Of a DNA stretch of 64,000 nt, positions 1 to 64,000 are shown piece by piece. Every line of letters begins with the position of its first letter. Within the stretch, counting starts at the first letter, position 1. Where the stretch lies: positions 186,001 to 250,000 of the forward strand of contig NZ_JAASQJ010000006.1 in the NCBI RefSeq assembly GCF_011762185.1, in the 5' to 3' direction. A model generated the notes under the pieces. That model saw only the letters and a program-made list of their open reading frames with translations, did no database searches and had not been told where the DNA came from. The translations under genes were made by a program, and so were the position numbers. Origin of the DNA: Dyadobacter arcticus (GTDB lineage: Bacteria > Bacteroidota > Bacteroidia > Cytophagales > Spirosomataceae).

Positions 1-1
1 G

Positions 2-52
2 GATTACGATCTTTTCCGCGAAATTTTTCAAAAGCAGCGAAATGAAGAATAG
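2..52 (+). CDS. C-terminal tail of an upstream gene, possibly tamB (partial)
   Basis: The first bases read as an open frame ending in a TAG at 50-52, with the tail DYDLFREIFQKQRNEE. It overlaps the tamL start codon at 42 by 11 bases, which suggests translational coupling. TamB (the DUF490 inner-membrane partner of TamL) often sits beside tamL in Bacteroidota and can end in a short charged tail, so tamB is the natural guess. Too little is visible to confirm it. Another frame ends at 45 and cannot be excluded. Confidence 0.4.
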   Translation, partial: DYDLFREIFQKQRNEE

Positions 53-2474
53 TTTATTGGTATTACTGGTTTCGTGCGCATTGTTGACTGGCTGCTCCGT
101 CAATAAATACATTCCTGCAGGTCAAAGCTTGTATGTAGGTAACAAAGTCAATGTGCAGGCTGACAGCATTTCTAAGCCGAATGTTTCTGGTGTGGCTGAT
201 CAGTTGGAAGGAATTATAAAGCCGCCGCCAAACAAAACTTTGTTTGGGTTTGCGTGGAAAGTTTGGTTTTATTATTGGATCGGCGAACCGAAACGGGAAG
301 GGGGATTGAAAAGCTGGTTCCGGAACAAACTCGGTGAGCCTCCGCGATTTGCATCACAGCGTGTAGTTGATATCAATGCATCCAATATGGTTTCGTTTCT
401 GGACAATGAAGGTTACTATCGGTCTTCGGTGAAGGGGAAACTGATCCAGAGCAAAAAGGAAAGCCGGCGGACTGCGACAGCCGAATTTGATGCCTATGTC
501 ATGCCTAGATATGTGATCAATGAGATTACTTATGTAGTACCCGACAGTTCGCTTTTCAACAGAGACCTGGTCCTTTCCAAGAAAGATACTTATCTGAAAA
601 AAGGGGATCCAATGCGGCTGGATGTCATTTCTTCCGAGAGAAACCGTATTGACAATGAATTAAAAGGTAAAGGTTACTACTATTTCAATCCGGACTATCT
701 GATCATTAAGGTTGATTCTACCATTGGGAGAGCGGATTCCACGCTGGGGCCTCAGCAGGTGAACCTATTCCTGGAAGTGAAAAAAGAAACGGCACAAAAC
801 TACCTGAAACAGTATTTTATCAATCGTATCTATGTTAATACAGGAACGGATGAAAACAAATCTGCGGACTCATCTTACAGCCAGCCTTTGCGACGCGGGC
901 TGGATATCAAGGATCCGGGGAAATTATATAAACGGCGCATCTTCTACGATGCAATAGGTTTCCGCCGGGGTTCAATGTACACGAACACGACGCACGACAT
1001 CTCACTGCAGCGGCTTGTCAACCTTCAAAATTTCAAATTTGTAAGAAACCGTTTCGAAATTGTCCCCAGGTCCGATTCCGCTTTGCTGGATGTGTATTAT
1101 GATTTGGAGCCGTTGAAGAAGAAATCTATTCAAACCCAACTTACTGCTAGCACCAAATCCAGTAACCTTGGCGGTTCGCAATTAGACCTTACATGGAGGA
1201 ACAGGAATTCTTTCAAAGGAGCAGAGATGTTGTCAATCAGCCCTTATTTTGGGTTTGACGTGCAGCTGGGAGGAGGTACTTCCAACGCCCGCAGGACGGG
1301 AAATGAATATATTCGTTACGGAGCAAGGGCTGATCTTTCCTTTCCTAGATTTGTTATCCCATTTTTAAGGATTCGTCCTGAAAAAAGTCAGGTATTGCCA
1401 AAGACAATACTATCGCTGGTCTTTGAAAACAGGATACAAAGAAACTTTTACACTTTGAGATCCATTCGAGGAGACTGGTCTTACAACTGGCGAAAAAACC
1501 AAGAGGTGGAGCATACCCTAACGCCCATCTCCATCAACTTCGTTGAACCACGTAAAGTCAATTTGGAGCTCCTGGCAGACATTGCAGATGATCCCAACGT
1601 AAATCCTTTGGATCTTGACCGAATTTACAAAACGGTAGATCAAAAATACTTTTTAGCCGGGTCTAATTATACAATTTCTTATCGCCCCATTCCAAGGCCT
1701 TTTAGCCGAAATCAGTTTGCATTATCTGGAGGGATCGATTATGGTGGTAACTTACTCAGCCTTTTTGCCAAAAGACCTCTTCCACCTGACGATACATTAC
1801 CCAAAGAATTCTTGCGGGTCCCTGTTTTTCAATACATTAAGCTAGATGGCGATATAAGGTACTACAGGACTATCACACCAGGTATTAAGTGGGCTAACCG
1901 TTTGCTATTAGGAGCAATCAGGCCTTATGGCAATTCTAAAACTATGCAAACGCCATTGTTTAAACAGTATTTTGGAGGGGGAAGCACTGGTATCAGAGCT
2001 TTCAGAGCACGCGCCCTCGGTCCTGGCGCTTACCCTCCTGATACTGCAAGGATTAGTTTACTTGGCTACCAACAGTTTGCCGATATAAGAATGGAATTCA
2101 ACAGCGAGCTTCGCTTCCAATTCACAAAAATAATAAATGGTGCTGCTTTTGTGGATGCTGGAAATATTTGGGCTTTTGGCGATTCTTTGCGTGCAGGGTA
2201 TGATTCAAGAGGACTGATAAGTAGAGGATTTCTTAGACAATTGGCGGTCGGAGGTGGTATTGGTTTACGTCTGGATTTCTCGTTCCTAATTTTCCGGCTA
2301 GATTTGGCAACTCCATTTAGAAAACCTTGGTACAAAGGGCTTGCAGATCCTGATAATCCCGATGATCCAACCAAGAATAAAAATCCGTGGGTATTCAATG
2401 AAATTAACTTTGGAAGCAAGGCTTGGAGAAAGGAGAATTTGATATTAAATATTGCGGTCGGATTACCGTTTTAA
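42..2474 (+). CDS. tamL: TamL, Omp85-family outer membrane lipoprotein of the translocation and assembly module
   Basis: This 810-residue protein has a lipoprotein signal ending in the lipobox LLTGC (Cys18), then a POTRA-rich periplasmic half (about residues 30-370) and a C-terminal D15/Omp85 beta-barrel (about 400-810). The barrel includes the conserved FGGGSTGIRAFRARALGPG stretch near residue 650 and ends in a hydrophobic VGLPF. TamL replaces TamA in Bacteroidota: it is the outer-membrane half of the TAM system that helps insert outer-membrane proteins, working with the periplasm-spanning TamB. The lipid-modified Cys and the length match that family. The start overlaps the upstream reading frame. 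A strong hairpin terminator follows the stop. Confidence 0.9.
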   Translation: MKNSLLVLLVSCALLTGCSVNKYIPAGQSLYVGNKVNVQADSISKPNVSGVADQLEGIIKPPPNKTLFGFAWKVWFYYWIGEPKREGGLKSWFRNKLGEPPRFASQRVVDINASNMVSFLDNEGYYRSSVKGKLIQSKKESRRTATAEFDAYVMPRYVINEITYVVPDSSLFNRDLVLSKKDTYLKKGDPMRLDVISSERNRIDNELKGKGYYYFNPDYLIIKVDSTIGRADSTLGPQQVNLFLEVKKETAQNYLKQYFINRIYVNTGTDENKSADSSYSQPLRRGLDIKDPGKLYKRRIFYDAIGFRRGSMYTNTTHDISLQRLVNLQNFKFVRNRFEIVPRSDSALLDVYYDLEPLKKKSIQTQLTASTKSSNLGGSQLDLTWRNRNSFKGAEMLSISPYFGFDVQLGGGTSNARRTGNEYIRYGARADLSFPRFVIPFLRIRPEKSQVLPKTILSLVFENRIQRNFYTLRSIRGDWSYNWRKNQEVEHTLTPISINFVEPRKVNLELLADIADDPNVNPLDLDRIYKTVDQKYFLAGSNYTISYRPIPRPFSRNQFALSGGIDYGGNLLSLFAKRPLPPDDTLPKEFLRVPVFQYIKLDGDIRYYRTITPGIKWANRLLLGAIRPYGNSKTMQTPLFKQYFGGGSTGIRAFRARALGPGAYPPDTARISLLGYQQFADIRMEFNSELRFQFTKIINGAAFVDAGNIWAFGDSLRAGYDSRGLISRGFLRQLAVGGGIGLRLDFSFLIFRLDLATPFRKPWYKGLADPDNPDDPTKNKNPWVFNEINFGSKAWRKENLILNIAVGLPF

Positions 2475-2504
2475 GATTATTAAGTTTTCCTCGCATTTGT
2501 AATT

Positions 2505-2555
2505 ATCTGAGCTACTATTAGTGACTTTGGGTCTCAATAGTAGCTCAGATTTTTT
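2505..2555 (+). terminator. Rho-independent terminator after tamL
   Basis: A perfect 15-bp stem (2505-2519 pairs with 2536-2550; left arm atctgagctactatt) has a 16-base loop and is followed by a run of six T. It lies between the convergent tamL and lipoprotein genes and should end the tamL transcript. Confidence 0.85.
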
Positions 2556-2573
2556 ACTGACTCACCTTAAATA

Positions 2574-3330
2574 TTACCACCACCGTCTCCAATTGACATT
2601 GATAACTTGCATAGTTTTGCCAGGGATGGTTACTGTGGCAGCTAATGTGAGAAGTCCTTGTGCGTTTATGCTCAATTGTGTAATTTTCACTTGTCCTTGC
2701 ATTGTTCCGCCGCCGACATTACAGCTGCTACATTCCCAGTGTGCTAGTTCGGTTATAAATCCATCCTGATCATGGGATGTTGGGACCCAATGTGTTGCCT
2801 GACCATAAGCAGCGGACATCAAAACAAGCTTTACAGGCCTTGGATCTGTCCAGTAATGGATTTGACCATTATATATAGATACTGTATAGCCCTGAACAAG
2901 ATACTTAATCCCATTATGAATAAAAGTAAACCCCATCAAAAGCCCTAGAGCGCTCGGAACGATCACTAGCGGCCAACTATCGGTTGGGTCTGCCTTCGCA
3001 AAACCCACCAAATCGCCATTAGAGCTGCCTGATGGCGTAAATAGTGCACCGGTTCGTCCAGCTAAAACGTATGGGTTGCCATTATCAATAGCAGGATAAC
3101 TAGGAAGGACAAAATTCACATCTCCACCACTCGTACCACCGGTTCCGGGATCGTCTGGTTCGATATAATTCGGGTCTGAAATGTTTGATCGAGATAATGC
3201 TGAGATCTCGGCCGCAGGTAAAGCATTCTGCTTTCTTCCATTGGATTGCGGGTTATCCGAAACAATCATCGGATTGACACGATAAAAGGAAGCAAAAAAT
3301 TACGCAGGCAGGTAAGACTAGTTTGTACAT
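2574..3330 (-). pseudogene. Hypothetical lipoprotein gene interrupted by a frameshift after its signal peptide
   Basis: The long minus-strand frame (3269 to 2574, 231 residues) has no signal peptide of its own. Directly upstream, in another frame, an ATG at 3330 encodes a near-perfect lipoprotein signal (MYKLVLPACVIFCFLLSCQSDD) that runs into a stop a few codons later. One extra base, or two missing ones, near 3270 would join the two. The body opens with a Gly/Pro/Asp-rich linker, then a beta-rich region with a hydrophobic stretch near residue 105-125 and a CSSC pair near residue 180. I do not recognise the family. It could be a real frameshift, a phase-variable gene or a sequencing error; the body itself looks undamaged. 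Confidence 0.6.
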
Positions 3331-3435
3331 TCTGAATTCATTTTAGTTTGGCCTTAATCTAAAATGCTCCGCACAAATTCTGCCTTGTGTTTATCCAAAG
3401 TAGGATATCATTTATCAGGCGGTCAAATATTAGCG

Positions 3436-3837
3436 TCATTTAATCTCCTGACATAACTCAATCAATATCCCATTTGTATTTTTTGGATGCAGAAAGCAAA
3501 CGAGTTTGTTATCCGCGCCCTTTTTTGGAGATTCTCCTAACAATGTGAAACCCTCTGCTTGTAAGCGACTCATTTCTAAAACAATATCTTCAACTTCAAA
3601 AGCAATGTGATGAAACCCCTCGCCTTTTTTTTCAATGAAGCTGGCAATCACGCTATCTGATGATGTGGCTTCCAGCAATTCTATCTTTGTTTGATTGATT
3701 TGGAAAAAGGACGTAGATACCTTTTCCGATTCCACTATTTCCCGTTTATAAGGACCCGATTGAAACAATGCAGAAAACAGCTTTTCTGCATTTTCGAGCT
3801 CTTTTACGGCAATGCCAATATGTTCAACATTCATCAT
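3436..3837 (-). CDS. mce: Methylmalonyl-CoA epimerase (VOC fold)
   Basis: The protein has 133 residues, the usual family length. It begins with the vicinal-oxygen-chelate metal motif VEHIGIAV and repeats the fold with HHIAFEVEDI near residue 75, followed by a C-terminal GILIELCQ strand carrying the metal-ligand Glu. It interconverts (R)- and (S)-methylmalonyl-CoA in the cytosol, linking propionyl-CoA to succinyl-CoA. It lies 16 bases downstream of rsgA on the same strand, so the two are probably co-transcribed. No methylmalonyl-CoA mutase gene is in the window. Glyoxalase is the other VOC possibility, but the overall pattern favours the epimerase. Confidence 0.88.
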   Translation of the reverse strand: MMNVEHIGIAVKELENAEKLFSALFQSGPYKREIVESEKVSTSFFQINQTKIELLEATSSDSVIASFIEKKGEGFHHIAFEVEDIVLEMSRLQAEGFTLLGESPKKGADNKLVCFLHPKNTNGILIELCQEIK

Positions 3838-3853
3838 GTGCTTTGGAATTGGG

Positions 3854-4789
3854 TTACCTGCGATTGTCCTGCCCTCCTACCATACTCAAATAACTTTCAT
3901 ACCGGCTCAATGCAATCTGACCTTCCTCAACCCCTGACTTCACCGCACAGCCTGGTTCGTTGATATGCTGACAATTATTGAAACGGCAATGATTAAGCAA
4001 TTCCCGCATTTCAGGGAAGTAGTGGCTGATTTCTTCCGGCTTCGTATCGGCAAGACCTAATTCTTTAATCCCAGGTGAGTCGATTATGTAGGTATCCGGT
4101 TCCAATTCGAACATTTCCGCAAATGTGGTGGTATGCACCCCTTTGTTTGCGAAAGTGGAAACTTCCTGCGTTTTGATGTCCAGATTTGGCGCGATTGCAT
4201 TGACTAATGTCGACTTACCTACGCCCGAATGTCCCGAAAGGAGTGAAACCTTCCCACGTAGCAATTCAGCGAAATCTTCTAATCCCTCATCCAGCACCGC
4301 CGTCACAGCCATGCATTGGTAACCCAGTCCTTCATATAATTCCATTAGCTCAGACTGAAAGTCTTTCATGTCATCATTCAAAAGATCCTGTTTATTAAAT
4401 ATCAGAATTCCAGGAATGCGAAAGGATTCAATAGCCACTAAAAACCGGTCGATAAAGCCAAGGGAAGTTCTTGGAAAAACAAGGGTAGCGATCAGGATTG
4501 CCTGGTCCACATTGGCCGCAATCAAATGGGCATGCGATGCCTTATGGACCGACTGCCGGACGACATAATTCTCACGCGGAAGAATTTCGTGGATGATCCC
4601 AAAATTTTGAACATCATCCTCAATCTCAAAATTCACATAATCTCCCACTGCAATCGGGTTTGTCACTTTCAACCCCAAAGCCTTGAATTTACCTTTCAAA
4701 CGGCATTGCCAGATATGAGCATCCCGGGTATCCCTCACCTCATACCATGAACCGGTAGATCGCAGCACCAATCCTCTAATCAAGCTCAT
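3854..4789 (-). CDS. rsgA: RsgA, circularly permuted GTPase for small ribosomal subunit maturation
   Basis: This 311-residue protein has the RsgA/YjeQ architecture: an N-terminal OB-fold (about residues 1-75), a circularly permuted GTPase domain with the G4 motif NKQD before the P-loop SGHSGVGKST (about residue 185), and DSPGIKELG as G3, then a C-terminal zinc finger with the C-x4-C-x-H-x5-C spacing (CRFNNCQHINEPGC, about residue 265). It is a late-stage 30S assembly checkpoint. The ATG at 4789 is followed by a typical MSLIRGLVLRS start. The mce gene follows 16 bases downstream. Confidence 0.95.
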   Translation of the reverse strand: MSLIRGLVLRSTGSWYEVRDTRDAHIWQCRLKGKFKALGLKVTNPIAVGDYVNFEIEDDVQNFGIIHEILPRENYVVRQSVHKASHAHLIAANVDQAILIATLVFPRTSLGFIDRFLVAIESFRIPGILIFNKQDLLNDDMKDFQSELMELYEGLGYQCMAVTAVLDEGLEDFAELLRGKVSLLSGHSGVGKSTLVNAIAPNLDIKTQEVSTFANKGVHTTTFAEMFELEPDTYIIDSPGIKELGLADTKPEEISHYFPEMRELLNHCRFNNCQHINEPGCAVKSGVEEGQIALSRYESYLSMVGGQDNRR

Positions 4790-5129
4790 CTATAACTTTT
4801 TTATGCAATTAGTAAAATTTACGGGAGTTTCACAGAAGTGGTCAATAATTTATGAGTTAAGGTTAAAATGCCGTCAATATTATCAAGTAGTTTTTCAAAA
4901 CTGCTGGTTTTACTTCATAAACCCGAATTGTCTTAATCCGCCAAGGATAGTATTGTCAAATTCCCTTCAAACGCTATTATCGTAACTCCATTCATCGACT
5001 TAAAGGGAGGTATTAATAATAATATTTTTTAATATAACTGGGCTTTTTAGCACTTTTTCCATACATTAGTAACCTGAGATTGCAAAGAATATTAAGAACG
5101 CCACCACACAAGATACCCCCTCTCCAATA
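4790..5129. other. Divergent intergenic region between rsgA and the ROK regulator gene
   Basis: This A+T-rich gap of about 340 bases must hold the promoters for rsgA (leftward) and the ROK gene (rightward). I find no clear TAnnTTTG promoter, no strong hairpin and no credible gene. The short open frame at 4803-4985 has no coding character. Confidence 0.5.
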
Positions 5130-6353
5130 ATGGACTTAGTCGCTGAAGAATCAAATTCGGTCATTGATATCCGAAAGAACCGCATCAGAAGTCATTTGTT
5201 GCTTCACTTATATCAATCCGGAGACACTTCCATTAATCGTATGGCAAGGCTCTTTCACGCAAGTATCCCCTCAGCTACTGGCATTGTGAATGATCTTATG
5301 CGCGAAGGCTGGATTACGGAAACGGGCACCGGTCCGGCAAGAGCGGGCAGGCCACCCGTTCTCTATGGTTTGAACGCGAAAAAGTACCTGACGTTAATCA
5401 TGGACATCAACAGGCATGATACGCAACTGGTGATTTTCGATCTCCACAATCAGCTGATTGTCAAGCTCAAAATCGACATTCGACTGGACGATTCTTCCAC
5501 TTTCCTAGACGCACTTTTTGCGGCTACGGAAGATTTTTTGAAGTCAAATAACATAAGTCTTGGCAAATTATGGGGTATCGGTGTCTCTATGCCGGGCCTT
5601 ATCAATACCTCCAAAGGCATCAATCTCACCTACCCGAACCTCACCCCGTCGGGTGTACCGCTGGTTTCTTATCTCAAAAAGTATTTTCAGCTGCCCATAT
5701 GTCTCTTTAATGACACCAAAGCAACTACTATTGGCGAACACCGTTTCGGTTTTGCTGTTAACAAGTCGCAAGTACTTACCATTAATATAGACTGGGGAGT
5801 TGGTCTGGGGATTATTATTAATGGTGAGGTTTTCAACGGCGCTTCCGGCTTTGCGGGTGAATTAGGGCATATCCAGGTGAAACCAGACGGCTTACTCTGC
5901 CACTGCGGTAAAGTAGGTTGCCTCGACACCATCACCTCGGCCATTGCATTAATTCGGCAAGCCAAAGAGGGCATCAGGAGCGGCAGGGCCACCATCTTGA
6001 CCCAAATTGTGAACGACAACCTGGATTTGCTGGAAACTTCGCATATCATTGAAGCTGTTCACGCGGGAGATGAATTTTCCATCGATTTGCTGAGTAAGGT
6101 GGGAACGGAACTTGGTAAAGGATTGGCAACCGCGGTGCATTTGTTTAACCCGGAGGTCATCATCGTAGGCGGTTTGCTGGCAGAAGCCGGACCATTTATT
6201 TCCAATCCAATTGAGCAGGCGATTAATAAGTATTGTCTTTCAGATTTTAAAAATTCATTATCGATACATATTTCCAAATTAGGTTCAAAGGCACGATTGC
6301 TGGGTACCCAGGCCCACTTATTTGAACATCTGATCGCGAAGGAATTCCCTTGA
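5130..6353 (+). CDS. ROK-family transcriptional regulator (NagC/XylR type)
   Basis: The 407-residue protein joins an N-terminal winged helix-turn-helix (about residues 15-75, with the recognition region HASIPSATGIVNDLMREGWI) to a ROK domain. The ROK part has the glucokinase-like phosphate motif, an acidic sugar-site segment (GFAGELGHIQV) and the zinc cluster CHCGKVGC (about residues 255-262), a ROK hallmark. Such proteins repress sugar-utilisation genes and release DNA on binding a sugar or sugar phosphate. The ligand cannot be told from the sequence, and no adjacent sugar operon indicates it. The gene converges with waaA, with only 4 bases between the stops. Confidence 0.88.
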   Translation: MDLVAEESNSVIDIRKNRIRSHLLLHLYQSGDTSINRMARLFHASIPSATGIVNDLMREGWITETGTGPARAGRPPVLYGLNAKKYLTLIMDINRHDTQLVIFDLHNQLIVKLKIDIRLDDSSTFLDALFAATEDFLKSNNISLGKLWGIGVSMPGLINTSKGINLTYPNLTPSGVPLVSYLKKYFQLPICLFNDTKATTIGEHRFGFAVNKSQVLTINIDWGVGLGIIINGEVFNGASGFAGELGHIQVKPDGLLCHCGKVGCLDTITSAIALIRQAKEGIRSGRATILTQIVNDNLDLLETSHIIEAVHAGDEFSIDLLSKVGTELGKGLATAVHLFNPEVIIVGGLLAEAGPFISNPIEQAINKYCLSDFKNSLSIHISKLGSKARLLGTQAHLFEHLIAKEFP

Positions 6354-6357
6354 ATCG

Positions 6358-7605
6358 CTACATCAATTCTTTAACCTTATCCATTATTTTCTCCGTCGCG
6401 CCCGTACCGGACAGGACATAATCCCTGCTTACTTTTCCAGCTTCATTTTTGGCGGGATGGTGCTCTATCCATTGGTTCAGTATTTCAAAAGCAGCCGTGG
6501 AATCGGGCACCGCGACAGCTCCTTTAATGCTTAACAGATCAACTGCTTCCTGGAAACGGTGATAACCCTTATCTCCAAAAATAATAGGGAGGCCGAATGT
6601 CGCAGCTTCCAGGATATTGTGCAGGCCAGCGCCAAAAGAACCTCCAATGTAAGCCACATCGCCGTAACGATACAAGGATGATAGCATGCCAATGTTATCA
6701 ATGACCAGATAATCGGCTCGTGCTGCTTGGTTTGCCTGCATTTCAGAATATAGAAGTGTTTTGCCCTTCAGCTCATTTCTCCAACTTTCAATCTGATCTT
6801 TTTTGATCTCGTGCGGCGCGATAATGGCTTTGCATTTTCCCTGCAATTGATTCAAAACAGGAATCAGCACCAGCATATCTTGCTCCCACACTGAACCAGC
6901 GATGAGGCAAAACTGCCCATCTTTAAAATGTGCTATTTCAGGAAAATCCCGGGCTTGGATTGCGATACTTTTGACGCGGTCAAACCTCGTGTCACCTGCA
7001 ATCGTGGAAGTAATCCCGACCGCTTTTAACAAATCTACTGACTCCTGGTTTTGAACAAAGATATGATCGAAGCGTTTAAGCATTTTGATAGAGAACGCCC
7101 CATAAAACTTAAAAAATGATTGTTTTGCCCAGAATATTGACGAGAATGATAGAACAATGCAATTGTTCTTTTTCAATTCAAGCAGATAGTTGTGCCAGAA
7201 TTCGTACTTAATGAAAAAAGCTATTTTGGGTTTGACAATTGCAACAAATCTTCTGGCATTGGATGTAGTATCAAAAGGCAGATAACAGATATAGTCCGCT
7301 CCCGTATAATCCTTCCTGATTTCATAACCTGAGGGGGAAAAAAAAGTCAGTAGGATAAAATGATCTGGATATAGGCTTCGATAGGCTTCCATAACCGGCC
7401 TTCCCTGTTCAAATTCACCCAAAGACGCAGCATGAAACCAAGCTACCGGGCGGGTGACGGGTAACTCGCGGAATGTAGTATCAAGTTTCAGAAAAAGCCC
7501 TTTTCGTCCCTCGACACTAAGTTTCGCTTTGGAATTGAACGGAGCTGCAAATTTTAGAAGGGAAGCGAAAAGGGATATTGCTGTTTGATAGATGAATTCA
7601 ACCAA
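6358..7605 (-). CDS. waaA: 3-deoxy-D-manno-octulosonic acid (Kdo) transferase
   Basis: This 415-residue GT-B protein has an N-terminal membrane-anchoring hydrophobic segment. The catalytic motif WFHAASLGEFEQGRP carries the conserved Glu of the GT30 family, and the C-terminal nucleotide-sugar site reads GSFGAGLHNILEAATFGLPIIFG. It transfers Kdo from CMP-Kdo to lipid A precursor at the inner leaflet of the cytoplasmic membrane. Length and motif order match WaaA. The start codon lies about 210 bases from a divergent outer-membrane-type gene. Confidence 0.93.
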   Translation of the reverse strand: MVEFIYQTAISLFASLLKFAAPFNSKAKLSVEGRKGLFLKLDTTFRELPVTRPVAWFHAASLGEFEQGRPVMEAYRSLYPDHFILLTFFSPSGYEIRKDYTGADYICYLPFDTTSNARRFVAIVKPKIAFFIKYEFWHNYLLELKKNNCIVLSFSSIFWAKQSFFKFYGAFSIKMLKRFDHIFVQNQESVDLLKAVGITSTIAGDTRFDRVKSIAIQARDFPEIAHFKDGQFCLIAGSVWEQDMLVLIPVLNQLQGKCKAIIAPHEIKKDQIESWRNELKGKTLLYSEMQANQAARADYLVIDNIGMLSSLYRYGDVAYIGGSFGAGLHNILEAATFGLPIIFGDKGYHRFQEAVDLLSIKGAVAVPDSTAAFEILNQWIEHHPAKNEAGKVSRDYVLSGTGATEKIMDKVKELM

Positions 7606-7817
7606 AGGATTCTGATTAAAAGGATATTATGAAAAAAGATATTTGAAAACGACAATGGGCCATAACTCTGGCAGGCTTTTTTGTTTCTTTTTTCGTTTAA
7701 AGAACATAAATGTACAAAAAACCGTTAAAGTCGTGGAGGCATACAAATGCTTCGGCTATTATTTTGTACTTTCACTTTCTATAAAACACATACCTGGTCA
7801 CTGAGATTTCACCTAAA

Positions 7818-8591
7818 ATGATGCGTGTAAAACTTTTACTTTCTGTATCTATTCTGTTCGCAATATCGACAGATATATACGCTCAACGCAAAGGAGCTAA
7901 GATTGAGGAAAATGAGGAGAGTTATAAAACATTCACCTCAGTAGGTATCTCAACAAATACAAACTCGGGCATTCTGGGCGGAGCAGTTTTCCGTCAGTCT
8001 TCTGCCCTGCCTTCCAAGCTATTTGGGAAAAACCAATACCGCTATCTTGCCCTTGAACTTGTTAACGTAAAACATCCTAAGGAGCTCTCAACCCAGGATT
8101 TTGTGACAGGCGCGAGGCTGGTATACGGAAAACAGAACTATCTGTTTGTTTTGAGACCGGAGTATGGCCGTGAGCTTACGTTATTTAACAGACATGAGGA
8201 TGAAGGAATATCGATCAGCGGCATCATCGCTGCTGGGCCTTCACTGGGTTTGGAAAAACCTTATATGGTTCAGTTCCAAACCTCCGATGGGCGTGTTGTT
8301 ACCGAACCTTTTGATCCTATTAAACATGCCGGAAGTTCTCAGACAACGGGAATTGTAGGCGCTGGAAGCTTTTTTCAAGGATTTGGCCAAACCAAAATTG
8401 TCCCTGGCCTGCACATTAAGACGGCAATGAGTTTTGAATTAAGCGCATTCAGAGAAAATGTTACCGGCGTAGAAATTGGTTTTATTGCTGAGGCATTTAC
8501 CAGAAAGGTTGATATCATGGCTTTCGCCGAAAACAGGAGTTTCTATACATCCGGATATCTTACACTTTATTTCGGAAGCAAGAAAAAATAG
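7818..8591 (+). CDS. Conserved hypothetical outer-membrane or periplasmic protein upstream of lipA
   Basis: The protein has 257 residues with a clear Sec signal (MMRVKLLLSVSILFAISTD, cleavage near IYAQ). The rest is rich in alternating beta-strand-like segments, with an aromatic C-terminal strand YLTLYFGSKKK. This suggests a small outer-membrane barrel or a surface-associated beta protein. No enzyme motif is visible and I do not recognise a named family. The stop is 6 bases before lipA, so the two genes are probably one transcript, though a role in lipoate metabolism does not follow from that. Confidence 0.8.
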   Translation: MMRVKLLLSVSILFAISTDIYAQRKGAKIEENEESYKTFTSVGISTNTNSGILGGAVFRQSSALPSKLFGKNQYRYLALELVNVKHPKELSTQDFVTGARLVYGKQNYLFVLRPEYGRELTLFNRHEDEGISISGIIAAGPSLGLEKPYMVQFQTSDGRVVTEPFDPIKHAGSSQTTGIVGAGSFFQGFGQTKIVPGLHIKTAMSFELSAFRENVTGVEIGFIAEAFTRKVDIMAFAENRSFYTSGYLTLYFGSKKK

Positions 8592-8597
8592 TTTGTT

Positions 8598-9476
8598 ATG
8601 ATTGAATTACCAGTTATTCCATCGGAGCGTAAAAAAAGGCCCGATTGGTTAAGAGTAAAGCTTCCCGCCGGACCAGAGTTTCGAAAAGTGCGACAATTGG
8701 TCGATAATTATAAACTGCATACAATTTGCGAAAGTGGCAATTGCCCGAATATGGGTGAATGCTGGGGTGCAGGCACTGCTACCTTTATGATTTTAGGAAA
8801 TGTGTGCACGAGAAGCTGCAGTTTTTGTGCTGTTGCAACAGGTCGTCCAAATGAATATGATGTGGATGAACCAAGGCGTGTGGCAGAAGCAATCAAGCTC
8901 ATGCAAGTAAAACATGCAGTGATCACATCGGTAAACAGAGATGAACTGAAAGATAGAGGCGCTGAGATTTGGTATCAGACCGTCAGGCAAGTTAAAGAAA
9001 ATACGCCTGAAACAACCATTGAAACGCTTATTCCCGATGTGAAAAACAATTGGGATGCTTTAATACATATGATTGAAGCAGGGCAGGAAGTAGTATCCCA
9101 TAATATGGAAACAGTAGAACGTTTATACCGTGCGGTACGCCCTCAGGCTAAGTATGAAAGAAGCCTTGAACAGGTCAAAAGAACAAAGGAATTTGGTCAG
9201 CGCACTAAATCCGGTATTATGCTCGGTTTGGGAGAAACACAGGCAGAGGTTTATAAAGCGATGGACCATCTGGCTGAGAACGGACTTGATATCTTAACCC
9301 TTGGACAGTATTTGCAGCCAACCAAAATGCACCATGAAGTGATCGAATGGATCACCCCGGCCATGTTTGACAATTATCGCGAGGAAGGACTTAGAAGAGG
9401 CCTAAAATATGTAGAATCGGGCCCATTGGTACGATCCAGCTATCACGCGGAACGACATGTGAATGTTCCGATCTGA
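8598..9476 (+). CDS. lipA: Lipoyl synthase (radical SAM)
   Basis: The 292-residue protein carries both iron-sulfur cluster motifs of LipA. The auxiliary cluster uses Cys44, Cys49 and Cys55 ([12 protein letters not shown]), and the radical-SAM cluster uses Cys70, Cys74 and Cys77 (CTRSCSFC). The C-terminal RSSY motif supplies the Ser ligand to the auxiliary cluster. It inserts sulfur at C6 and C8 of protein-bound octanoyl groups to form the lipoyl cofactor of the 2-oxoacid dehydrogenases and glycine cleavage system. It follows the outer-membrane-type gene by 6 bases and is closed by a hairpin terminator. Confidence 0.97.
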
Positions 9477-9496
9477 AATTGAATTGCCTAAAATGC

Positions 9497-9530
9497 AAAC
9501 CCTGCTTAAAATGATTAAGCGGGGTTTTAT
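9497..9530 (+). terminator. Terminator after lipA
   Basis: A 13-bp stem (9497-9509 with 9515-9527, one G-T pair) encloses a 5-base loop and ends in a short T run, 20 bases after the lipA stop. Confidence 0.75.
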
Positions 9531-9593
9531 ATTTAGATGTACGCACTGTTCATTTCAGGATAGTAGGTACAATAACTTTTTGAGCCATTTTTA

Positions 9594-9625
9594 TTTGGTT
9601 GTTGACTTAAAAAAATTCAATTTTG
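9594..9625 (+). promoter_or_regulatory. Candidate Bacteroidota-type promoter for metK
   Basis: TTTG at 9594-9597 is followed after 20 bases by CAATTTTG at 9618-9625, one base from the Bacteroidota minus-7 consensus TAnnTTTG. It lies 66 bases before the metK start. I looked for a SAM riboswitch in the leader and saw no recognisable one. Confidence 0.3.
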
Positions 9626-9690
9626 TTTTTTAAATCATACGCAGCCAGCATAGTTGCCGACGGGATTAACTTCTAACAATTTCAACATTT

Positions 9691-10971
9691 ATGCCATACT
9701 TATTCACCTCGGAGTCCGTATCTGAAGGACATCCGGACAAGGTAGCAGATCAAATATCAGATGCGCTGATTGACAATTTTTTAGCTTGGGATACTAATAG
9801 TAAAGTAGCCTGCGAAACACTGGTAACAACGGGACAAGTAGTTTTGGCTGGCGAAGTAAAGACCAGCACCTATCTGGATGTACAGAAAATAACACGTGAA
9901 GTCATCAAGAGAATAGGATATATCAAAAGTGAATACATGTTCGAAGCGAATTCCTGCGGAATTCTCTCAGCCATACATGATCAGAGTGCGGATATTAATC
10001 AGGGTGTAGACAGGGCGGTAGTGTCTGAAAGCTTTGAAGATAAGGCAAATGCGCAGGGAGCGGGTGACCAGGGAATGATGTTTGGATATGCTACCAGGGA
10101 AACGGAAAATTATATGCCACTGGCATTAGACCTGGCCCACAAGATCCTGCAGGAAATGTCGTACATACGCAATAACGAGTCAGCCTTGATTCCCTATTTG
10201 CGTCCAGATGCAAAGTCACAAGTGACGATAGAATATAGCGACGATAACGTCCCTTTGCGAATCGATACTATCGTTGTTTCCACACAACATGACGATTTTG
10301 ATGAAGAGGCAACAATGCTGGCGAAGATCAAACAGGATATTATCAACATTGTAATTCCGCGCGTTCAAGCCAAGCTTACTCCTGCAATACAAAAGCTTTT
10401 TACTGGCGATATTACATTTCACATCAATCCAACCGGCAAATTCGTGATCGGTGGGCCACATGGTGACACTGGACTTACGGGCAGGAAGATTATTGTAGAT
10501 ACTTATGGCGGAAAAGGAGCGCACGGCGGTGGTGCTTTTTCAGGGAAAGATCCATCCAAAGTAGATCGGTCTGCTGCTTATGCAACCAGACATATTGCTA
10601 AAAATATGGTTGCCTCCGGCCTTTGCGACGAAGTGCTTGTTCAGGTATCGTATGCGATTGGCGTTGCACAACCATGCGGATTGTATGTGAATACTTACGG
10701 CACTTCCAAGGTTGCTGATAATGATGGTGTTATCGCCTCTAAAATCAACGAGATTTTTGACCTGCGCCCTTACGCAATTGAGCAACGTCTCAAATTGCGC
10801 AATCCAATGTACTCCGAGACCGCTGCGTATGGCCATATGGGTAGGAAAAACGAAACGGTGACTAAATCTTTCAAAGGAGCAAATGGTGAGGAAAAAGAAT
10901 TGGAGGTGGAATTATTTACCTGGGAGAAACTTGATTTTGTAGATGCGATCAAGGATAAGTTCTCAATCTGA
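9691..10971 (+). CDS. metK: S-adenosylmethionine synthetase
   Basis: This 426-residue protein has the full set of MetK signatures: [17 protein letters not shown] near the N-terminus (catalytic His and metal-binding Asp), the [11 protein letters not shown] signature near residue 118, and [19 protein letters not shown] near residue 272 with the P-loop-like glycines. It makes SAM from methionine and ATP in the cytosol. It is slightly longer than the 384-residue E. coli enzyme, a length common in Bacteroidota. The gene follows the lipA terminator and is likely transcribed on its own. Confidence 0.97.
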
Positions 10972-11018
10972 AACTAATAATCCATTTAGTTTTCCATTAC
11001 GCAGCACTTATTTTCTAT

Positions 11019-12101
11019 ATGGAATACCAAAAGATTAAATTCACAAATATCGAAAAAAGTACTTTTTTCCCAGTACTTAGACAGCGTGTAGATCAGTATT
11101 TTTCTAATAACAATCTTTGCAAATCAGGCGGACAGAAAATCATTTATAAGGCTTTCTTTATGTTAAGCCTATATCTTATCCCCTACGGAATGATCCTTTC
11201 CGGCTATTTCGCTAATGCCTCTATGCTCGGGTTGACAGTGATTATGGGTTTCGGAGTCGCAGGTGTTGGAATGTCGGTCATGCACGACGCGATCCATGGG
11301 TCATTGGCCACATCCAATATTCTCAACAAGTTTTTTGGCGCATCTATATATCTCCTCGGAGGCAATGCATACAACTGGGAAGTGCAGCACAACAGATTAC
11401 ACCACACCTACACCAACATTCACGAAGTTGATGAGGACATTACAGGTAAATTTCTGTTGCGACTATCCTACCAGGAAAAACAAAAATACATTCACCGTTT
11501 TCAGCATATCTATGCATTCTTTCTGTACAGCCTGATGACATTGTCGTTTTTGTGGAAGGACTTCAAAGAAATCTCTTTGTTTAACAGAATGTCTAAATCG
11601 GGGATGACTAAGCCCTTTCCGAAAACTGAATTGATCCGGTTAATCCTGACAAAAATAGCGTACGTGATGTTTATCTGCGTGATACCACTCTATTTTACAT
11701 CTCTCACGTTTGGACAGTGGTTAATTGGGTTTTTAGTGATGCATGGAGTTGCAGGGATGATTCTAAGTACTGTTTTTCAAATGGCCCACGTAGTGGAAGG
11801 AGTAGATCAGCCTATGCCCAGCACATCTGGCAGCATTGAAAATGCCTGGGCAGTACATCAATTACAAACCACATCCAATTTCGCCGGAAAGAACCGATTT
11901 TTGTCCTGGTACATTGGAGGCCTGGATTATCAGATTGAACACCATTTGTTTCCTTCCATTTCCCACATTCACTACGATGCCTTATCCCCAATCGTGAGGG
12001 CCACAGCGATGGAATTTGGCCTGGATTACAATGCCAAAACGGGCTTTACCAATGCATTGGGGTCGCATGTGCGCATGCTCAGGAATATGGGGACCGCCTA
12101 A
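11019..12101 (+). CDS. Membrane fatty acid desaturase (acyl-CoA/front-end type)
   Basis: The 360-residue integral membrane protein has the three histidine boxes of di-iron desaturases: HDAIHGS (from residue 89), HNRLHHTYTN (from residue 124) and QIEHHLF (about residue 305). The QxxHH third box is typical of the front-end/linoleoyl-CoA group rather than stearoyl-CoA desaturases. Four or so hydrophobic membrane segments lie between the boxes. It should introduce a double bond in membrane acyl chains; the position is not readable from sequence. No fused cytochrome b5 domain is present. Its stop overlaps the stop of the convergent RND gene by 4 bases. Confidence 0.88.
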   Translation: MEYQKIKFTNIEKSTFFPVLRQRVDQYFSNNNLCKSGGQKIIYKAFFMLSLYLIPYGMILSGYFANASMLGLTVIMGFGVAGVGMSVMHDAIHGSLATSNILNKFFGASIYLLGGNAYNWEVQHNRLHHTYTNIHEVDEDITGKFLLRLSYQEKQKYIHRFQHIYAFFLYSLMTLSFLWKDFKEISLFNRMSKSGMTKPFPKTELIRLILTKIAYVMFICVIPLYFTSLTFGQWLIGFLVMHGVAGMILSTVFQMAHVVEGVDQPMPSTSGSIENAWAVHQLQTTSNFAGKNRFLSWYIGGLDYQIEHHLFPSISHIHYDALSPIVRATAMEFGLDYNAKTGFTNALGSHVRMLRNMGTA

Positions 12102-15100
12102 ACATGCTCCTGCTCCTCTTCCAATTCACTTTCTCTGGCTACCCTATCAATCATTCTCATTTTCTCAAAGTTTTTAGGTCTTGAGAAGAATGTATAGATC
12201 GCTGGAATTACGTACAGAGTCAGTACGAGTGAGAACAGTAATCCTCCCATAATCACAATCCCCATCGACATCCGGCTTTTTCCTGCCGAACCCAGAGCCA
12301 TTGCGATTGGTAAGGCTCCCAGAATGGTCGCCAGGCTTGTCATTAAAATGGGCCTGAAACGTAGCGTTGCTGCTTCGAGTGCCGCTTCCTGAATACTTCT
12401 TCCCTGTTCTCGCAGTTGATTGGCAAATTCCACAATCAGAATCCCATTTTTAGTCACCAATCCAATCAGCATGATCATTCCGATCTGACTGAAAATATTT
12501 AAGGTCTGATCGAAATACCATAGTGAGAAAACAGCGCCGCCAATTGCAAGCGGAACCGTGAACATAATAATAAAAGGATCAATGAAGCTTTCAAACTGCG
12601 CCGCGAGGATAAAATAGATTAATATTAGCGCCAAGAAAAACGAGAACATGGTATTGGAAGAGCTTTCCGCGTAATCCCTGGAAGAACCACTTAGTGCAGT
12701 CTGAATGGTTTCGTCATTCAACTTATCCCTGATCCTATCCATGGCAGCAATTCCGTCACCAATTGTCTTGCCGGGTGCCAACGCTGCCTGAATAGTAGCA
12801 CTCATATACCGGTTATAGTGAAAAAGCTGCGGCGGGCTGCTTTCTTCATCCGCTCGCACAATGTTGTCCAGCTGCGCCAGATTTCCTGAACTCGTTTTCA
12901 CAAACATACTTTTCAAATCCAGTGGTTCGTCGCGGTTACCCCTGTCGTACTGACCTATAACCTGATATTGCCTGCCATTCATCGTAAAATATCCAAAGCG
13001 CTGGCCAGCAAATGCCAGCTGCATGGTCTGGGCGACGTCCTGTACCGAAACGCCAAGCGATTTCGCCTTTTCACGGTCAATGGCAATCTGTATTTCAGGT
13101 TTACTGAATTTCAGATTAACATCCGTAATTGCAAATGTTGGATCATTGGAAACCTCCTCCATGAATTTGGGCAGGTACTCCCTTAATCTTTCGAAATCGG
13201 GCGCCTGAATAACATATTGAATGGGCAAGCCGCCCCTGGAATCAACAGAGATGGTTTGCTGCTGGACTACAAATGATTTTGCGTCTGGCATCTGCTTTAA
13301 TTTCTGATTGATATGATCGGCTATTTCCTGCTGAGTCTCTTTTCGGAGTGTTTTATCAACAAGCGCTATCCTGCCACTTCCTGTGTTTGCAGCACCCAGT
13401 CCTGAATTCCCGGGAGAAGTAATCAGCATTAATCCTTTTCGGCCCGGCATGGAATCCATCAGCATTTGTCCCACATTCTGAACATACCTATCCGTAAATT
13501 CAAACGATGATCCCTCGGGAGCCGTCATATTGATCCTAAACCAGTTCCGGTCATCCAAGGGAGCAAGTTCCGATTGGAGGTCTTTTCCAAAAAACCAGAT
13601 CATTCCAACCGTAATCGCCACCAAAGGGATCGCTACCCAACGCATCTTTAAAAATTTGCCTAATGCACTTCCGTAACTCTCGGTGATCATCACAAAAAAC
13701 GGCTCGGTTTTTTCGTAAAACCAGCTTTTCTTAGGTGTCTTGCGAACAAGGTAGGCATTCAGCATCGGCGTCAATGTGAGCGACACAAAAGCAGAGATCA
13801 AAACTGCCGTGGAGATCACGATACCAAACTCCCTGAATAGTTTCCCGACAAAACCTTCCATGAAAATAACGGGCAGGAACACGGATGCAAGCGTGATAGA
13901 AGTTGATAAAACCGCAAATATGATCTCATTGGCCCCTTTTATCGCCGCCTCAATTGGCCCCATGCCCTGTTCTATCTTCTTAAAAATATTCTCGGTAACC
14001 ACAATCCCGTCATCCACAACAAGCCCCGTCGCCAAAACGATTGCCAGCAGTGTGAGCACATTAATAGAAAAACCCATGACATACATCACAAAGAAAGTAC
14101 CGATCAGCGACACCGGGATGTCAATCAAGGGACGGAAGGCAATCAGCCAGTCTCGGAAAAACAGGTAGATAATAAGGACAACCAATATGATGGCAATGAG
14201 CAATGTTTCGCCCACCTCTTCAATAGATCTTTCAACAAAAATGGTGTTGTCGATCAGTGTATCAAGCTGGTAATCTTTTGGAAGTTCCTTTTTAATGGCC
14301 GCCATCCGCTTGTTTACTTCTTCTGCTATGTCCAGATAATTAGCGCCTGGCATCGGCGAAATCGCAAGCCCGATCATGGGCACATTGTCCAGCCGTAGGA
14401 TCGTCTCCTCATTTTCCGGACCCAGAATAGCGTAACCGATGTCTTTTAAGTGGATTGTTTGCGTGACCGAACTCTTGATGATCATTTCATTAAAATCTTC
14501 CTCAGTGCGGAACCGACCGATTGTTTTAACAGTAAGTTCCGTATTGTCACCTGCGATTTTTCCACTCGGTAATTCTACATTCTCCTTATCCAGCGCAATT
14601 TTTACGTCCTGGGTAGTAATTCCCAGGGAAGCCATTTTAATTGGGTCCATCCAGATCCGCATGGCATATTTTTTCTGACCGAAAATCCTGATCTCGCTCA
14701 CCCCCTCGATCGTCTGCAGGCGCTGGGCAATCACATTTTCGGCATAGTCACTCACTTCAAGGTGCGATCTCGTATCACTTTTAAAAGTCAATACAATGAT
14801 AGGCTCAGAATTTGCGTCGGCTTTGGCAACGACGGGCGGGCCGTCGATATCTAACGGCAATGTCCGCGATGCGGAACCTACTTTGTCCCTGACATCATTG
14901 GCCGCGCGCTCCATATCCACCCCAATGTCAAATTCAACCGTGATCTGGCTGGTACCCTGGCTGCTGGTAGAATTGATCGACTTGATTCCCTCAATACTGT
15001 TCAGCTGCTTTTCGAGCGGTTCTGTGATCTGGGATTCAATAATGTCTGCGTTGGCGCCGGTATAGCTTGTGCGAATGGAAACGACGGGCGGGTCAATGGA

Positions 15101-15214
15101 GGGAAACTCCCTCATTCCCAGGAACTTATAGCCAAGAAAGCCAAACAATATGATCAGCAGGTTCATGACGATTGCCAGGACCGGTCGCTTGATAGATAGC
15201 GTTGAAATACTCAT
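12098..15214 (-). CDS. RND efflux pump, inner-membrane permease (HAE1/AcrB family)
   Basis: The 1038-residue protein begins with the HAE1 N-terminus (SIKRPVLAIVMNLLIILFG), has two large periplasmic loops, and carries the proton-relay pair Asp-Asp in GLVVDDGIVVTENI (about residue 400, TM4). Twelve membrane helices are predictable. It exports drugs or other amphiphiles as a trimer in complex with a periplasmic adaptor and an outer-membrane channel. The adaptor is the gene directly upstream (52 bases away). No TolC-like channel gene is in the window. The substrate is unknown. Confidence 0.93.
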   Translation of the reverse strand: MSISTLSIKRPVLAIVMNLLIILFGFLGYKFLGMREFPSIDPPVVSIRTSYTGANADIIESQITEPLEKQLNSIEGIKSINSTSSQGTSQITVEFDIGVDMERAANDVRDKVGSASRTLPLDIDGPPVVAKADANSEPIIVLTFKSDTRSHLEVSDYAENVIAQRLQTIEGVSEIRIFGQKKYAMRIWMDPIKMASLGITTQDVKIALDKENVELPSGKIAGDNTELTVKTIGRFRTEEDFNEMIIKSSVTQTIHLKDIGYAILGPENEETILRLDNVPMIGLAISPMPGANYLDIAEEVNKRMAAIKKELPKDYQLDTLIDNTIFVERSIEEVGETLLIAIILVVLIIYLFFRDWLIAFRPLIDIPVSLIGTFFVMYVMGFSINVLTLLAIVLATGLVVDDGIVVTENIFKKIEQGMGPIEAAIKGANEIIFAVLSTSITLASVFLPVIFMEGFVGKLFREFGIVISTAVLISAFVSLTLTPMLNAYLVRKTPKKSWFYEKTEPFFVMITESYGSALGKFLKMRWVAIPLVAITVGMIWFFGKDLQSELAPLDDRNWFRINMTAPEGSSFEFTDRYVQNVGQMLMDSMPGRKGLMLITSPGNSGLGAANTGSGRIALVDKTLRKETQQEIADHINQKLKQMPDAKSFVVQQQTISVDSRGGLPIQYVIQAPDFERLREYLPKFMEEVSNDPTFAITDVNLKFSKPEIQIAIDREKAKSLGVSVQDVAQTMQLAFAGQRFGYFTMNGRQYQVIGQYDRGNRDEPLDLKSMFVKTSSGNLAQLDNIVRADEESSPPQLFHYNRYMSATIQAALAPGKTIGDGIAAMDRIRDKLNDETIQTALSGSSRDYAESSSNTMFSFFLALILIYFILAAQFESFIDPFIIMFTVPLAIGGAVFSLWYFDQTLNIFSQIGMIMLIGLVTKNGILIVEFANQLREQGRSIQEAALEAATLRFRPILMTSLATILGALPIAMALGSAGKSRMSMGIVIMGGLLFSLVLTLYVIPAIYTFFSRPKNFEKMRMIDRVARESELEEEQEHV

Positions 15215-15266
15215 ATAAGGAAATGATTTGCTGAAATCCGATTGGACAATAATGCGATTCTGCTTC

Positions 15267-16340
15267 TCAATTCACCTTAACAGCCGCATTGGCCTTAATG
15301 GCAATAATTCCCGAGGTAATCAATGAGTCCCCAAGCTGTAAACCTTCAATCACCTGGATCTTCTTATCCGTACGAAGGCCTGTCGTCACCATTACTTCCT
15401 GCGCCTTGCCATTTTTGACAATAAAAACTTTTTTTCCCTTCAAAACTGGGACGATCGCCTCGGTAGGGATCATCATGGCCGCTTTGTTGGCATCCAGATC
15501 AGCGAGTACTTTTACAAACATGCCTGGTACAAACCTTCCGGTAGGGTTCTGCGCGATAGCCCTAACCCGCAAGGTTCTGAGATTTTCATCCACCTTTGGG
15601 TCGACTGCCAGGATTTTTGCATTATAGGTGGAAGGATCTCCGTCAAGGTTAAATTTTACCACATTCCCGATCCGTATGTTGGGTGTGTATTTTTCAGGAA
15701 CAGTGAAATCAATTTTGACCGGATTGCTTTGCACAATGGTGACAATGGGCGTACCCGGTGCCATATATGCACCTTCGCTAATGTATTTAAGTCCTATCCT
15801 CCCGCTAAATGGCGCTCTAACCTCCGTTCTTGACAATTGAGCTTCAAGGATTTCCTTTTCAGCGTCCAGTATCCTGATGTTGTTAGAAGTAATATCATAT
15901 TCTTCCAGATTAATCGCCTCCACATTTAACAACTTTTTCTGGCGCGCCTCCACTTTCCGGCTAAGCTCCTGATTATAAATCACTTTTTGCAGCTGCGCCC
16001 TTAATTCCCGGTCGTTGATCTTTGCAATAAGCTGCCCCTTGTTCACATAAGCTCCTTCCTGAATGTCGAGCTTAATTAGTTTGCCGGTTGATTCTGACAT
16101 CAGGTTTACCTCCTCATTGGGCAGCACTGTTCCGGACGCAAAAATTTGATTCTCAATAGTTTCTTTACCTACAACATATACATTCACAGGCACCGCGCTT
16201 CCTCCCGGAGCTTTGGCGCTTTTGCCATCTGCGCCTTTTTTCCCCTCAGGGTTTTTATCATTGCCTGGCTTGGAAAACACAAATAATTTCCCAATGATCA
16301 GCACAATGATGACTACTCCTACCAGCATTATCGTACGCAT
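15267..16340 (-). CDS. RND efflux periplasmic adaptor (membrane fusion protein)
   Basis: This 357-residue protein has an N-terminal membrane anchor, a Gly/Lys/Ala-rich spacer (about residues 30-48), a biotinyl-lipoyl-like half motif (EGAYVNKGQLIAKINDRELRA), an alpha-hairpin, a beta-barrel region (VRAPFSGRIGLKYISEGAY) and a membrane-proximal domain. This is the standard HlyD/AcrA order. It should bridge the permease to an outer-membrane channel. It precedes the permease in one operon. The start is divergent from the alpha-2-macroglobulin gene across about 240 bases, in which I see no clear promoter. Confidence 0.92.
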   Translation of the reverse strand: MRTIMLVGVVIIVLIIGKLFVFSKPGNDKNPEGKKGADGKSAKAPGGSAVPVNVYVVGKETIENQIFASGTVLPNEEVNLMSESTGKLIKLDIQEGAYVNKGQLIAKINDRELRAQLQKVIYNQELSRKVEARQKKLLNVEAINLEEYDITSNNIRILDAEKEILEAQLSRTEVRAPFSGRIGLKYISEGAYMAPGTPIVTIVQSNPVKIDFTVPEKYTPNIRIGNVVKFNLDGDPSTYNAKILAVDPKVDENLRTLRVRAIAQNPTGRFVPGMFVKVLADLDANKAAMMIPTEAIVPVLKGKKVFIVKNGKAQEVMVTTGLRTDKKIQVIEGLQLGDSLITSGIIAIKANAAVKVN

Positions 16341-16583
16341 AAGATGACCTTAAAATAAATTTCGTTCAATAAGAATACTATTTTATCATATTTCCAGAAA
16401 TGCTCTTTTTAAAGATACTTCATATTGCACAAAGCGACAATTAGTTACTTTTATACTTTTCGGCTGGGTGCCGATTTGCACTAATCTATCCGCATTTCCA
16501 GCCTCCGTTGGGTAATCGGTCTGAGAAACATTGTTTCTTTCGTCTATATTTATTTCATTATAAATACCCTGCCGCTTTTTCTA

Positions 16584-19500
16584 ATGAAGATATCAGCACC
16601 GCGCCTTTATTACTTTCTCACACTATTTATTCTCTCGTTGACTATGAATACTCAGGGTCAAAATGTTGTCAAAACTTATGATGCGCAATGGAAAGCCGTG
16701 GAAGCCTTCCAGGGAAAGGTGCTTTCTAAATCGGCCCTGGAAGAAGTAAAAAAGATCTACCAATTGGCTAAAAAGGAAAAACAAGAAGCCCAACTCATCA
16801 AGGCTGCCGTTTACATGATCATTGTACAGGGTGAAAATCGGGAAGATAATGGGGTAATAGCTATCCGTGAGCTAGAAGCCGAGCTGGCCAGTAGCACCGA
16901 ACCTGCGGCAAGGGCCATCCTTAGCAGCCTGGTTGCAGACCAATATTATTTTTATTATCAAACAGTCCGCTGGCAGTTATACGACCGCACGGCGACTGTG
17001 GGTTACGTGAAAAGTGATATAAGTACCTGGGGTACGGAAGATTTTCATGCAAAAATTGCTGAGTTATACCTTGCTTCCATTCAAAACGAAAGCTTACTCC
17101 AAAAGACAAAACTGGCACCCTTTGAAGCAATTATCACCGAAGGAAATACGAGGCCTTTGCGCCCGACTTTATTCGATCTGCTCACTCATAATGCATTAAA
17201 ATATTTTACTTCTGATGAAAGGGAAATTACAAAGCCTTCGTACGCATTTGAGATCAATACAGCGTCTGCATTTGACCCTGCTGCTGATTTTATTTATAGA
17301 AAATTTGAAATGAAAGATTCCACCTCGCTCGAATTTTTCGCAATTCAGCTCTACCAGAAATTAATCGCCTTTCATCTTAATGATCCAAAACCGGATGCAT
17401 TGATTGATATTGACCTGCAAAGAATTCAATATATAAATAGCAAGTCTGTTCATCCGGACAAGGATCAGCTTTATCTCACGGCAATAAATCATGTGGCAGA
17501 ACAGTATCAAAAAACGCCGGCAGCCGCACAGGCCTGGTATCTTCTGGCCGCCTACTACCAGAAACGTGGAGAGTTATTTAAGGTTGGCAGAGACTCGGTT
17601 CATCAATTTGAAAAGATAAAAGCTGTTGAAATATGCGAAAAAATCCTAAAAGAAAACCCGGAAACAGAAGGTGGTATCAATGCTTACAACCTAATAACTA
17701 CCATTCGGCAGAAGGCACTTCAATTTTCTGCGGAGAATGTCAATGTTGTCGACAAGCCATTTCTTGCTTTTGTGGAGTTTAAAAACTTCACCAAGCTGTA
17801 TCTGAGACTTGTGAAAGCAACTGACGAAATCCATATTAGTAAACGAAAAAATAGCATTGACGATACTTGGCGGATCCTGGCGAAAGCACCGGTTTTGAGG
17901 TCCTGGTCACAGGATTTGCCAGATACGAAAGATTATCAGCAACATGGTGTTGAGATAAAAGTAGATGGTTTGCCAGTGGGTGAATACGTGCTGTTGGCGA
18001 GTTCAACTGGCAACTTCAATGAAAGCAAAGCGATTATGGGTTCTCGCATGCTGTATGTGAGCAACGTCAGTTATGTTCGGAAAGAGAATGATTTTTTTGT
18101 TTTGGACAGGGATACCGGCCAGCCGCTGGGTGGCGCAAAGGTCCAGGTGTGGAACCAGATGTATGATTACGCTTCGCATAATTACAAGGAACGAAAGGGG
18201 AATTTGTACATCACGGACCAGAATGGGCACTTTAATAATAAAGTAGAAGTCGCCAACGAAAAAGTGGAAGGCCAGTCTCTGGAAATTACCTATAATCAGG
18301 ACAGGTTGTTTATGAAGGAGCCTGTCGACACTTACTATAATCTGATCGACGTCGATAGCGGGGAAACCGGAGAGTCTGATAATAATGCCATTTATCTCTT
18401 CACCGACCGGAGCCTTTACCGCCCCGGACAGACTGTTTTCTATAAAGGAATCGCACGAAAAGGTAATACTGTTTCGACAGATCAAACGCGGAAAATTCAA
18501 GTCGTCCTGCAAAATGTTAACAACGAATCCGTTGAGGAGACGACGAAGAATGTCAATGAATACGGGAGTTTTTCGGGTTCATTTGTGCTTCCGCAAGGTA
18601 CGCTGAACGGCCAGTTTTCTATTGAGGCAGATCTTGAGCATGCCATTTATTTCCGCGTGGAAGAATATAAGAGACCTAAGTTCTCTGTCGAATTTGACAC
18701 ATTGAAAACTTCTTACAAACTCAATGATACCATTAAAGTCACCGGCATAGCGACAGCCTACGCAGGAAATACCATTGACGGCGCAAAAGTATCTTACCGG
18801 GTTGTTCGTAAAGAACGAATCATTTATTCCTGGTTTTACCGCGATCGGTATCCTGTCTCGAGAATTCCAATGGAAATCGCTCATGGAGAGAGCATTACGG
18901 ATGTTTCCGGCCGGTTTTCTGTCACTTTCGAAGCCATTCCAGACAAGCAGACTGATAAAAAACTCGAACCGATTTTCGATTACACCATTCACGCCGATGT
19001 GACGGATTCCAATGGCGAAACCAGAAGTGCGGAGACGAATGTTTCGGTAGGATACAAATCCATTTTATTAAAAGCGGACATTCCCGAAAAGGTTGCGGCC
19101 GACAGTCTCAAAAATCTATCGGTCCGCACAGAAAACATGAATGGGAAATTTGTATCGTCCGATATTACGGTTAAAATATTCAGTCTAATTCCTGAAAAAA
19201 GATTGATCCGCAAACGCTACTGGGAACGTCCTGACTTATTTGTAATGACTAACACGGAATTCATAGCAAATTTCCCGCATGATGAATACGATAAAGAAAC
19301 GGAAATAGAAAGCTGGCCGGAACAGAATTTAATCTCACAACAAACCACACGACTTTCTGAAAATCAAAAATTCCCGCTGGCAGGCGTCAGGTTTACGCCG
19401 GGTTTTTATAAAATTCAAATCACAACAAAAGACGAAAACGGGGACGAAATAAAGGATTTGAAATACATTGAACTTACAAACCCCGAAAGCAACAGACTGT

Positions 19501-22500
19501 TACGGCCCCAATATTTGTATACAGAAGGCAGCTCCTCCATTGAACCGGGCGAAAAAACGAGTATCCAACTGGCAACTTCGGCCGACCATATCTTTGTAAT
19601 AAGCAATTCCACCAAAATGCCAAACCCAAAGGCGTACTCATTTCTGGAATTAAATGATCAGAAAAAAACCCTGGATTCCTCTGCTACCGAAGCCGACCGG
19701 GGCGGATATGGGGTATCCTATGTATTCATAAAACATAACCGCATTCACCAGCATCAGGAAGTGATCCAGGTTCCGTGGACGAATAAGGACTTGAAAATTA
19801 GTTACGAAACATTCCGGGATAAGACATTGCCGGGAAGTAAGGAGCAATGGAAAATCAAGATCTCGGGATATAAAAAAGACAAAGTTGCAGCGGAAATGCT
19901 GGCAAGTATGTATGATGCGTCGCTCGATCAACTTTACACGCATCAATGGACAAAACCTGATCCGTGGCCGGTTTTATCTGGGATACCACCGTGGAATGGC
20001 AATGAAAATTTTGAATCCAAAGACGCTGACATACTCGACCTTGCATTCGGTTCTTACAAAAGTTTTGAGAAGAGGTATGATGAGTTGCTGAGCACTTACT
20101 CCATGATGAATAACCGTTTAGCTCGCGGCGGTGGACGGAATGTGAGGTATAAAAGAAGTATGGTAGGAAGTGCAACTGAGACCAAACGGGATCAGGAAGG
20201 ATTAGCCAGCCCGGCCGCTGCCCCTATGATGATGATGGATTTGGATCAATCGGCTTTGAATGAAGTCACAAAGGTTGGTGATGGTGATCAAGATAAAAAG
20301 GAACAATCTTCGCAAAGCACTAATAAGCGAGCTGGGAAGGGAGTAACAATCCGCAAAAACTTCAATGAAACCGCATTCTTCTACCCGGACCTGAAAACCG
20401 ATGCAGACGGATCCATCATATTTTCATTCACGCTCCCGGAAGCACTTACCCGTTGGAAGTATCAGGCGCTGGCGCATACGAAAGAACTGGCCATTGGATA
20501 CAGTTCCAAAGAGATCATTACCCAAAAGGAATTAATGTTGCAGCCCAATGCACCCCGTTTTCTTCGAGAAGGCGACCATATCACATTTCCAGCCAAGATC
20601 GTAAACCTTTCGAATCGTGCATTAAAAGGAATGATATCTCTTCAACTGTTTGATACAGAGACAAATCAGCGTGTTGATGATTTATTCAAAAATGGAAAGC
20701 CAGAGAATCCATTTGACATCCCGGCTGGACAGAGTATGACCGTTGGATTCCCAATTGAAATTCCAAAAGACTTTACTAAAACACTTACCTGGCGGATCGT
20801 CGCCAAATCAGAAGCATTGTCGGACGGCGAAGAGAACATTCTGCCCATTTTGTCCAACCGAATGCTGGTAACCGAAAGCATGCCAATTTCAATGCGCGGG
20901 ACTGGAAGTAAAGACTTTAAATTTGAAAAGCTGCTGCATTCAGCGAATTCGAATACGCTGAAAAATAAGTCGTTAACAGTGGAATATACCAGTAACCCTG
21001 CCTGGTACGCGATCCAATCGTTGCCATTCCTGATGGAATATCCCTACGACTGTGCCGAGCAAACCTGGAACCGTTATTACGCCAATTCACTTGCTGCGTA
21101 TATAGTTGGGAGTTCGCCGCGTATTGGAAAAGTTTTCGAAAGCTGGAAAATTGTCGATACCACAGCATTGCTGAGTAATCTGGCGAAAAATCAGGAACTG
21201 AAATCAGTCCTTTTGGAAGAAACGCCTTGGGTACTGGCCGCCAAAACCGAGGCGCAGCAGAAAAGGAACATTGCATTGCTTTTTGATATGGTCAGAATGG
21301 GTAATGAATTGAATGCTGCTTTGGATAAATTAATCCAGTTACAAAGCGCAAATGGCGGTTTCGTCTGGTTCAAAGGCGGCCCGGACGATCGCTACATGAC
21401 GCAATATATTATCTCGGGTATTGGGCATCTAAAAAAAGTGAATGCATTGCAAAAAGATCAGGAAGAACGGATCAATGCGATCCTGAAAACTGCCTTTCCT
21501 TATCTGGATAAAAGGATCAGGGAAGATTATAATCTGCTCGTGAAATCAAAAAGCAATCTCAAAACATATGTTCCCGGGCCGATTCAGATTCATTATTTGT
21601 ACATGCGAAGCTTTTTCCCTGAGGTACCCATTGCCGCAACTTCGCTCCCAGCCTATCAGTATTTTAAGGAAAGATCGAAGCTTACCTGGATTAACCAACC
21701 CAAATATCTGCAAGGCTTAACCGCATTGGAACTTCATCGCGGCAACGACAAGACCGTCCCAAAGGCTATTCTCAAATCGTTGAAAGAAACGGCTGTCGTT
21801 ACCGAAGAAATGGGAATGTACTGGAAAACCGCCCAAAGAGGCTGGTGGTGGCATGAGGCACCCATTGAGCGTCAGGCATTGCTGATTGAGGCTTTTCAGG
21901 AAATTGAGAATGACCCCAAAACAGTCGATGATCTTAAAACCTGGTTGCTCAAAAACAAGCAGGTCAGCAATTGGGAGAGTACGAAAGCCACAGCCGAGGC
22001 TTGCTATGCATTACTTTTGAAAGGATCCGATTGGCTTTCACAGGAGCCCGAGGTGACAATTAACCTTGGAAGTACGGTTTTGAAAGCATCCGGGAATTCA
22101 ACCGAGGCGGGCACAGGTTACTTTAAGAAAATCATCGAGGCTGAACAAATTAGCGCTTCCATGGGAAATGTAAAGATTCAAGTCAGCGATCCAATTAGCC
22201 TTTCCTTTCCACCATGTCCGGCACCAACCGGCTCGGGCGAACCCACTTGGGGCCTGCCCGGCTGGGGCTCCATCTACTGGCAATATTTTGAGGATTTGGA
22301 TAAAATCACCTCAGCCGAAACACATTTAAAACTATCCAAAAAGCTCTTTATCGAAAAAAATACGGACAATGGCCCTTTGCTCTCGCCAATAAATGAAGGA
22401 GATGTTGTAAAGATCGGCGATAAAATCAAGGTCCGCATTGAACTTCGGGTCGACAGGGATATGGAATATGTTCACATGAAAGATACGCGTGCATCGGGTC

Positions 22501-22751
22501 TGGAACCGGTAAATGTGCTGAGCGGATTCAAATGGCAGGGCGGTCTGGGTTACTATGAAAGCACGAAGGATGCAAGCACAAATTTCTTTTTCAGCAATTT
22601 AAGCAAAGGCACTTATGTGTTCGAATATCCGCTATTCGTAGCCCACGAAGGCGATTTCAGCAACGGGATTACGAGTATTCAATGCATGTACGCGCCTGAG
22701 TTTTCGGCGCATAGTAAAGGGGTGAGGGTGAAAGTAAATGGGAGGAAATGA
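16584..22751 (+). CDS. Very large alpha-2-macroglobulin-like protein with thioester motif
   Basis: This 2055-residue secreted protein has a signal peptide ending near NTQGQ. The first 600 residues are helical and beta regions without clear motifs, then come MG2-type beta-sandwich domains (LYRPGQTVFYKGI near residue 620), a Ser/Gly/Met-rich low-complexity stretch resembling a bait region (about 1178-1252), and the A2M domain with thioester motif PYDCAEQTWNRY. Cys1490 and Gln1493 should form the reactive thioester. A helical toroid and receptor-like domain follow. Bacterial A2Ms trap proteases in the periplasm or at the surface. It has no lipobox Cys at the end of the signal, so it may be soluble or anchored differently. 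Unlike enterobacterial yfhM, it has no adjacent pbpC. Confidence 0.9.
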   Translation: MKISAPRLYYFLTLFILSLTMNTQGQNVVKTYDAQWKAVEAFQGKVLSKSALEEVKKIYQLAKKEKQEAQLIKAAVYMIIVQGENREDNGVIAIRELEAELASSTEPAARAILSSLVADQYYFYYQTVRWQLYDRTATVGYVKSDISTWGTEDFHAKIAELYLASIQNESLLQKTKLAPFEAIITEGNTRPLRPTLFDLLTHNALKYFTSDEREITKPSYAFEINTASAFDPAADFIYRKFEMKDSTSLEFFAIQLYQKLIAFHLNDPKPDALIDIDLQRIQYINSKSVHPDKDQLYLTAINHVAEQYQKTPAAAQAWYLLAAYYQKRGELFKVGRDSVHQFEKIKAVEICEKILKENPETEGGINAYNLITTIRQKALQFSAENVNVVDKPFLAFVEFKNFTKLYLRLVKATDEIHISKRKNSIDDTWRILAKAPVLRSWSQDLPDTKDYQQHGVEIKVDGLPVGEYVLLASSTGNFNESKAIMGSRMLYVSNVSYVRKENDFFVLDRDTGQPLGGAKVQVWNQMYDYASHNYKERKGNLYITDQNGHFNNKVEVANEKVEGQSLEITYNQDRLFMKEPVDTYYNLIDVDSGETGESDNNAIYLFTDRSLYRPGQTVFYKGIARKGNTVSTDQTRKIQVVLQNVNNESVEETTKNVNEYGSFSGSFVLPQGTLNGQFSIEADLEHAIYFRVEEYKRPKFSVEFDTLKTSYKLNDTIKVTGIATAYAGNTIDGAKVSYRVVRKERIIYSWFYRDRYPVSRIPMEIAHGESITDVSGRFSVTFEAIPDKQTDKKLEPIFDYTIHADVTDSNGETRSAETNVSVGYKSILLKADIPEKVAADSLKNLSVRTENMNGKFVSSDITVKIFSLIPEKRLIRKRYWERPDLFVMTNTEFIANFPHDEYDKETEIESWPEQNLISQQTTRLSENQKFPLAGVRFTPGFYKIQITTKDENGDEIKDLKYIELTNPESNRLLRPQYLYTEGSSSIEPGEKTSIQLATSADHIFVISNSTKMPNPKAYSFLELNDQKKTLDSSATEADRGGYGVSYVFIKHNRIHQHQEVIQVPWTNKDLKISYETFRDKTLPGSKEQWKIKISGYKKDKVAAEMLASMYDASLDQLYTHQWTKPDPWPVLSGIPPWNGNENFESKDADILDLAFGSYKSFEKRYDELLSTYSMMNNRLARGGGRNVRYKRSMVGSATETKRDQEGLASPAAAPMMMMDLDQSALNEVTKVGDGDQDKKEQSSQSTNKRAGKGVTIRKNFNETAFFYPDLKTDADGSIIFSFTLPEALTRWKYQALAHTKELAIGYSSKEIITQKELMLQPNAPRFLREGDHITFPAKIVNLSNRALKGMISLQLFDTETNQRVDDLFKNGKPENPFDIPAGQSMTVGFPIEIPKDFTKTLTWRIVAKSEALSDGEENILPILSNRMLVTESMPISMRGTGSKDFKFEKLLHSANSNTLKNKSLTVEYTSNPAWYAIQSLPFLMEYPYDCAEQTWNRYYANSLAAYIVGSSPRIGKVFESWKIVDTTALLSNLAKNQELKSVLLEETPWVLAAKTEAQQKRNIALLFDMVRMGNELNAALDKLIQLQSANGGFVWFKGGPDDRYMTQYIISGIGHLKKVNALQKDQEERINAILKTAFPYLDKRIREDYNLLVKSKSNLKTYVPGPIQIHYLYMRSFFPEVPIAATSLPAYQYFKERSKLTWINQPKYLQGLTALELHRGNDKTVPKAILKSLKETAVVTEEMGMYWKTAQRGWWWHEAPIERQALLIEAFQEIENDPKTVDDLKTWLLKNKQVSNWESTKATAEACYALLLKGSDWLSQEPEVTINLGSTVLKASGNSTEAGTGYFKKIIEAEQISASMGNVKIQVSDPISLSFPPCPAPTGSGEPTWGLPGWGSIYWQYFEDLDKITSAETHLKLSKKLFIEKNTDNGPLLSPINEGDVVKIGDKIKVRIELRVDRDMEYVHMKDTRASGLEPVNVLSGFKWQGGLGYYESTKDASTNFFFSNLSKGTYVFEYPLFVAHEGDFSNGITSIQCMYAPEFSAHSKGVRVKVNGRK

Positions 22752-22779
22752 TGATCTCTAAAATTCTTATCTTTAACCC

Positions 22780-23562
22780 GTGGAAAACATTGGCTTTTTA
22801 GAAATAAAAATAACCGGATCGAAAGGGAATCTTGATCTGTCTCCTGATAATTACGATATCAGAGAGATTATTTCTGTACTTGAGAATGCTGAAAATCTTT
22901 TATATCCTGCTGACAAAAACAATAGACCTACTATCAGTTACAAAATTGAGGAAGGATCAGTAAAGCACGTATTTAGAACTTCTATTCAATTCATAATCGG
23001 TTTCAATGCCGTGATCGGCCAGATCAATCAAATCCGGAACATCGATTTTCTCGATGTATCAACAGCCAAGGCTTTTGAAAATATTCAGGATATTGCCCTT
23101 AAACATGATTATGTCTTTGATATCAAAACCTCGCTTGAAAATTCGAATGAAGTGAGATTAGATAAGCAGACCAACTTTGTGAGGACAGAGTCCATCTGGG
23201 TCGATGCGGAGTTCTATTTTTATGGAAAACTCACCAATGCAGGTGGCAAGGATAAGGCGAACATTCATATCTACACGGAGAATATGGGGACATTAAGAAT
23301 ACAGACCCCAATTAGCTTTTTGGAACATTACAATGAAAATTTACTATATAAGACTTTCGGAATCAGAGCATTAGGCAAACAAAATTCCGAGACTGGCCAA
23401 ATCGACACTTCAACCTTGAAATTTGTTGAATTAGTAGATTATCATCCGGGATATGATGAAGAATATCTAAATAACTTAATTAGTAAAGCTTCTAAAAGTT
23501 GGTCCGACATCGGGGACAAAGATCAATGGCTTAGAGAAATAAGGGGTAGCTATGAAACATAA
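22780..23562 (+). CDS. Unknown 260-residue partner of a PIN-domain protein
   Basis: The frame opens with GTG at 22780, 28 bases after the alpha-2-macroglobulin gene, and ends 11 bases inside the following PIN gene, which implies coupled translation. The first 110 residues look alpha/beta, with one hydrophobic helix (FRTSIQFIIGFNAVIGQI, about residue 67-84). The second half (about 130-215) is a run of beta-strands like a small barrel, and the C-terminus is acidic and helical (DQWLREIRG). I recognise no family, DNA-binding motif or antitoxin fold. By position it could be the antitoxin or the effector-control subunit of the PIN nuclease. At 260 residues it is about three times the size of a typical VapB. 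Confidence 0.8.
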   Translation: MENIGFLEIKITGSKGNLDLSPDNYDIREIISVLENAENLLYPADKNNRPTISYKIEEGSVKHVFRTSIQFIIGFNAVIGQINQIRNIDFLDVSTAKAFENIQDIALKHDYVFDIKTSLENSNEVRLDKQTNFVRTESIWVDAEFYFYGKLTNAGGKDKANIHIYTENMGTLRIQTPISFLEHYNENLLYKTFGIRALGKQNSETGQIDTSTLKFVELVDYHPGYDEEYLNNLISKASKSWSDIGDKDQWLREIRGSYET

Positions 23563-24031
23563 GGGAGTATTTTGCGATACAAGCTTTTTCATCCGCTTGC
23601 TGGATGCAAAAGATCCGTTGCATTACAATGCCAGAGGATACTTTAAATATTTTGCAGAAAATGACTATGCTCTGTTGATAAGTACCATTGCAATTGCCGA
23701 ATATTGCGTTGGCGGCAGCCTCCAGGAATTACCTTTGAGAAATTTACAAATTATTCCTTTCAATCTGGATCATGCGCAAAGAACTGGTGAATTTGCACGA
23801 ATCATTTTCGCGAAGAAAGGCGAATTATATATTAAAGAAAGGAAGATAATTCCCAACGATACGAAGTTATTCGCGCAAGCGGATTCTGAAAAGAATGCTG
23901 ATTTTTTTATATCCTCAGATAGCGAAAGTATAAAAATCTATACCCTCCTGAGAAAAGAATCGAATCCTAAATTCCAATTTATCGATCTCAGTACTCCTTA
24001 CAATGAAACATTCGGAATTTTAGCAATTTGA
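23552..24031 (+). CDS. PIN-domain ribonuclease, VapC-like
   Basis: The 159-residue protein has the acidic residues of a PIN nuclease in order: Asp9 in CDTSFFIRLL, Glu50 in IAIAEYC, Asp103 in PNDTK and Asp123 in FFISSDSES. These would hold one or two metal ions for RNA cleavage. The length fits VapC-type toxins. The gene overlaps its unknown upstream partner by 11 bases and no VapB-like small antitoxin is present. Function as a toxin is inferred from the fold; PIN proteins also act in RNA processing. It converges with a DegT-type aminotransferase gene 22 bases away. Confidence 0.85.
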   Translation: MKHKGVFCDTSFFIRLLDAKDPLHYNARGYFKYFAENDYALLISTIAIAEYCVGGSLQELPLRNLQIIPFNLDHAQRTGEFARIIFAKKGELYIKERKIIPNDTKLFAQADSEKNADFFISSDSESIKIYTLLRKESNPKFQFIDLSTPYNETFGILAI

Positions 24032-24053
24032 TTCGTTTTATCTAAAAGGTTTA

Positions 24054-25277
24054 CTACGCATTGACCGCCGCCTGAATCTTCAAAATGGCCTCTACAAACA
24101 ATTCCATATCCTTCTTTTCGCCTAACATGGCATGTTGCAAAATCCAAACAGCATCGGTATTGCAGGCTTGCTCGGCAACCGGGCAGCAAACTTCGCTGTA
24201 ATCTGCCGTTTCAGGAATGGCGTAGCACATGAAGTTTTTTTTCTGGAAAAGTGGCTGTTTGTAAAGCGGGTGTGGGTATCCTTTGAAACTGGGCACACCC
24301 TCAGCGGCCAACATCTCAGCAAAAGTATTTTTGGGCAGGCCTCCAAACTTGGAAGCGTCGTATTTAAATATGTAGATATGATAGCAATGCCTCGTGATCT
24401 CTTCGCCTCGGCTTAAAGGCGTAATTCCTTCCACTTCGGCCAGTAACTGGTTCAGATATAGACCGTTTTCATTCCGCTTGCAGGTTTGCGCTTCCAGCCT
24501 TTTGAGTTGTTCCGAAAGTAATACCGCCTGCATTTGCGTGATCCTGTAATTGCAGCCCGGATTATAATGGTCGTACCATTGTCCGCCCTCAATCCTACCC
24601 ACATTACGCAGCGAGCGCATCATTGCATACAGTTCGTCATCATCCGTAATCACAATCCCGCCTTCACCCGACGTGAGATTTTTGGAAGATTGAAAACTGA
24701 AACTGCCCACATCGCCAATAGAACCCAACTTTTTCCCTTTATACTCTGCACCATGTCCGTGCGCCGCATCTTCAACCACCTTCAATCCGTGGCGTCTGGC
24801 AATGTCCATGATCGCATCCATGTCGCAGGCAAGTCCCCCAAAATGAACCGGGACGATCACTTTCGTACGGTCGGTGATAGCCGCTTCAATCGCAGCAGGA
24901 CTTATATTGTAGGTGTCCGGATCAATATCCACAAACACAGGCACACAATTGCATTCGATGACCGACGAAGCGGTGGTGATGAAGGTATAGGGTGGCACAA
25001 TGACTTCGTCGCCCGGCTTCACACCACAGGCAATCAGCGCGAGGCGAAGAGAAACCGAACCATTGACGCAGGTAATGGCGTATTTACTCCCGCAGTAATC
25101 GGCAAACGCCTTTTCAAATTTCGCTACTTCATCCCCGCAATCCGGATTTCCCCACTTCCCACTCTGCACGATCGCAGCCACTGCATCGACTTCGTTCTGG
25201 TCATAAACCGGCCAGTTGAATGATTTGGTAATCGTCTTTGCCCCTCCGTTAATTGCCAGATTTCGGTCCATATGCAT
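24054..25277 (-). CDS. DegT/DnrJ/EryC1/StrS-family PLP-dependent aminotransferase
   Basis: The 407-residue protein shows the family pattern: an N-terminal NGG...W.VYD segment, PGDEVIVPPYTFITTASSV, the cofactor-binding VVEDAAHGHGAEYKGKK, and the lysine-bearing SFSFQSSKNLTSGEGG, where Lys would carry pyridoxal phosphate. Such enzymes aminate keto-sugars or keto-cyclitols for surface polysaccharides and antibiotics, and some are dehydratases or regulators. The alternative start two codons in (M3) is equally possible. No sugar-nucleotide genes adjoin it, so the substrate is unknown. It is divergent from a polytopic membrane protein gene. Confidence 0.88.
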   Translation of the reverse strand: MHMDRNLAINGGAKTITKSFNWPVYDQNEVDAVAAIVQSGKWGNPDCGDEVAKFEKAFADYCGSKYAITCVNGSVSLRLALIACGVKPGDEVIVPPYTFITTASSVIECNCVPVFVDIDPDTYNISPAAIEAAITDRTKVIVPVHFGGLACDMDAIMDIARRHGLKVVEDAAHGHGAEYKGKKLGSIGDVGSFSFQSSKNLTSGEGGIVITDDDELYAMMRSLRNVGRIEGGQWYDHYNPGCNYRITQMQAVLLSEQLKRLEAQTCKRNENGLYLNQLLAEVEGITPLSRGEEITRHCYHIYIFKYDASKFGGLPKNTFAEMLAAEGVPSFKGYPHPLYKQPLFQKKNFMCYAIPETADYSEVCCPVAEQACNTDAVWILQHAMLGEKKDMELFVEAILKIQAAVNA

Positions 25278-25425
25278 TTTTGAACATTAATAAATCGCTG
25301 ATTGTGGTATGCAGATTGATACTCTTAAAAATCTTTTTCAGGCTATTTCATTTGATCCGCTAGGCCGTTTATAGCCTTTTTCCCCGAACAATAAGTATTT
25401 ATTCCACAAACCCTTACCAGTTCAA

Positions 25426-26712
25426 ATGAACAACAAATCATTTCTTTATAATCTGTTGATTGCCGGAATGTCCCTGGCAACCGCCTGGGCAATCAGGGGC
25501 CAGTTCGGACATGAACAAGGTGCTGCCTGGGCTGGCGGGATTGGCGGGTTAGCCGTTGTCCTCCTGGCGAGAAGAACCGATTGGTATGCAAAAGCTTTCC
25601 AGCTCACATTGGCCTCAGCGGCGGGATGGGGCATTGGCGGTATTATCAGCTATGGAAAAGTGGTGGGTTATGCGCGCGGCCTCGAATTTGGGAATGTGTA
25701 TTATGGTTTGCTGATGCTGTTTCTGATTGGGAGTTTGTTCGGGCTTGTAGGAGGCGGGTTATTTGGGCTAACGCTGGCGTCAAGTCATGAAAAACCGGTC
25801 AAATGGGCGCAGCTAATCACTGAAATGACGGCTGGCGCAATCATTTTTTACTATCTGTTGATCGAAGAAATCGGCTGGCTTATGACGCCCCCAAGATCGG
25901 AAGCCTGGGCAGCCGGGTTTGGGATGACCGTCGCGATGTTCTGGTATATGATCAGGAACAAGCAATACGCCGCGATCCGGGTGGCTATTTTTGCCGGGTT
26001 AGGTGGAGGTTTTGGTTTTGCTTTCGGTAATTTTTTGCAGGTAATGGGCAGTGTTTCAGGCATTAAATTCAATTTCTGGAATGTCATGGAATATTCCATC
26101 GGCTTCTTTGGAGGCATTGGAATGGCCTACGGAACATTTACAAGCGAATGGGAGAAATCGGAGGATTCAGTTTCAAAGAACAACCTCATCGCCCCGATAC
26201 TGATTCTGACACTTATTATCCCGTTTATTGTCTGGGATCAATCATTCGAAACCGAGCGTCTTGTTGACACCATCAAATCTTTCAATCCCAATTCCGACGG
26301 CCCGGCCATTACCAAATATGTCCAATGGGCGGCATTGCTGCTGGTTCTTATATTCAGCGGTTTCACGCTATATTACTTTTATTTCAAAAAAGCAGGTCAA
26401 CTGATCAACTTAACAGCTGAGCAACTGCGCCCGTTTTTCTTTGCAAATCTTGGGCTCTACACAATTTATAGCATTCTGATTACCTGCGCATTCATGAGCC
26501 TTTACCGCATTGAGCAATATTTGTATATTCTGAATATCCTGGTCATTGGCTTTCTGCTCAACAAGTTTGAAGTTACCTTTTCGAATCGCAGACTAAACAT
26601 CAGCCGCTGGGTTATTAATTTTATCTTCATCCTGGCTTTTTTCGCGATTTTGACTGCGGTGGCGGTTAGTTCACATGGAGAGTTGAAGGGGGCTAACAGT
26701 CGGTTTGAGTGA
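25426..26712 (+). CDS. Polytopic membrane protein of unknown function
   Basis: The 428-residue protein has 12 or 13 hydrophobic helices spread over its whole length, several very Gly-rich (for example GLGGGFGFAFG near residue 195 and GSLFGLVGGGLFG near residue 105). One soluble loop of about 40 residues (about 245-300) separates the last four helices. The Gly-rich helices and even spacing suggest a transporter or a membrane-bound transferase, but I see no family motif. The gene is divergent from the DegT-type aminotransferase with about 150 bases between, and ends at a stem-loop at 26755. Confidence 0.8.
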   Translation: MNNKSFLYNLLIAGMSLATAWAIRGQFGHEQGAAWAGGIGGLAVVLLARRTDWYAKAFQLTLASAAGWGIGGIISYGKVVGYARGLEFGNVYYGLLMLFLIGSLFGLVGGGLFGLTLASSHEKPVKWAQLITEMTAGAIIFYYLLIEEIGWLMTPPRSEAWAAGFGMTVAMFWYMIRNKQYAAIRVAIFAGLGGGFGFAFGNFLQVMGSVSGIKFNFWNVMEYSIGFFGGIGMAYGTFTSEWEKSEDSVSKNNLIAPILILTLIIPFIVWDQSFETERLVDTIKSFNPNSDGPAITKYVQWAALLLVLIFSGFTLYYFYFKKAGQLINLTAEQLRPFFFANLGLYTIYSILITCAFMSLYRIEQYLYILNILVIGFLLNKFEVTFSNRRLNISRWVINFIFILAFFAILTAVAVSSHGELKGANSRFE

Positions 26713-26754
26713 TTTGTTTTCCTTGTTTGAGGCTTCAAGGCTTCTGCGGGTTTT

Positions 26755-26790
26755 AAACTACGACCAACTGTGCCGGCTTGCGTAGTTTTT
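26755..26790 (+). terminator. Stem-loop terminator carrying a repeated 17-mer
   Basis: The 8-bp stem aaactacg/cgtagttt (26755-26762 with 26781-26788) is followed by T bases, about 40 bases after the membrane-protein stop. The first 17 bases (26755-26771, aaactacgaccaactgt) occur again exactly at 27306-27322, on the far side of the next gene. Confidence 0.55.
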
Positions 26791-26845
26791 TAAGAATACG
26801 TGCTTATAACAACAGTTCTTAAACTATAAACTTAAATACCATCTC

Positions 26846-27253
26846 ATGGTAACCGAACAAGGAACGAAAGAGGATCCATGGCTTCTGAAAACGCCACCGT
26901 TATCTTCTGAATTTACGATGTATAAAGATGTGAAGGACGGGAAGGAAATCTTGGTATGTACGGTTGGTAAAACAATCCTTCATTACGATTACCGTTGCCT
27001 GCAGGACTTACAGGATATGCTCAAAAAGCACGGAGACTGGATGGAACTCGGAAGCGCGGATGAACAAAAACCTGCGAAAGAGGGCACGGTCGAGGCTTGG
27101 GGAAGGTCTGAATCCAATCCTGTCCGCGGCTGGTATGGTTTGAAAAAAGGGTTTCGCGGGCGATTTGGTATGTATGTACCCCCACTCATGGAAAAGCTCG
27201 GATTAGCGGAGGTGACGCATGACCCCAAAGGAAATAAAATGCGGGTTGTGTAG
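26846..27253 (+). CDS. Small conserved cytosolic protein of unknown function
   Basis: The 135-residue protein has no signal peptide or membrane segment. Its sequence looks highly constrained: DPWLLKTPPLSSEFTMY, a DWMELGSADEQKP segment, and a C-terminal Gly/Arg patch (YGLKKGFRGRFGMYVPPLM). I recall similar small proteins in many bacteria as a domain of unknown function, but cannot confirm the family name. No catalytic motif is obvious. The gene stands alone, bounded on both sides by the short repeats at 26755 and 27306, which may mark a mobile or inserted unit. Confidence 0.8.
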   Translation: MVTEQGTKEDPWLLKTPPLSSEFTMYKDVKDGKEILVCTVGKTILHYDYRCLQDLQDMLKKHGDWMELGSADEQKPAKEGTVEAWGRSESNPVRGWYGLKKGFRGRFGMYVPPLMEKLGLAEVTHDPKGNKMRVV

Positions 27254-27267
27254 TGCGTTTGGGTTGT

Positions 27268-27328
27268 GCCGGTCTGAGACCGGCGGACGCGGGCTCGTAG
27301 CTGTAAAACTACGACCAACTGTTCGAAC
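27268..27328. repeat. Cluster of palindromes with second copy of a 17-mer
   Basis: In 60 bases there is a near-perfect hairpin GCCGGTCT-G-AGACCGGC (27268-27284), a small cgtag/ctacg stem (27296-27300 with 27309-27313), an exact second copy of aaactacgaccaactgt (27306-27322), and the palindrome gttcgaac (27321-27328). It resembles an extragenic palindromic repeat. It could also serve as a terminator for the small gene ending at 27253. Confidence 0.55.
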
Positions 27329-27352
27329 GTCAGACCCGATAGTTGCCTTACC

Positions 27353-29134
27353 TTATTTATTAATCACCAACTCATCCTTGAGATTCCCCTCAGGATCAAA
27401 GCATCTATAAAACAAACTATTTCCTTTGATCGAAATGTGCTGGTAAAGAGGCCCGTTTCTGTAACGTTTGACTGCATAATCCTCCTCGGTCCATATTTCC
27501 TGCTTCCCCGAAATGCTGATCGACATGGTGTATATCGTGCCCTCAGCCGGTGTCACGACAGCTTTCCCATTGTACATTGGTTTGGTCCTGAGGTAATAAT
27601 GCATATGACCATTCATGACCATATCCACATGGTACTTATCAAATAGCGTACACCATTCGCGCATAATCTCGTCATAAGGCTCTTCGACATTGTACGGCGG
27701 AAAATGGAACATCGCGAATTTCCACTTGGCTTTACTGCTCTTTAACTTTTCTTCCACCCAAGCACTTTGCTTTGGAACGGACAACGTCGGATCCAGCATC
27801 AGAAACAGCGCGTCCTGATAATTAAAAGCATAAGTCATTTCCGAAGGTTGTCCCGCCGGACCATTCTCAGGCAGACTGAACATTTCCTTGTACATCCACG
27901 CGCCCAGCCCATCCTGACTATCGTGATTACCCGGAACGGGCATCAATGGTCGGGTCGTAAATGTCGGGCTGCTGTAATCCCACAACTGGTCCCAATCATC
28001 GCGGTGCAATCCTGTACTCACCAAATCTCCTGCAATGGAAAAGAAAGCGGTTTCGGGATGCCGTTTTAATGATTTTTTCGCCATGTCTCCCCAGATCGGA
28101 GAGTAATGTGTATCGCCAAACCAGATGAAGGAAAAATCACGGTTCGTTGCAGAAGCGGTTTGATATGATACCGGCGGCGACCATTTCCCCAGGTCACTTC
28201 CCAGTGCATAATGATAAATTTTGCCGGGTTGCAGATTTTTGAGTTTGGCTGTGAAGCGATTTATATACCTATCATTTTGCAAGAGACGGTCCTCCATTTT
28301 GAACACCGAAGCATCATTATAAAGGGTATCCTTTGTATCAGGTATCCAGTACTTGATTTTTCCAGCAGCCACACTCGGGTTCGTTCTCCATTGAACGTTC
28401 ACCGAAGTCTGAGGATCGTCGCTCCATGTGAGGAGTACTTGATCCGGATCTTTTAATGAAGGCGTAGCGGTTTTCCGGAAAGCTTGTACCAAATGTGCCT
28501 CCCTGGCCCGGCCGCGAACGGTTGTGAACAAAACCTGGCCTTTCAATTGATCCGGAACTTCCTCGATAACAAGCCCGTCCCAATCGTGGTAAGTGAATGC
28601 ACCAACTTCCAAGGTATCCAAACCATACTCGGCCGGGATTACATTTTTAATGTCCAGCTTGTCACTTTTGTTTTGCGGGGCCATACTGATAAAATAGACC
28701 GGCCTGTGCTTATCAAATCCGTTGATACCCAATCCAATTGATCCTTTATCAAAATCCTTTTGCCATACTTCGTAAGTATATTCCTCATTCTTAACCCGCA
28801 TGGAAGTTTTTTTGAACCCGCTTTTTTCCAGCCAGAAAGGCGGCGTTTTTTGCTCAACATCCCGCATGAGCGAGACAGTCACAGGCACATTGGCATCAAA
28901 GGTCCAGAAACGCGTGGCAAGCACTTTTTTATCTTCATCACTCAAAAATCCAAGAAGGTATGCTTCTGAAATGGTGTCCAGCTGAGCAGGCGTAAGCATT
29001 TTGTAAAGCCTGGTAACGGCGTTATCCACAACTTCCTTTACCGTCGATCCGGAAGGGGCTGCTTTTTCCTTTTGGCAAGAAAGCATCGTGCAACCCAGCA
29101 GCAAGCCAGAAAACAGGAAAATATTGAGTCTCAT
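27353..29134 (-). CDS. Purple-acid-phosphatase-like metallophosphoesterase lipoprotein
   Basis: The 593-residue protein has a lipobox (CTMLSC) and an N-terminal fibronectin-like region with DPDQVLLTWSDDPQTSVNVQW (about residue 230), as in purple acid phosphatases. The metallophosphoesterase motifs come in order: GDTHYSP, GDLVSTG, PGNHDS, FHFPPY and NGHMHYY, which supply the Asp, Asn and His metal ligands. It should hydrolyse phosphomonoesters outside the cytosol, anchored in the outer membrane. It is the last gene of the SusC-SusD operon and its start overlaps the preceding stop by 4 bases, so coupling is likely. Confidence 0.9.
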   Translation of the reverse strand: MRLNIFLFSGLLLGCTMLSCQKEKAAPSGSTVKEVVDNAVTRLYKMLTPAQLDTISEAYLLGFLSDEDKKVLATRFWTFDANVPVTVSLMRDVEQKTPPFWLEKSGFKKTSMRVKNEEYTYEVWQKDFDKGSIGLGINGFDKHRPVYFISMAPQNKSDKLDIKNVIPAEYGLDTLEVGAFTYHDWDGLVIEEVPDQLKGQVLFTTVRGRAREAHLVQAFRKTATPSLKDPDQVLLTWSDDPQTSVNVQWRTNPSVAAGKIKYWIPDTKDTLYNDASVFKMEDRLLQNDRYINRFTAKLKNLQPGKIYHYALGSDLGKWSPPVSYQTASATNRDFSFIWFGDTHYSPIWGDMAKKSLKRHPETAFFSIAGDLVSTGLHRDDWDQLWDYSSPTFTTRPLMPVPGNHDSQDGLGAWMYKEMFSLPENGPAGQPSEMTYAFNYQDALFLMLDPTLSVPKQSAWVEEKLKSSKAKWKFAMFHFPPYNVEEPYDEIMREWCTLFDKYHVDMVMNGHMHYYLRTKPMYNGKAVVTPAEGTIYTMSISISGKQEIWTEEDYAVKRYRNGPLYQHISIKGNSLFYRCFDPEGNLKDELVINK

Positions 29135-30489
29135 AAAAGCGATTTGCTGTCAGTCAAAAAGACCCTCGTGCTTTCCGTATAGTAATCGCCTTTGGGTGTT
29201 TTGTATTTCAAATCCACATAAAACGCACGGAAGCCGCTGACGGGGAATGTGGCAGATACCTTTACAGAAGATTTATTCTTAATACCCAAACTCTTGCTTG
29301 TCCATTTATCATCCCTTAAATCCTGGTCAGCAGAGTTGGCCGACCATAAGATCACATCCTCCAAAACATTAGCGGTCGCCTGAATGTCAAGTTTGACACT
29401 GTTCTCAGCAATGGATTGTGTCCATTTGCATTCATTATAAGGCTTTTTATCTACCGTAGCACCAAAAAATGCGCTTAATGCTTCCATCGCTTGTTTTCCG
29501 TCACCCAGATCGTGACCGGCGTTCGGAACATAATGCAGCATATTGTCACCCGGGATTTTACTTAGGTAATTTTTAATATTATCCACCACCCAATACTCAT
29601 CATTGGTACCCATAAATATCATTTTGGGCATAGTAAGTTTTTCACGGTATGAGAATGGATCGATCATCGTTGTAATGGCTTCCCCTTCCGGTGAGCCAGT
29701 GGATTGCGGGATACCGAGTTTCACGTAATCCTCAATCTGGACACTGTAATCGCCCCAGGATTTGATCTGATAGTCGAGACTAATGGGCATGTTCAGGATA
29801 TCAATGACCATGGGCGCAATGGCTTCTACCCTTTTATCGCTGGCACCGGTGAGCCAGGTTGTCCAGCCGCGTTTAGACGCGCCCGTTACCACAAAGCGGT
29901 TGACGGTATGGTTAAGTTTTTGTTTCGAAAATTCCTGAACCGCGTCCATCGCTTTTACCGCACTCTTCACCATTGGGAAAAGCAAAGGCCAGCTGTAATC
30001 CTTGTCTTTTTTGAAATTATGCAGCGTATAGGAGATCAGGGCATCTTCTGTAAGGTCATCATAAAATGGCTGATTGGGGGTTTGTTTCAGCAATACTACA
30101 ATAGCCTTGTTCGTGGAAGCTACCTTGCCCAGGGAATTGTACATATCATCCTCATTTTTACTATTCCATTCAGGTAACCCATTCCTATTATGTCCTCCTG
30201 TTATAAAAAGCAGTGCATCGTCGTGCTTGTTTTCTTTGGGCACCATAATGGTCAACTGGTGCGTCCAGGTAAATTCACGCCATTTTTGAGAAGTTAGCAG
30301 CACATTATAATAAGTGACATCCCCAATGACAAAGGAATCTTTGGCTTCCCATTTAAATGTTTTATCGCCGTTGGCAAGATAACTGTCCAAAGCCGTTTCG
30401 GGGGTGATTTTCTGGGCTTTTAACCCTGAAACAAATACACATTGGATCAATAAAAACTTAATTCCAGAGTTGATGATCTTCAAAAGCAT
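29131..30489 (-). CDS. PhoPQ-activated pathogenicity-related (PqaA-type) alpha/beta hydrolase
   Basis: Reading from the ATG at 30489 gives 452 residues with a good signal peptide (MLLKIINSGIKFLLIQCVF, cleavage after LKAQ). An ATG at 30540 would add 17 residues that overlap the previous gene and hide the signal, so I prefer the internal start. The body matches the PhoPQ-related family: FITGGHNR near the start, nucleophile motif VTGASKRGWTTW with the Ser elbow, a conserved IDPFSYREKLTMPKMIFMGTNDEYW segment with a probable Asp, and NAGHDLGDGK with the His. Function is unknown in most bacteria; a secreted esterase or peptidase is likely. It sits between the ceramidase-like and phosphatase genes. 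Confidence 0.87.
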   Translation of the reverse strand: MLLKIINSGIKFLLIQCVFVSGLKAQKITPETALDSYLANGDKTFKWEAKDSFVIGDVTYYNVLLTSQKWREFTWTHQLTIMVPKENKHDDALLFITGGHNRNGLPEWNSKNEDDMYNSLGKVASTNKAIVVLLKQTPNQPFYDDLTEDALISYTLHNFKKDKDYSWPLLFPMVKSAVKAMDAVQEFSKQKLNHTVNRFVVTGASKRGWTTWLTGASDKRVEAIAPMVIDILNMPISLDYQIKSWGDYSVQIEDYVKLGIPQSTGSPEGEAITTMIDPFSYREKLTMPKMIFMGTNDEYWVVDNIKNYLSKIPGDNMLHYVPNAGHDLGDGKQAMEALSAFFGATVDKKPYNECKWTQSIAENSVKLDIQATANVLEDVILWSANSADQDLRDDKWTSKSLGIKNKSSVKVSATFPVSGFRAFYVDLKYKTPKGDYYTESTRVFLTDSKSLL

Positions 30490-30508
30490 AAATGATGATT
30501 GGGTAAGG

Positions 30509-31810
30509 TTACTTATTGGACTCGGGTTTTGGACTTTCATTCACTAATTTCAGCGCCTGCTCCATGTAAATTTCACCTGTCATTTCACCCAGGCTCGTGC
30601 GGCTTACATAATCGTATCTTTTGAAACTGGTAAAATCAACTTTGGTTAGCATATAGCCAAATGCGTCATTGGTAAGTCCAAACAAAAATGGCTGTTTGGT
30701 ATTCATATGCCGTTTGACATAATAGCCAATATTGGGCAATGCTTCGCCCGGAACGGTGAGAATTTGGGCTGTGCCGATATTCAGGAGATTAAGCTGGGTA
30801 GCAATCCTATTTTCTCCCGCCATTTCATTTTTAATGGGAGATTTTTGGAGGATATAACGCATAATCTCTGAGTCTACCGGAAATTCAATTTTCTTCGCAA
30901 CGCAATACAACGCGGGATTTTCCTGAATTGCAGCATCTTTAACAATCCCCAAAGCTTCATCGGCCAGCAATTCCCCGATTCGTTTGCATTCGTTCCAATC
31001 GCTAGCCTCTTTTCCATTTTCCTGCCGATTATCTGCGGTGACCATTCCGCCCTGTGCACCGTTCATGAAAAGCGCTACGCCGCCGCCTTGAGATTCAATG
31101 CGGTCATATAGCGGCCCGCAAAGATCCGGACTGAGAATGCCCCTACCCGATCCGATCACTTCCGGGTGAACTGCATAATTGACCAATGTGGCAATCGGAT
31201 TGCCTTTTTTAGGACCAGACGTAGCTATGGCCTGGATGACGCCGCATCTTGGATCGTATAGCTGATCTGCATAATAGTTGTAGGCAATTTTCCCTTTTGC
31301 CTCACCAACCGCGATTTTCAATGAAGCATCTTCCAGCTTCCCTATCGCCTCATTGACAGCGTCAGCGATCTTTTCTACACAATCATCCAAATATTTCAAG
31401 TCGGCAAACGATTCTCCTTTTTCGTTTGGAAAACCATAAGCATCGGGCCCGCTGTGTGTATGTGTCGCACCGATCAGAATGTTTTCAGGTGGGATACCTT
31501 TGATCAATGCCCTCGATTTGTTGCCCAAAGCGGCCGGCCAGCCCAGGTTATCAATATTCACAATAGCGACCCGCACATTGCCTTTTTCCAGCACTAATGC
31601 GCGAACAGATAATTCCCCATTCTTTTCAGTTGATTTTTTTGGTGTACCAATCCCCCCAGAGACGGGTAGTAACGGATTGGGTGTGATGATCCTGAATGCT
31701 GCTCCTGCTTTGAAATGCCCGACGGCGAGTTGCTGAGCAAAAACCTGTTGTGTTGTCAAAATTTGACAGATGCCCAGGAAAAAACAGACGAATACAAGTT
31801 TAATGTTCAC
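30509..31810 (-). CDS. Neutral/alkaline ceramidase-like secreted hydrolase
   Basis: The 433-residue protein has a signal peptide (cleavage near QVFAQ) and resembles the N-terminal catalytic part of neutral ceramidase: AGAAFRIITP at the N-terminus, then GATHTHSGPDAY, which holds the zinc-binding histidines, and ALFMNGAQGGM near residue 245, the usual NGDVSPN-like position. It lacks the C-terminal immunoglobulin-like domain of the 700-residue enzymes. Members with this short length occur widely in Bacteroidota and may act on other amides or esters. It follows susD on the same strand and the next gene begins 19 bases downstream. Confidence 0.85.
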   Translation of the reverse strand: MNIKLVFVCFFLGICQILTTQQVFAQQLAVGHFKAGAAFRIITPNPLLPVSGGIGTPKKSTEKNGELSVRALVLEKGNVRVAIVNIDNLGWPAALGNKSRALIKGIPPENILIGATHTHSGPDAYGFPNEKGESFADLKYLDDCVEKIADAVNEAIGKLEDASLKIAVGEAKGKIAYNYYADQLYDPRCGVIQAIATSGPKKGNPIATLVNYAVHPEVIGSGRGILSPDLCGPLYDRIESQGGGVALFMNGAQGGMVTADNRQENGKEASDWNECKRIGELLADEALGIVKDAAIQENPALYCVAKKIEFPVDSEIMRYILQKSPIKNEMAGENRIATQLNLLNIGTAQILTVPGEALPNIGYYVKRHMNTKQPFLFGLTNDAFGYMLTKVDFTSFKRYDYVSRTSLGEMTGEIYMEQALKLVNESPKPESNK

Positions 31811-31920
31811 TTGAAAAGGGTTTAATTATTCTTTTAAATTCTCTTTGGTAAAAATAAACCGGAACTGTCGGTACAATCGGACAGCCCCGGTTTCAAATAC
31901 TTCACCTTATTCAAAAATTA

Positions 31921-33564
31921 CTACCATGGTTTGCCGGTACCCTGCACAAGCCATTGTTTCGACCAAGCACTATTTCCTTTATCTGCCTGCGAATAATTGG
32001 TTATTTCCAATTTGCTCACAGCACTTTCAGCATTGGTTTTATTAATGCGAAGCTCGTCCTGCATATAATAAAAACGCACTGGTAATACTTCCCTTTTGGC
32101 AGCAGGTCCAGCTTTCAGTTCTGGAAATCCTGTCCTTCTGAAATCAAACCAGGCCTCGGTTGCCGCTGTCCAACTGGCAATCCATTTCTGTTCAAGGACT
32201 TGCTTCGCTGTTTTATCAAACACAACACCTGGCTGTCCAATGTAAGCAGAGTAATTTCCTCCCACAGTCCAAGTTTCTAGGGATGCTTTCACACCCGCTT
32301 CATACTGGTCTTTGGCAACGCCTGCCGCCCAGCCTTTCAACGAAGCTTCCGCCAAGATAAAATGAACTTCCGCAGCCGAAATCAGCCTTGCTTTTAACAA
32401 AGGGCCTTTTGCGGCTTTGTAAATATTGTTCAGAAACGAAACGTGCGGATTAAAAGAGGTTTGTCCTGGCGTTGGATTAAGGTTGTATGCCGATGGCAAT
32501 GCAGAGAAACTCGGTGGCAACCCTACATATTCAGGATCGGTATCCACCACTGCATTTTTAACTTTATCTGTAGACAAAATCCGCTTTCCATCCACAATTT
32601 TATCGGTTCCGGCGGGCGCAGTCGGGTCTACAACCAGCGGAATTTCCACTTTATTTGCCCAGATTCCTAATCTTGGATCTTTCAATACCTGAAGTTTTTC
32701 TACCAATGTAGCGGCCATTTTGATCCGGCGATAATTACTTCCGCTCGCATCGATCACTGCATTGGCAGGCCATGCATCTGCCTCGCTGTTACCTGGAAAT
32801 GCCATCGTTGCGTCTTCCGCACTGGCTGTGATGATTGGATATTGCGCAGCATTGGCAACAATTTTCTCAATTCCTGCCTTTGCTATATCTGGTTTTTTGG
32901 ATGATAATCGCATATAGTAGCGCAGCAGCAGTGAATTAGCCATTTTCCTCCATTTGGTAGGATCACCGCCATAATAAACGTCTACATTGTCAACAATTCC
33001 TTCGTAATCTGCTTTGGGTTTAGAAAGCAATGTATTTGCTTTTTCAAGGTCGGCGATGACACCGGCGTAGATTTGTTCTTGCGGATCGAAAGCGGGTAGG
33101 ATGTTCTCAGTACCGCCCGTTTCGCCTTTCAATGCATTGGTATAAGGCGCGTCGCCCCATAAGTCGGTGATAAGGCCAAAAACAAAGGACTTCATCACAA
33201 GTGAAACGCCCTGGTGAAACTCGAAATTAAGCTCGACCGAGCGGCTGTAAAACAGCTCATTGTTTCTCAGGATGTCGTAGTATCCGTTCCAGCTTTGGTT
33301 ACCGCCCCAGTCATAATCATTATGCCCGCTCGACCACGCATCTTTCTGCGTATGTTGAACCACACCAGCAATGTCCTGGTAACCCAGGTTCACGTAACTT
33401 TTCGCTGCTTCGGTCAGTATCGTAGGCATCACTAAATTGGGGTTAACGCTCTCCGGACCTACACCGTTAGGGTTCTCGTTGAGTTCTGTCAGATCTTTAC
33501 AAGAGAAGATCAACGTCGTCAGCAACAACGGGAATATGATGGAATTTTTGATTAGTTTTTTCAT
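31921..33564 (-). CDS. SusD/RagB-family nutrient-binding outer membrane lipoprotein
   Basis: The 547-residue protein has a lipoprotein signal ending LIFSC, followed by the family start DLTELNENPNGVGPES. The helical TPR-like core contains WNGYYDILRN near residue 95 and DPTKWRKMANSLLLRYYMRLS near residue 205. The pattern fits the SusD-like subgroup that caps SusC transporters on the cell surface. It lies 37 bases after susC, so the pair is one operon and forms one uptake complex. The ligand is unknown; downstream genes point to lipids or phosphoesters. Confidence 0.92.
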   Translation of the reverse strand: MKKLIKNSIIFPLLLTTLIFSCKDLTELNENPNGVGPESVNPNLVMPTILTEAAKSYVNLGYQDIAGVVQHTQKDAWSSGHNDYDWGGNQSWNGYYDILRNNELFYSRSVELNFEFHQGVSLVMKSFVFGLITDLWGDAPYTNALKGETGGTENILPAFDPQEQIYAGVIADLEKANTLLSKPKADYEGIVDNVDVYYGGDPTKWRKMANSLLLRYYMRLSSKKPDIAKAGIEKIVANAAQYPIITASAEDATMAFPGNSEADAWPANAVIDASGSNYRRIKMAATLVEKLQVLKDPRLGIWANKVEIPLVVDPTAPAGTDKIVDGKRILSTDKVKNAVVDTDPEYVGLPPSFSALPSAYNLNPTPGQTSFNPHVSFLNNIYKAAKGPLLKARLISAAEVHFILAEASLKGWAAGVAKDQYEAGVKASLETWTVGGNYSAYIGQPGVVFDKTAKQVLEQKWIASWTAATEAWFDFRRTGFPELKAGPAAKREVLPVRFYYMQDELRINKTNAESAVSKLEITNYSQADKGNSAWSKQWLVQGTGKPW

Positions 33565-33601
33565 GAGTTTATTTATATAAAATAGACTATGTTGTTCTTA
33601 A

Positions 33602-36600
33602 TTAAAATGTTAAACCCAATTTGAAACCAATAGGCATTACCCAGGGCGTTACATTGTAGCGCTCAATCCCTTGTTTAAACTGAGTACCCGCCTGCGCACC
33701 GGATTCCTGCTGGAATGCCATTTCTGGATCGATACCGATCTTGGCTTTTGTCCACAAAATAATGTTACGGCTATATACAGCGACGTTCGCATTCTGCAAA
33801 CCAATGCGTTTCACGAATGCACTTGGAAGATCGTAACCCAATGAAACTTCACGCATTTTGATAAACGATGCATCGAATGTGGCTGCTCTTGTGAAATCCC
33901 ATGGATAGTTGTCGCCGTAAGGAATGTATTTGGTACCAGCTGCGCCAAGGTTTTCAACATAGCTTACGATTTCTCCTTCACCATTGTATTCAGCAATTAC
34001 GCCCGGGTTGAAAACGGCATAGTCATAAGTATTTCCACCATATTCAAAAGGAAACCCGCCGTACTCCTTGGTAGGGCCACCCACGATGTTGAATTTATTG
34101 CCTTTGATCACCACCTTATCATTATTTACCAGGTAGTTCCTCAGCTCATCCCCAGTCATTCCGTTTGGATTGATCAGGTTATCCAGGAAGCGTTGTGATT
34201 TCAAATCCGACTCGCCGTAGCGGTAAGTTTGTGATACAAAGTCACCGCCATTTCTCCAGTCAAAAGTCATATTCAGGCTGAAACCTTTGTAGGACAGCGA
34301 AGTTTGCATACCCAGGATAAAATCAGGGTTGAAGTTTCCGATCTTGTTCCGAGTATTGGAAGCGCTGATGCTTTGCCATGAACCGTTTTCGTCCAGGATT
34401 GGATAACCGTAATAAGGTGATGCTTTGTCCTCCACCGTCACGATTTCCGAATCATACAAATCACCGATCTGCTCGCCCACATAAGTCCAGGCACCTCCTT
34501 TGGCATCTCTCCAAAGTGTATAGAAATCAAGCCCGTCTGAAAGTGATTTGATCGTTGTGCGGTTTCTTGACCAGTTGGCATTGATATCCCATCTCCATCC
34601 GTCTTTTGCAATGGGGGTTCCACCCAATGTCAGTTCAAGACCTTTGCTCACCAAAAGACCCGCATTGATGTTTTTTGAGGTAAATCCGCTGGATCCCGGA
34701 AGAGTCGTTGGGATGATCTGGTTGCGGTTTTCAACCTGATAGTAAGTTGCCGCAAACCGCAATTTGTTGCTGAACAAATTCAGGTCTAAGCCATATTCGT
34801 AAGAAGTTGCGATTTCTGGTTTCAAATCAGGAAGCAGGATCTGCCCGGACTTGCTTAGCCGGGTTATACCATCCCAAGCGCCCGAATTGCCCAATGTGGC
34901 CAGCAAGCTATATGGATTGGTATCATTACCAACCTGTGCCGCGCCACCTCTTAATTTAAGTAGGCTGATCGCATTGTTCATGTTAAACATTTCGCTCAGA
35001 ATCAAGCTCAAAGAAGCCGATGGATAGAAATAAGACCTGTTGGCTTTTGGAAGCGTACTCGACCAGTCATTACGTGCCGTAAGATCCAGATAAACCATGT
35101 CCTTGAATCCTAAGTTGGCTAATCCGTAAACGCTGAAAACCGCGCGTTCGGACTTGTAGTTACCAAAGCTCAGGCTGGCAGGCGCAATGTTGGAAATGTT
35201 GAATAAGCCGGGAATGATCAGCCCTGTACCGTTTTTGGTAGCAGAACTAACATCTGTATTTTTTTGATAACGCGTGTTACCGCCACCCGAAATCGATACG
35301 CTGAAATCGCTGATGTCCCTTTTATAAGTTGCCAGGAAATCCGCATTACGTTCGAATCTAGACAGGTTAATAATACCATAAGCACCACGGCTGTCATTCG
35401 TATAGCTATTACCGATCTTCGTTTCGCGTTCTTCACGGTAGGTATCCAAAGAATATCTTCCCATCAAGCTCAAATGCGGCGTGATCTGCCAGTCGGCTTT
35501 GAGGTTACCAAAAACACGGTCACGGACAAAACCATTGTTTACCTCGTAAGCAAGGAAATAAGGGTTGTTATAGTCACCAGGGCCTTGTGATAATTGTTGC
35601 AAACCTTCCTGGCCCGGTACCCAATAGTTCCTCAGGTCTCTGATATCAATATGGGGAGAAACGGCATAAGCCCATTGCAATGGATTGGCACCTCTGTTTG
35701 TAGCCGGTCGGTTATTTGAATTGTTTCGGCTAAAATCAATGTTGGAGCTTAACGTTACTTTTTTGCTCAGCTTAACGGATGAATTCAGGTTAAGAGAGTT
35801 ACGGAAGAGGTCAGAATTTGGAATGATACCTCTATTTGACATATTGGAATATGACAAACGGTAGCTCATCAAATCCGTTGAATTGGCGATGGAAACACCA
35901 TTCGTAGTGGTTATACCGGTCCGCACAAAGTTTTTCACATTATCGGGGTGCGATACCAGTTCTGTTGCAATTGGATTACCCTGCGCATCTTTAGGGCTGT
36001 TCCATTGGATTGCTTTATAACCCTTGTCAAGCTCAGGTCCGACACCTCCGGCTGACCCTTCATCGATCATCAGCACGCCACCCGGATAGGGATTGTTATC
36101 AGGGGTAAAAGGAAGAATACCCGTTGCAAACTTGGAATGCATGTTCAGGTATTTATAAGGTCTGTCAAAAACCGTATTGGAATTAACAGAAACGGTCATT
36201 TTTTTGGATTTGCTTCCGCTTTTTGTGGTGATTAACACAACACCATGTCCTGCGCGTGAACCATATAATGCCGCCGCATTCGGTCCTTTCAGGATGGAAA
36301 CGCTTTCCACATCGTCGGGGTTAATGCTCGAAATCGCATTACCGTAATCCACCCGGTTGTCATTACCGATCTGGCTGATGTTGTTCAATGTATTAGTAAT
36401 AGGAACCCCATCCACTACGAAAAGTGGTTGATTATCATTACTTAATGAAGTAGCCCCGCGAATGATCATGCTAACGGATGACCCTGTACCGCCGGTAGAA
36501 CTGATCGTCACACCCGGAACTTTTCCCGCCAGTGAGTTCAGCACGTTTTCCTGCGCTACGCGGCTGATTTCTTTCCCATCTACTTCTCCAACTGAGTAAC

Positions 36601-37033
36601 CCAGCGAGCGTTTTTCGCGGGAGATACCGAGGGCCGTCACGACTGCTTCATTCAATGTTTCCGCTCCTTCGGCCAGTAAAATGTCAATAACCGACTGATT
36701 GCCGACTGTTACTTCCTGGCTTTCATGACCAATGTAGGAGAACACAAGGACTGCTTTGCCGCTTTCGTCAACAGCGATGGAATAATTTCCGGCCGCGTCC
36801 GAGCTCGTTCCGATCTGAGTGCCTTTCAAGACAACATTAACCCCAGGCATCGCCGTGCCATCCGATTTGGCGGTGATCCTTCCTTTAATCGTCCTGTCCA
36901 GAGCAGGCTTAGCAAAAGCATTTGAAAATTCCGGCCTGACCATCAGCGCCGCAACCAGCAGACACAGGAGTATCCGCCGCAGATTAGTAATAGAATTTGG
37001 ATCCATAATTTTTGAATTTAAGGTGATTGTCAC
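33602..37033 (-). CDS. SusC/RagA-family TonB-dependent outer membrane transporter
   Basis: The protein has 1143 residues (M10 is a possible alternative start). A signal peptide is followed by a carboxypeptidase-regulatory-like beta-sandwich (TIKGRITAKSDGTAMPGVNVVLK, about residues 48-125), then the TonB plug with QPLFVVDGVPITN and SVSILKGPNAAALYGSRAGHGVVLITTK (about 210-275), then a 22-strand barrel ending in GFKLGLTF. It is the energised pore of the SusCD complex. It heads a minus-strand operon with susD, the ceramidase-like, PqaA-like and phosphatase genes. No sigma/anti-sigma pair adjoins it beyond the FecR-like fragment at 37376. Confidence 0.94.
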   Translation of the reverse strand: MTITLNSKIMDPNSITNLRRILLCLLVAALMVRPEFSNAFAKPALDRTIKGRITAKSDGTAMPGVNVVLKGTQIGTSSDAAGNYSIAVDESGKAVLVFSYIGHESQEVTVGNQSVIDILLAEGAETLNEAVVTALGISREKRSLGYSVGEVDGKEISRVAQENVLNSLAGKVPGVTISSTGGTGSSVSMIIRGATSLSNDNQPLFVVDGVPITNTLNNISQIGNDNRVDYGNAISSINPDDVESVSILKGPNAAALYGSRAGHGVVLITTKSGSKSKKMTVSVNSNTVFDRPYKYLNMHSKFATGILPFTPDNNPYPGGVLMIDEGSAGGVGPELDKGYKAIQWNSPKDAQGNPIATELVSHPDNVKNFVRTGITTTNGVSIANSTDLMSYRLSYSNMSNRGIIPNSDLFRNSLNLNSSVKLSKKVTLSSNIDFSRNNSNNRPATNRGANPLQWAYAVSPHIDIRDLRNYWVPGQEGLQQLSQGPGDYNNPYFLAYEVNNGFVRDRVFGNLKADWQITPHLSLMGRYSLDTYREERETKIGNSYTNDSRGAYGIINLSRFERNADFLATYKRDISDFSVSISGGGNTRYQKNTDVSSATKNGTGLIIPGLFNISNIAPASLSFGNYKSERAVFSVYGLANLGFKDMVYLDLTARNDWSSTLPKANRSYFYPSASLSLILSEMFNMNNAISLLKLRGGAAQVGNDTNPYSLLATLGNSGAWDGITRLSKSGQILLPDLKPEIATSYEYGLDLNLFSNKLRFAATYYQVENRNQIIPTTLPGSSGFTSKNINAGLLVSKGLELTLGGTPIAKDGWRWDINANWSRNRTTIKSLSDGLDFYTLWRDAKGGAWTYVGEQIGDLYDSEIVTVEDKASPYYGYPILDENGSWQSISASNTRNKIGNFNPDFILGMQTSLSYKGFSLNMTFDWRNGGDFVSQTYRYGESDLKSQRFLDNLINPNGMTGDELRNYLVNNDKVVIKGNKFNIVGGPTKEYGGFPFEYGGNTYDYAVFNPGVIAEYNGEGEIVSYVENLGAAGTKYIPYGDNYPWDFTRAATFDASFIKMREVSLGYDLPSAFVKRIGLQNANVAVYSRNIILWTKAKIGIDPEMAFQQESGAQAGTQFKQGIERYNVTPWVMPIGFKLGLTF

Positions 37034-37375
37034 TTGCCATGATACTTCGAAAGAGCTTGTTAAAAAAGAAATCCTATATAACTAGTGTCTAAAATATGAC
37101 GGAGAAAATGATCAAAGCCTTGGATCGCTTTCGGATTCAACCCAATTTTTTGAGAACCGTTTACATTACTTGGCGTTTGGGCTTATGGACTATTGTAAGA
37201 CGGTTAATTTGTTTTTAAGCTATTAGCTGCTAGCTATTAGCTGTTAGCTTTTTTTTATGGGTAAATGCTTTTTTAGAGCACTAAACCGGCAGCATTTCAT
37301 TAAGAATCGCCGACATATACAATTAGCTACTACCAAAAAGAGCTAACCGCGCGGCGGCCGCAGCTAATAGCTTCT
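37034..37375. other. Leader of the susC operon containing TAGC-rich repeats
   Basis: This 340-base region holds no gene. It should contain the susC promoter (none obvious by consensus) and a block of short repeats. The motif ctattagctg occurs twice in tandem near 37220-37242, and a 14-bp inverted repeat pairs 37217-37230 (aagctattagctgc) with 37360-37373 exactly. The inner part near 37347-37361 is unusually G+C rich. Confidence 0.5.
37217..37373. repeat. 14-bp perfect inverted repeat flanking a 129-bp spacer
   Basis: The arms aagctattagctgc (37217-37230) and gcagctaatagctt (37360-37373) are exact reverse complements. The left arm is followed by a near-copy (tagctattagctgttagct) and a T tract. 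The arrangement resembles a very small non-autonomous element or a REP-like unit. No target-site duplication is evident. Confidence 0.55.
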
Positions 37376-37591
37376 TCATCCTTCCGACGATTTCCCATTC
37401 GAGCTGCTCTCCTTCAACAGCTGATTAAAGTAAATCTCCAAGGCATCGGAGTACTGCTGCTGTTCTTTTTCACTGGAAATGCCTTCCAAAAGTTCAGACA
37501 GTTCTTCTCCCGAGAGTTTGTTGCTGATCAGTTTATTAATCAATTTTTCAGCCCGGGAAAGTGACATATAGTTAGCTGGTTTAGTCTGCAC
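37376..37591 (-). CDS. Small protein resembling the N-terminus of FecR-type anti-sigma factors
   Basis: The 71-residue product (M9 is an alternative start) is helical and charged, with LINKLISNKLSGEELSELLEG and a YFNQLL segment. This resembles the cytosolic sigma-binding N-terminal domain of FecR anti-sigma factors, which begin with a similar Leu/Glu pattern, but there is no membrane helix and no FecR domain. It may be a remnant of a FecR gene that once controlled the susC operon 340 bases away, or an independent small protein. The similarity is weak. Confidence 0.4.
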   Translation of the reverse strand: MQTKPANYMSLSRAEKLINKLISNKLSGEELSELLEGISSEKEQQQYSDALEIYFNQLLKESSSNGKSSEG

Positions 37592-37757
37592 TGGATACGT
37601 GAGATGCAGATTAAAGGGCTATTGCAGATGGATGTTTTTTTATTGATGCAGGATTCTAGCTTTTTTGGGAGGGAGAAAAAATAATTTGAAAAATAAGTGA
37701 CCGATGGAGAAGGGGTACGTCTAAATAGAAATATCTCGTCACCAATCCCATTTATTT

Positions 37758-38380
37758 ATGAAACACACATTACTGTTATCCCTGCTCTTTATCACATTAT
37801 CCACCTTCAAAACTATCGCACAGACCAAACCCTTTCCCAATCCTGAAGACTCGGCCAAGATCGCACAGGCAATGTCTTTTCTGCAAGCCCAGGACCGTAA
37901 CCTTCAAATATGTGGGTGCATTTGAATATCGGCAGGTTGGAGCTACTAATGTTCTTGATCGGGTATCGCTATCCGAAGGCCAGGCGGTTTTCCGATTATA
38001 TAAGACTTCAAAGCGTAGAAGGCAAAGAATTTTGCTTGCCTTACGAAGAACTTACCCTAGTGACACCATTCAATTATCTACGTTTGGATGTTGGGCAAGT
38101 TGAAAGGAAAAGAATACTTTGTGGCATTGATAAACTGAGCAATGCTCAGTTTATCAAAATAAGGAAAAATTCCGAAGCTCCAATCTTTGAAGTTAGTTAT
38201 AATATTACCCCAGTGGTTCTGGATAGTATATTGACTACCGCAATGGATTCAAGTGGCATACTGAAACTCCAAGATTTGGAAGGCGAATTGAGAGGAAATG
38301 TCATTGCTCATGCCATCAGCAAAGGATATTCCATTCATTTCGACGATTATCGAGGGGTTTATTATTGGGTAATAAATTGA
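37758..38380 (+). pseudogene. Decayed gene for a secreted protein, split over three frames
   Basis: A good signal peptide starts at the ATG at 37758 (MKHTLLLSLLFITLSTF, cleavage after TIAQ) and continues as coding-like sequence until a TGA at 37923. From about 37905 the next frame carries the convincing text KYVGAFEYRQVGATNVLDRV to about 38000. From there the third frame carries VEGKEFCLPYEELTLV and stays open to the TGA at 38378. The segment KGKEYFVALIN appears again in the first frame at 38103-38135. At least two frameshifts are needed to read one protein, so it is a pseudogene. A hairpin lies inside it and a terminator after it. I do not recognise the family. Confidence 0.7.
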
Positions 38381-38386
38381 AAATAT

Positions 38387-38421
38387 ATAGGAAACGTTTC
38401 TAAACACGGAGCGTTTCCTAT
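38387..38421 (+). terminator. Terminator after the 37758 pseudogene
   Basis: A perfect 10-bp stem (ataggaaacg at 38387-38396 with cgtttcctat at 38412-38421) encloses a 15-base loop, 7 bases after the stop at 38380. The T tract is weak. Confidence 0.55.
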
Positions 38422-38532
38422 TGTACCATCCCAATATTAAAATAATATTTGGGTTGCCTTCGGCTGTCATGGAGGCGAGTTTAAGTAATTGAAATCAAAA
38501 ATGGAATTTTGTAATTACCGATAAGCCGCAAG

Positions 38533-38594
38533 TGGAAATATGACCAAAAATTGAAATAGAAACCCAACTTTATCTTATTATTGCCTGAATTTAT
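38533..38594 (+). repeat. Direct repeat copy A
   Basis: This 62-base segment aligns without gaps to 39704-39765 with 7 mismatches (about 89% identity). The most conserved part is aaaaattgaaatagaaa and the following pyrimidine-rich stretch. The pair flanks the 38790-39576 pseudogene. Confidence 0.75.
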
Positions 38595-38789
38595 ATAAAG
38601 CAGTTATCATTTCGATAAAAACACCTAAATCCGATTATGTTGCCACGAGATCAAAATGCTCATATTTGTTCGGTAAAGCAATTAACAATCGACAAACTAA
38701 AAACCTTATGCCTTTCTCATGAAACAAAAGCAGTAATTAAAAAACATTACCCAATTAGTTCATTCCACACATATCATTAAAACACATTC

Positions 38790-39576
38790 ATGAAAAATTC
38801 ATTTACACACATGCGTAACTTTTTCAAATTAATTATTCTCTCACTTATAATTCATTCCAATACAATCCCCAATCTCCTTGCATAAGGCAAATTAGTTGAG
38901 GGATACATGATTACCAATCAAAGTGATACCAATTCGAGGATTGATCAGAGATGAAGGCTGGACGAAAAGTCCGGAGAGTATCGAATTCAAAGTTAAGAAT
39001 GGGCCGTTACAGACATTCTCGGCAGATGATACGAAAGGATTTGGGATACTTTCTACTAATGAAATATATAAAAGTAAGAGGATAGCACTGTTGAATATTA
39101 CATCCAGCCAAGTTTATATTACAGCGCCATCGTTAGAAGCAAGAGACTCCGCTCAGGTATTTTTACAGGAGATTGTGACGGGTAACAAGGCCATATTGTT
39201 TGAGTTTCTAAACCTATCAGAACAACCTCACTATTTTATCGAGAAGGATAAGTTATTGAAAGAATTATACAACTACTCATTTTACAAATCGATTGACGAC
39301 AGGACATATCTCCTGGTGTATGACGACTACAAAAAACAGCTAGCTCAATTCTGTGGAGACAATGAAGGATTCAAAGCCCCAATACCGCCCTATCAAAGAA
39401 AACAATTAAAACAATACATTGAAAATTATAATAATTTGTCTCCGGAGGAGCGCAAAATATATAAGCCTAAAAATAACAGATTAACATTCGACTTTGACCT
39501 GAATGCTAGTTTTGAAAATTGGAACCAGCCTCCGTTCGTGATTGAAAACAAATTTACTTATGGCATATGGAATTAG
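38790..39576 (+). pseudogene. Broken gene for a secreted Bacteroidota protein: nonsense codon plus frameshift
   Basis: The ATG at 38790 opens a signal peptide (MKNSFTHMRNFFKLIILSL) that reads to ...PNLLA and then hits TAA at 38883-38885. A CAA there would give the expected AQ cleavage region. The same frame continues GKLVEGYMITNQSDT, after which one extra A at 38931-38932 shifts to the frame carrying IRGLIRDEGWTKSPESIEF, open to 39576. The joined text matches a common Bacteroidota type of exported protein with a 'gyiit..gDTirGlI' start. The C-terminus also looks short for that type. The 217-residue open part has a GTG at 38923, but translation from it would have no signal. It lies between two 62-bp direct repeats. 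Confidence 0.78.
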
Positions 39577-39703
39577 GACATTTCGCCAATTTCAACTGGG
39601 CAATTTCTAAGTCCAAACTATTTACCCAACCCAGAATCAGCCTGCATTACTTCATGGATTTGACTTTGCACCGGTAGCTTAGCAGTTGTAGCTAAGTAGC
39701 AAA

Positions 39704-39765
39704 TGGAAATGCTACGAAAAATTGAAATAGAAATCCAACTTTAACTTATTATTACCTGAATTTAT
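39704..39765 (+). repeat. Direct repeat copy B
   Basis: This is the second copy of the 62-base repeat (see 38533-38594), 76 bases before the small membrane-protein gene at 39841. Since each copy precedes a gene in the same orientation, the repeat may be a duplicated upstream region. Confidence 0.75.
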
Positions 39766-39840
39766 TAGAATCTAAGTCAATATGCGGACAGAATGGCACG
39801 CTGGAATCGAAAATTGCCACTCAATATAACCCACACTTAA

Positions 39841-40113
39841 ATGCAAAACTGGATTTTTAGCACAATTATTCCAATTGCAATGATTGTAACTTCTGTGGCT
39901 GTCTTCAAGCCGACGGAATTTCGTCAGACGGTCAAAGTTTTAAATCGCGTTCTGATGTATTTGCTCACTTACACATTGCTGATCTACTTTCTCGACGTTG
40001 AGGATGTAATAACTACCACTTGGGCGTATAATACACTTGTCTTCTTCTTTTTTGTCTATTTAGCTATTGTGATAACGCTTAACCTGATGGATTGGATTAC
40101 AAAGAGGGATTGA
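39841..40113 (+). CDS. Small membrane protein, 90 residues
   Basis: The protein has three hydrophobic stretches (about residues 3-22, 36-51 and 63-84) separated by short charged loops (KPTEFRQTVKVLNR and DVEDVITT), and ends in WITKRD. This looks like two or three membrane helices. I do not recognise a family. The gene is preceded by direct repeat copy B and stands alone between the pseudogene and an Omp85 gene. It is short, so coding status is likely but not certain. Confidence 0.6.
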   Translation: MQNWIFSTIIPIAMIVTSVAVFKPTEFRQTVKVLNRVLMYLLTYTLLIYFLDVEDVITTTWAYNTLVFFFFVYLAIVITLNLMDWITKRD

Positions 40114-40271
40114 TCATATCGTTCTAAGTATAGATCATGACTAGGAATAAATCCGCAGGTTGTACAGCGGCAGCCACTATTTTGATAAATAACAGGTCAA
40201 CAAGCATCTTTGGCAAATTTTCACCATATTCCGTCAAAAAATCGTTACGATAAGGAACCTGGGAGCCAAGA

Positions 40272-41687
40272 ATGAAGTGCTATAAAGAGATTTACTTTCT
40301 ATTATTTTTTCTAACCATTGCCGGATTCGCTTGTTCTCAAACGGTTATCACCGACTCAACCGGTTATGTGACCATTGGGGAAATCCTTGTGGAAGGCAAT
40401 CATAAAACGCGTTCAGGCATTATCCTGCGGGAAATGGCGATCAGGACGGGCGATACGCTTACTACTGAAAGCCTGAAAGAAAAACTGGAAATAGACCGCC
40501 GCAAAGTCGTTAATACCAACTTATTCGTGACGGTTGATCTGCTGACCCAGGCCAGCCTCGATTCTACTCACACCGATATCCGCATCGTCGTCAAAGAGCG
40601 ATGGTATTTTATCTTTCTACCCGTTTTTCAGCTCGCCGACCGTAATTTCAATGAATGGTGGTACGAAAGAAAGCGGGATTTGTCGCGTACGACTTTCGGC
40701 GTCTACCTCAGCTACGGGAATGTTACCGGACGTGCCGATAAACTGCGATTTCTGGCTGAATTCGGTTTCATCCCAAAATTTGAACTGGCTTATACCCTAC
40801 CATATCTGGATAAGGCGAAGAAAACCGGAGTCACCATTGGCACCTCTTACTCCATTAACAAAACCACTGCATTCAGGACCTGGCGGGATAAGCTGCAATA
40901 CTTTAATAGTGAAGACATTAACCGGAAAAGATTTACCAGCTATGTGAGTTTTACACGCCGCAATAAATACTATACTTTTCATTCATTGGACCTGAGGTGG
41001 AGTTACAGCAAAATTTCTGACACCATTTCCGTGCTTAACCCCAATTATCTTCTTAACAACCGGAAAGAGCAAAAATACTTTCAACTTACTTACACATTCA
41101 GCTACGACAGAAGGGATAATGTACAATACGCGCTGTCCGGGCAGACGCTTGGATTGCAGGTTTCCAAAACCGGGCTGCTGCCCTCTGACGATGTTAACCT
41201 GCTCTATTTTTACGGCTCTTACCGAAAATACATTCCACTTAGTAAAAAATTGTTTTTCAATACGGGCTTTCGGGGACGAGCTTCATTCCCCAAACGACAG
41301 CCCTATCTGCAGACGATCGGCCTCGGCTATCGCAATGATCTGGTGAGGGGATATGAGCTGTATGTGGTTGACGGACAGAGTTATGGACTCATCAAGAACG
41401 AATTAAAATACCGGCTGTTCTCCATCCAGAAACACCTTTCGTTTATACCTGTGAGGCAGTTCAATACAATTCCGCTGGCTATGTATATCAATACTTTTGC
41501 GGATGCCGGATATGTCAAAAACAACTATCCTGAGTTCAGCAACACACGTTTGGGCAATAAGATGCTCTACGGCGCAGGGGCCGGGCTGGACGTAGTTACC
41601 TTTTACAATATTGTCGCACGGTTCAATCTAACGCTCAATGCAAAAGGGGAACAACGGTTTTTCTTTAATGTTGCGAGGGAATTTTGA
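40272..41687 (+). CDS. Small Omp85-superfamily outer membrane protein (POTRA plus barrel)
   Basis: The 471-residue protein has a signal peptide (cleavage near FACSQ), one POTRA-like domain (about residues 32-115: VTIGEILVEGNHKTRSGIILREM ... VVKERWYFIF) and a D15-type barrel (about 150-471) with repeated aromatic strands. It ends in FFFNVAREF, a suitable outer-membrane insertion signal. It resembles BamA/TamA in build but has only one POTRA. Its role may be assembly of a particular outer-membrane protein, or it may be an uncharacterised relative. The Cys near the signal end (ACSQ) is not followed by a typical lipobox context, but lipidation is possible. Confidence 0.85.
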   Translation: MKCYKEIYFLLFFLTIAGFACSQTVITDSTGYVTIGEILVEGNHKTRSGIILREMAIRTGDTLTTESLKEKLEIDRRKVVNTNLFVTVDLLTQASLDSTHTDIRIVVKERWYFIFLPVFQLADRNFNEWWYERKRDLSRTTFGVYLSYGNVTGRADKLRFLAEFGFIPKFELAYTLPYLDKAKKTGVTIGTSYSINKTTAFRTWRDKLQYFNSEDINRKRFTSYVSFTRRNKYYTFHSLDLRWSYSKISDTISVLNPNYLLNNRKEQKYFQLTYTFSYDRRDNVQYALSGQTLGLQVSKTGLLPSDDVNLLYFYGSYRKYIPLSKKLFFNTGFRGRASFPKRQPYLQTIGLGYRNDLVRGYELYVVDGQSYGLIKNELKYRLFSIQKHLSFIPVRQFNTIPLAMYINTFADAGYVKNNYPEFSNTRLGNKMLYGAGAGLDVVTFYNIVARFNLTLNAKGEQRFFFNVAREF

Positions 41688-41803
41688 GGCATTTTCAAAC
41701 TACAGAAATATCTTTAAATTGCGATATACATGACTTTTTTGAAGAAGGCATAACTATTTTACAAAACGAGAAACCTAACTGAATGAAAATAATTTATACT
41801 CGC

Positions 41804-42400
41804 ATGAAACGTCTCCATACGTGGGTATCCGCGCTCCTGATCGCTGTCGCGGTGAGTAGTTGTGATACCAAAACCAATGAAAAAACGGAAACCGCAACAC
41901 CCGATTCGGTCATCCTGCCTGCACCCGCCTCCAATGATTTGAACAGCAATCAATCGGCATTGCTGAATACGATCATGGGGCAATCCAACGAATCGGAGGG
42001 AGGCATTTTAAGGGGCGTTTCCTTTGGAGACCCGGTCAGCAAAGTAAAAGCTTCCGAAACCTTTGAAATGTTTGAGGAAACTACTGAGCATCTGGGTTAT
42101 ACGTCCGAAACAGCTCAGCTTGAAACTATTGATGTCCAGTACTTTTTCACTGCCGATAAAAAGGTTAACAAGATTACAGTGGATGTGTACCTGAACAGTC
42201 CGGAAGCTACAAAACAACTGTGGAATGCTGGTAAACAGCACTTTACGGAAACTTACGCTGCCCCAAAAGAGGAAGGAAAAAAAATCATGTGGACCAATAA
42301 ATCTGTCCGGATTAATATGGAGGATGTTTCGGTAGGGAAGGATTATGGGCTCAAATTCCAGTTTTTTCCTGGTGATAAAAATGTACTAGCCGCAAACTAA
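41804..42400 (+). CDS. Hypothetical lipoprotein upstream of a cyclophilin
   Basis: From the ATG at 41804 the protein has 198 residues with a clean lipoprotein signal ending AVAVSSC, then a Thr/Glu/Lys-rich linker. An ATG 21 bases upstream (41783) would give a 205-residue version with a less typical signal. The soluble part (about residues 60-198) mixes helices and strands (GILRGVSFGDPVSKVK; YFFTADKKVNKITVDVY). I recognise no family. The stop is 5 bases before the cyclophilin start, so the two are probably co-expressed. Confidence 0.82.
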   Translation: MKRLHTWVSALLIAVAVSSCDTKTNEKTETATPDSVILPAPASNDLNSNQSALLNTIMGQSNESEGGILRGVSFGDPVSKVKASETFEMFEETTEHLGYTSETAQLETIDVQYFFTADKKVNKITVDVYLNSPEATKQLWNAGKQHFTETYAAPKEEGKKIMWTNKSVRINMEDVSVGKDYGLKFQFFPGDKNVLAAN

Positions 42401-42405
42401 AAGTT

Positions 42406-43113
42406 ATGAAAAACCACAAATCGATATTACTGACTGTCTTATGCCTGATTTCTGTCAGTGTTTTTGCGCAGAAGAAATCTAAAAAAGATGAGGTTGTTAT
42501 TGTTGAGACAAATATGGGTACGATGCGATTTATCCTGTTTGAGGAAACACCAAAACACAAAGCCAACTTTCTTAAACTGGCAGGTGACAAATTTTATGAC
42601 GGCCTGCTTTTTCACAGGGTTATAGATGATTTTATGATCCAGGGTGGCGATCCTGAGTCGAAAAATGCCAAACCTGACGAAATGCTTGGAAAAGGGGAGA
42701 ATGGTTACCGAGTACCTGCAGAGTTCAATGCTAAACTTTTTCATCAGAAAGGGGCGCTTGCTGCTGCAAGGGACAATAATCCCGCAAAAGAATCGAGTGG
42801 CTGCCAGTTTTACATTGTCGACGGCAGAAAATGGAGTAAAACTGATCTGCAAAAGCAAGAAGCCCGCGCAGCCAGAAAACTGACTGACGATCAGAAAAAA
42901 GTTTACGAAACCATCGGCGGAACCCCGCATCTGGATGGTGCATATACTGTTTTTGGTCAGCTGATCGATGGTATGGAAGTGGTTGAGAAAATTGCTTCGG
43001 TCGATTTAGACGAACGGAACCGGCCGGAAAAAGATGTTTCTATGAAGGTTTCAGTGAAAAAAATGAAGAAGAAGAAAATCACTAAAAAATACGGCTGGAA
43101 TTACAAAGCCTGA
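42406..43113 (+). CDS. Secreted cyclophilin-type peptidyl-prolyl cis-trans isomerase
   Basis: The 235-residue protein has a signal peptide (cleavage after SVFAQ) and a Lys-rich start. The cyclophilin core follows: FYDGLLFHRVIDDFMIQGGDP carries the catalytic Arg and the Phe/Met/Gln binding residues, then SGCQFYIV and HLDGAYTVFGQLIDGMEVV. An insert of about 30 residues (KWSKTDLQKQEARAARK) separates the last two. It should catalyse proline isomerisation during folding in the periplasm. The C-terminus is strongly basic (VKKMKKKKITKK). The next gene begins one base after the stop. Confidence 0.93.
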   Translation: MKNHKSILLTVLCLISVSVFAQKKSKKDEVVIVETNMGTMRFILFEETPKHKANFLKLAGDKFYDGLLFHRVIDDFMIQGGDPESKNAKPDEMLGKGENGYRVPAEFNAKLFHQKGALAAARDNNPAKESSGCQFYIVDGRKWSKTDLQKQEARAARKLTDDQKKVYETIGGTPHLDGAYTVFGQLIDGMEVVEKIASVDLDERNRPEKDVSMKVSVKKMKKKKITKKYGWNYKA

Positions 43114-43114
43114 A

Positions 43115-44032
43115 TTGTCTGCATTGGAAAAGAAAAAAGCATTAATAACCGGTTCCAATGGCCTTTTGGGACAAAAATTAGTGGAATTGCTAATTGGAAA
43201 GCCTGATTTTGAAATCATTGCGACTGCGGTAGGCGCCAATCGGCTTCCTTTGAAGGAGGGTTATCGATACCTGGAAATGGATATCACCAATCCATACCAA
43301 GTCGAGGAAGTGATTCAATCTGTCCGGCCCGATGTACTGATCCACACGGCTGCCATGACCAATGTTGATCAATGCGAGATCGAAAAGGAAGGTTGCTGGA
43401 AACTGAATGTAACGGCGGTTGAAAACCTGATCGCGGCTTGCAAAAAGTATCATGTATTCCTGCAACATTTATCCACCGACTTTATATTCGATGGAACATC
43501 AGGCCCTTATGCAGAGGAAGATCTTCCAAATCCGATCAGTTTTTATGGTTGGAGTAAATATGCCGCAGAAAAGGCGGTTATGCATTCTGGAATCGACTGG
43601 GCTATCACACGTACCGTTTTGGTTTACGGCATTGCGCACGATATGAGCCGCAGCAATATTATTCTTTGGGTTAAAAAATCATTGGAAGAGACAAGGTCAA
43701 TTAAAGTAGTAACCGATCAGTTCAGGACACCGACTTTGGCGGAGGACCTGGCAATGGGTTGCTTCCTGATTGCAGATCAAAGGGCAAAAGGCATCTTTCA
43801 CATTTCCGGAAAGGATTTCCTTACCCCTTATGAAATGGCAGTTATGACGGCCAATTATTTTGAGTTAAATGTTACTCTGATCTCCCCAACCGACGCTTCC
43901 AGCTTTACGCAACCCGCCCGCAGGCCACCAAGAACCGGTTTTGATCTAAGCAAATCAAAACAGGTTCTCGGGTACGAACCACGTTCTTTCGAAGAAGGAA
44001 TTGCAATTCTGGCCGGGCAAATGGGGCTTTAG
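43115..44032 (+). CDS. dTDP-4-dehydrorhamnose reductase-like SDR oxidoreductase
   Basis: The 305-residue protein starts at TTG, one base after the cyclophilin stop; no nearby in-frame ATG exists. It has the NAD(P) site ITGSNGLLGQKL, a HTAAMTNVDQCE segment, the catalytic Tyr-Lys in FYGWSKYAAEKA, and DFIFDGTSGPYAEED. These are the hallmarks of the RmlD group of extended SDRs. A classical RmlD completes dTDP-rhamnose synthesis, but no rmlABC genes are present. Related enzymes include MAT2B-like proteins. The exact substrate is open. Confidence 0.82.
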   Translation: MSALEKKKALITGSNGLLGQKLVELLIGKPDFEIIATAVGANRLPLKEGYRYLEMDITNPYQVEEVIQSVRPDVLIHTAAMTNVDQCEIEKEGCWKLNVTAVENLIAACKKYHVFLQHLSTDFIFDGTSGPYAEEDLPNPISFYGWSKYAAEKAVMHSGIDWAITRTVLVYGIAHDMSRSNIILWVKKSLEETRSIKVVTDQFRTPTLAEDLAMGCFLIADQRAKGIFHISGKDFLTPYEMAVMTANYFELNVTLISPTDASSFTQPARRPPRTGFDLSKSKQVLGYEPRSFEEGIAILAGQMGL

Positions 44033-44038
44033 TGTCAA

Positions 44039-44623
44039 TTATGACTTTTCAATTGCGGCCAGGTCTAATAAAAAACCTGGAAACAAAGGTTCTCCCGAAA
44101 GTTGAATGTTCAGACTATTGAATTCCTGGATATTTTGATTAGGAGCATACACATAGGCCTTCTGTTCAAAACGGTCAATCAACCAGCCTAATTGGCATCC
44201 ATTTTCAATGTACTCCGTCATTTTATCTTTTAGATATTTCAAATCATCAGATTTTGACCGCACTTCAATGATGAAATCAGGGCAAATTGGTGCAAATCTT
44301 TCTTTCTCTTCCCTGGAAAGTGCATCCCATTTTTCTCTTGGTACCCAGGAAACATCTGGTGATCTTACTGCACCATTCGGCAATGTAAAGCCTGTCGAAG
44401 AATCAAATAATTTTCCCAAAATCTGACGGCCTTGAAGCCATACGCCCAATTCGATCAGAATATCAGAATTAAAACTTCCTGTAAAACTTCCAGTTGGAGA
44501 CATAAAAATAATATTGCCGTCACGATCCCTCTCGAAGTTAAGCATATCGTTCATCCGGCAAAACCGGAAGAACTCCTCCTCGCTCATAATGTCCCCTACC
44601 TTGAAAGTCACTAACGTATTCAT
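44039..44623 (-). CDS. Uma2-family (DUF820) PD-(D/E)XK nuclease-like protein
   Basis: Reading from the ATG at 44623 gives 194 residues; the ATG at 44665 would add 14 residues and I consider it less likely. The Uma2 pattern is clear: MSEEEFFRFCRMN at the N-terminus, then VRSPDVSWVPREKW, CPDFIIEVRSKSD and YIENGCQLGWLID, giving the Asp, Glu and Lys-like catalytic positions of the restriction-endonuclease fold. The biological role of Uma2 proteins is poorly known, and they often occur as lone genes, as here. It converges with the SDR gene, 6 bases apart. Confidence 0.87.
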   Translation of the reverse strand: MNTLVTFKVGDIMSEEEFFRFCRMNDMLNFERDRDGNIIFMSPTGSFTGSFNSDILIELGVWLQGRQILGKLFDSSTGFTLPNGAVRSPDVSWVPREKWDALSREEKERFAPICPDFIIEVRSKSDDLKYLKDKMTEYIENGCQLGWLIDRFEQKAYVYAPNQNIQEFNSLNIQLSGEPLFPGFLLDLAAIEKS

Positions 44624-44712
44624 AAAATAATGAAGATTCCTTTTTGGAAGTTTTTCAGAAAGCAATTTACCAATTAATGACAGGTTTTTAAAATGGGCTC
44701 TTTTTTTGACGT

Positions 44713-46359
44713 TTAATAAAGCTTCTCATAATATTCCCTCGCCATGCGATCGGAATTGAACTCCACATGGACATCATTCATGCTGTTGAGCACCAAGGTT
44801 TGCCACTTTTCCTGATCGCAATAGTAAGTTGGGATTACTGACGTTTCCAGCTTTTCCATCAGATTATCGCAATCTTGTTTGTTTATATCTTCTCCCTCAG
44901 CAACTGGCAGGATAAACGAGTTTACCTCATCTTTGGCAAATTCACAAATCCAGCCATCGTACGTGGAAAGGTTCAGTGACGCATTCATGGCAGCGGTCAT
45001 TCCACTGGTACCGGACGCTTCCCGCGTCACAACCGGCGTATTGAGCCAGATATCCGAACCATCTTTCATTAATTTAGAAAGCCCTAACTCGTAGCCAGTT
45101 AGCACGGCCATATTCGGGAAATGATGGCTCAGGTAAAATAAATGGTTGAATGTATTGATCGCACCTTCATCTTTGGGATAAGGTTTTCCAGCCCAAATCA
45201 CCTGAATCGGCTGGTCTTCATTGGACATCAACTTTTTAAATCTCTCAATATCCCAAACCAGCATATCCGGTCGCTTGTAGGCAGCGAACCGTCGGGCCCA
45301 AACGATGGTAAGTACCTCCGGATCAAATATTTTGCCGCATTGATCCGCCACGGTTTTGAACAGAATGGCTTTCAATTCTTTTTTCCTGGCGGTAATTTTG
45401 GCCTTATCGCCATCAATACGCGCTTTTTCAAGTTCAGTATCGGTCCAATAGCTATTTTTCTGCGCATTTGTAATGTGGTCAATCGGGGCAATTTTAGCAT
45501 GACTTTTCCACATGTGTCTGGAAACTTCACCATGCAATTTCGAAACTGCATTCGCTTTGCGGCTCAAACTTAATGCGGCCAGCGAATGATTGAAGATGTT
45601 ATCCTTAATCCCACTTATTTTACGAACAGTTTCAAGGTTCAAGCCGGAGAAAAAGCCGAGATTTTCCAGAAAGTGGATCTCATGTTTCTCATTTCCTGCC
45701 TCTTCCGGCGTGTGGGTCGTGAATACCACCCGCTTTTTAACTTCTGATACCTTCTTGTGTTTCTTGAATAAATGAAAAATTGCGGATACCGCGTGGGCTT
45801 CATTGAAATGATAAACCTGCGGCTCATATTGTAATTCTTCCAGGAGCCGGGCACCGCCAATTCCTAAAACCATGCATTGCGCTACCTTATAGGAAACATC
45901 CGCATCATAAAGCGAAAAGCAGATTTTTCGGGTATTATCGTCATTCCCGTCCGTGTCGGTAGTGAGCAGGAATAAGGGCGCCGACTGGAAAACCTCCGGA
46001 GCAAGATAATAGGCAGCTACCCAAACTTGCTTTCCCATAATCGGAATCTGAAAACGTATACTTGTATCCGTTAAAAATGAATACATCTTTTCTCGGAACT
46101 CCGGCTGCATGCTGCCATCCTGCTTTCTGCCCTGATCGTAATAGCCATTTTTCCACAACATCCCGATCCCAATCAGATTTTGTTTGAGCGCATATACACT
46201 TCGCATGTGCGACCCGGCCAGAAAACCCAGCCCGCCTGAATAAATCTTCAGCGCCTGGTCTACGGCAAATTCCATTGAAAAGTATGCAACTGATTTTTTG
46301 TATTTCGCATCTGGAGTAAATGGATGCTGGTAAGGAACTGTGAAGGTTGATTGTGACAT
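44713..46359 (-). CDS. Alpha-glucan phosphorylase-like protein (GT35), PLP-site lysine absent
   Basis: Read from the ATG at 46359 (M17 of a longer frame) this has 548 residues. It resembles the short bacterial alpha-glucan phosphorylases: VAYFSMEFAVDQALKIYSGGLGFLAGSHMRS near the N-terminus, VYHFNEAHAVSAI, VVFTTHTPEEAGNE, ARRFAAYKRPDML, and REASGTSGMTAAMNASLNL near the end. In the family, the last motif is GTSGMK or GTGNMK and its Lys holds pyridoxal phosphate; here that position is Thr455. The rest of the domain is intact. It may be a lineage variant with another mechanism or a non-phosphorolytic enzyme. It would act in glycogen or maltodextrin turnover. Confidence 0.83.
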   Translation of the reverse strand: MSQSTFTVPYQHPFTPDAKYKKSVAYFSMEFAVDQALKIYSGGLGFLAGSHMRSVYALKQNLIGIGMLWKNGYYDQGRKQDGSMQPEFREKMYSFLTDTSIRFQIPIMGKQVWVAAYYLAPEVFQSAPLFLLTTDTDGNDDNTRKICFSLYDADVSYKVAQCMVLGIGGARLLEELQYEPQVYHFNEAHAVSAIFHLFKKHKKVSEVKKRVVFTTHTPEEAGNEKHEIHFLENLGFFSGLNLETVRKISGIKDNIFNHSLAALSLSRKANAVSKLHGEVSRHMWKSHAKIAPIDHITNAQKNSYWTDTELEKARIDGDKAKITARKKELKAILFKTVADQCGKIFDPEVLTIVWARRFAAYKRPDMLVWDIERFKKLMSNEDQPIQVIWAGKPYPKDEGAINTFNHLFYLSHHFPNMAVLTGYELGLSKLMKDGSDIWLNTPVVTREASGTSGMTAAMNASLNLSTYDGWICEFAKDEVNSFILPVAEGEDINKQDCDNLMEKLETSVIPTYYCDQEKWQTLVLNSMNDVHVEFNSDRMAREYYEKLY

Positions 46360-46437
46360 CGGGTTAACTTTTTGTGAACAAATGCAGAAATTTCTTCCCA
46401 CAAACAATTATAAAATTATGCCATTAAGCCCTTGAAA

Positions 46438-46480
46438 ATACATTGTGCCTGACTTTGAGTTAAAATCAGGCACAATGTAT
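46438..46480 (-). terminator. Terminator after the LEA-like gene
   Basis: A perfect 15-bp stem (46438-46452 with 46466-46480, arm atacattgtgcctga) encloses a 13-base loop. On the minus strand it lies 17 bases past the stop of the 46497-47342 gene and is followed by T bases. Confidence 0.8.
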
Positions 46481-46496
46481 GATGCATTTTAAAATA

Positions 46497-47342
46497 TTAA
46501 TTTCCGAATAATCTGGCCCAAAATCCCTTCGCTTTGGTTTTTGTCTCAACGATTTTTTCGGATGCTGCCTCTTTCAATTCATGAAACTCTTCGGTCGCCT
46601 TTGCTTTCAATTCCTCAGCTTTAATTTGCGCTTCCAGTAACTTTTCTGATGCAATAACTTTGGCTTCTTCGAAGGCTTCCGCTGCATCTTCTCTCAAATC
46701 TTCAAATTTCTCAGCGGCTGCTTCTTTGAGCTCTCCTGCTTTTTCCGTCAGATCAGCAATAACCTCATCGGCTTTAATTTTGCCGGCAGCAATGCCCAAT
46801 TCAACTTCATTCTGAAGTTGTTCAGCTTTTGCAGCAAAGCCTGTTTTAACTTCCTCCGCTTTTTCTGTAAATTCTTCCTTCACCTCTTCGGTTTTGGACG
46901 CTGCCTCATCTTTTATCTTCGCGACAATTTCTTTCGCTTCTTCCGCTTTATCCTCAGCTACCATTTTCACGTCTTCCACTTTTTCCTCAGCATCCGTTTC
47001 CAGTTCGTCCACTTTATCAGAAATATTACCCTCTATTTCCAATGCTGCTTCTTTGGTTTCATCCACCTTAGTCTCCGCTTCGGCTTTCAGATCGTCCAAT
47101 GTTTCGTAGACCTCCGTTTTGATCCCGTCTGCTGCAACTTCTGCCTCTGCCACTTTTTCCTCAGCAACGGCTTCTACGTTTTCCGCTTCTTCTTCCACTA
47201 CATCAACTGCCTCATCTTTAATTTCCAGCACTTCTTCCACAATCTCATCTTTCGCTTCGGCTGTTGTTGCTTTCAGTTCTTCGGCGTTATTTTCCAGTGA
47301 TTTCTCTGAATCGTCCGGAACTAGTTTGTCGTTTTCTGGCAT
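46497..47342 (-). CDS. Acidic Ala/Glu/Lys-rich repeat protein, LEA-like
   Basis: The 281-residue protein has no signal peptide and is made almost wholly of Ala, Glu, Lys, Val and Asp. It has irregular 11-residue-type repeats (for example KDEAASKTEEV, KAEELKAKATEE, KVDETKEAAL). This is the amphipathic-helix pattern of group 3 LEA proteins and apolipoprotein-like proteins. Only the C-terminal tail (KGFWARLFGN) is different, with aromatic residues that could bind a membrane or partner. Desiccation or stress protection is the usual guess, but the composition alone does not prove it. Confidence 0.78.
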   Translation of the reverse strand: MPENDKLVPDDSEKSLENNAEELKATTAEAKDEIVEEVLEIKDEAVDVVEEEAENVEAVAEEKVAEAEVAADGIKTEVYETLDDLKAEAETKVDETKEAALEIEGNISDKVDELETDAEEKVEDVKMVAEDKAEEAKEIVAKIKDEAASKTEEVKEEFTEKAEEVKTGFAAKAEQLQNEVELGIAAGKIKADEVIADLTEKAGELKEAAAEKFEDLREDAAEAFEEAKVIASEKLLEAQIKAEELKAKATEEFHELKEAASEKIVETKTKAKGFWARLFGN

Positions 47343-47437
47343 GGGGAATGGGTTTTATGGTAATTAAAGTTGAACAGGATGAATTCGAAAGCTACAAAGG
47401 AGTTGGCAACGGTGCAAACAATACGGCTACCTTTCTT

Positions 47438-48004
47438 TTACTCTAACCTTCTTATCATCAAATTTTTAACCAATTCAAAAAAGGGTTCCGGCAGTAAGGT
47501 CCGCCAGTTATTCAGGTGAAGGGTACCTCCGAAATTAATGTAGTAATCCAGCCTGAATTTCTTCCATTGTTCTTCCACATGTTCACGAAAACTCACCGCC
47601 GCAATCCAGCCGTCTTCTACATCGTCAAACCATTCGGCATAGTAATCGTCTTCTGCACCATGAAAATCGAGGACATTTTCGCCCAGCAGGATAAATTTAT
47701 TGATCCCTTCATCGACCAGCGCATCTACGACCTGGCGTTTGAAAAACATGATATCATTGTGCAGGGTGTCGTTCCACTCTCCGAACATTTCGATGATAAC
47801 ATAACGCTTGTTATAATCGGCATAAAGGATCTTCACATATAATGTTTCGGACCCAATTTCGTCCCAAAGCGGATGTATGTAATAACCGTAGATCGCATTT
47901 TCGTAATAATCCAGATTGTAAGTCCTGCCGAAAAAAGGAGATCGTTCATCGTGGCTGGCGACATAATGTTTTTCCCAATTATAGTAGGGTTCAAGTTCCT
48001 GCAT
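47438..48004 (-). CDS. Conserved hypothetical protein, 188 residues
   Basis: The protein is acidic and rich in Tyr, Trp and Phe, without signal or membrane segments. Notable stretches are YYNWEKHYVASHDERSPFFG near the start, FILLGENVLDFHG (about residue 105) and DDYYAEWFDDVEDGWIAAV (about 120). The alternating strands and helices suggest a compact alpha/beta fold. I recognise no family or catalytic motif. It lies upstream of the LEA-like gene on the same strand, about 95 bases away, and may be co-transcribed with it. Confidence 0.78.
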   Translation of the reverse strand: MQELEPYYNWEKHYVASHDERSPFFGRTYNLDYYENAIYGYYIHPLWDEIGSETLYVKILYADYNKRYVIIEMFGEWNDTLHNDIMFFKRQVVDALVDEGINKFILLGENVLDFHGAEDDYYAEWFDDVEDGWIAAVSFREHVEEQWKKFRLDYYINFGGTLHLNNWRTLLPEPFFELVKNLMIRRLE

Positions 48005-48059
48005 GGTAAATACGCTTTACTGGCAATTTTTAGATATTGATAAATATAACTGAAAAAAG

Positions 48060-48097
48060 AAAAGGCTTAAACGATGTTTAAACCGTTTAAGCCTTTT
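48060..48097 (-). terminator. Terminator after the DUF1080 gene at 48150
   Basis: A perfect 13-bp stem (aaaaggcttaaac at 48060-48072 with 48085-48097) has a 12-base loop. On the minus strand it is followed by a T run, so it should end the 48150-48914 transcript. Confidence 0.8.
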
Positions 48098-48149
48098 AAA
48101 ATATTGTACCTTAACTCCAGCCGGGCGCGGGGTGCCGCGCGCTGGACGC

Positions 48150-48914
48150 CTACAATTCGCGTATCCAGATATTCCGGAAACTCGTCGTATTGTTATGATC
48201 CTGTAATTTGATTGGTCCGTTACCGTGCGGTACTATAGTCGGCTGGCCAATATAAGGTGTAGTTCCCTGGATCATGGTATGGTTTTGAACCAAAACACCA
48301 TTGTGAATGACGGTAATGTAAGGTGCGATCGTCATTTGACCGTCCTTATTGAAATGCGGTGCAGTATACACCACATCGTAAACCTGCCACTCGCCCGGGC
48401 CAACCGATGCATTTACCAACGGCATTGTCTGCTTGTAGATAGAACCTGCCTGACCATTGGAGTAAGTAACATTATTATAGCTATCCAGAACTTGCAACTC
48501 GTAAACTCCCTGCATAAAAATACCGCTGTTTCCACGTCCCTGGCTGGAACCTTCCACTTTTGCTGGTGTACGGAACTCAATGTGAAGCTGATAATCACCA
48601 AAAGTCTGCTTGGTTTGAATGTCCCCCGACTTAGGTGCCACGGTAATGGCGCCATCCGCTACCGTCCAGGGAGCAGCGGCTTTTCCATCTTTACCTGAAA
48701 CCCAGGCATCCAGGTTTTTTCCATCAAATAATACAATCGCATCAGAAGGGGCGCTGAACCCGGAAAGGCTTGGAGAAATTTTACCTGGTGTAACGATACG
48801 GGGAACCGGGCTCCACAATTCGCTGGATTCGGGTGTTTGCTTAGTGGGTTGTAGTTGCGCGTGAGCAGCAAAGGCAGTAGCCAGGCTGAACGCGGTTAGC
48901 ATTAATTTTTTCAT
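48150..48914 (-). CDS. Secreted 3-keto-disaccharide hydrolase (DUF1080)
   Basis: The 254-residue protein has a signal peptide (cleavage after AFAAHAQ) and a single DUF1080 jelly-roll domain: DAIVLFDGKNLDAWV, the FGDYQLHIEFRTP strand, GRGNSGIFMQGVYELQVLDSY and a C-terminal FRNIWIREL. These are the signatures of the family now linked to hydrolysis of 3-keto-glycosides. It should act in the periplasm or be released. A second DUF1080 gene lies divergently at 49106. Confidence 0.92.
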   Translation of the reverse strand: MKKLMLTAFSLATAFAAHAQLQPTKQTPESSELWSPVPRIVTPGKISPSLSGFSAPSDAIVLFDGKNLDAWVSGKDGKAAAPWTVADGAITVAPKSGDIQTKQTFGDYQLHIEFRTPAKVEGSSQGRGNSGIFMQGVYELQVLDSYNNVTYSNGQAGSIYKQTMPLVNASVGPGEWQVYDVVYTAPHFNKDGQMTIAPYITVIHNGVLVQNHTMIQGTTPYIGQPTIVPHGNGPIKLQDHNNTTSFRNIWIREL

Positions 48915-49105
48915 TTTGAAAAGTAACTGTTTAGTCTAATAACTCATTGAAATAATATCAAAACACAACATTAGGTAAAAAGCATTAACAAATGCGATTC
49001 TCATCTAATTAAATACGGATTCTATCACGTAATTTGCACCTCCTTCGGCCGAGGAGTCTTACTCCCGAAGGCTTTATGTAAAACCTACCAAAGCTTTATC
49101 CAAGT

Positions 49106-50953
49106 ATGTTTAAACTCAGAAGTCCTTTGTTGCAGCTAGTTTGTGGCATGGCAGCCATTGTTGCGCAGACCGCCTACGCCCAACAGCCTATCCCCCTTAA
49201 TGACCTTAGCGCATTTACCACCAAACCCGACAACTGGAAAATCGTGGGCAATGCATCCGCTGACATTTCAAAAGAAAATGTATTGATTACTATACCTGGA
49301 AAAGGCGTTATGGCCTGCTTTCATGAGAAAGGGAAGTATGGCAATCAATATGATCTGATCTCCAATCTCAAGCATGGCGACCTCGATATTGAGCTCGATT
49401 TCATGCTGACCAAGGGTTCCAATTCGGGGATTTATCTTCAGGGAAATTACGAAGTGCAGCTTTTTGACTCGTGGGGAAAGAAAACTGCCAAATACGGCGA
49501 TAACGGCGGAATTTACGAACGCTGGAATGATGCAAAGCCAGAAGGTGAAAAGGGATATGAAGGCTACGCCCCTCGTTTTAATGTTGCCAAAGCACCCGGT
49601 TTGTGGCAAAATATCAAAATATCCTATCAGGCCCCCCGCTTTGATGCAAATGGAAAGAAAATCTCCAATGCAGTGTTTTTATCGGTCGTTTTGAACGGGG
49701 TTACTATTCATGAAAATGTGGAAGTAAGCGGCCCGACCCGCGGCGCACTTTCGGAGGATGTAGCCATGGGTCCGATCCGGATCCAGGGAGACCACGGTTC
49801 TCTTGCGATTAAGAATATCATTGTAAACAATTTTGATCAAAAGCCGGGAACATTGTCTGAGCTTTCCTACAAAACCTATTACGGCGGATTGATGGAAACA
49901 GAAGACCTTTCCAAACTTACTCCCGCTGAAACGGGAAAATCAGAAGCGCTGAGCTGGGAGATTCTAAAAGAAAATAATAATTATTCTTATCTGTACACGG
50001 GAAGGTACAATGCGCCGACGGCTGGTAATTACAATTTTAAATTACAGGCTTCGGGAAATTCTTACCTTAAAGTTGATGGTAAATTCGTCATCGACGCTGC
50101 ATGGAAAAATAATAATGAATTCCGTAATGGCGTGGTCAATCTGAAAGCGGGTGACCATACCATTGAAATATTCAACAATAAAAGAGATGGCTGGATGCGC
50201 CCGGTGCTTGGGCTTTGGGTAAATGGCCCTGGTTTCAGGGAAGTGGCTTACCATACCAAAAGTTCGGCTATGGCTGCTGGTTCAACCGATCCAATCCTGA
50301 TCAATGCTGGGACCAATACCATTACCCGCAGTTTTATGGATTTCCAGAAAGACGATAAAGCCAAATCTCAGCGCATTGTGCACGCTATTTCAGTAGGCAG
50401 CCCGGCCAATCTGCATTATACTTACGATCTTGACAAAGGTTCTATATTACAGGTATGGAGAGGCGAATTTCTGGATGCTACCCCAATGTGGCATGAGCGC
50501 GGAGACGGTTCCTCCCGTCCGCGCGGAAGTGTTACCTTGCTCGGTGATGATATGATACTGGGTAAAGTAAACGGCAAATCCAAATGGGTAAGTGACACGA
50601 CCGGAAGTGGCTACCGTCCAAAAGGTTATGTATTGGATGATATGGACGTTCCAACATTCCAGTACCAGGCTTTCGGCTCTACGGTTACCGATTACGTTTC
50701 CGTTGTAAATAATCAATATTTCGAACGCATTGTGAAAGTGGATAAGCCTGCCGCTGGCCTGATGGCCCGACTTGCGGACGGATCGACGATTGAAAAAATA
50801 TCCGATGGGCTCTACGCGGTCGATAACAAATCGTATTATATCCAGCTGGCTGATAAAACAATTAAACCAGAGATCAGAACCGCTGACGGACTGCAGGAAT
50901 TGCTGATCCCGGTTGTTGGAAGCGGTGAAGTAAAATATGCAATCCTGTTCTGA
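49106..50953 (+). CDS. 3-keto-disaccharide hydrolase with PA14 domain
   Basis: The 615-residue protein has a signal peptide (cleavage near QTAYA), then a DUF1080 jelly-roll (about residues 30-250) with GSNSGIYLQGNYEVQLFDSW, then a PA14-like carbohydrate-binding domain (about 265-390) with SYLYTGRYNAPTAGNYNFKL, and a C-terminal beta-rich domain of unknown type (about 400-615, DATPMWHERGDGSSRPRG). The fusion suggests a secreted glycoside-modifying enzyme that binds glycans. The cytochrome-bearing gene follows 26 bases downstream. The leader contains two mutually exclusive small hairpins at 49040-49071. Confidence 0.9.
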   Translation: MFKLRSPLLQLVCGMAAIVAQTAYAQQPIPLNDLSAFTTKPDNWKIVGNASADISKENVLITIPGKGVMACFHEKGKYGNQYDLISNLKHGDLDIELDFMLTKGSNSGIYLQGNYEVQLFDSWGKKTAKYGDNGGIYERWNDAKPEGEKGYEGYAPRFNVAKAPGLWQNIKISYQAPRFDANGKKISNAVFLSVVLNGVTIHENVEVSGPTRGALSEDVAMGPIRIQGDHGSLAIKNIIVNNFDQKPGTLSELSYKTYYGGLMETEDLSKLTPAETGKSEALSWEILKENNNYSYLYTGRYNAPTAGNYNFKLQASGNSYLKVDGKFVIDAAWKNNNEFRNGVVNLKAGDHTIEIFNNKRDGWMRPVLGLWVNGPGFREVAYHTKSSAMAAGSTDPILINAGTNTITRSFMDFQKDDKAKSQRIVHAISVGSPANLHYTYDLDKGSILQVWRGEFLDATPMWHERGDGSSRPRGSVTLLGDDMILGKVNGKSKWVSDTTGSGYRPKGYVLDDMDVPTFQYQAFGSTVTDYVSVVNNQYFERIVKVDKPAAGLMARLADGSTIEKISDGLYAVDNKSYYIQLADKTIKPEIRTADGLQELLIPVVGSGEVKYAILF

Positions 50954-50979
50954 TTAACCCTGTCATAACTTAATAGACA

Positions 50980-52929
50980 ATGAAAAAATTAATTCAATTA
51001 ACATTAATCCTTTTGGTTGCGCTCACCTCGCTGAGAGCGCAGGAATCGCCCAAAGAAGAAGATTTTTATAAGATTATCACGCCTCCGATCCCGGAAGGCA
51101 TCATATTAGAAGTAGGCGGGCTGACCACCATGCCCAATGGTTCATTGGCAATTTCAACGCGCCGCGGAGAAGTTTGGATCGTAGATAACCCGACCAGTCG
51201 TTCGCCTTATTTCAGAAAATTTGCGACTGGTTTGCACGAAATTCTCGGTCTTGCTTATAAAGAAGGTGCATTGTACTGCGCACAACGCGGCGAGTTGACC
51301 AAACTGATTGATAAAAATGGGGACGGTAAGGCGGATGTTTACGAAACCGTGTACGCCTGGCCGTTATCAGGACATTATCATGAATATTCTTTCGGACCAA
51401 AACTGGCGCCAGATGGCAGCTTCTTTGTAAGTGGCAATGTTGCTTTTGGTGACGAGGAATGGTGGAGAGGCGAAAGCCGTGTTCCCGGTCGCGGATGGAT
51501 TTTTCACATTACCAATGATGGAAAATATGAGCCCTATGCAACGGGCGTACGTTCCCCGGCAGGTATCAGCATGTTAAATGGTGAATTGTTCTATACTGAC
51601 AACCAGGGCGACTGGATGGGCACGGGTGGGATTTTTCAGGTAAAAAAAGGAGGCTTTATGGGCCACCCGGCTGGTTTACGTTGGGCTGGACTGCCTAATT
51701 CACCCGTTAAACTCACCGAGAAGCAGTTTTTCGCCGAACGCGACAACCGGCAAACCAAAGACGATAAAGGTGCAGCTATCAAACCTGAAAATACAAGAAA
51801 TGAGGAGCCGCAATTTCTTTATCAGTTGAAACAAAAATATGATATGGTGCAGCTGCCAGCAGTTTGGCTGCCTTATGGTGTTCAGGGTGTATCTACATCG
51901 GAGCTGATTATGGACAATACAAGCGGAAATTTTGGGCCGTTCACGGGTCAGGTTTTTGTTGGTGACCAGGGGCAAAGCAATATTATGCGGGTTGTGCTCG
52001 AAAAAGTAAAAGGGGAGTATCAAGGTGCCAGCATTGGTTTCCGCAGCGGGTTTCAGTCCGGAGTGTTGAGAATGGCCTTTGATAAGGACGGCTCTATGTT
52101 TGTTGGAGAAACCAACCGTGGCTGGGGATCGGCTGGGGACGCTAACCAGGGATTGCAGCGATTGGTGTGGAATGGAAAGATGCCTTTTGAAATGTATACC
52201 GTAAAAGCGCAGCCTGACGGATTCGAAATAGAATTCACTATGCCGGTTGATCGTAAATCAGCGGAAGACCTTGATTCTTATAAAGTCAGCAACTATATCT
52301 ATAAACATTATCCTGTTTACGGAAGCCCTCAGATCAATCTGAATGAAGTGAAAGTTACAGGCGTGAAAGTTTCCGATGACAATAAGAAAGTGCGCATTGT
52401 GCTGGACAATATGAAACAGTATTATGTACACAAGATTCAATTAGAAGGTGTTCGCGCAGCAACCAATAGCTGGTCGCTCGTTCACCCGGATGCCTATTAC
52501 ACATTGAACAACATTCCCGACGGCGAGAAACTGAAAGTTTCGGAACTGAAGACAACCCGATCAGGCGGGACCCAATCCGGTAGTGCATCCGCTTCTGCAA
52601 GTTCTACTACCGAAAAAGAACATGTTTCTCCTGACGGAAAAGGAAAAGCAACAGCGTCATCGTCCAAAGTACCAACCTTTGCCGAAGTAAAACCGCTTTT
52701 GGAAAAAAACACCTGTCTTGCCTGCCATGCAGCGGATAAAAAAGTAGTAGGTCCGTCGTACACGGATGTCGCTAAACGCAAGTACAGCAATGACAAGATC
52801 GTTGATCTGATCTACAATCCAAAACCAGAAAACTGGCCGGATTTTGCTACACCAATGGCCCCGATGCCGCAAGTACCGAAGGCCGAAGCTGCGAAGATTG
52901 CTGCCTGGATCAATTCACTGGGCAAATAG
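50980..52929 (+). CDS. Sorbosone-dehydrogenase-like protein with C-terminal cytochrome c domain
   Basis: The 649-residue protein has a signal peptide (cleavage after SLRAQ), then a beta-propeller similar to glucose/sorbosone dehydrogenases (about residues 30-400: ISTRRGEVWIVDN, KNGDGKADVYE, GVRSPAGISML, LFYTDNQGDWMG). A Ser-rich linker (about 530-560) is followed by a class I cytochrome c domain with heme motif CLACH (Cys579, Cys582, His583) and Met ligand in FATPMAPM. It should oxidise a sugar or a sugar derivative in the periplasm and pass electrons through the heme. It follows the PA14-DUF1080 gene and is closed by a terminator. Confidence 0.92.
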   Translation: MKKLIQLTLILLVALTSLRAQESPKEEDFYKIITPPIPEGIILEVGGLTTMPNGSLAISTRRGEVWIVDNPTSRSPYFRKFATGLHEILGLAYKEGALYCAQRGELTKLIDKNGDGKADVYETVYAWPLSGHYHEYSFGPKLAPDGSFFVSGNVAFGDEEWWRGESRVPGRGWIFHITNDGKYEPYATGVRSPAGISMLNGELFYTDNQGDWMGTGGIFQVKKGGFMGHPAGLRWAGLPNSPVKLTEKQFFAERDNRQTKDDKGAAIKPENTRNEEPQFLYQLKQKYDMVQLPAVWLPYGVQGVSTSELIMDNTSGNFGPFTGQVFVGDQGQSNIMRVVLEKVKGEYQGASIGFRSGFQSGVLRMAFDKDGSMFVGETNRGWGSAGDANQGLQRLVWNGKMPFEMYTVKAQPDGFEIEFTMPVDRKSAEDLDSYKVSNYIYKHYPVYGSPQINLNEVKVTGVKVSDDNKKVRIVLDNMKQYYVHKIQLEGVRAATNSWSLVHPDAYYTLNNIPDGEKLKVSELKTTRSGGTQSGSASASASSTTEKEHVSPDGKGKATASSSKVPTFAEVKPLLEKNTCLACHAADKKVVGPSYTDVAKRKYSNDKIVDLIYNPKPENWPDFATPMAPMPQVPKAEAAKIAAWINSLGK

Positions 52930-52966
52930 AATTCGCTGAATATAAAGCAATTGAATAAATCTTACG

Positions 52967-52998
52967 AAAAAGCTGTGCTTCATGAGGACAGCTTTTTT
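52967..52998 (+). terminator. Terminator after the sorbosone-dehydrogenase-like gene
   Basis: The 10-bp stem aaaaagctgt/acagcttttt (52967-52976 with 52988-52997) has an 11-base loop and ends in a T run, 37 bases after the stop. Confidence 0.8.
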
Positions 52999-53128
52999 CG
53001 TTTTATTATAGCACACCACATTCGCTACGAATACATTATCTTCACATTATCAATCAAACAGATACAAGGCCATTGCACGTTTTACTCTTTAAAAGGCGTT
53101 AGCTGTAATTGTATATTGCTTGTTCACT

Positions 53129-55654
53129 ATGCCAACGTTCCGCGATCCTTCTTTTCTGAAATCAGTTAAGGGCAAAGTCCTCCTCGGATTTTTCATAACC
53201 ACATTGGCGCTCGGCGCTTCCTGGGCGATAAGCAAACTTGCTTTCAATGAAATGCTTACAAAACTGGATGTTTTGTCAACCCCCAACGATAAATTAAGGC
53301 TTGTCAACAAGATCTTTAAGAATATTCTCCAACTGGATCAGCTCCAAAATAGTCGCACGGTGAAGGGAGAGGAGCAAAACGACCAGGTATTGGCGCAATC
53401 GGCACAACTAATAGCAAGCCTTGACTCGCTAAGCGATCTCAGTGTAGACGACGAGTTGCAGCTTATCCGCATCGATTCGATGAAAACCATTCTTAAAGAA
53501 AGAGAAAAGATATACGGAAACTATGTGAAAGTCCGCTCCAAGCTTGTCAACAATAAAGATCTGGAAGATGAGGTAAAATCGATATCGGGACTTATCACAA
53601 CCAATAAACTCAAACCGGACAGCACAGTTGTTAAAACAGAGAAAAGAACCACTACAACCACCGTCTACACAGAGTTGCCCGATTCTTCACAAAAAGCAAC
53701 TGTGAAAAAAGGCTTTTTTAACCGGGTTTTTAAAAATTCAAAAAAAGAAAAGATAGCACCGGTCGAACCTTCGAAAGTTGTACAGAAGCAAGAGGTTAAT
53801 ATTCAGGTCGATACCATTACGGTTGCCCAGGAAGACAGTACCATTGAAAAAGTGGGAGAGGCTGTCCACGCAATTGAGAAATCGCAAAAGATCCGGACGA
53901 CCAGTTTTGTAGACCGGGAACAGGAACTCGCCATTGCCGGAAACTCACTGGTAACGCAGCTGCTGGATGTGATGCAGGAAGTAGAGGGACAGGTTTTGAA
54001 GCAATCTGCTGAAGATAGCGACGCTGCCAAAATTTCTGCAAAGCAGAATGTTGAAAAGCTGGAATGGGTTATGCTCGGCTTCTTTTTCCTAACTGCATTA
54101 CTTGCTTACTTTATTTCCACAGACATTACCAGAAGCAATCGGTATCGGAGCGAGCTGGAAGATGCGAAGGAAGAGGCCGAGTATCACAGTATGGCCAAAC
54201 AGCGGTTTTTATCAAATATGAGCCATGAGATCCGGACGCCGCTGCAATCCATTATTGGCTACACGGAAGCGCTCAAAAAAGATGAAAAGCCAAAAAAACA
54301 GGATCTGGAAACATTGCATTCAGCCTCTGAACATTTGCTCTATCTGGTGAATGAGGTACTTGATTACAGCAGGATTATCTCGGACAGGTTTACTTTTGAG
54401 GACCGGGTTTTTGCTATCAATCCATTATTGAACGAAGTAATCCAGGTATTACGGCCTACGGCAATCTCCAAAGGGCTGATTCTAAGACTGGAAAATTCAC
54501 TTCCGGCCAACTTATATCTGAATGGTGATCCATTCCGTTTGCGCCAGGTTTTGTACAATCTGCTAACCAATTCGATCAAGTTTACCGACAATGGAGAAGT
54601 TTTCCTGAAAGTGTTCGGTGTTGACTTTGGCAACGAAATACAGATAGAATACCACATATCCGATACCGGTATCGGATTATCGCCTGACCAAATACAAAGG
54701 ATATTCAAACAGTTTGAGCAGGCCGATTCTTCCATTTCCCGGCGCTATGGCGGTACCGGCCTTGGCCTGAGCATTGTAAAGGCCCTTGTGGAGGGAATGA
54801 ACGGCACAATCAAGGTGAAGAGCTTGCCGGGACAGGGCACGACTTTTGCGGTTACAACCAGCATGGAAAAAGCTGAAACGCCAGAGATAGCGGAGGAAAC
54901 ACTGGAAAGGAGTTACAACATCACCGGAAAAGTGTGGCTGGTGGATGATGACGCTTTTATTCTGAAATGGTGTTCGTCGGTTCTGCAAATGAATGGGATA
55001 CCACACACATCGTTCTCCTCAGCGGAAGAAGTCCTGAGCAGACCGTGGGATGACCAGGTCAAATTTGTGCTGACTGACATGCGCATGTCGGGGATGAATG
55101 GTGCCGAAATGTGCAACCGTCTTCGCAAGTCTGTCCCAGAAGACACTAAATTCTTTGTCCTGACCGCACAAGCGCTGCCGGAAGAGCGGGATAACCTTTT
55201 AGACATGGGGTTTGATGGTTATTTGATGAAACCATTCCATTCGAAGGAATTGCTTGAATTACTCGAATCTTCGTCTGTGCCTCTCATCGAAACCCTTTCG
55301 CCACCCGAAGAGGAAATTGACTTTACTACATTAAATGAAATGACATTTGGCGATGAAAGCCTTTTAAAGGAGATTTTGGACCAGTTTGTAAAAGACTCAC
55401 GGAAGGATATAAACGCATTGCAATACCATATCAAAAACCACGAACTTAACGCCGTTGAGGAGCTGATGCACAGGATGGCAGGAAGAACGGGCCAGATTGG
55501 CGCAAAGGAGCTTTCTGCCAGGTTCAGGCATTATGAGATCGCTCTCAGGGAAACGCCGGCACAAGTTTCTTTGGAGGAGATGAAAAATGTGATTGAAAAC
55601 GCCCGGCTAATTATCGAACAGGTACAGGAAAGGGCACTCGCCTACTCAATGTGA
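53129..55654 (+). CDS. Hybrid sensor histidine kinase with receiver and HPt domains
   Basis: From the ATG at 53129 the protein has 841 residues; a TTG three codons earlier is also open. It has one membrane helix near the N-terminus, a periplasmic region of about 270 residues with many charged and Thr-rich segments, a second membrane helix (about 310-330), a dimerisation domain with phosphoacceptor His366 in SNMSHEIRTPL, an ATPase domain (NLLTNSIKFTDNG; RRYGGTGLGLSIV), a receiver with phosphate-accepting Asp650 (VLTDMRMSGM), and an HPt domain with His781 (HRMAGRTGQIG). It can thus relay phosphate to another regulator. The convergent sigma-54 regulator gene overlaps its end by 13 bases and is the natural partner. 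Confidence 0.93.
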   Translation: MPTFRDPSFLKSVKGKVLLGFFITTLALGASWAISKLAFNEMLTKLDVLSTPNDKLRLVNKIFKNILQLDQLQNSRTVKGEEQNDQVLAQSAQLIASLDSLSDLSVDDELQLIRIDSMKTILKEREKIYGNYVKVRSKLVNNKDLEDEVKSISGLITTNKLKPDSTVVKTEKRTTTTTVYTELPDSSQKATVKKGFFNRVFKNSKKEKIAPVEPSKVVQKQEVNIQVDTITVAQEDSTIEKVGEAVHAIEKSQKIRTTSFVDREQELAIAGNSLVTQLLDVMQEVEGQVLKQSAEDSDAAKISAKQNVEKLEWVMLGFFFLTALLAYFISTDITRSNRYRSELEDAKEEAEYHSMAKQRFLSNMSHEIRTPLQSIIGYTEALKKDEKPKKQDLETLHSASEHLLYLVNEVLDYSRIISDRFTFEDRVFAINPLLNEVIQVLRPTAISKGLILRLENSLPANLYLNGDPFRLRQVLYNLLTNSIKFTDNGEVFLKVFGVDFGNEIQIEYHISDTGIGLSPDQIQRIFKQFEQADSSISRRYGGTGLGLSIVKALVEGMNGTIKVKSLPGQGTTFAVTTSMEKAETPEIAEETLERSYNITGKVWLVDDDAFILKWCSSVLQMNGIPHTSFSSAEEVLSRPWDDQVKFVLTDMRMSGMNGAEMCNRLRKSVPEDTKFFVLTAQALPEERDNLLDMGFDGYLMKPFHSKELLELLESSSVPLIETLSPPEEEIDFTTLNEMTFGDESLLKEILDQFVKDSRKDINALQYHIKNHELNAVEELMHRMAGRTGQIGAKELSARFRHYEIALRETPAQVSLEEMKNVIENARLIIEQVQERALAYSM

Positions 55655-57009
55655 TATTTTTCAATTTTGTAGTAAAGTGTTTTTCTGTCAATGTTAAGCA
55701 GTTTTGCAGCCTTACTCTTGTTGTAACGTACTTCTTGTAACACTTTTTCTATCATTTCTTTTTCATGCGTTTCCTGCAACGCTTTCAAATCCGAACCCGC
55801 AGGTTTCTGCTGATCCTCCATGGATGTGATCATTTCGGCAGGTAGTGCGCTTGAATTCGCAATTTCCTCTTTTGACAGCAGCACAAGCCTTTTAATCACA
55901 TTATTAAGCTCGCGCAGGTTACCAGGCCAGTCGTATTTTTGAAAAACATCCATCACTTCTTTGGACAATTCCCTCACATTCCGATCCAATTCCTGATTTG
56001 CCTTATCTACGAAATACTGGATGAAAATTCCCAGATCCTCGCCTCTCTTTCTCAGCGGCGGTACTTCAATTTTAAATTCGTTCAGCCGGAAATAAAGGTC
56101 TTCCCTAAAATCGCCGGTAGCCGCATTCGCCATCAAGTCCTCATTGGTAGCCGCAATAATCCTCACATCCACTTTCACTTGCTGCGTTGCGCCAATAGGT
56201 ACGATAATACGCTCCTGCAATGCCCTGAGCAGCTTTATTTGTACGTCGTATCCCAAATTCCCTATTTCATCCAGAAAGATGGTACCGCCATCGGCTGCTT
56301 CAAACTGCCCCATTTTATCCATTAAAGCTCCCGTAAATGATCCTTTTTTATGACCAAAAAGCTCGCTCGCAGCTAGGTCTTTTGATAATGATCCACAATC
56401 AATTGCGACAAATGGCCCGTTTGCGCGCTTACTGAGCTTGTGAATGGATTTGGCAACGTGTTCCTTCCCAGTACCGCTTTCGCCTTGGATAATCACCGAC
56501 ATATCGGTTGGTGCAACAAGCCTTACGTATTCATAGAGTTGTTTGGAAATTTTGCTTTTGCCCTCAATATAATCCAGTGATTGCTTATCTGTTTTGACAC
56601 TGGTTTTTGTTTTTACAGCCGTTTTGATGCCTGTTGCGTCCCCTTTGCTAAGTGCTTCTCTTAAAACCATCAATAGCTCTTCGGGGTTGACCGGCTTGGT
56701 GATATAGTCAAAAGCGCCGATCTGCATGGCGGTTACGGCGGTGCGTACGTCGTGGAAAGATGTCATAATAAAAGCAGCCGTCCGGTTACCTTCGCTGCGA
56801 AGCGTTTTGAGGAAATCGACAGAGTTACCGTCCGGCAATCTGTAATCAAGCATTAACACTTCAAATGGTCTGTCCGGATTGTGGCTAAGGGCTTCTTTCG
56901 CCTCTTTCAGATTAGAACAAACCTTTATCTGGTGCCCATGTTTCCCCAAAAAATTGGAAAGCAGCTTAGAAAATGTGGTATCGTCTTCTACGAGGAGCAG
57001 TTGAGCCAT
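55642..57009 (-). CDS. Sigma-54-dependent response regulator (NtrC family)
   Basis: The 455-residue protein has a receiver with Asp55 (MLDYRLPDG), a sigma-54-interacting AAA+ domain with Walker A GESGTGKEHVAKSIH, the loop KKGSFTGAL (GAFTGA with Ser in place of Ala) and Walker B-like GGTIFLDEIGNL, and a C-terminal Fis-type helix-turn-helix (KSKAAKLLNIDRKTLYYKI). It activates transcription by sigma-54 RNA polymerase after phosphorylation. Its targets cannot be named from here. It is convergent with the hybrid kinase, overlapping 13 bases. Confidence 0.95.
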   Translation of the reverse strand: MAQLLLVEDDTTFSKLLSNFLGKHGHQIKVCSNLKEAKEALSHNPDRPFEVLMLDYRLPDGNSVDFLKTLRSEGNRTAAFIMTSFHDVRTAVTAMQIGAFDYITKPVNPEELLMVLREALSKGDATGIKTAVKTKTSVKTDKQSLDYIEGKSKISKQLYEYVRLVAPTDMSVIIQGESGTGKEHVAKSIHKLSKRANGPFVAIDCGSLSKDLAASELFGHKKGSFTGALMDKMGQFEAADGGTIFLDEIGNLGYDVQIKLLRALQERIIVPIGATQQVKVDVRIIAATNEDLMANAATGDFREDLYFRLNEFKIEVPPLRKRGEDLGIFIQYFVDKANQELDRNVRELSKEVMDVFQKYDWPGNLRELNNVIKRLVLLSKEEIANSSALPAEMITSMEDQQKPAGSDLKALQETHEKEMIEKVLQEVRYNKSKAAKLLNIDRKTLYYKIEKYHIE

Positions 57010-57082
57010 GGGGTCTGAAAGAAATCGGGAAATAAATATTTACTAACGAGCAGGTAAATGTAAAATTATAAAAGCAAAAGCC

Positions 57083-57108
57083 AAAAGCCGGAGAAATCTC
57101 CGGCTTTT
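57083..57108 (-). terminator. Terminator after the PepSY-like gene
   Basis: The 12-bp stem aaaagccggaga (57083-57094) pairs with 57097-57108. Read on the minus strand it lies 36 bases past the stop at 57144 and has a T-rich tail. Confidence 0.75.
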
Positions 57109-57143
57109 AAGGTTGCGAAAACCAAGATTTTTCAGCGCAGATC

Positions 57144-57443
57144 CTAGTCAAGTTTCTTTCCGTACTTATCCAGGTTTAAGGTCGTTGATTCCTCTCCTTT
57201 TTTGATATTGACTTCATAATACTGCGCATTATTCTCCCTGATGACCAGAAAAGCGCTGCTCACTTTCCACTCGGGATATTCCGCAGCAAGTGTTGATTTT
57301 AATGCTTCGGGCAAATCCTCCGGTCTTACCGCAACCTTGTCTGCATCATTATATTGGCTGATAAGATATGCTTGCAATGGCTTCGCTGAGAGTGCCGAAC
57401 CGGTTAAGGCTAATAAAGCGATTGCCAGAATTGTACGTTTCAT
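57144..57443 (-). CDS. Small secreted PepSY-like protein
   Basis: The 99-residue protein has a signal peptide (cleavage near SALSA) and one PepSY-like beta-alpha-beta unit: LPEALKSTLAAEYPEWKV, AQYYEVNIKKGEE and TLNLDKYGKKL. Similar small proteins in Bacteroidota are periplasmic and may be metal- or redox-linked, but their job is unknown. It lies upstream of the sigma-54 regulator gene on the same strand, separated by a terminator. Confidence 0.8.
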   Translation of the reverse strand: MKRTILAIALLALTGSALSAKPLQAYLISQYNDADKVAVRPEDLPEALKSTLAAEYPEWKVSSAFLVIRENNAQYYEVNIKKGEESTTLNLDKYGKKLD

Positions 57444-57906
57444 AAGTTTGATATGGATGGTAAGCTGACTCTAAGTTATATCAAACATCAGAATTTTACT
57501 AAGTTAATACCTCAATTAACGATAGGATATCGATGCACCTCAAAAAAATTCAAAATTTTTTTGATTTATATTTCGGCAACGAAACATTATCCATTATATT
57601 TGAATTAAAATAGTTGCGAATATTTTTGTCGTACAATTGCTACAAATCAACATATATTTTACACTATACATCCATTGAGTTAACTTCCCCTATCGCATTT
57701 TTGCTCAACGTTATTTGATATATGTTATCGGTTAGTCTGAAAGCATTTAGAGTCTAGAAATAGGCTCTTTTTGTTTTTTTAATGCCTTCTGCAAATCAAA
57801 AAAGCCATTTTTCTTTTCATTTCTGATCTAAAGCAAAAATAAGGTCGTAGGTCTCATCAAATAATCTTTTCGACGAACGAGAAGAGACTTAGTAACCACT
57901 ATTGCT
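57444..57906. other. A+T-rich divergent intergenic region with candidate promoter
   Basis: This 463-base gap has no gene. It separates the leftward PepSY-like gene from the rightward ferritin-like pair and is unusually A+T rich. The only clear element is the promoter candidate at 57599-57628, which would give a leader of about 270 bases. Confidence 0.5.
57599..57628 (+). promoter_or_regulatory. Candidate Bacteroidota promoter for the ferritin-like genes
   Basis: TTTG at 57599-57602 is followed after 18 bases by TATTTTTG at 57621-57628, an exact match to TAnnTTTG. It would start a long leader of about 270 bases before the first ferritin-like gene. The length of the leader makes this uncertain. 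Confidence 0.35.
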
Positions 57907-58632
57907 ATGAACAGATTAGTAAAATCAAAGAACAATTCCGGTAAAGAGGATGGGGAAATCACGTCAGTCGTTAACAGACGTTTGTTTTTGCGCTCCGCCG
58001 GACTGGCTACATCCCTGGGAACCATTGTCATAAGTGCTGCTTGCAACGATGATGATCCCGATCCAATGATTCCAGGAACAGGTGACGCAGTTGATCTGGG
58101 TTCAGGTGACATTGGGGTTTTAAACTATGCATACGCTCTTGAACAATTAGAAGCTGCATTTTATACTCAGGTTATCGCAACGCCATACGCAGGTATTACA
58201 GATGCAGAAAGGGCAATCCTTACTGACATTCGTGACCACGAAGTAATTCACCGCGATTTTTTCAAGGCTGCATTGGGAGATAAGGCGATCAAAGGTCTCA
58301 CCCCAAATTTCGCTACCATTGACTTCACAAAAAGAGATGCAGTATTAGGCGCAGCTAAACTATTTGAAGACACTGGTGTTGCTGCGTACAATGGTGCAGG
58401 CAAGCTTCTTAAAGATGGTGGCTACTTGCTGCTTGCCGGAAAAATTGTTTCGGTTGAAGCCCGTCACGCTTCTGTTATCCGTGACCTTATTAATCCAAAA
58501 TCAGCTGATTTTGCCGGAGACGACATTTTAGACGCCAATGGTATGGACAAAGCTGTTGCACCTGCCGATATCCTTGCAGCTGTAAAGGGTTATGTAACGG
58601 ATTCTATCACAGGAGCCAATGTGGGTAAATAA
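57907..58632 (+). CDS. Tat-exported ferritin-like lipoprotein
   Basis: The 241-residue protein has a twin-arginine motif (NRRLFLRSAG) and a hydrophobic core ending in SAAC, followed by an Asp-rich tail (CNDDDPDP) that looks like a Bacteroidota surface-lipoprotein export signal. The ferritin-like four-helix domain has the metal-binding residues in LNYAYALEQLEAAFY, DHEVIHRDFF, FEDTGVAAY and VEARHAS. Tat export suits a protein that folds or loads metal in the cytosol. Similar proteins are called desiccation-associated ferritin-like proteins. It is followed by a second ferritin-like gene 27 bases on. Confidence 0.9.
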   Translation: MNRLVKSKNNSGKEDGEITSVVNRRLFLRSAGLATSLGTIVISAACNDDDPDPMIPGTGDAVDLGSGDIGVLNYAYALEQLEAAFYTQVIATPYAGITDAERAILTDIRDHEVIHRDFFKAALGDKAIKGLTPNFATIDFTKRDAVLGAAKLFEDTGVAAYNGAGKLLKDGGYLLLAGKIVSVEARHASVIRDLINPKSADFAGDDILDANGMDKAVAPADILAAVKGYVTDSITGANVGK

Positions 58633-58659
58633 TTTCAACATTAATCTGAATTAGAAACA

Positions 58660-59451
58660 ATGGATATTTTCAAAATAATAGATGATTTTCAAAGAATTGA
58701 TGGGGACGCACTAGGACGTATGGAATTTGCAACCCGCCGTCATTTCATGAACAGAATAGGGAGTAAGGTTGCACAGGTTGCGGTTCCTACTTTCTTTGCT
58801 TCGGTCGTTAACAAGGCATTTGCACAATCAGCAGCAGCTATTGACGTACTTAACTACGCATTGACGCTTGAATACCTGGAAGATGAATTCTATAAAGCAG
58901 GTAACGCGGCAGCCAATTTGATCCCTGCATCGGATAAGGTGATTTTCACGCAGATAGGTAAGCACGAAACGCAGCACGTTGCATTTCTTGTGAAAGCACT
59001 GGGTGCAAAAGCAATCGCTAAGCCTACTTTTGACTTCAAATATGGTGGCGCATTCGCTGATGTATTTACAAATTATAAAACATTTGTGACTGTTTCGAGC
59101 GCATTAGAAGATACCGGCGTAAGAGCTTATAAAGGACAAGCTGGCGCATTACTGGCTGATCCTCAGATTCTTGAATATGCATTGCAAGTTCACTCTGTGG
59201 AAGCGCGCCATGCTGCAATGACCCGTAGACTAGCTGCTACTGTAACTGCTAACCCAGCTATGAAAGGTTGGATTACCGGCAAAGAAGGTGCAGTTCCTGC
59301 GATTTATGCAGGAGAAGAAAATATGATGCAGGGTGGTAAAGACCTTAAAGGTCTGGCATCGAAAAGCGATGCTGCTGTCACCGAAGCATTCGACGAGCCT
59401 TTGACGAAAGAAGCGGTACTTGCAATTGCAGGACCATTCATCAAAGCATAA
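58660..59451 (+). CDS. Tat-exported ferritin-like protein
   Basis: The 263-residue protein has an internal twin-arginine segment (TRRHFMNRIGSK, about residue 27) after about 25 N-terminal residues, then a hydrophobic stretch ending near AFAQ. The ferritin-like domain follows with LNYALTLEYLEDEFY, GKHETQHVAFL, LEDTGVRAY and VEARHAA, parallel to the preceding gene. It differs by lacking a lipobox, so it is probably soluble in the periplasm, and by a longer C-terminus (about 215-263). The two genes are likely one transcript, ending at the hairpin at 59549. Confidence 0.9.
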   Translation: MDIFKIIDDFQRIDGDALGRMEFATRRHFMNRIGSKVAQVAVPTFFASVVNKAFAQSAAAIDVLNYALTLEYLEDEFYKAGNAAANLIPASDKVIFTQIGKHETQHVAFLVKALGAKAIAKPTFDFKYGGAFADVFTNYKTFVTVSSALEDTGVRAYKGQAGALLADPQILEYALQVHSVEARHAAMTRRLAATVTANPAMKGWITGKEGAVPAIYAGEENMMQGGKDLKGLASKSDAAVTEAFDEPLTKEAVLAIAGPFIKA

Positions 59452-59548
59452 TAGCATTATTGTAAATTCTCCCTGTTGAACGTATACATACACTTTTTTA
59501 AGTGAGCGTAATGTTCTGAGTGTTGTACACACTATTCTGTAAATCACA

Positions 59549-59579
59549 AGAGGTTGCCTTTCCGGCAACCTCTTTTTTT
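59549..59579 (+). terminator. Terminator after the ferritin-like pair
   Basis: The 10-bp stem agaggttgcc/ggcaacctct (59549-59558 with 59564-59573) has a 5-base loop and a long T tract. Confidence 0.9.
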
Positions 59580-59677
59580 GTCCCAAATTTTTCAGAAGGC
59601 AGGATCAATGGGTGGTTAACAAATATCGTTTATGTAAATTTGACACTCATGTTACACCTATTTTCCGCAACCTGCTA

Positions 59678-60910
59678 ATGAGGCCCGCCCTGAACAGAAG
59701 AGTTTTTCTAAAACATAGCGGCATGGCCGCAATAGGTACCGTAATCAGCAGCAATATTGCTTTTGCTAACAAAATCCCGGACAATTATTTGCCAAGGCTT
59801 TTGGATGAGGGCGATGCTTTAAAAGGGAAAAGCACGGAAATGATCGTTCAGGGAGATAAGCCGTGGAATGTAGAATCGCCGGTCCATTTGCTGGACGATA
59901 AGATCACGCCTGTTGAGAAAATGTTTATTCGTAACAACGGCCTGGTTCCTGAAAAAATCGACACAAACACCTGGACTCTGACCATCGACGGCGAATCGGT
60001 GAATGAATCTAAAACCTACACCCTTGCCGATTTAAAAAAACGCTTCAAACATTATACTTACCAACTTGTCCTTGAATGTGGTGGAAATGGCCGGTCGGGT
60101 TTTCAGCCCCAGGCTTCCGGAAATCAGTGGGGGCAGGGTGCTGTGCACTGCGCGTCATGGACGGGCGTTCGCCTGAAAGACGTTCTGGCGGAAGTAGGTG
60201 TGAAAGGCGATGCCGTTTACATTGGCTATCACAGCAAAGATTTACACCTAAGCAAGGATCCTAAAAAAGAATCCATTTCGCGAGGCGTTCCTATTGCAAA
60301 GGCAATGGAAGATGAAACCCTGCTCGCCTGGGAATTAAATGGCAAACAACTTCCTGAATTTCATGGTTATCCTTTGAGATTGGTTATTGGAGGCTGGCCT
60401 GCTTCCGTGTCCGGAAAATGGCTTAGCGGGATATCGGTTAGAAATAAGGTTCATGATGGTGCTAAAATGGATGGGCACAGTTACAAAATGCCAAAAAATC
60501 CGGTAGCGCCCGGAGAAGACGTCCCACAGACCGATCAATATTTTAAGATTATTGAATCCATGCCTGTCAAATCCCTGATTACTTATCCCAAATCCGGGGC
60601 AATGATTGCTCCGGAAACAGAATTGGCTTTACGTGGCCACGCATGGGCGGGAGATCTGGCTGTTAAAAAAATTGAAGTTTCCATCGATTATGGCGCAACC
60701 TGGAAGGAATGCAAACTGGAAGCGCCGGCCAATCGGCTTGCGTGGCAGCATTGGAATACAAAAATGAAATTTCCTGCCAAAGGCTATTATGAAGTTTGGG
60801 TCCGTGCGACGGATGCAAAAGGCAATGCGCAGCCCATGGTAACGCCTGCCTGGAATCCGGGCGGATATTTGAACAATTCCTGCGAAAGGATCGCTGTTAA
60901 AGTAGGTTAA
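59678..60910 (+). CDS. Sulfite-oxidase-type molybdopterin oxidoreductase (Tat substrate)
   Basis: From the ATG at 59678 (410 residues) the protein opens with a twin-arginine signal, LNRRVFLKHSG. A GTG 66 bases upstream gives a longer frame that I consider less likely. The Moco domain has the ligand Cys134 in LECGGNGRSGF, then CASWTGVRLKDVL and YPLRLVIGGWPASVSGKWL. A C-terminal dimerisation domain follows (KIEVSIDYGATWKE; YYEVWVRATDAKGN). This is the SorA-type layout, without heme. Sulfite is the likely substrate but other sulfoxide or organic substrates are possible. The cytochrome c gene follows directly. Confidence 0.92.
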   Translation: MRPALNRRVFLKHSGMAAIGTVISSNIAFANKIPDNYLPRLLDEGDALKGKSTEMIVQGDKPWNVESPVHLLDDKITPVEKMFIRNNGLVPEKIDTNTWTLTIDGESVNESKTYTLADLKKRFKHYTYQLVLECGGNGRSGFQPQASGNQWGQGAVHCASWTGVRLKDVLAEVGVKGDAVYIGYHSKDLHLSKDPKKESISRGVPIAKAMEDETLLAWELNGKQLPEFHGYPLRLVIGGWPASVSGKWLSGISVRNKVHDGAKMDGHSYKMPKNPVAPGEDVPQTDQYFKIIESMPVKSLITYPKSGAMIAPETELALRGHAWAGDLAVKKIEVSIDYGATWKECKLEAPANRLAWQHWNTKMKFPAKGYYEVWVRATDAKGNAQPMVTPAWNPGGYLNNSCERIAVKVG

Positions 60911-60911
60911 T

Positions 60912-61319
60912 ATGAAGGATACCATGAAGATATTAATACTTGTGTCGCTGGGAGTTTGCTTGATGTCGAATGTTATGACCAAAAATTCTATTAACGCTCC
61001 TTCAAAATCTTTTTCGATTGTCGCTGATACATTAAAGATAGACGCTGAAACCGGCCTCATTTCAGATCCTAACCTCTTAATGGTGAAAGCTCAATGTATC
61101 AGCTGCCATTCATCCAAACTGATTATCCAAAACCGCTTTACGAGAGATGGATGGAAACAGAAAATACGGTGGATGCAGGCTAAGCATAACCTTTGGGATT
61201 TGGGCGAAACAGAGAAACAAGTGCTGGATTACCTCGAAAAAAATTATAGCCCTACCGTTGGCATTGCCAGGAGAGCGCCTTTGAAAAACATTAAGTGGTA
61301 CAAGTTGGATCAGAAATGA
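60912..61319 (+). CDS. Secreted monoheme cytochrome c, probable electron acceptor of the molybdoenzyme
   Basis: The 135-residue protein has a signal peptide and one heme motif CISCH (Cys62, Cys65, His66), with a likely Met ligand in KIRWMQAKHN. It begins 1 base after the sulfite-oxidase-like stop, in the position of SorB in SorAB sulfite dehydrogenases, and should take electrons from that enzyme. The next gene overlaps its stop in an ATGA. Confidence 0.88.
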   Translation: MKDTMKILILVSLGVCLMSNVMTKNSINAPSKSFSIVADTLKIDAETGLISDPNLLMVKAQCISCHSSKLIIQNRFTRDGWKQKIRWMQAKHNLWDLGETEKQVLDYLEKNYSPTVGIARRAPLKNIKWYKLDQK

Positions 61320-61867
61320 GTTGTGTGAAGACTTACAGTACCATTTTTGCCATTATTTTCCTTTGGTTGCCGATAACTGTTGGATCAGCAAACACGCCAT
61401 TCGACTTAAACTACCAGATCCCGGTCAGTAGCGTTTTGCCTGATGTGTTAAGAGCCGAGGTAATCGGGATTCAGGACGGAGATACAATCGAACTGAAGTT
61501 TCTGTTTTCAGGGAAAAAAGCAGGTCATCGCATGGGCAAGCCCTTACGGATCAGGTTGCTTCATGTCAATTGTCCCGAACGCGGCCGCTCGTTTTACAAA
61601 GTGGCTAAACAATTTGCCAGTCAAAAATGCTTCCGACGGATTGTCCGGATCAAACATGCTGGAAATTTTGATAAATACGGGAGGTTACTCGGTGAGGTCG
61701 TTCTCCCAGACGGGAACATATTGAATAAAGAACTTGTAAAGAATGGCTTGGCTGTTCATTTCAAAAAGTACTCCAATAACATAGAATATTCCAATTTAGA
61801 GATCGTCGCGAGGAGGCAGAGAAAAGGAATGTGGAGCCAGTCAGGAATATTCCTGGGTAAGTCATAA
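61316..61867 (+). CDS. Secreted thermonuclease-like (SNase) protein
   Basis: From the ATG at 61316, which overlaps the cytochrome stop as ATGA, the protein has 183 residues with a signal peptide (cleavage near GSANT). A GTG at 61295 would give a longer, overlapping product. The SNase fold is clear: GIQDGDTIELKF, the RIRLLHVNCPERG segment with the catalytic Arg and Glu, KHAGNFDKYGRLLGEV with the second Arg, and LVKNGLAVHFKKY. It should cut DNA or RNA outside the cytosol. It is unusual to find it inside a sulfite dehydrogenase operon. Confidence 0.9.
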   Translation: MSCVKTYSTIFAIIFLWLPITVGSANTPFDLNYQIPVSSVLPDVLRAEVIGIQDGDTIELKFLFSGKKAGHRMGKPLRIRLLHVNCPERGRSFYKVAKQFASQKCFRRIVRIKHAGNFDKYGRLLGEVVLPDGNILNKELVKNGLAVHFKKYSNNIEYSNLEIVARRQRKGMWSQSGIFLGKS

Positions 61868-62487
61868 TGATTAGAACAATGAACAATTCTGCTGCATTTT
61901 TTCAAATCCTTTACCAAAATGAGACGCTGTTTCAATTGGCAGAGCCTGTCATAAAGGAATTGGAAGAAACGCATGTTAAAACGCCGGAATTTGCCGGAGA
62001 GAATGAAAAACTACTTCAACCGGCTGCTGCTGTTTTGGAAGTACAGCGTAAACCTGATGTCACCCCAAGCCGTCCTGAGGTAGTTCCAAATATTGCACAG
62101 CAAGTTTTCCCAACTTTAAAACATAAGGTACTTATCCTGCTGGATGAGCCGAAACAGCAGGGGATGCTTGTTTCTGAAGCTTTGTTTCTCGACAACATTC
62201 TTAAAGCAGTTGGTCATGCTGTTGAAACTACTGATGTTTTAAATTTCAGTTTTTTACCTACCCAGGATGCGAGAAAAGTGCTTTCCGAAAAGAAAACCCA
62301 TTTCTTCATCACCTTTGGGGTTCCGCTGATCCGGCTGCACCTTGACTTGTTACTAGCACCCTATACCCCTAAGCTTGTCGATGGAATATGGTTTCTGTTA
62401 ACCGATCCGTTGGTGGTAATTGAAGCAGACCGTAATCTCAAGAAAAAACTCTGGCAAGCATTACAGAAGATGTTTGAAATGTCCTAA
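61867..62487 (+). CDS. Hypothetical protein, possibly a DNA polymerase III psi-like subunit
   Basis: The 206-residue cytosolic protein begins in a TAATG overlap with the thermonuclease stop. The first 80 residues are helical with a Pro/Val-rich linker; the rest has an alpha/beta appearance with KVLILLDEP, HFFITFGVPLIRLHL and KKKLWQALQKMF. The order and spacing recall the small psi (HolD) subunit of DNA polymerase III, but this is only a visual resemblance. No other named motif is visible. Its transcriptional link to the sulfite dehydrogenase operon may be accidental. Confidence 0.75.
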   Translation: MIRTMNNSAAFFQILYQNETLFQLAEPVIKELEETHVKTPEFAGENEKLLQPAAAVLEVQRKPDVTPSRPEVVPNIAQQVFPTLKHKVLILLDEPKQQGMLVSEALFLDNILKAVGHAVETTDVLNFSFLPTQDARKVLSEKKTHFFITFGVPLIRLHLDLLLAPYTPKLVDGIWFLLTDPLVVIEADRNLKKKLWQALQKMFEMS

Positions 62488-62584
62488 TTCAGAGCGCGTT
62501 ACGTTTTTTAGTAGCCGATCGTCACAATAATGTAGTTATGTTCCCTGTTTTCATGGATAATCGCAGGCTAACCCATGAAATCCT

Positions 62585-63727
62585 ATGGCCAAATTGACAG
62601 AATTTATTGCCAGCCTATTTCGTCCAAAACAATCAGACGAAGACCAATACTATGATGATGAGGCTGTTGAGACGCCGGAACATTTTGTTCCTTCTACCCA
62701 AATTACCCCTCACGTACTCCCAGCTGCCTTCAACGAAAATCTGCCAATTTCTGCTCGGATAGCCGAGCAGCAGCCTGTTCCTGAAACCCAGGAAAATGCC
62801 AAAATTGAAATCATGATTCCCTACTGGTTGGAAGACGAAGATACGCTTCGCGACGAGGGCGTTCTTTTTGGTCTTTCAGAATCTGACCCGAACGAGAAAA
62901 CGGACATCATCCAGAAGTATTTTTCCAATCTTGCAGCCGGCCACATTGCAAACGTTGAAGAGCAAAATGAAAGGATCCAGGAACTAAACCTCTTTATTGG
63001 CCAAAAAAACAACCGCATTGAGGAATTGCAGGAAAAGCTAAAAAATCCTGCAAGCCGCACTGAACAGGAGCATCATTTACCCCGAACGCTCATTGGCATT
63101 ACCCTCTGCATTGCCATGTGCATAGGAAATTTCTTCTTGATAAGGGAATCATTAAAACCCGTATTCAACGACAATTCGTGGATTGCGCTTGGCGTCTTTC
63201 TGGCTGGTATGTTCAGCTTATTTGGCCGGATCTCGCTTTTTCATGATACCGAATCACGGGTTACCTGGAAGGCCTTATTGGAAGAAGTAGGTTTACCTTT
63301 TGCGACAGCCTTATTTGTATTCGCTAATGTCATTACGTATCAAACCTGGTGGCAGGCATTTGCGCTTTTCATTTTTGTCTTCTTCCTCTTCCTTTTTGCA
63401 GGCAAACTTTTACTTAGTAATATCACGGTTCTGCGAAACGACCTGCAATCCTGGTTCAATATCAGGAAGGATCAACAGGATTTTACCGATAACAACTTCA
63501 ATTGGGAGTCTGAATGCCAGAGCCTGCAGAGTGAAATTGATGAATTAAGGGTCAAAAAATGGCAAATATTACGCGAACAAAGCGGCTCAGAAACCGAGCG
63601 TGACCGCCTTTATGCCAAAAGAGATATGCTTATCAAACTTTTCGAAAGTGAGTTCTATCTGGCCAGAAGGATGAAAAATGAGCTTACAACACGCCAGCTG
63701 AACCTGATCCAAAGGGGTAGCAAATAA
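62585..63727 (+). CDS. Membrane protein with four helices between two coiled coils
   Basis: The 380-residue protein has an acidic N-terminal half (about residues 1-120) ending in a coiled coil (HIANVEEQNERIQELNLFIG, about 120-155). Four hydrophobic helices follow (about 165-285), then a basic-to-acidic coiled coil (ESECQSLQSEIDELRVKKW, about 300-370). There is no signal peptide. I recognise no family. The arrangement suggests a membrane-anchored scaffold. The next gene begins 77 bases on and seems to encode a coiled-coil protein too. Confidence 0.8.
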   Translation: MAKLTEFIASLFRPKQSDEDQYYDDEAVETPEHFVPSTQITPHVLPAAFNENLPISARIAEQQPVPETQENAKIEIMIPYWLEDEDTLRDEGVLFGLSESDPNEKTDIIQKYFSNLAAGHIANVEEQNERIQELNLFIGQKNNRIEELQEKLKNPASRTEQEHHLPRTLIGITLCIAMCIGNFFLIRESLKPVFNDNSWIALGVFLAGMFSLFGRISLFHDTESRVTWKALLEEVGLPFATALFVFANVITYQTWWQAFALFIFVFFLFLFAGKLLLSNITVLRNDLQSWFNIRKDQQDFTDNNFNWESECQSLQSEIDELRVKKWQILREQSGSETERDRLYAKRDMLIKLFESEFYLARRMKNELTTRQLNLIQRGSK

Positions 63728-63804
63728 CCTTTCATTTTGACTGCGACACATCCAATGGCGCGGTTTTTACAATATTTTACATCGATCAACCAAAAAAAGA
63801 GGTC

Positions 63805-64000
63805 ATGAACGAGCAAACTCCAAACGAAAGCGGTGATTACCAACGGGGTTATACCAGAGGAATCGAGGGAATCGACCGCGAAGTATACGAATCATTTTTG
63901 TCCAGCGACGTAAACCACGACTGGATTCAGGAAAGGCTTAACTCGAAAAGAGAAGAGCTTATTACATTGAAAAGCAAAGTTCAGGAAGCGACACAGCAGC
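63805..64000 (+). CDS. Start of a protein with coiled-coil segment, cut by the window edge
   Basis: The ATG at 63805 opens a frame that stays open to the end of the window (65 codons). It starts MNEQTPNESGDYQRGYTRG and becomes helical and charged (NSKREELITLKSKVQEATQ), with coiled-coil spacing. The size and family are unknown. Its proximity to the preceding membrane/coiled-coil gene suggests a shared operon. Confidence 0.65.
   Translation, partial: MNEQTPNESGDYQRGYTRGIEGIDREVYESFLSSDVNHDWIQERLNSKREELITLKSKVQEATQQ

Follow-up and report, generated by a model that had tools for sequence, protein, structure and literature searches.

Overlapping genes of Dyadobacter arcticus for a PIN-type nuclease and a 260-residue partner predicted to be its antitoxin

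Two overlapping genes of Dyadobacter arcticus encode a PIN-type nuclease and, as its partner, an uncharacterised protein of 260 residues, and the co-occurrence of the two genes is not due to chance. Here, we analyse this pair in a window of 64,000 nucleotides (contig NZ_JAASQJ010000006.1, positions 186,001 to 250,000), together with its relatives elsewhere. We read the pair, with a probability of about 0.7, as a self-contained, horizontally moving toxin–antitoxin module of a type II-like kind, in which the 260-residue protein would be an unusually large antitoxin. An earlier note on this DNA had proposed a distinct type II-like module or a regulated RNase complex, a proposal that is now supported; gene order, overlap, mostly one-sided decay, mobility and tail–PIN co-variation fit the first of these alternatives. 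The partner represents an unnamed family of over a thousand clusters that emerges as a near-obligate companion of a nuclease, with a pairing rule at the level of single residues.

Layout, identity and spread of the gene pair

The list of open reading frames places both genes on the forward strand: the partner gene, the predicted antitoxin, at 22780–23562 (GTG start, 260 amino acids) and the PIN nuclease gene, the predicted toxin, at 23552–24031 (ATG start, 159 amino acids). The two share positions 23552–23562, in agreement with the 11-base overlap that had been pointed out before. The PIN protein matches PF01850 in a Pfam search (E = 2.1e-4, 22.3 bits), slightly under the 23.6-bit cut-off, which counts somewhat against a toxin–antitoxin reading. 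Its four predicted catalytic residues, D9 (23576–23578), E50 (23699–23701), D103 (23858–23860) and D123 (23918–23920, all on the forward strand), are invariant in 32 of 32 aligned PINs, that of a Bordetella phage-like replicon included, confirming their earlier assignment as Asp9, Glu50, Asp103 and Asp123. On the basis of its family and this invariant acidic site, the protein would be a metal-dependent ribonuclease toxin. A PIN profile gave no PDB match at E ≤ 0.001, and no family among the PADLOC-DB 2.0.0 models was matched by either protein.

A search with the partner gave 1688 relatives at E ≤ 1e-3; among the 120 matches listed, no Pfam domain had been precomputed for any, and such names as are shown read ‘hypothetical’ or ‘uncharacterized’. 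For the window protein itself, searches of Pfam, NCBIfam and PADLOC produced no family at E ≤ 1, and the sole PHROG that it matches does so at E = 0.16. The earlier note had described a partner about three times as long as a VapB and lacking a visible DNA-binding motif, and both points stand; a known antitoxin or enzyme family was looked for in these collections, and in Pfam with relatives as well, and none matched. Weak Pfam matches of partner relatives were set aside as chance, the matched family varying from member to member. A profile search, one of the checks proposed earlier, yielded no Pfam family and no convincing match in the PDB (best E 0.36 and 0.52), and, among the open-access papers listed in literature searches, none was recognised as describing the partner family.

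Alignments divide the partner into three parts, all on the forward strand: an N-terminal part with an invariant G59-S60 (residues 1–143, 22780–23208), a middle part with an OB-fold-like strand pattern (residues 144–222, 23209–23445) and a C-terminal tail that is predicted to inhibit PIN (residues 223–260, 23446–23559). In an OB fold, five strands form a barrel and a helix lies between the third and the fourth. The corresponding pattern of strands and a helix in residues 144–222 was read by eye, from sequence only, in a cross-phylum alignment, is without PDB or Pfam support, and agrees with the beta-rich second half that had been remarked on earlier. Five residues (G59, S60, G149, G155 and Y190) are invariant across both phyla in 25 sequences.

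The two genes are nearly always found together. In the named-genome set, which comprises the best 80 of 87 confirmed partner loci, a PIN match lies directly downstream of the partner in 79, and the contig of the 80th stops at the partner; in a survey of 296 Bacteroidota genomes, the partner was present in 10, each of which also has the PIN. The overlap is kept as well: among 66 loci with a whole PIN gene it measures 11 bases in 55, 8 in seven, 4 in two and 14 in one, and a single pair is spaced by 6 bases. Homologues that rarely occur together, an outcome that would speak against a joint function, were thus not what the survey found, and the near-constant pairing and retained overlap uphold the joint function read earlier from the tight coupling. 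The overlapping genes are probably translationally coupled.

A plasmid record of Bordetella bronchiseptica led to a more distant branch of 33 clusters, assigned to Burkholderiales where named. In this record (NZ_CP132331.1, L110:3326–4591), a 256-residue relative of the partner is followed by a 160-residue PIN protein. Because the record also holds terminase, portal, capsid and tail genes, we regard it as a phage-like replicon. This pair lies outside the phylum of most relatives found. In a viral collection, three contigs carry a partner relative, each followed by a PIN, and a further hit there (L114) was discarded as a chance phage match. The most distant Bacteroidota pair (L017:2240–3744) stands, by eye, directly before a tyrosine-integrase-like gene. 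No conserved third gene was detected: 134 of 195 listed neighbour ORFs yielded 165 Pfam families, none of them in more than two members. Matches to defence models among neighbour ORFs, few and counted without a control set, comprise SoFic and some PDC models twice, a type I specificity model once, and others; they are not taken as an enrichment. Two apparent natural fusions that span partner and PIN (P0121 and P0122) were treated as frameshift products and not as functional fusions: the CDTS motif of PIN is missing at the junction, where the residues resemble, by eye, a translation of the same DNA in its other frame.

Co-variation of the partner tail with the PIN N terminus

Across 66 partners, residues 223–258 have the highest mean entropy of five regions, by a small margin (1.56 versus 1.52 for the next). 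Four tail residues are nonetheless strongly conserved in these partners: W241 (94%), W250 (98%), R255 (98%; codon 23542–23544, forward strand) and G256 (95%). The equivalent W, W, R and G are each present in at least 90% of 25 sequences spanning Bacteroidota and Pseudomonadota; the most distant Bacteroidota relative (L017) keeps the RG and, by eye, lacks both tryptophans. In the VapBC complex of Shigella flexneri, VapB Trp47, Trp50, Phe51 and Phe60 are reported to pack on helices 1–4 of VapC, and VapB Arg64 to enter the VapC active site against Glu42 and Asp98 (PMC3384007). The same order of aromatic anchors followed by an arginine suggests, by analogy, that the partner tail inhibits PIN in the manner of VapB. 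The tail would lie on the N-terminal helices of PIN with the two tryptophans as anchors, and R255, as the counterpart of Arg64, would be pushed into the PIN acidic site. The body of the partner, that is, its N-terminal and OB-like domains, is probably not the part that grips PIN. A possible role for it is the sensing or binding of a ligand, nucleic acid or other, by which release is controlled; this is the weakest step of the proposal.

The partner tail and the PIN N terminus change together. Once the rest of the partner is accounted for, the distances of the tail over 78 pairs still correlate with those of PIN, with a partial r of 0.425, versus at most 0.277 for 16 other 36-residue windows of the partner; the tail is the best window in 294 of 300 subsamples, and none of 2000 permutations reaches 0.425. 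The signal is concentrated in PIN residues 1–53, with which the tail gives 0.455 and other windows at most 0.213. With PIN 54–106 and 107–159, the tail gives 0.168 and 0.144, and other windows are higher (up to 0.324 and 0.272, respectively). Corrected mutual information agrees in placing the tail in 16 of the top 40 partner–PIN residue pairs (5.8 expected), 15 of these 16 with PIN 1–53, and the three leading pairs (I234–H24, I234–L16 and G245–Y25) connect the tail to PIN residues 16–25.

The leading pair follows a simple rule. In the first set of pairs, a histidine at PIN 24 (codon 23621–23623 in the window, forward strand) accompanies isoleucine or methionine at partner 234 (codon 23479–23481, forward strand) in 46 of 46 cases, and phenylalanine, tyrosine, asparagine or cysteine at PIN 24 accompanies arginine at 234 in 34 of 34 (80 of 80 together). 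A second set held 23 further pairs, in one of which the PIN residue was unreadable (L234); the other 22 obey the rule, and 15 pairs were left after removal of any that reached about 97% identity with the first set. The rule thus holds in all 96 rows, made up of the first set, the 15 new pairs and the window. On a tree of the remaining partner sequence there are six rule switches, two of them on strongly supported branches, and a test of the rule on independent pairs was not significant, with too few supported switches. Two pairs whose matches were too short stand outside the 96 rows: L017 has, by eye, Q with R, which fits neither type and weighs against the toxin–antitoxin reading, and the Bordetella pair has, likewise by eye, V with H.

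Co-variation of this kind could also arise if tail and PIN start were exchanged as one block of DNA, with no contact between the proteins. The two segments are contiguous in the DNA, a confound that sequence alone cannot separate, and the signal reaches PIN 1–53 and not 54–159. A smooth decay with distance is nevertheless absent, because the windows immediately upstream of the tail give the lowest values (window 181–216, just before it, has 0.038), and in VapBC it is likewise helices 1–4 of the toxin that contact the antitoxin tail (PMC3384007). We consider block exchange a somewhat unlikely explanation that still deserves real weight; by itself, it would also suggest that tail and PIN must match.

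A prophage supplies a tail on its own. Just upstream of the terminase genes in an integrated prophage of another Dyadobacter genome (G300), a 65-residue ORF (L199:2255–2452; also L232:14755–14952) consists mostly of the partner tail: 35 residues match partner 223–257 at 51% identity (E = 2.9e-7). It retains the W, W, R and G and has isoleucine at position 234, which is the H24 type, and the genus PINs that were read have H24. The prophage carries integrase, capsid, protease, tape measure and terminase genes, and G300 has no PIN match. This ORF could be an antitoxin mimic, or a remnant. For a mimic there is precedent in AdfB, a small protein of phage origin that reportedly counters DarTG by serving as antitoxin to the host toxin (PMC11481870); the ORF here is a single case known from its sequence. 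If it is a mimic, the tail would be a minimal inhibitor, and an antiphage role for the pair would be indicated; the partner–PIN pair is possibly antiphage. The ORF was the sole tail-only case in surveys of 48, 395, 395 and 360 genomes (overlapping sets), and no further tail-only phage ORF appeared in viral contigs, in phage records or in whole genomes, whether searched by phylum, by class or by order. Other tails in the whole-genome surveys belong to frames of at least 210 amino acids, or to one of 69 amino acids at a contig end (G123). Among 11 tail-pattern hits in viral contigs, two were full pairs and eight were other reading frames or unrelated; a phage protein with a similar motif inside a longer sequence (L213) was probably a chance hit.

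Mobility and one-sided decay

The distribution of the pair, as judged from genome comparisons, is patchy, and the pair is mobile between bacteria. A partner tree built by a quick method mixes orders, with the near-identical partners of Pedobacter, Lunatimonas and Bacteroidales bins standing together on end branches of 0.014–0.046, although bins may contain foreign contigs. Some clustering by order persists, because order labels change 22 times on the tree, whereas shuffling gives 27.5 on average and a number as low as 22 once in 200. Within the genus, the partner frame occurs in 7 of 48 genomes. The pair of the window occupies a slot (22752–24053) between an alpha-2-macroglobulin-type gene (16584–22751, forward strand), of which a tested portion of 250 residues has a bMG10 domain, and a reverse-strand gene for a DegT-type aminotransferase (24054–25277), and this slot is a variable cargo site in the genus. 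The two flanking genes are within about 7.1 kb of each other in 32 of 41 genus genomes. The slot is empty, with some 10–50 bases between the matches, in nine (G300, G301, G303, G310, G315, G316, G341, G344 and G346), holds the pair in three (G000, G314 and G318) and has longer gaps in 20, 16 of which were read. In G311, the pair adjoins DegT, and a macroglobulin-type match is absent from that genome. In G334, the slot is filled by the antitoxin VapB15 and a PIN toxin of TIGR00305. The pair thus moves as one block of about 1.3 kb, and the site that receives it also accepts a classical toxin–antitoxin pair.

This distribution bears on whether the proteins form a housekeeping complex for RNA processing, for example in tRNA or rRNA trimming, with its subunits encoded together. 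Conserved pairing, an intact active site and a conserved partner would all suit such a complex. We nevertheless hold it to be very improbable, because the pair is patchy (10 of 296 Bacteroidota genomes and 7 of 48 in the genus), has moved across orders and includes broken PIN genes.

The breakage falls mostly on one side. Of the PIN genes in the 80 named-genome loci, 66 are whole (that of L069 included), and seven are broken next to a partner that is whole (L040, L043, L054, L067, L091, L105 and L106); both genes are broken in L093, L051 is ambiguous, and in five loci the contig runs out no more than 421 bases from the partner (L058, L061, L068, L074 and L081, the first two of which may also carry broken PINs). 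Because these loci had been found through the partner, we recounted on loci picked by the tail profile alone, examining 31 of 35 distinct places. Here, 25 PINs are whole (that of L237 included), four are broken or absent beside a whole partner (the second copy in G112, and G116, G582 and G506), both genes are damaged in one (G728, locus L244) and one lies at a contig end. In total, PIN has been lost beside a whole partner in 11 loci, versus one unclear locus of the reverse kind. That locus (L069:1–743, the same contig as L237) has a whole PIN, and the first 52 residues of its partner were not found, with 122 bases to the contig end; the partner gene may be truncated or the site an assembly join, and the locus counts against the toxin–antitoxin reading. 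Surveys that started from PIN (296 and 39 genomes, overlapping) found a single partnerless one, a remnant in G249 that is matched from residue 54 or 62 onwards and hence lacks at least residues 1–53, with D9 and E50 among them. Some of the broken PINs may stem from sequencing errors of a single base in draft assemblies, but such errors should strike the longer partner gene equally often. Mostly one-sided decay of PIN is the pattern that a toxin with its antitoxin should show. The second partner copy in G112 (L018:1438–2483), which has no PIN, is followed by two genes of the opposite strand, read by eye as a small ORF and an hsdS-like restriction specificity gene.

The same counts address the main rival, a two-protein antiphage nuclease resembling DS-5, in which the partner would be a required sensor or scaffold and PIN inert alone. 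DS-5, like the present pair, consists of two genes for a PIN nuclease and a non-classical partner; both were reported to be needed for defence, deletion of the partner released no toxicity, and the system was described as likely not a toxin–antitoxin (PMC13092281). The size of our partner and its well conserved parts, the mobility of the pair and the related pair in a phage-like replicon would all fit, and a prophage ORF copying the tail alone would suit an inhibitor of a defence nuclease. Yet the DS-5 partner has DUF5830 and an AcrIF4-like domain (PMC13092281), and DUF5830 was found neither in the window partner, four distant relatives or 21 genus genomes nor in the set of 17 families matched at E ≤ 0.1 by one or more of 66 relatives. 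A required activator, moreover, should not outlive its nuclease in 11 loci as against one unclear reverse, and the partner tail resembles the inhibitory tail of VapB. We therefore judge a DS-5-like system unlikely.

Promoter position and relation to known systems

Upstream of the partner gene lies a −7 promoter element, TATCTTTA (22768–22775, forward strand; the last base differs from the consensus TAnnTTTG), which stands at −12 of the partner start and ends 4 bases before the GTG. Among 92 partner genes, the strict TAnnTTTG occurs at −15 to −11 of the start in 51, in 40 of them at exactly −12; it occurs in 9 of 487 mechanically listed neighbour ORFs, even with every early start codon admitted. 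Partner relatives most often begin with GTG (58 of 92). A clear −33 element was not found: TTG at a spacing of 22 occurs in 6 of 59 TAnnTTT genes, and in fewer elsewhere. In Flavobacterium, the sigma-A box is reported to occupy positions −12 to −5 relative to the site where transcription begins (PMC9723704). Given this spacing, a box at −12 of the start codon implies that transcription should begin at the start codon, and the partner message is by analogy predicted to be leaderless, starting with the antitoxin codon itself. Such a start would be unusual, as leaderless messages are reported to make up 5.5% in Flavobacterium psychrophilum (PMC9723704) and 5′ regions shorter than 10 nt about 3.7% in Bacteroides thetaiotaomicron (PMC7366714). 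In a more speculative reading, such a message may stay translatable, or be translated in preference to others, when PIN damages the normal initiation machinery, and the antitoxin would then amount to a built-in brake. Classical autoregulation is unsupported, because upstream inverted repeats are not enriched (18 of 92 genes versus a shuffled mean of 13.8, maximum 20) and the partner has no recognisable DNA-binding domain.

In VapBC systems, the antitoxin gene comes first, and the antitoxin is a small protein of about 70–100 amino acids with an RHH, AbrB, HTH or Phd DNA-binding domain. The present pair resembles the system of S. flexneri (PMC3384007) in its PIN toxin with four acidic residues and in the aromatic anchors and C-terminal arginine described above, and it has a gene in the antitoxin position that lies upstream of the toxin gene and overlaps it (11 bases in 55 of 66 loci). 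It differs in its 260-residue, sequence-unrelated partner that matches no VapB family, and in the predicted leaderless promoter. The roughly threefold size and the lack of a recognisable DNA-binding domain count against a toxin–antitoxin reading, and we do not file the pair as VapBC, because the partner falls outside the definition of VapB on both; the earlier view that the pair fits no known VapBC layout is thereby upheld. The guilt-by-association survey of Makarova et al. (2009) likewise links PIN toxins with many antitoxin families, naming RHH, AbrB, PHD, COG2442, COG2886, COG2856, MazF/ccd, MerR, COG2880 and COG1753 as likely antitoxin partners; the uncharacterised 260-residue family is absent from the passages of its Tables 1–3 consulted here (PMC2701414).

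A broader picture is tentative and, taken whole, doubtful: a widespread modular class of PIN systems, each with a ligand-sensing body and an interchangeable, type-matched plugging tail, countered by phage genes for the tail alone and held by a leaderless brake. Should the tail indeed act as plug and the body as sensor, the family would offer a route to what such systems sense.

The VapB15/PIN pair in the genus slot of G334 (NF047401 with TIGR00305) shares with the window pair a PIN toxin, an antitoxin gene in first position and the slot itself; its antitoxin has 73 amino acids and its PIN matches PF13470 best, whereas our partner has no NCBIfam match. Besides this pair, the slot cargo (L182–L197) includes RNA-ligase-like, acetyltransferase-like and DNA alkylation repair genes and smaller or larger blocks; three genes are acetyltransferase-like by eye, and one DNA alkylation repair enzyme was tested. 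Single genes that are RNA-ligase-like by eye fill the slot in five genomes (L187–L191), and the one tested has an RNA_ligase domain of the Rnl2 type. RNA repair genes and RNase cargo thus use the same slot, which may merit a look.
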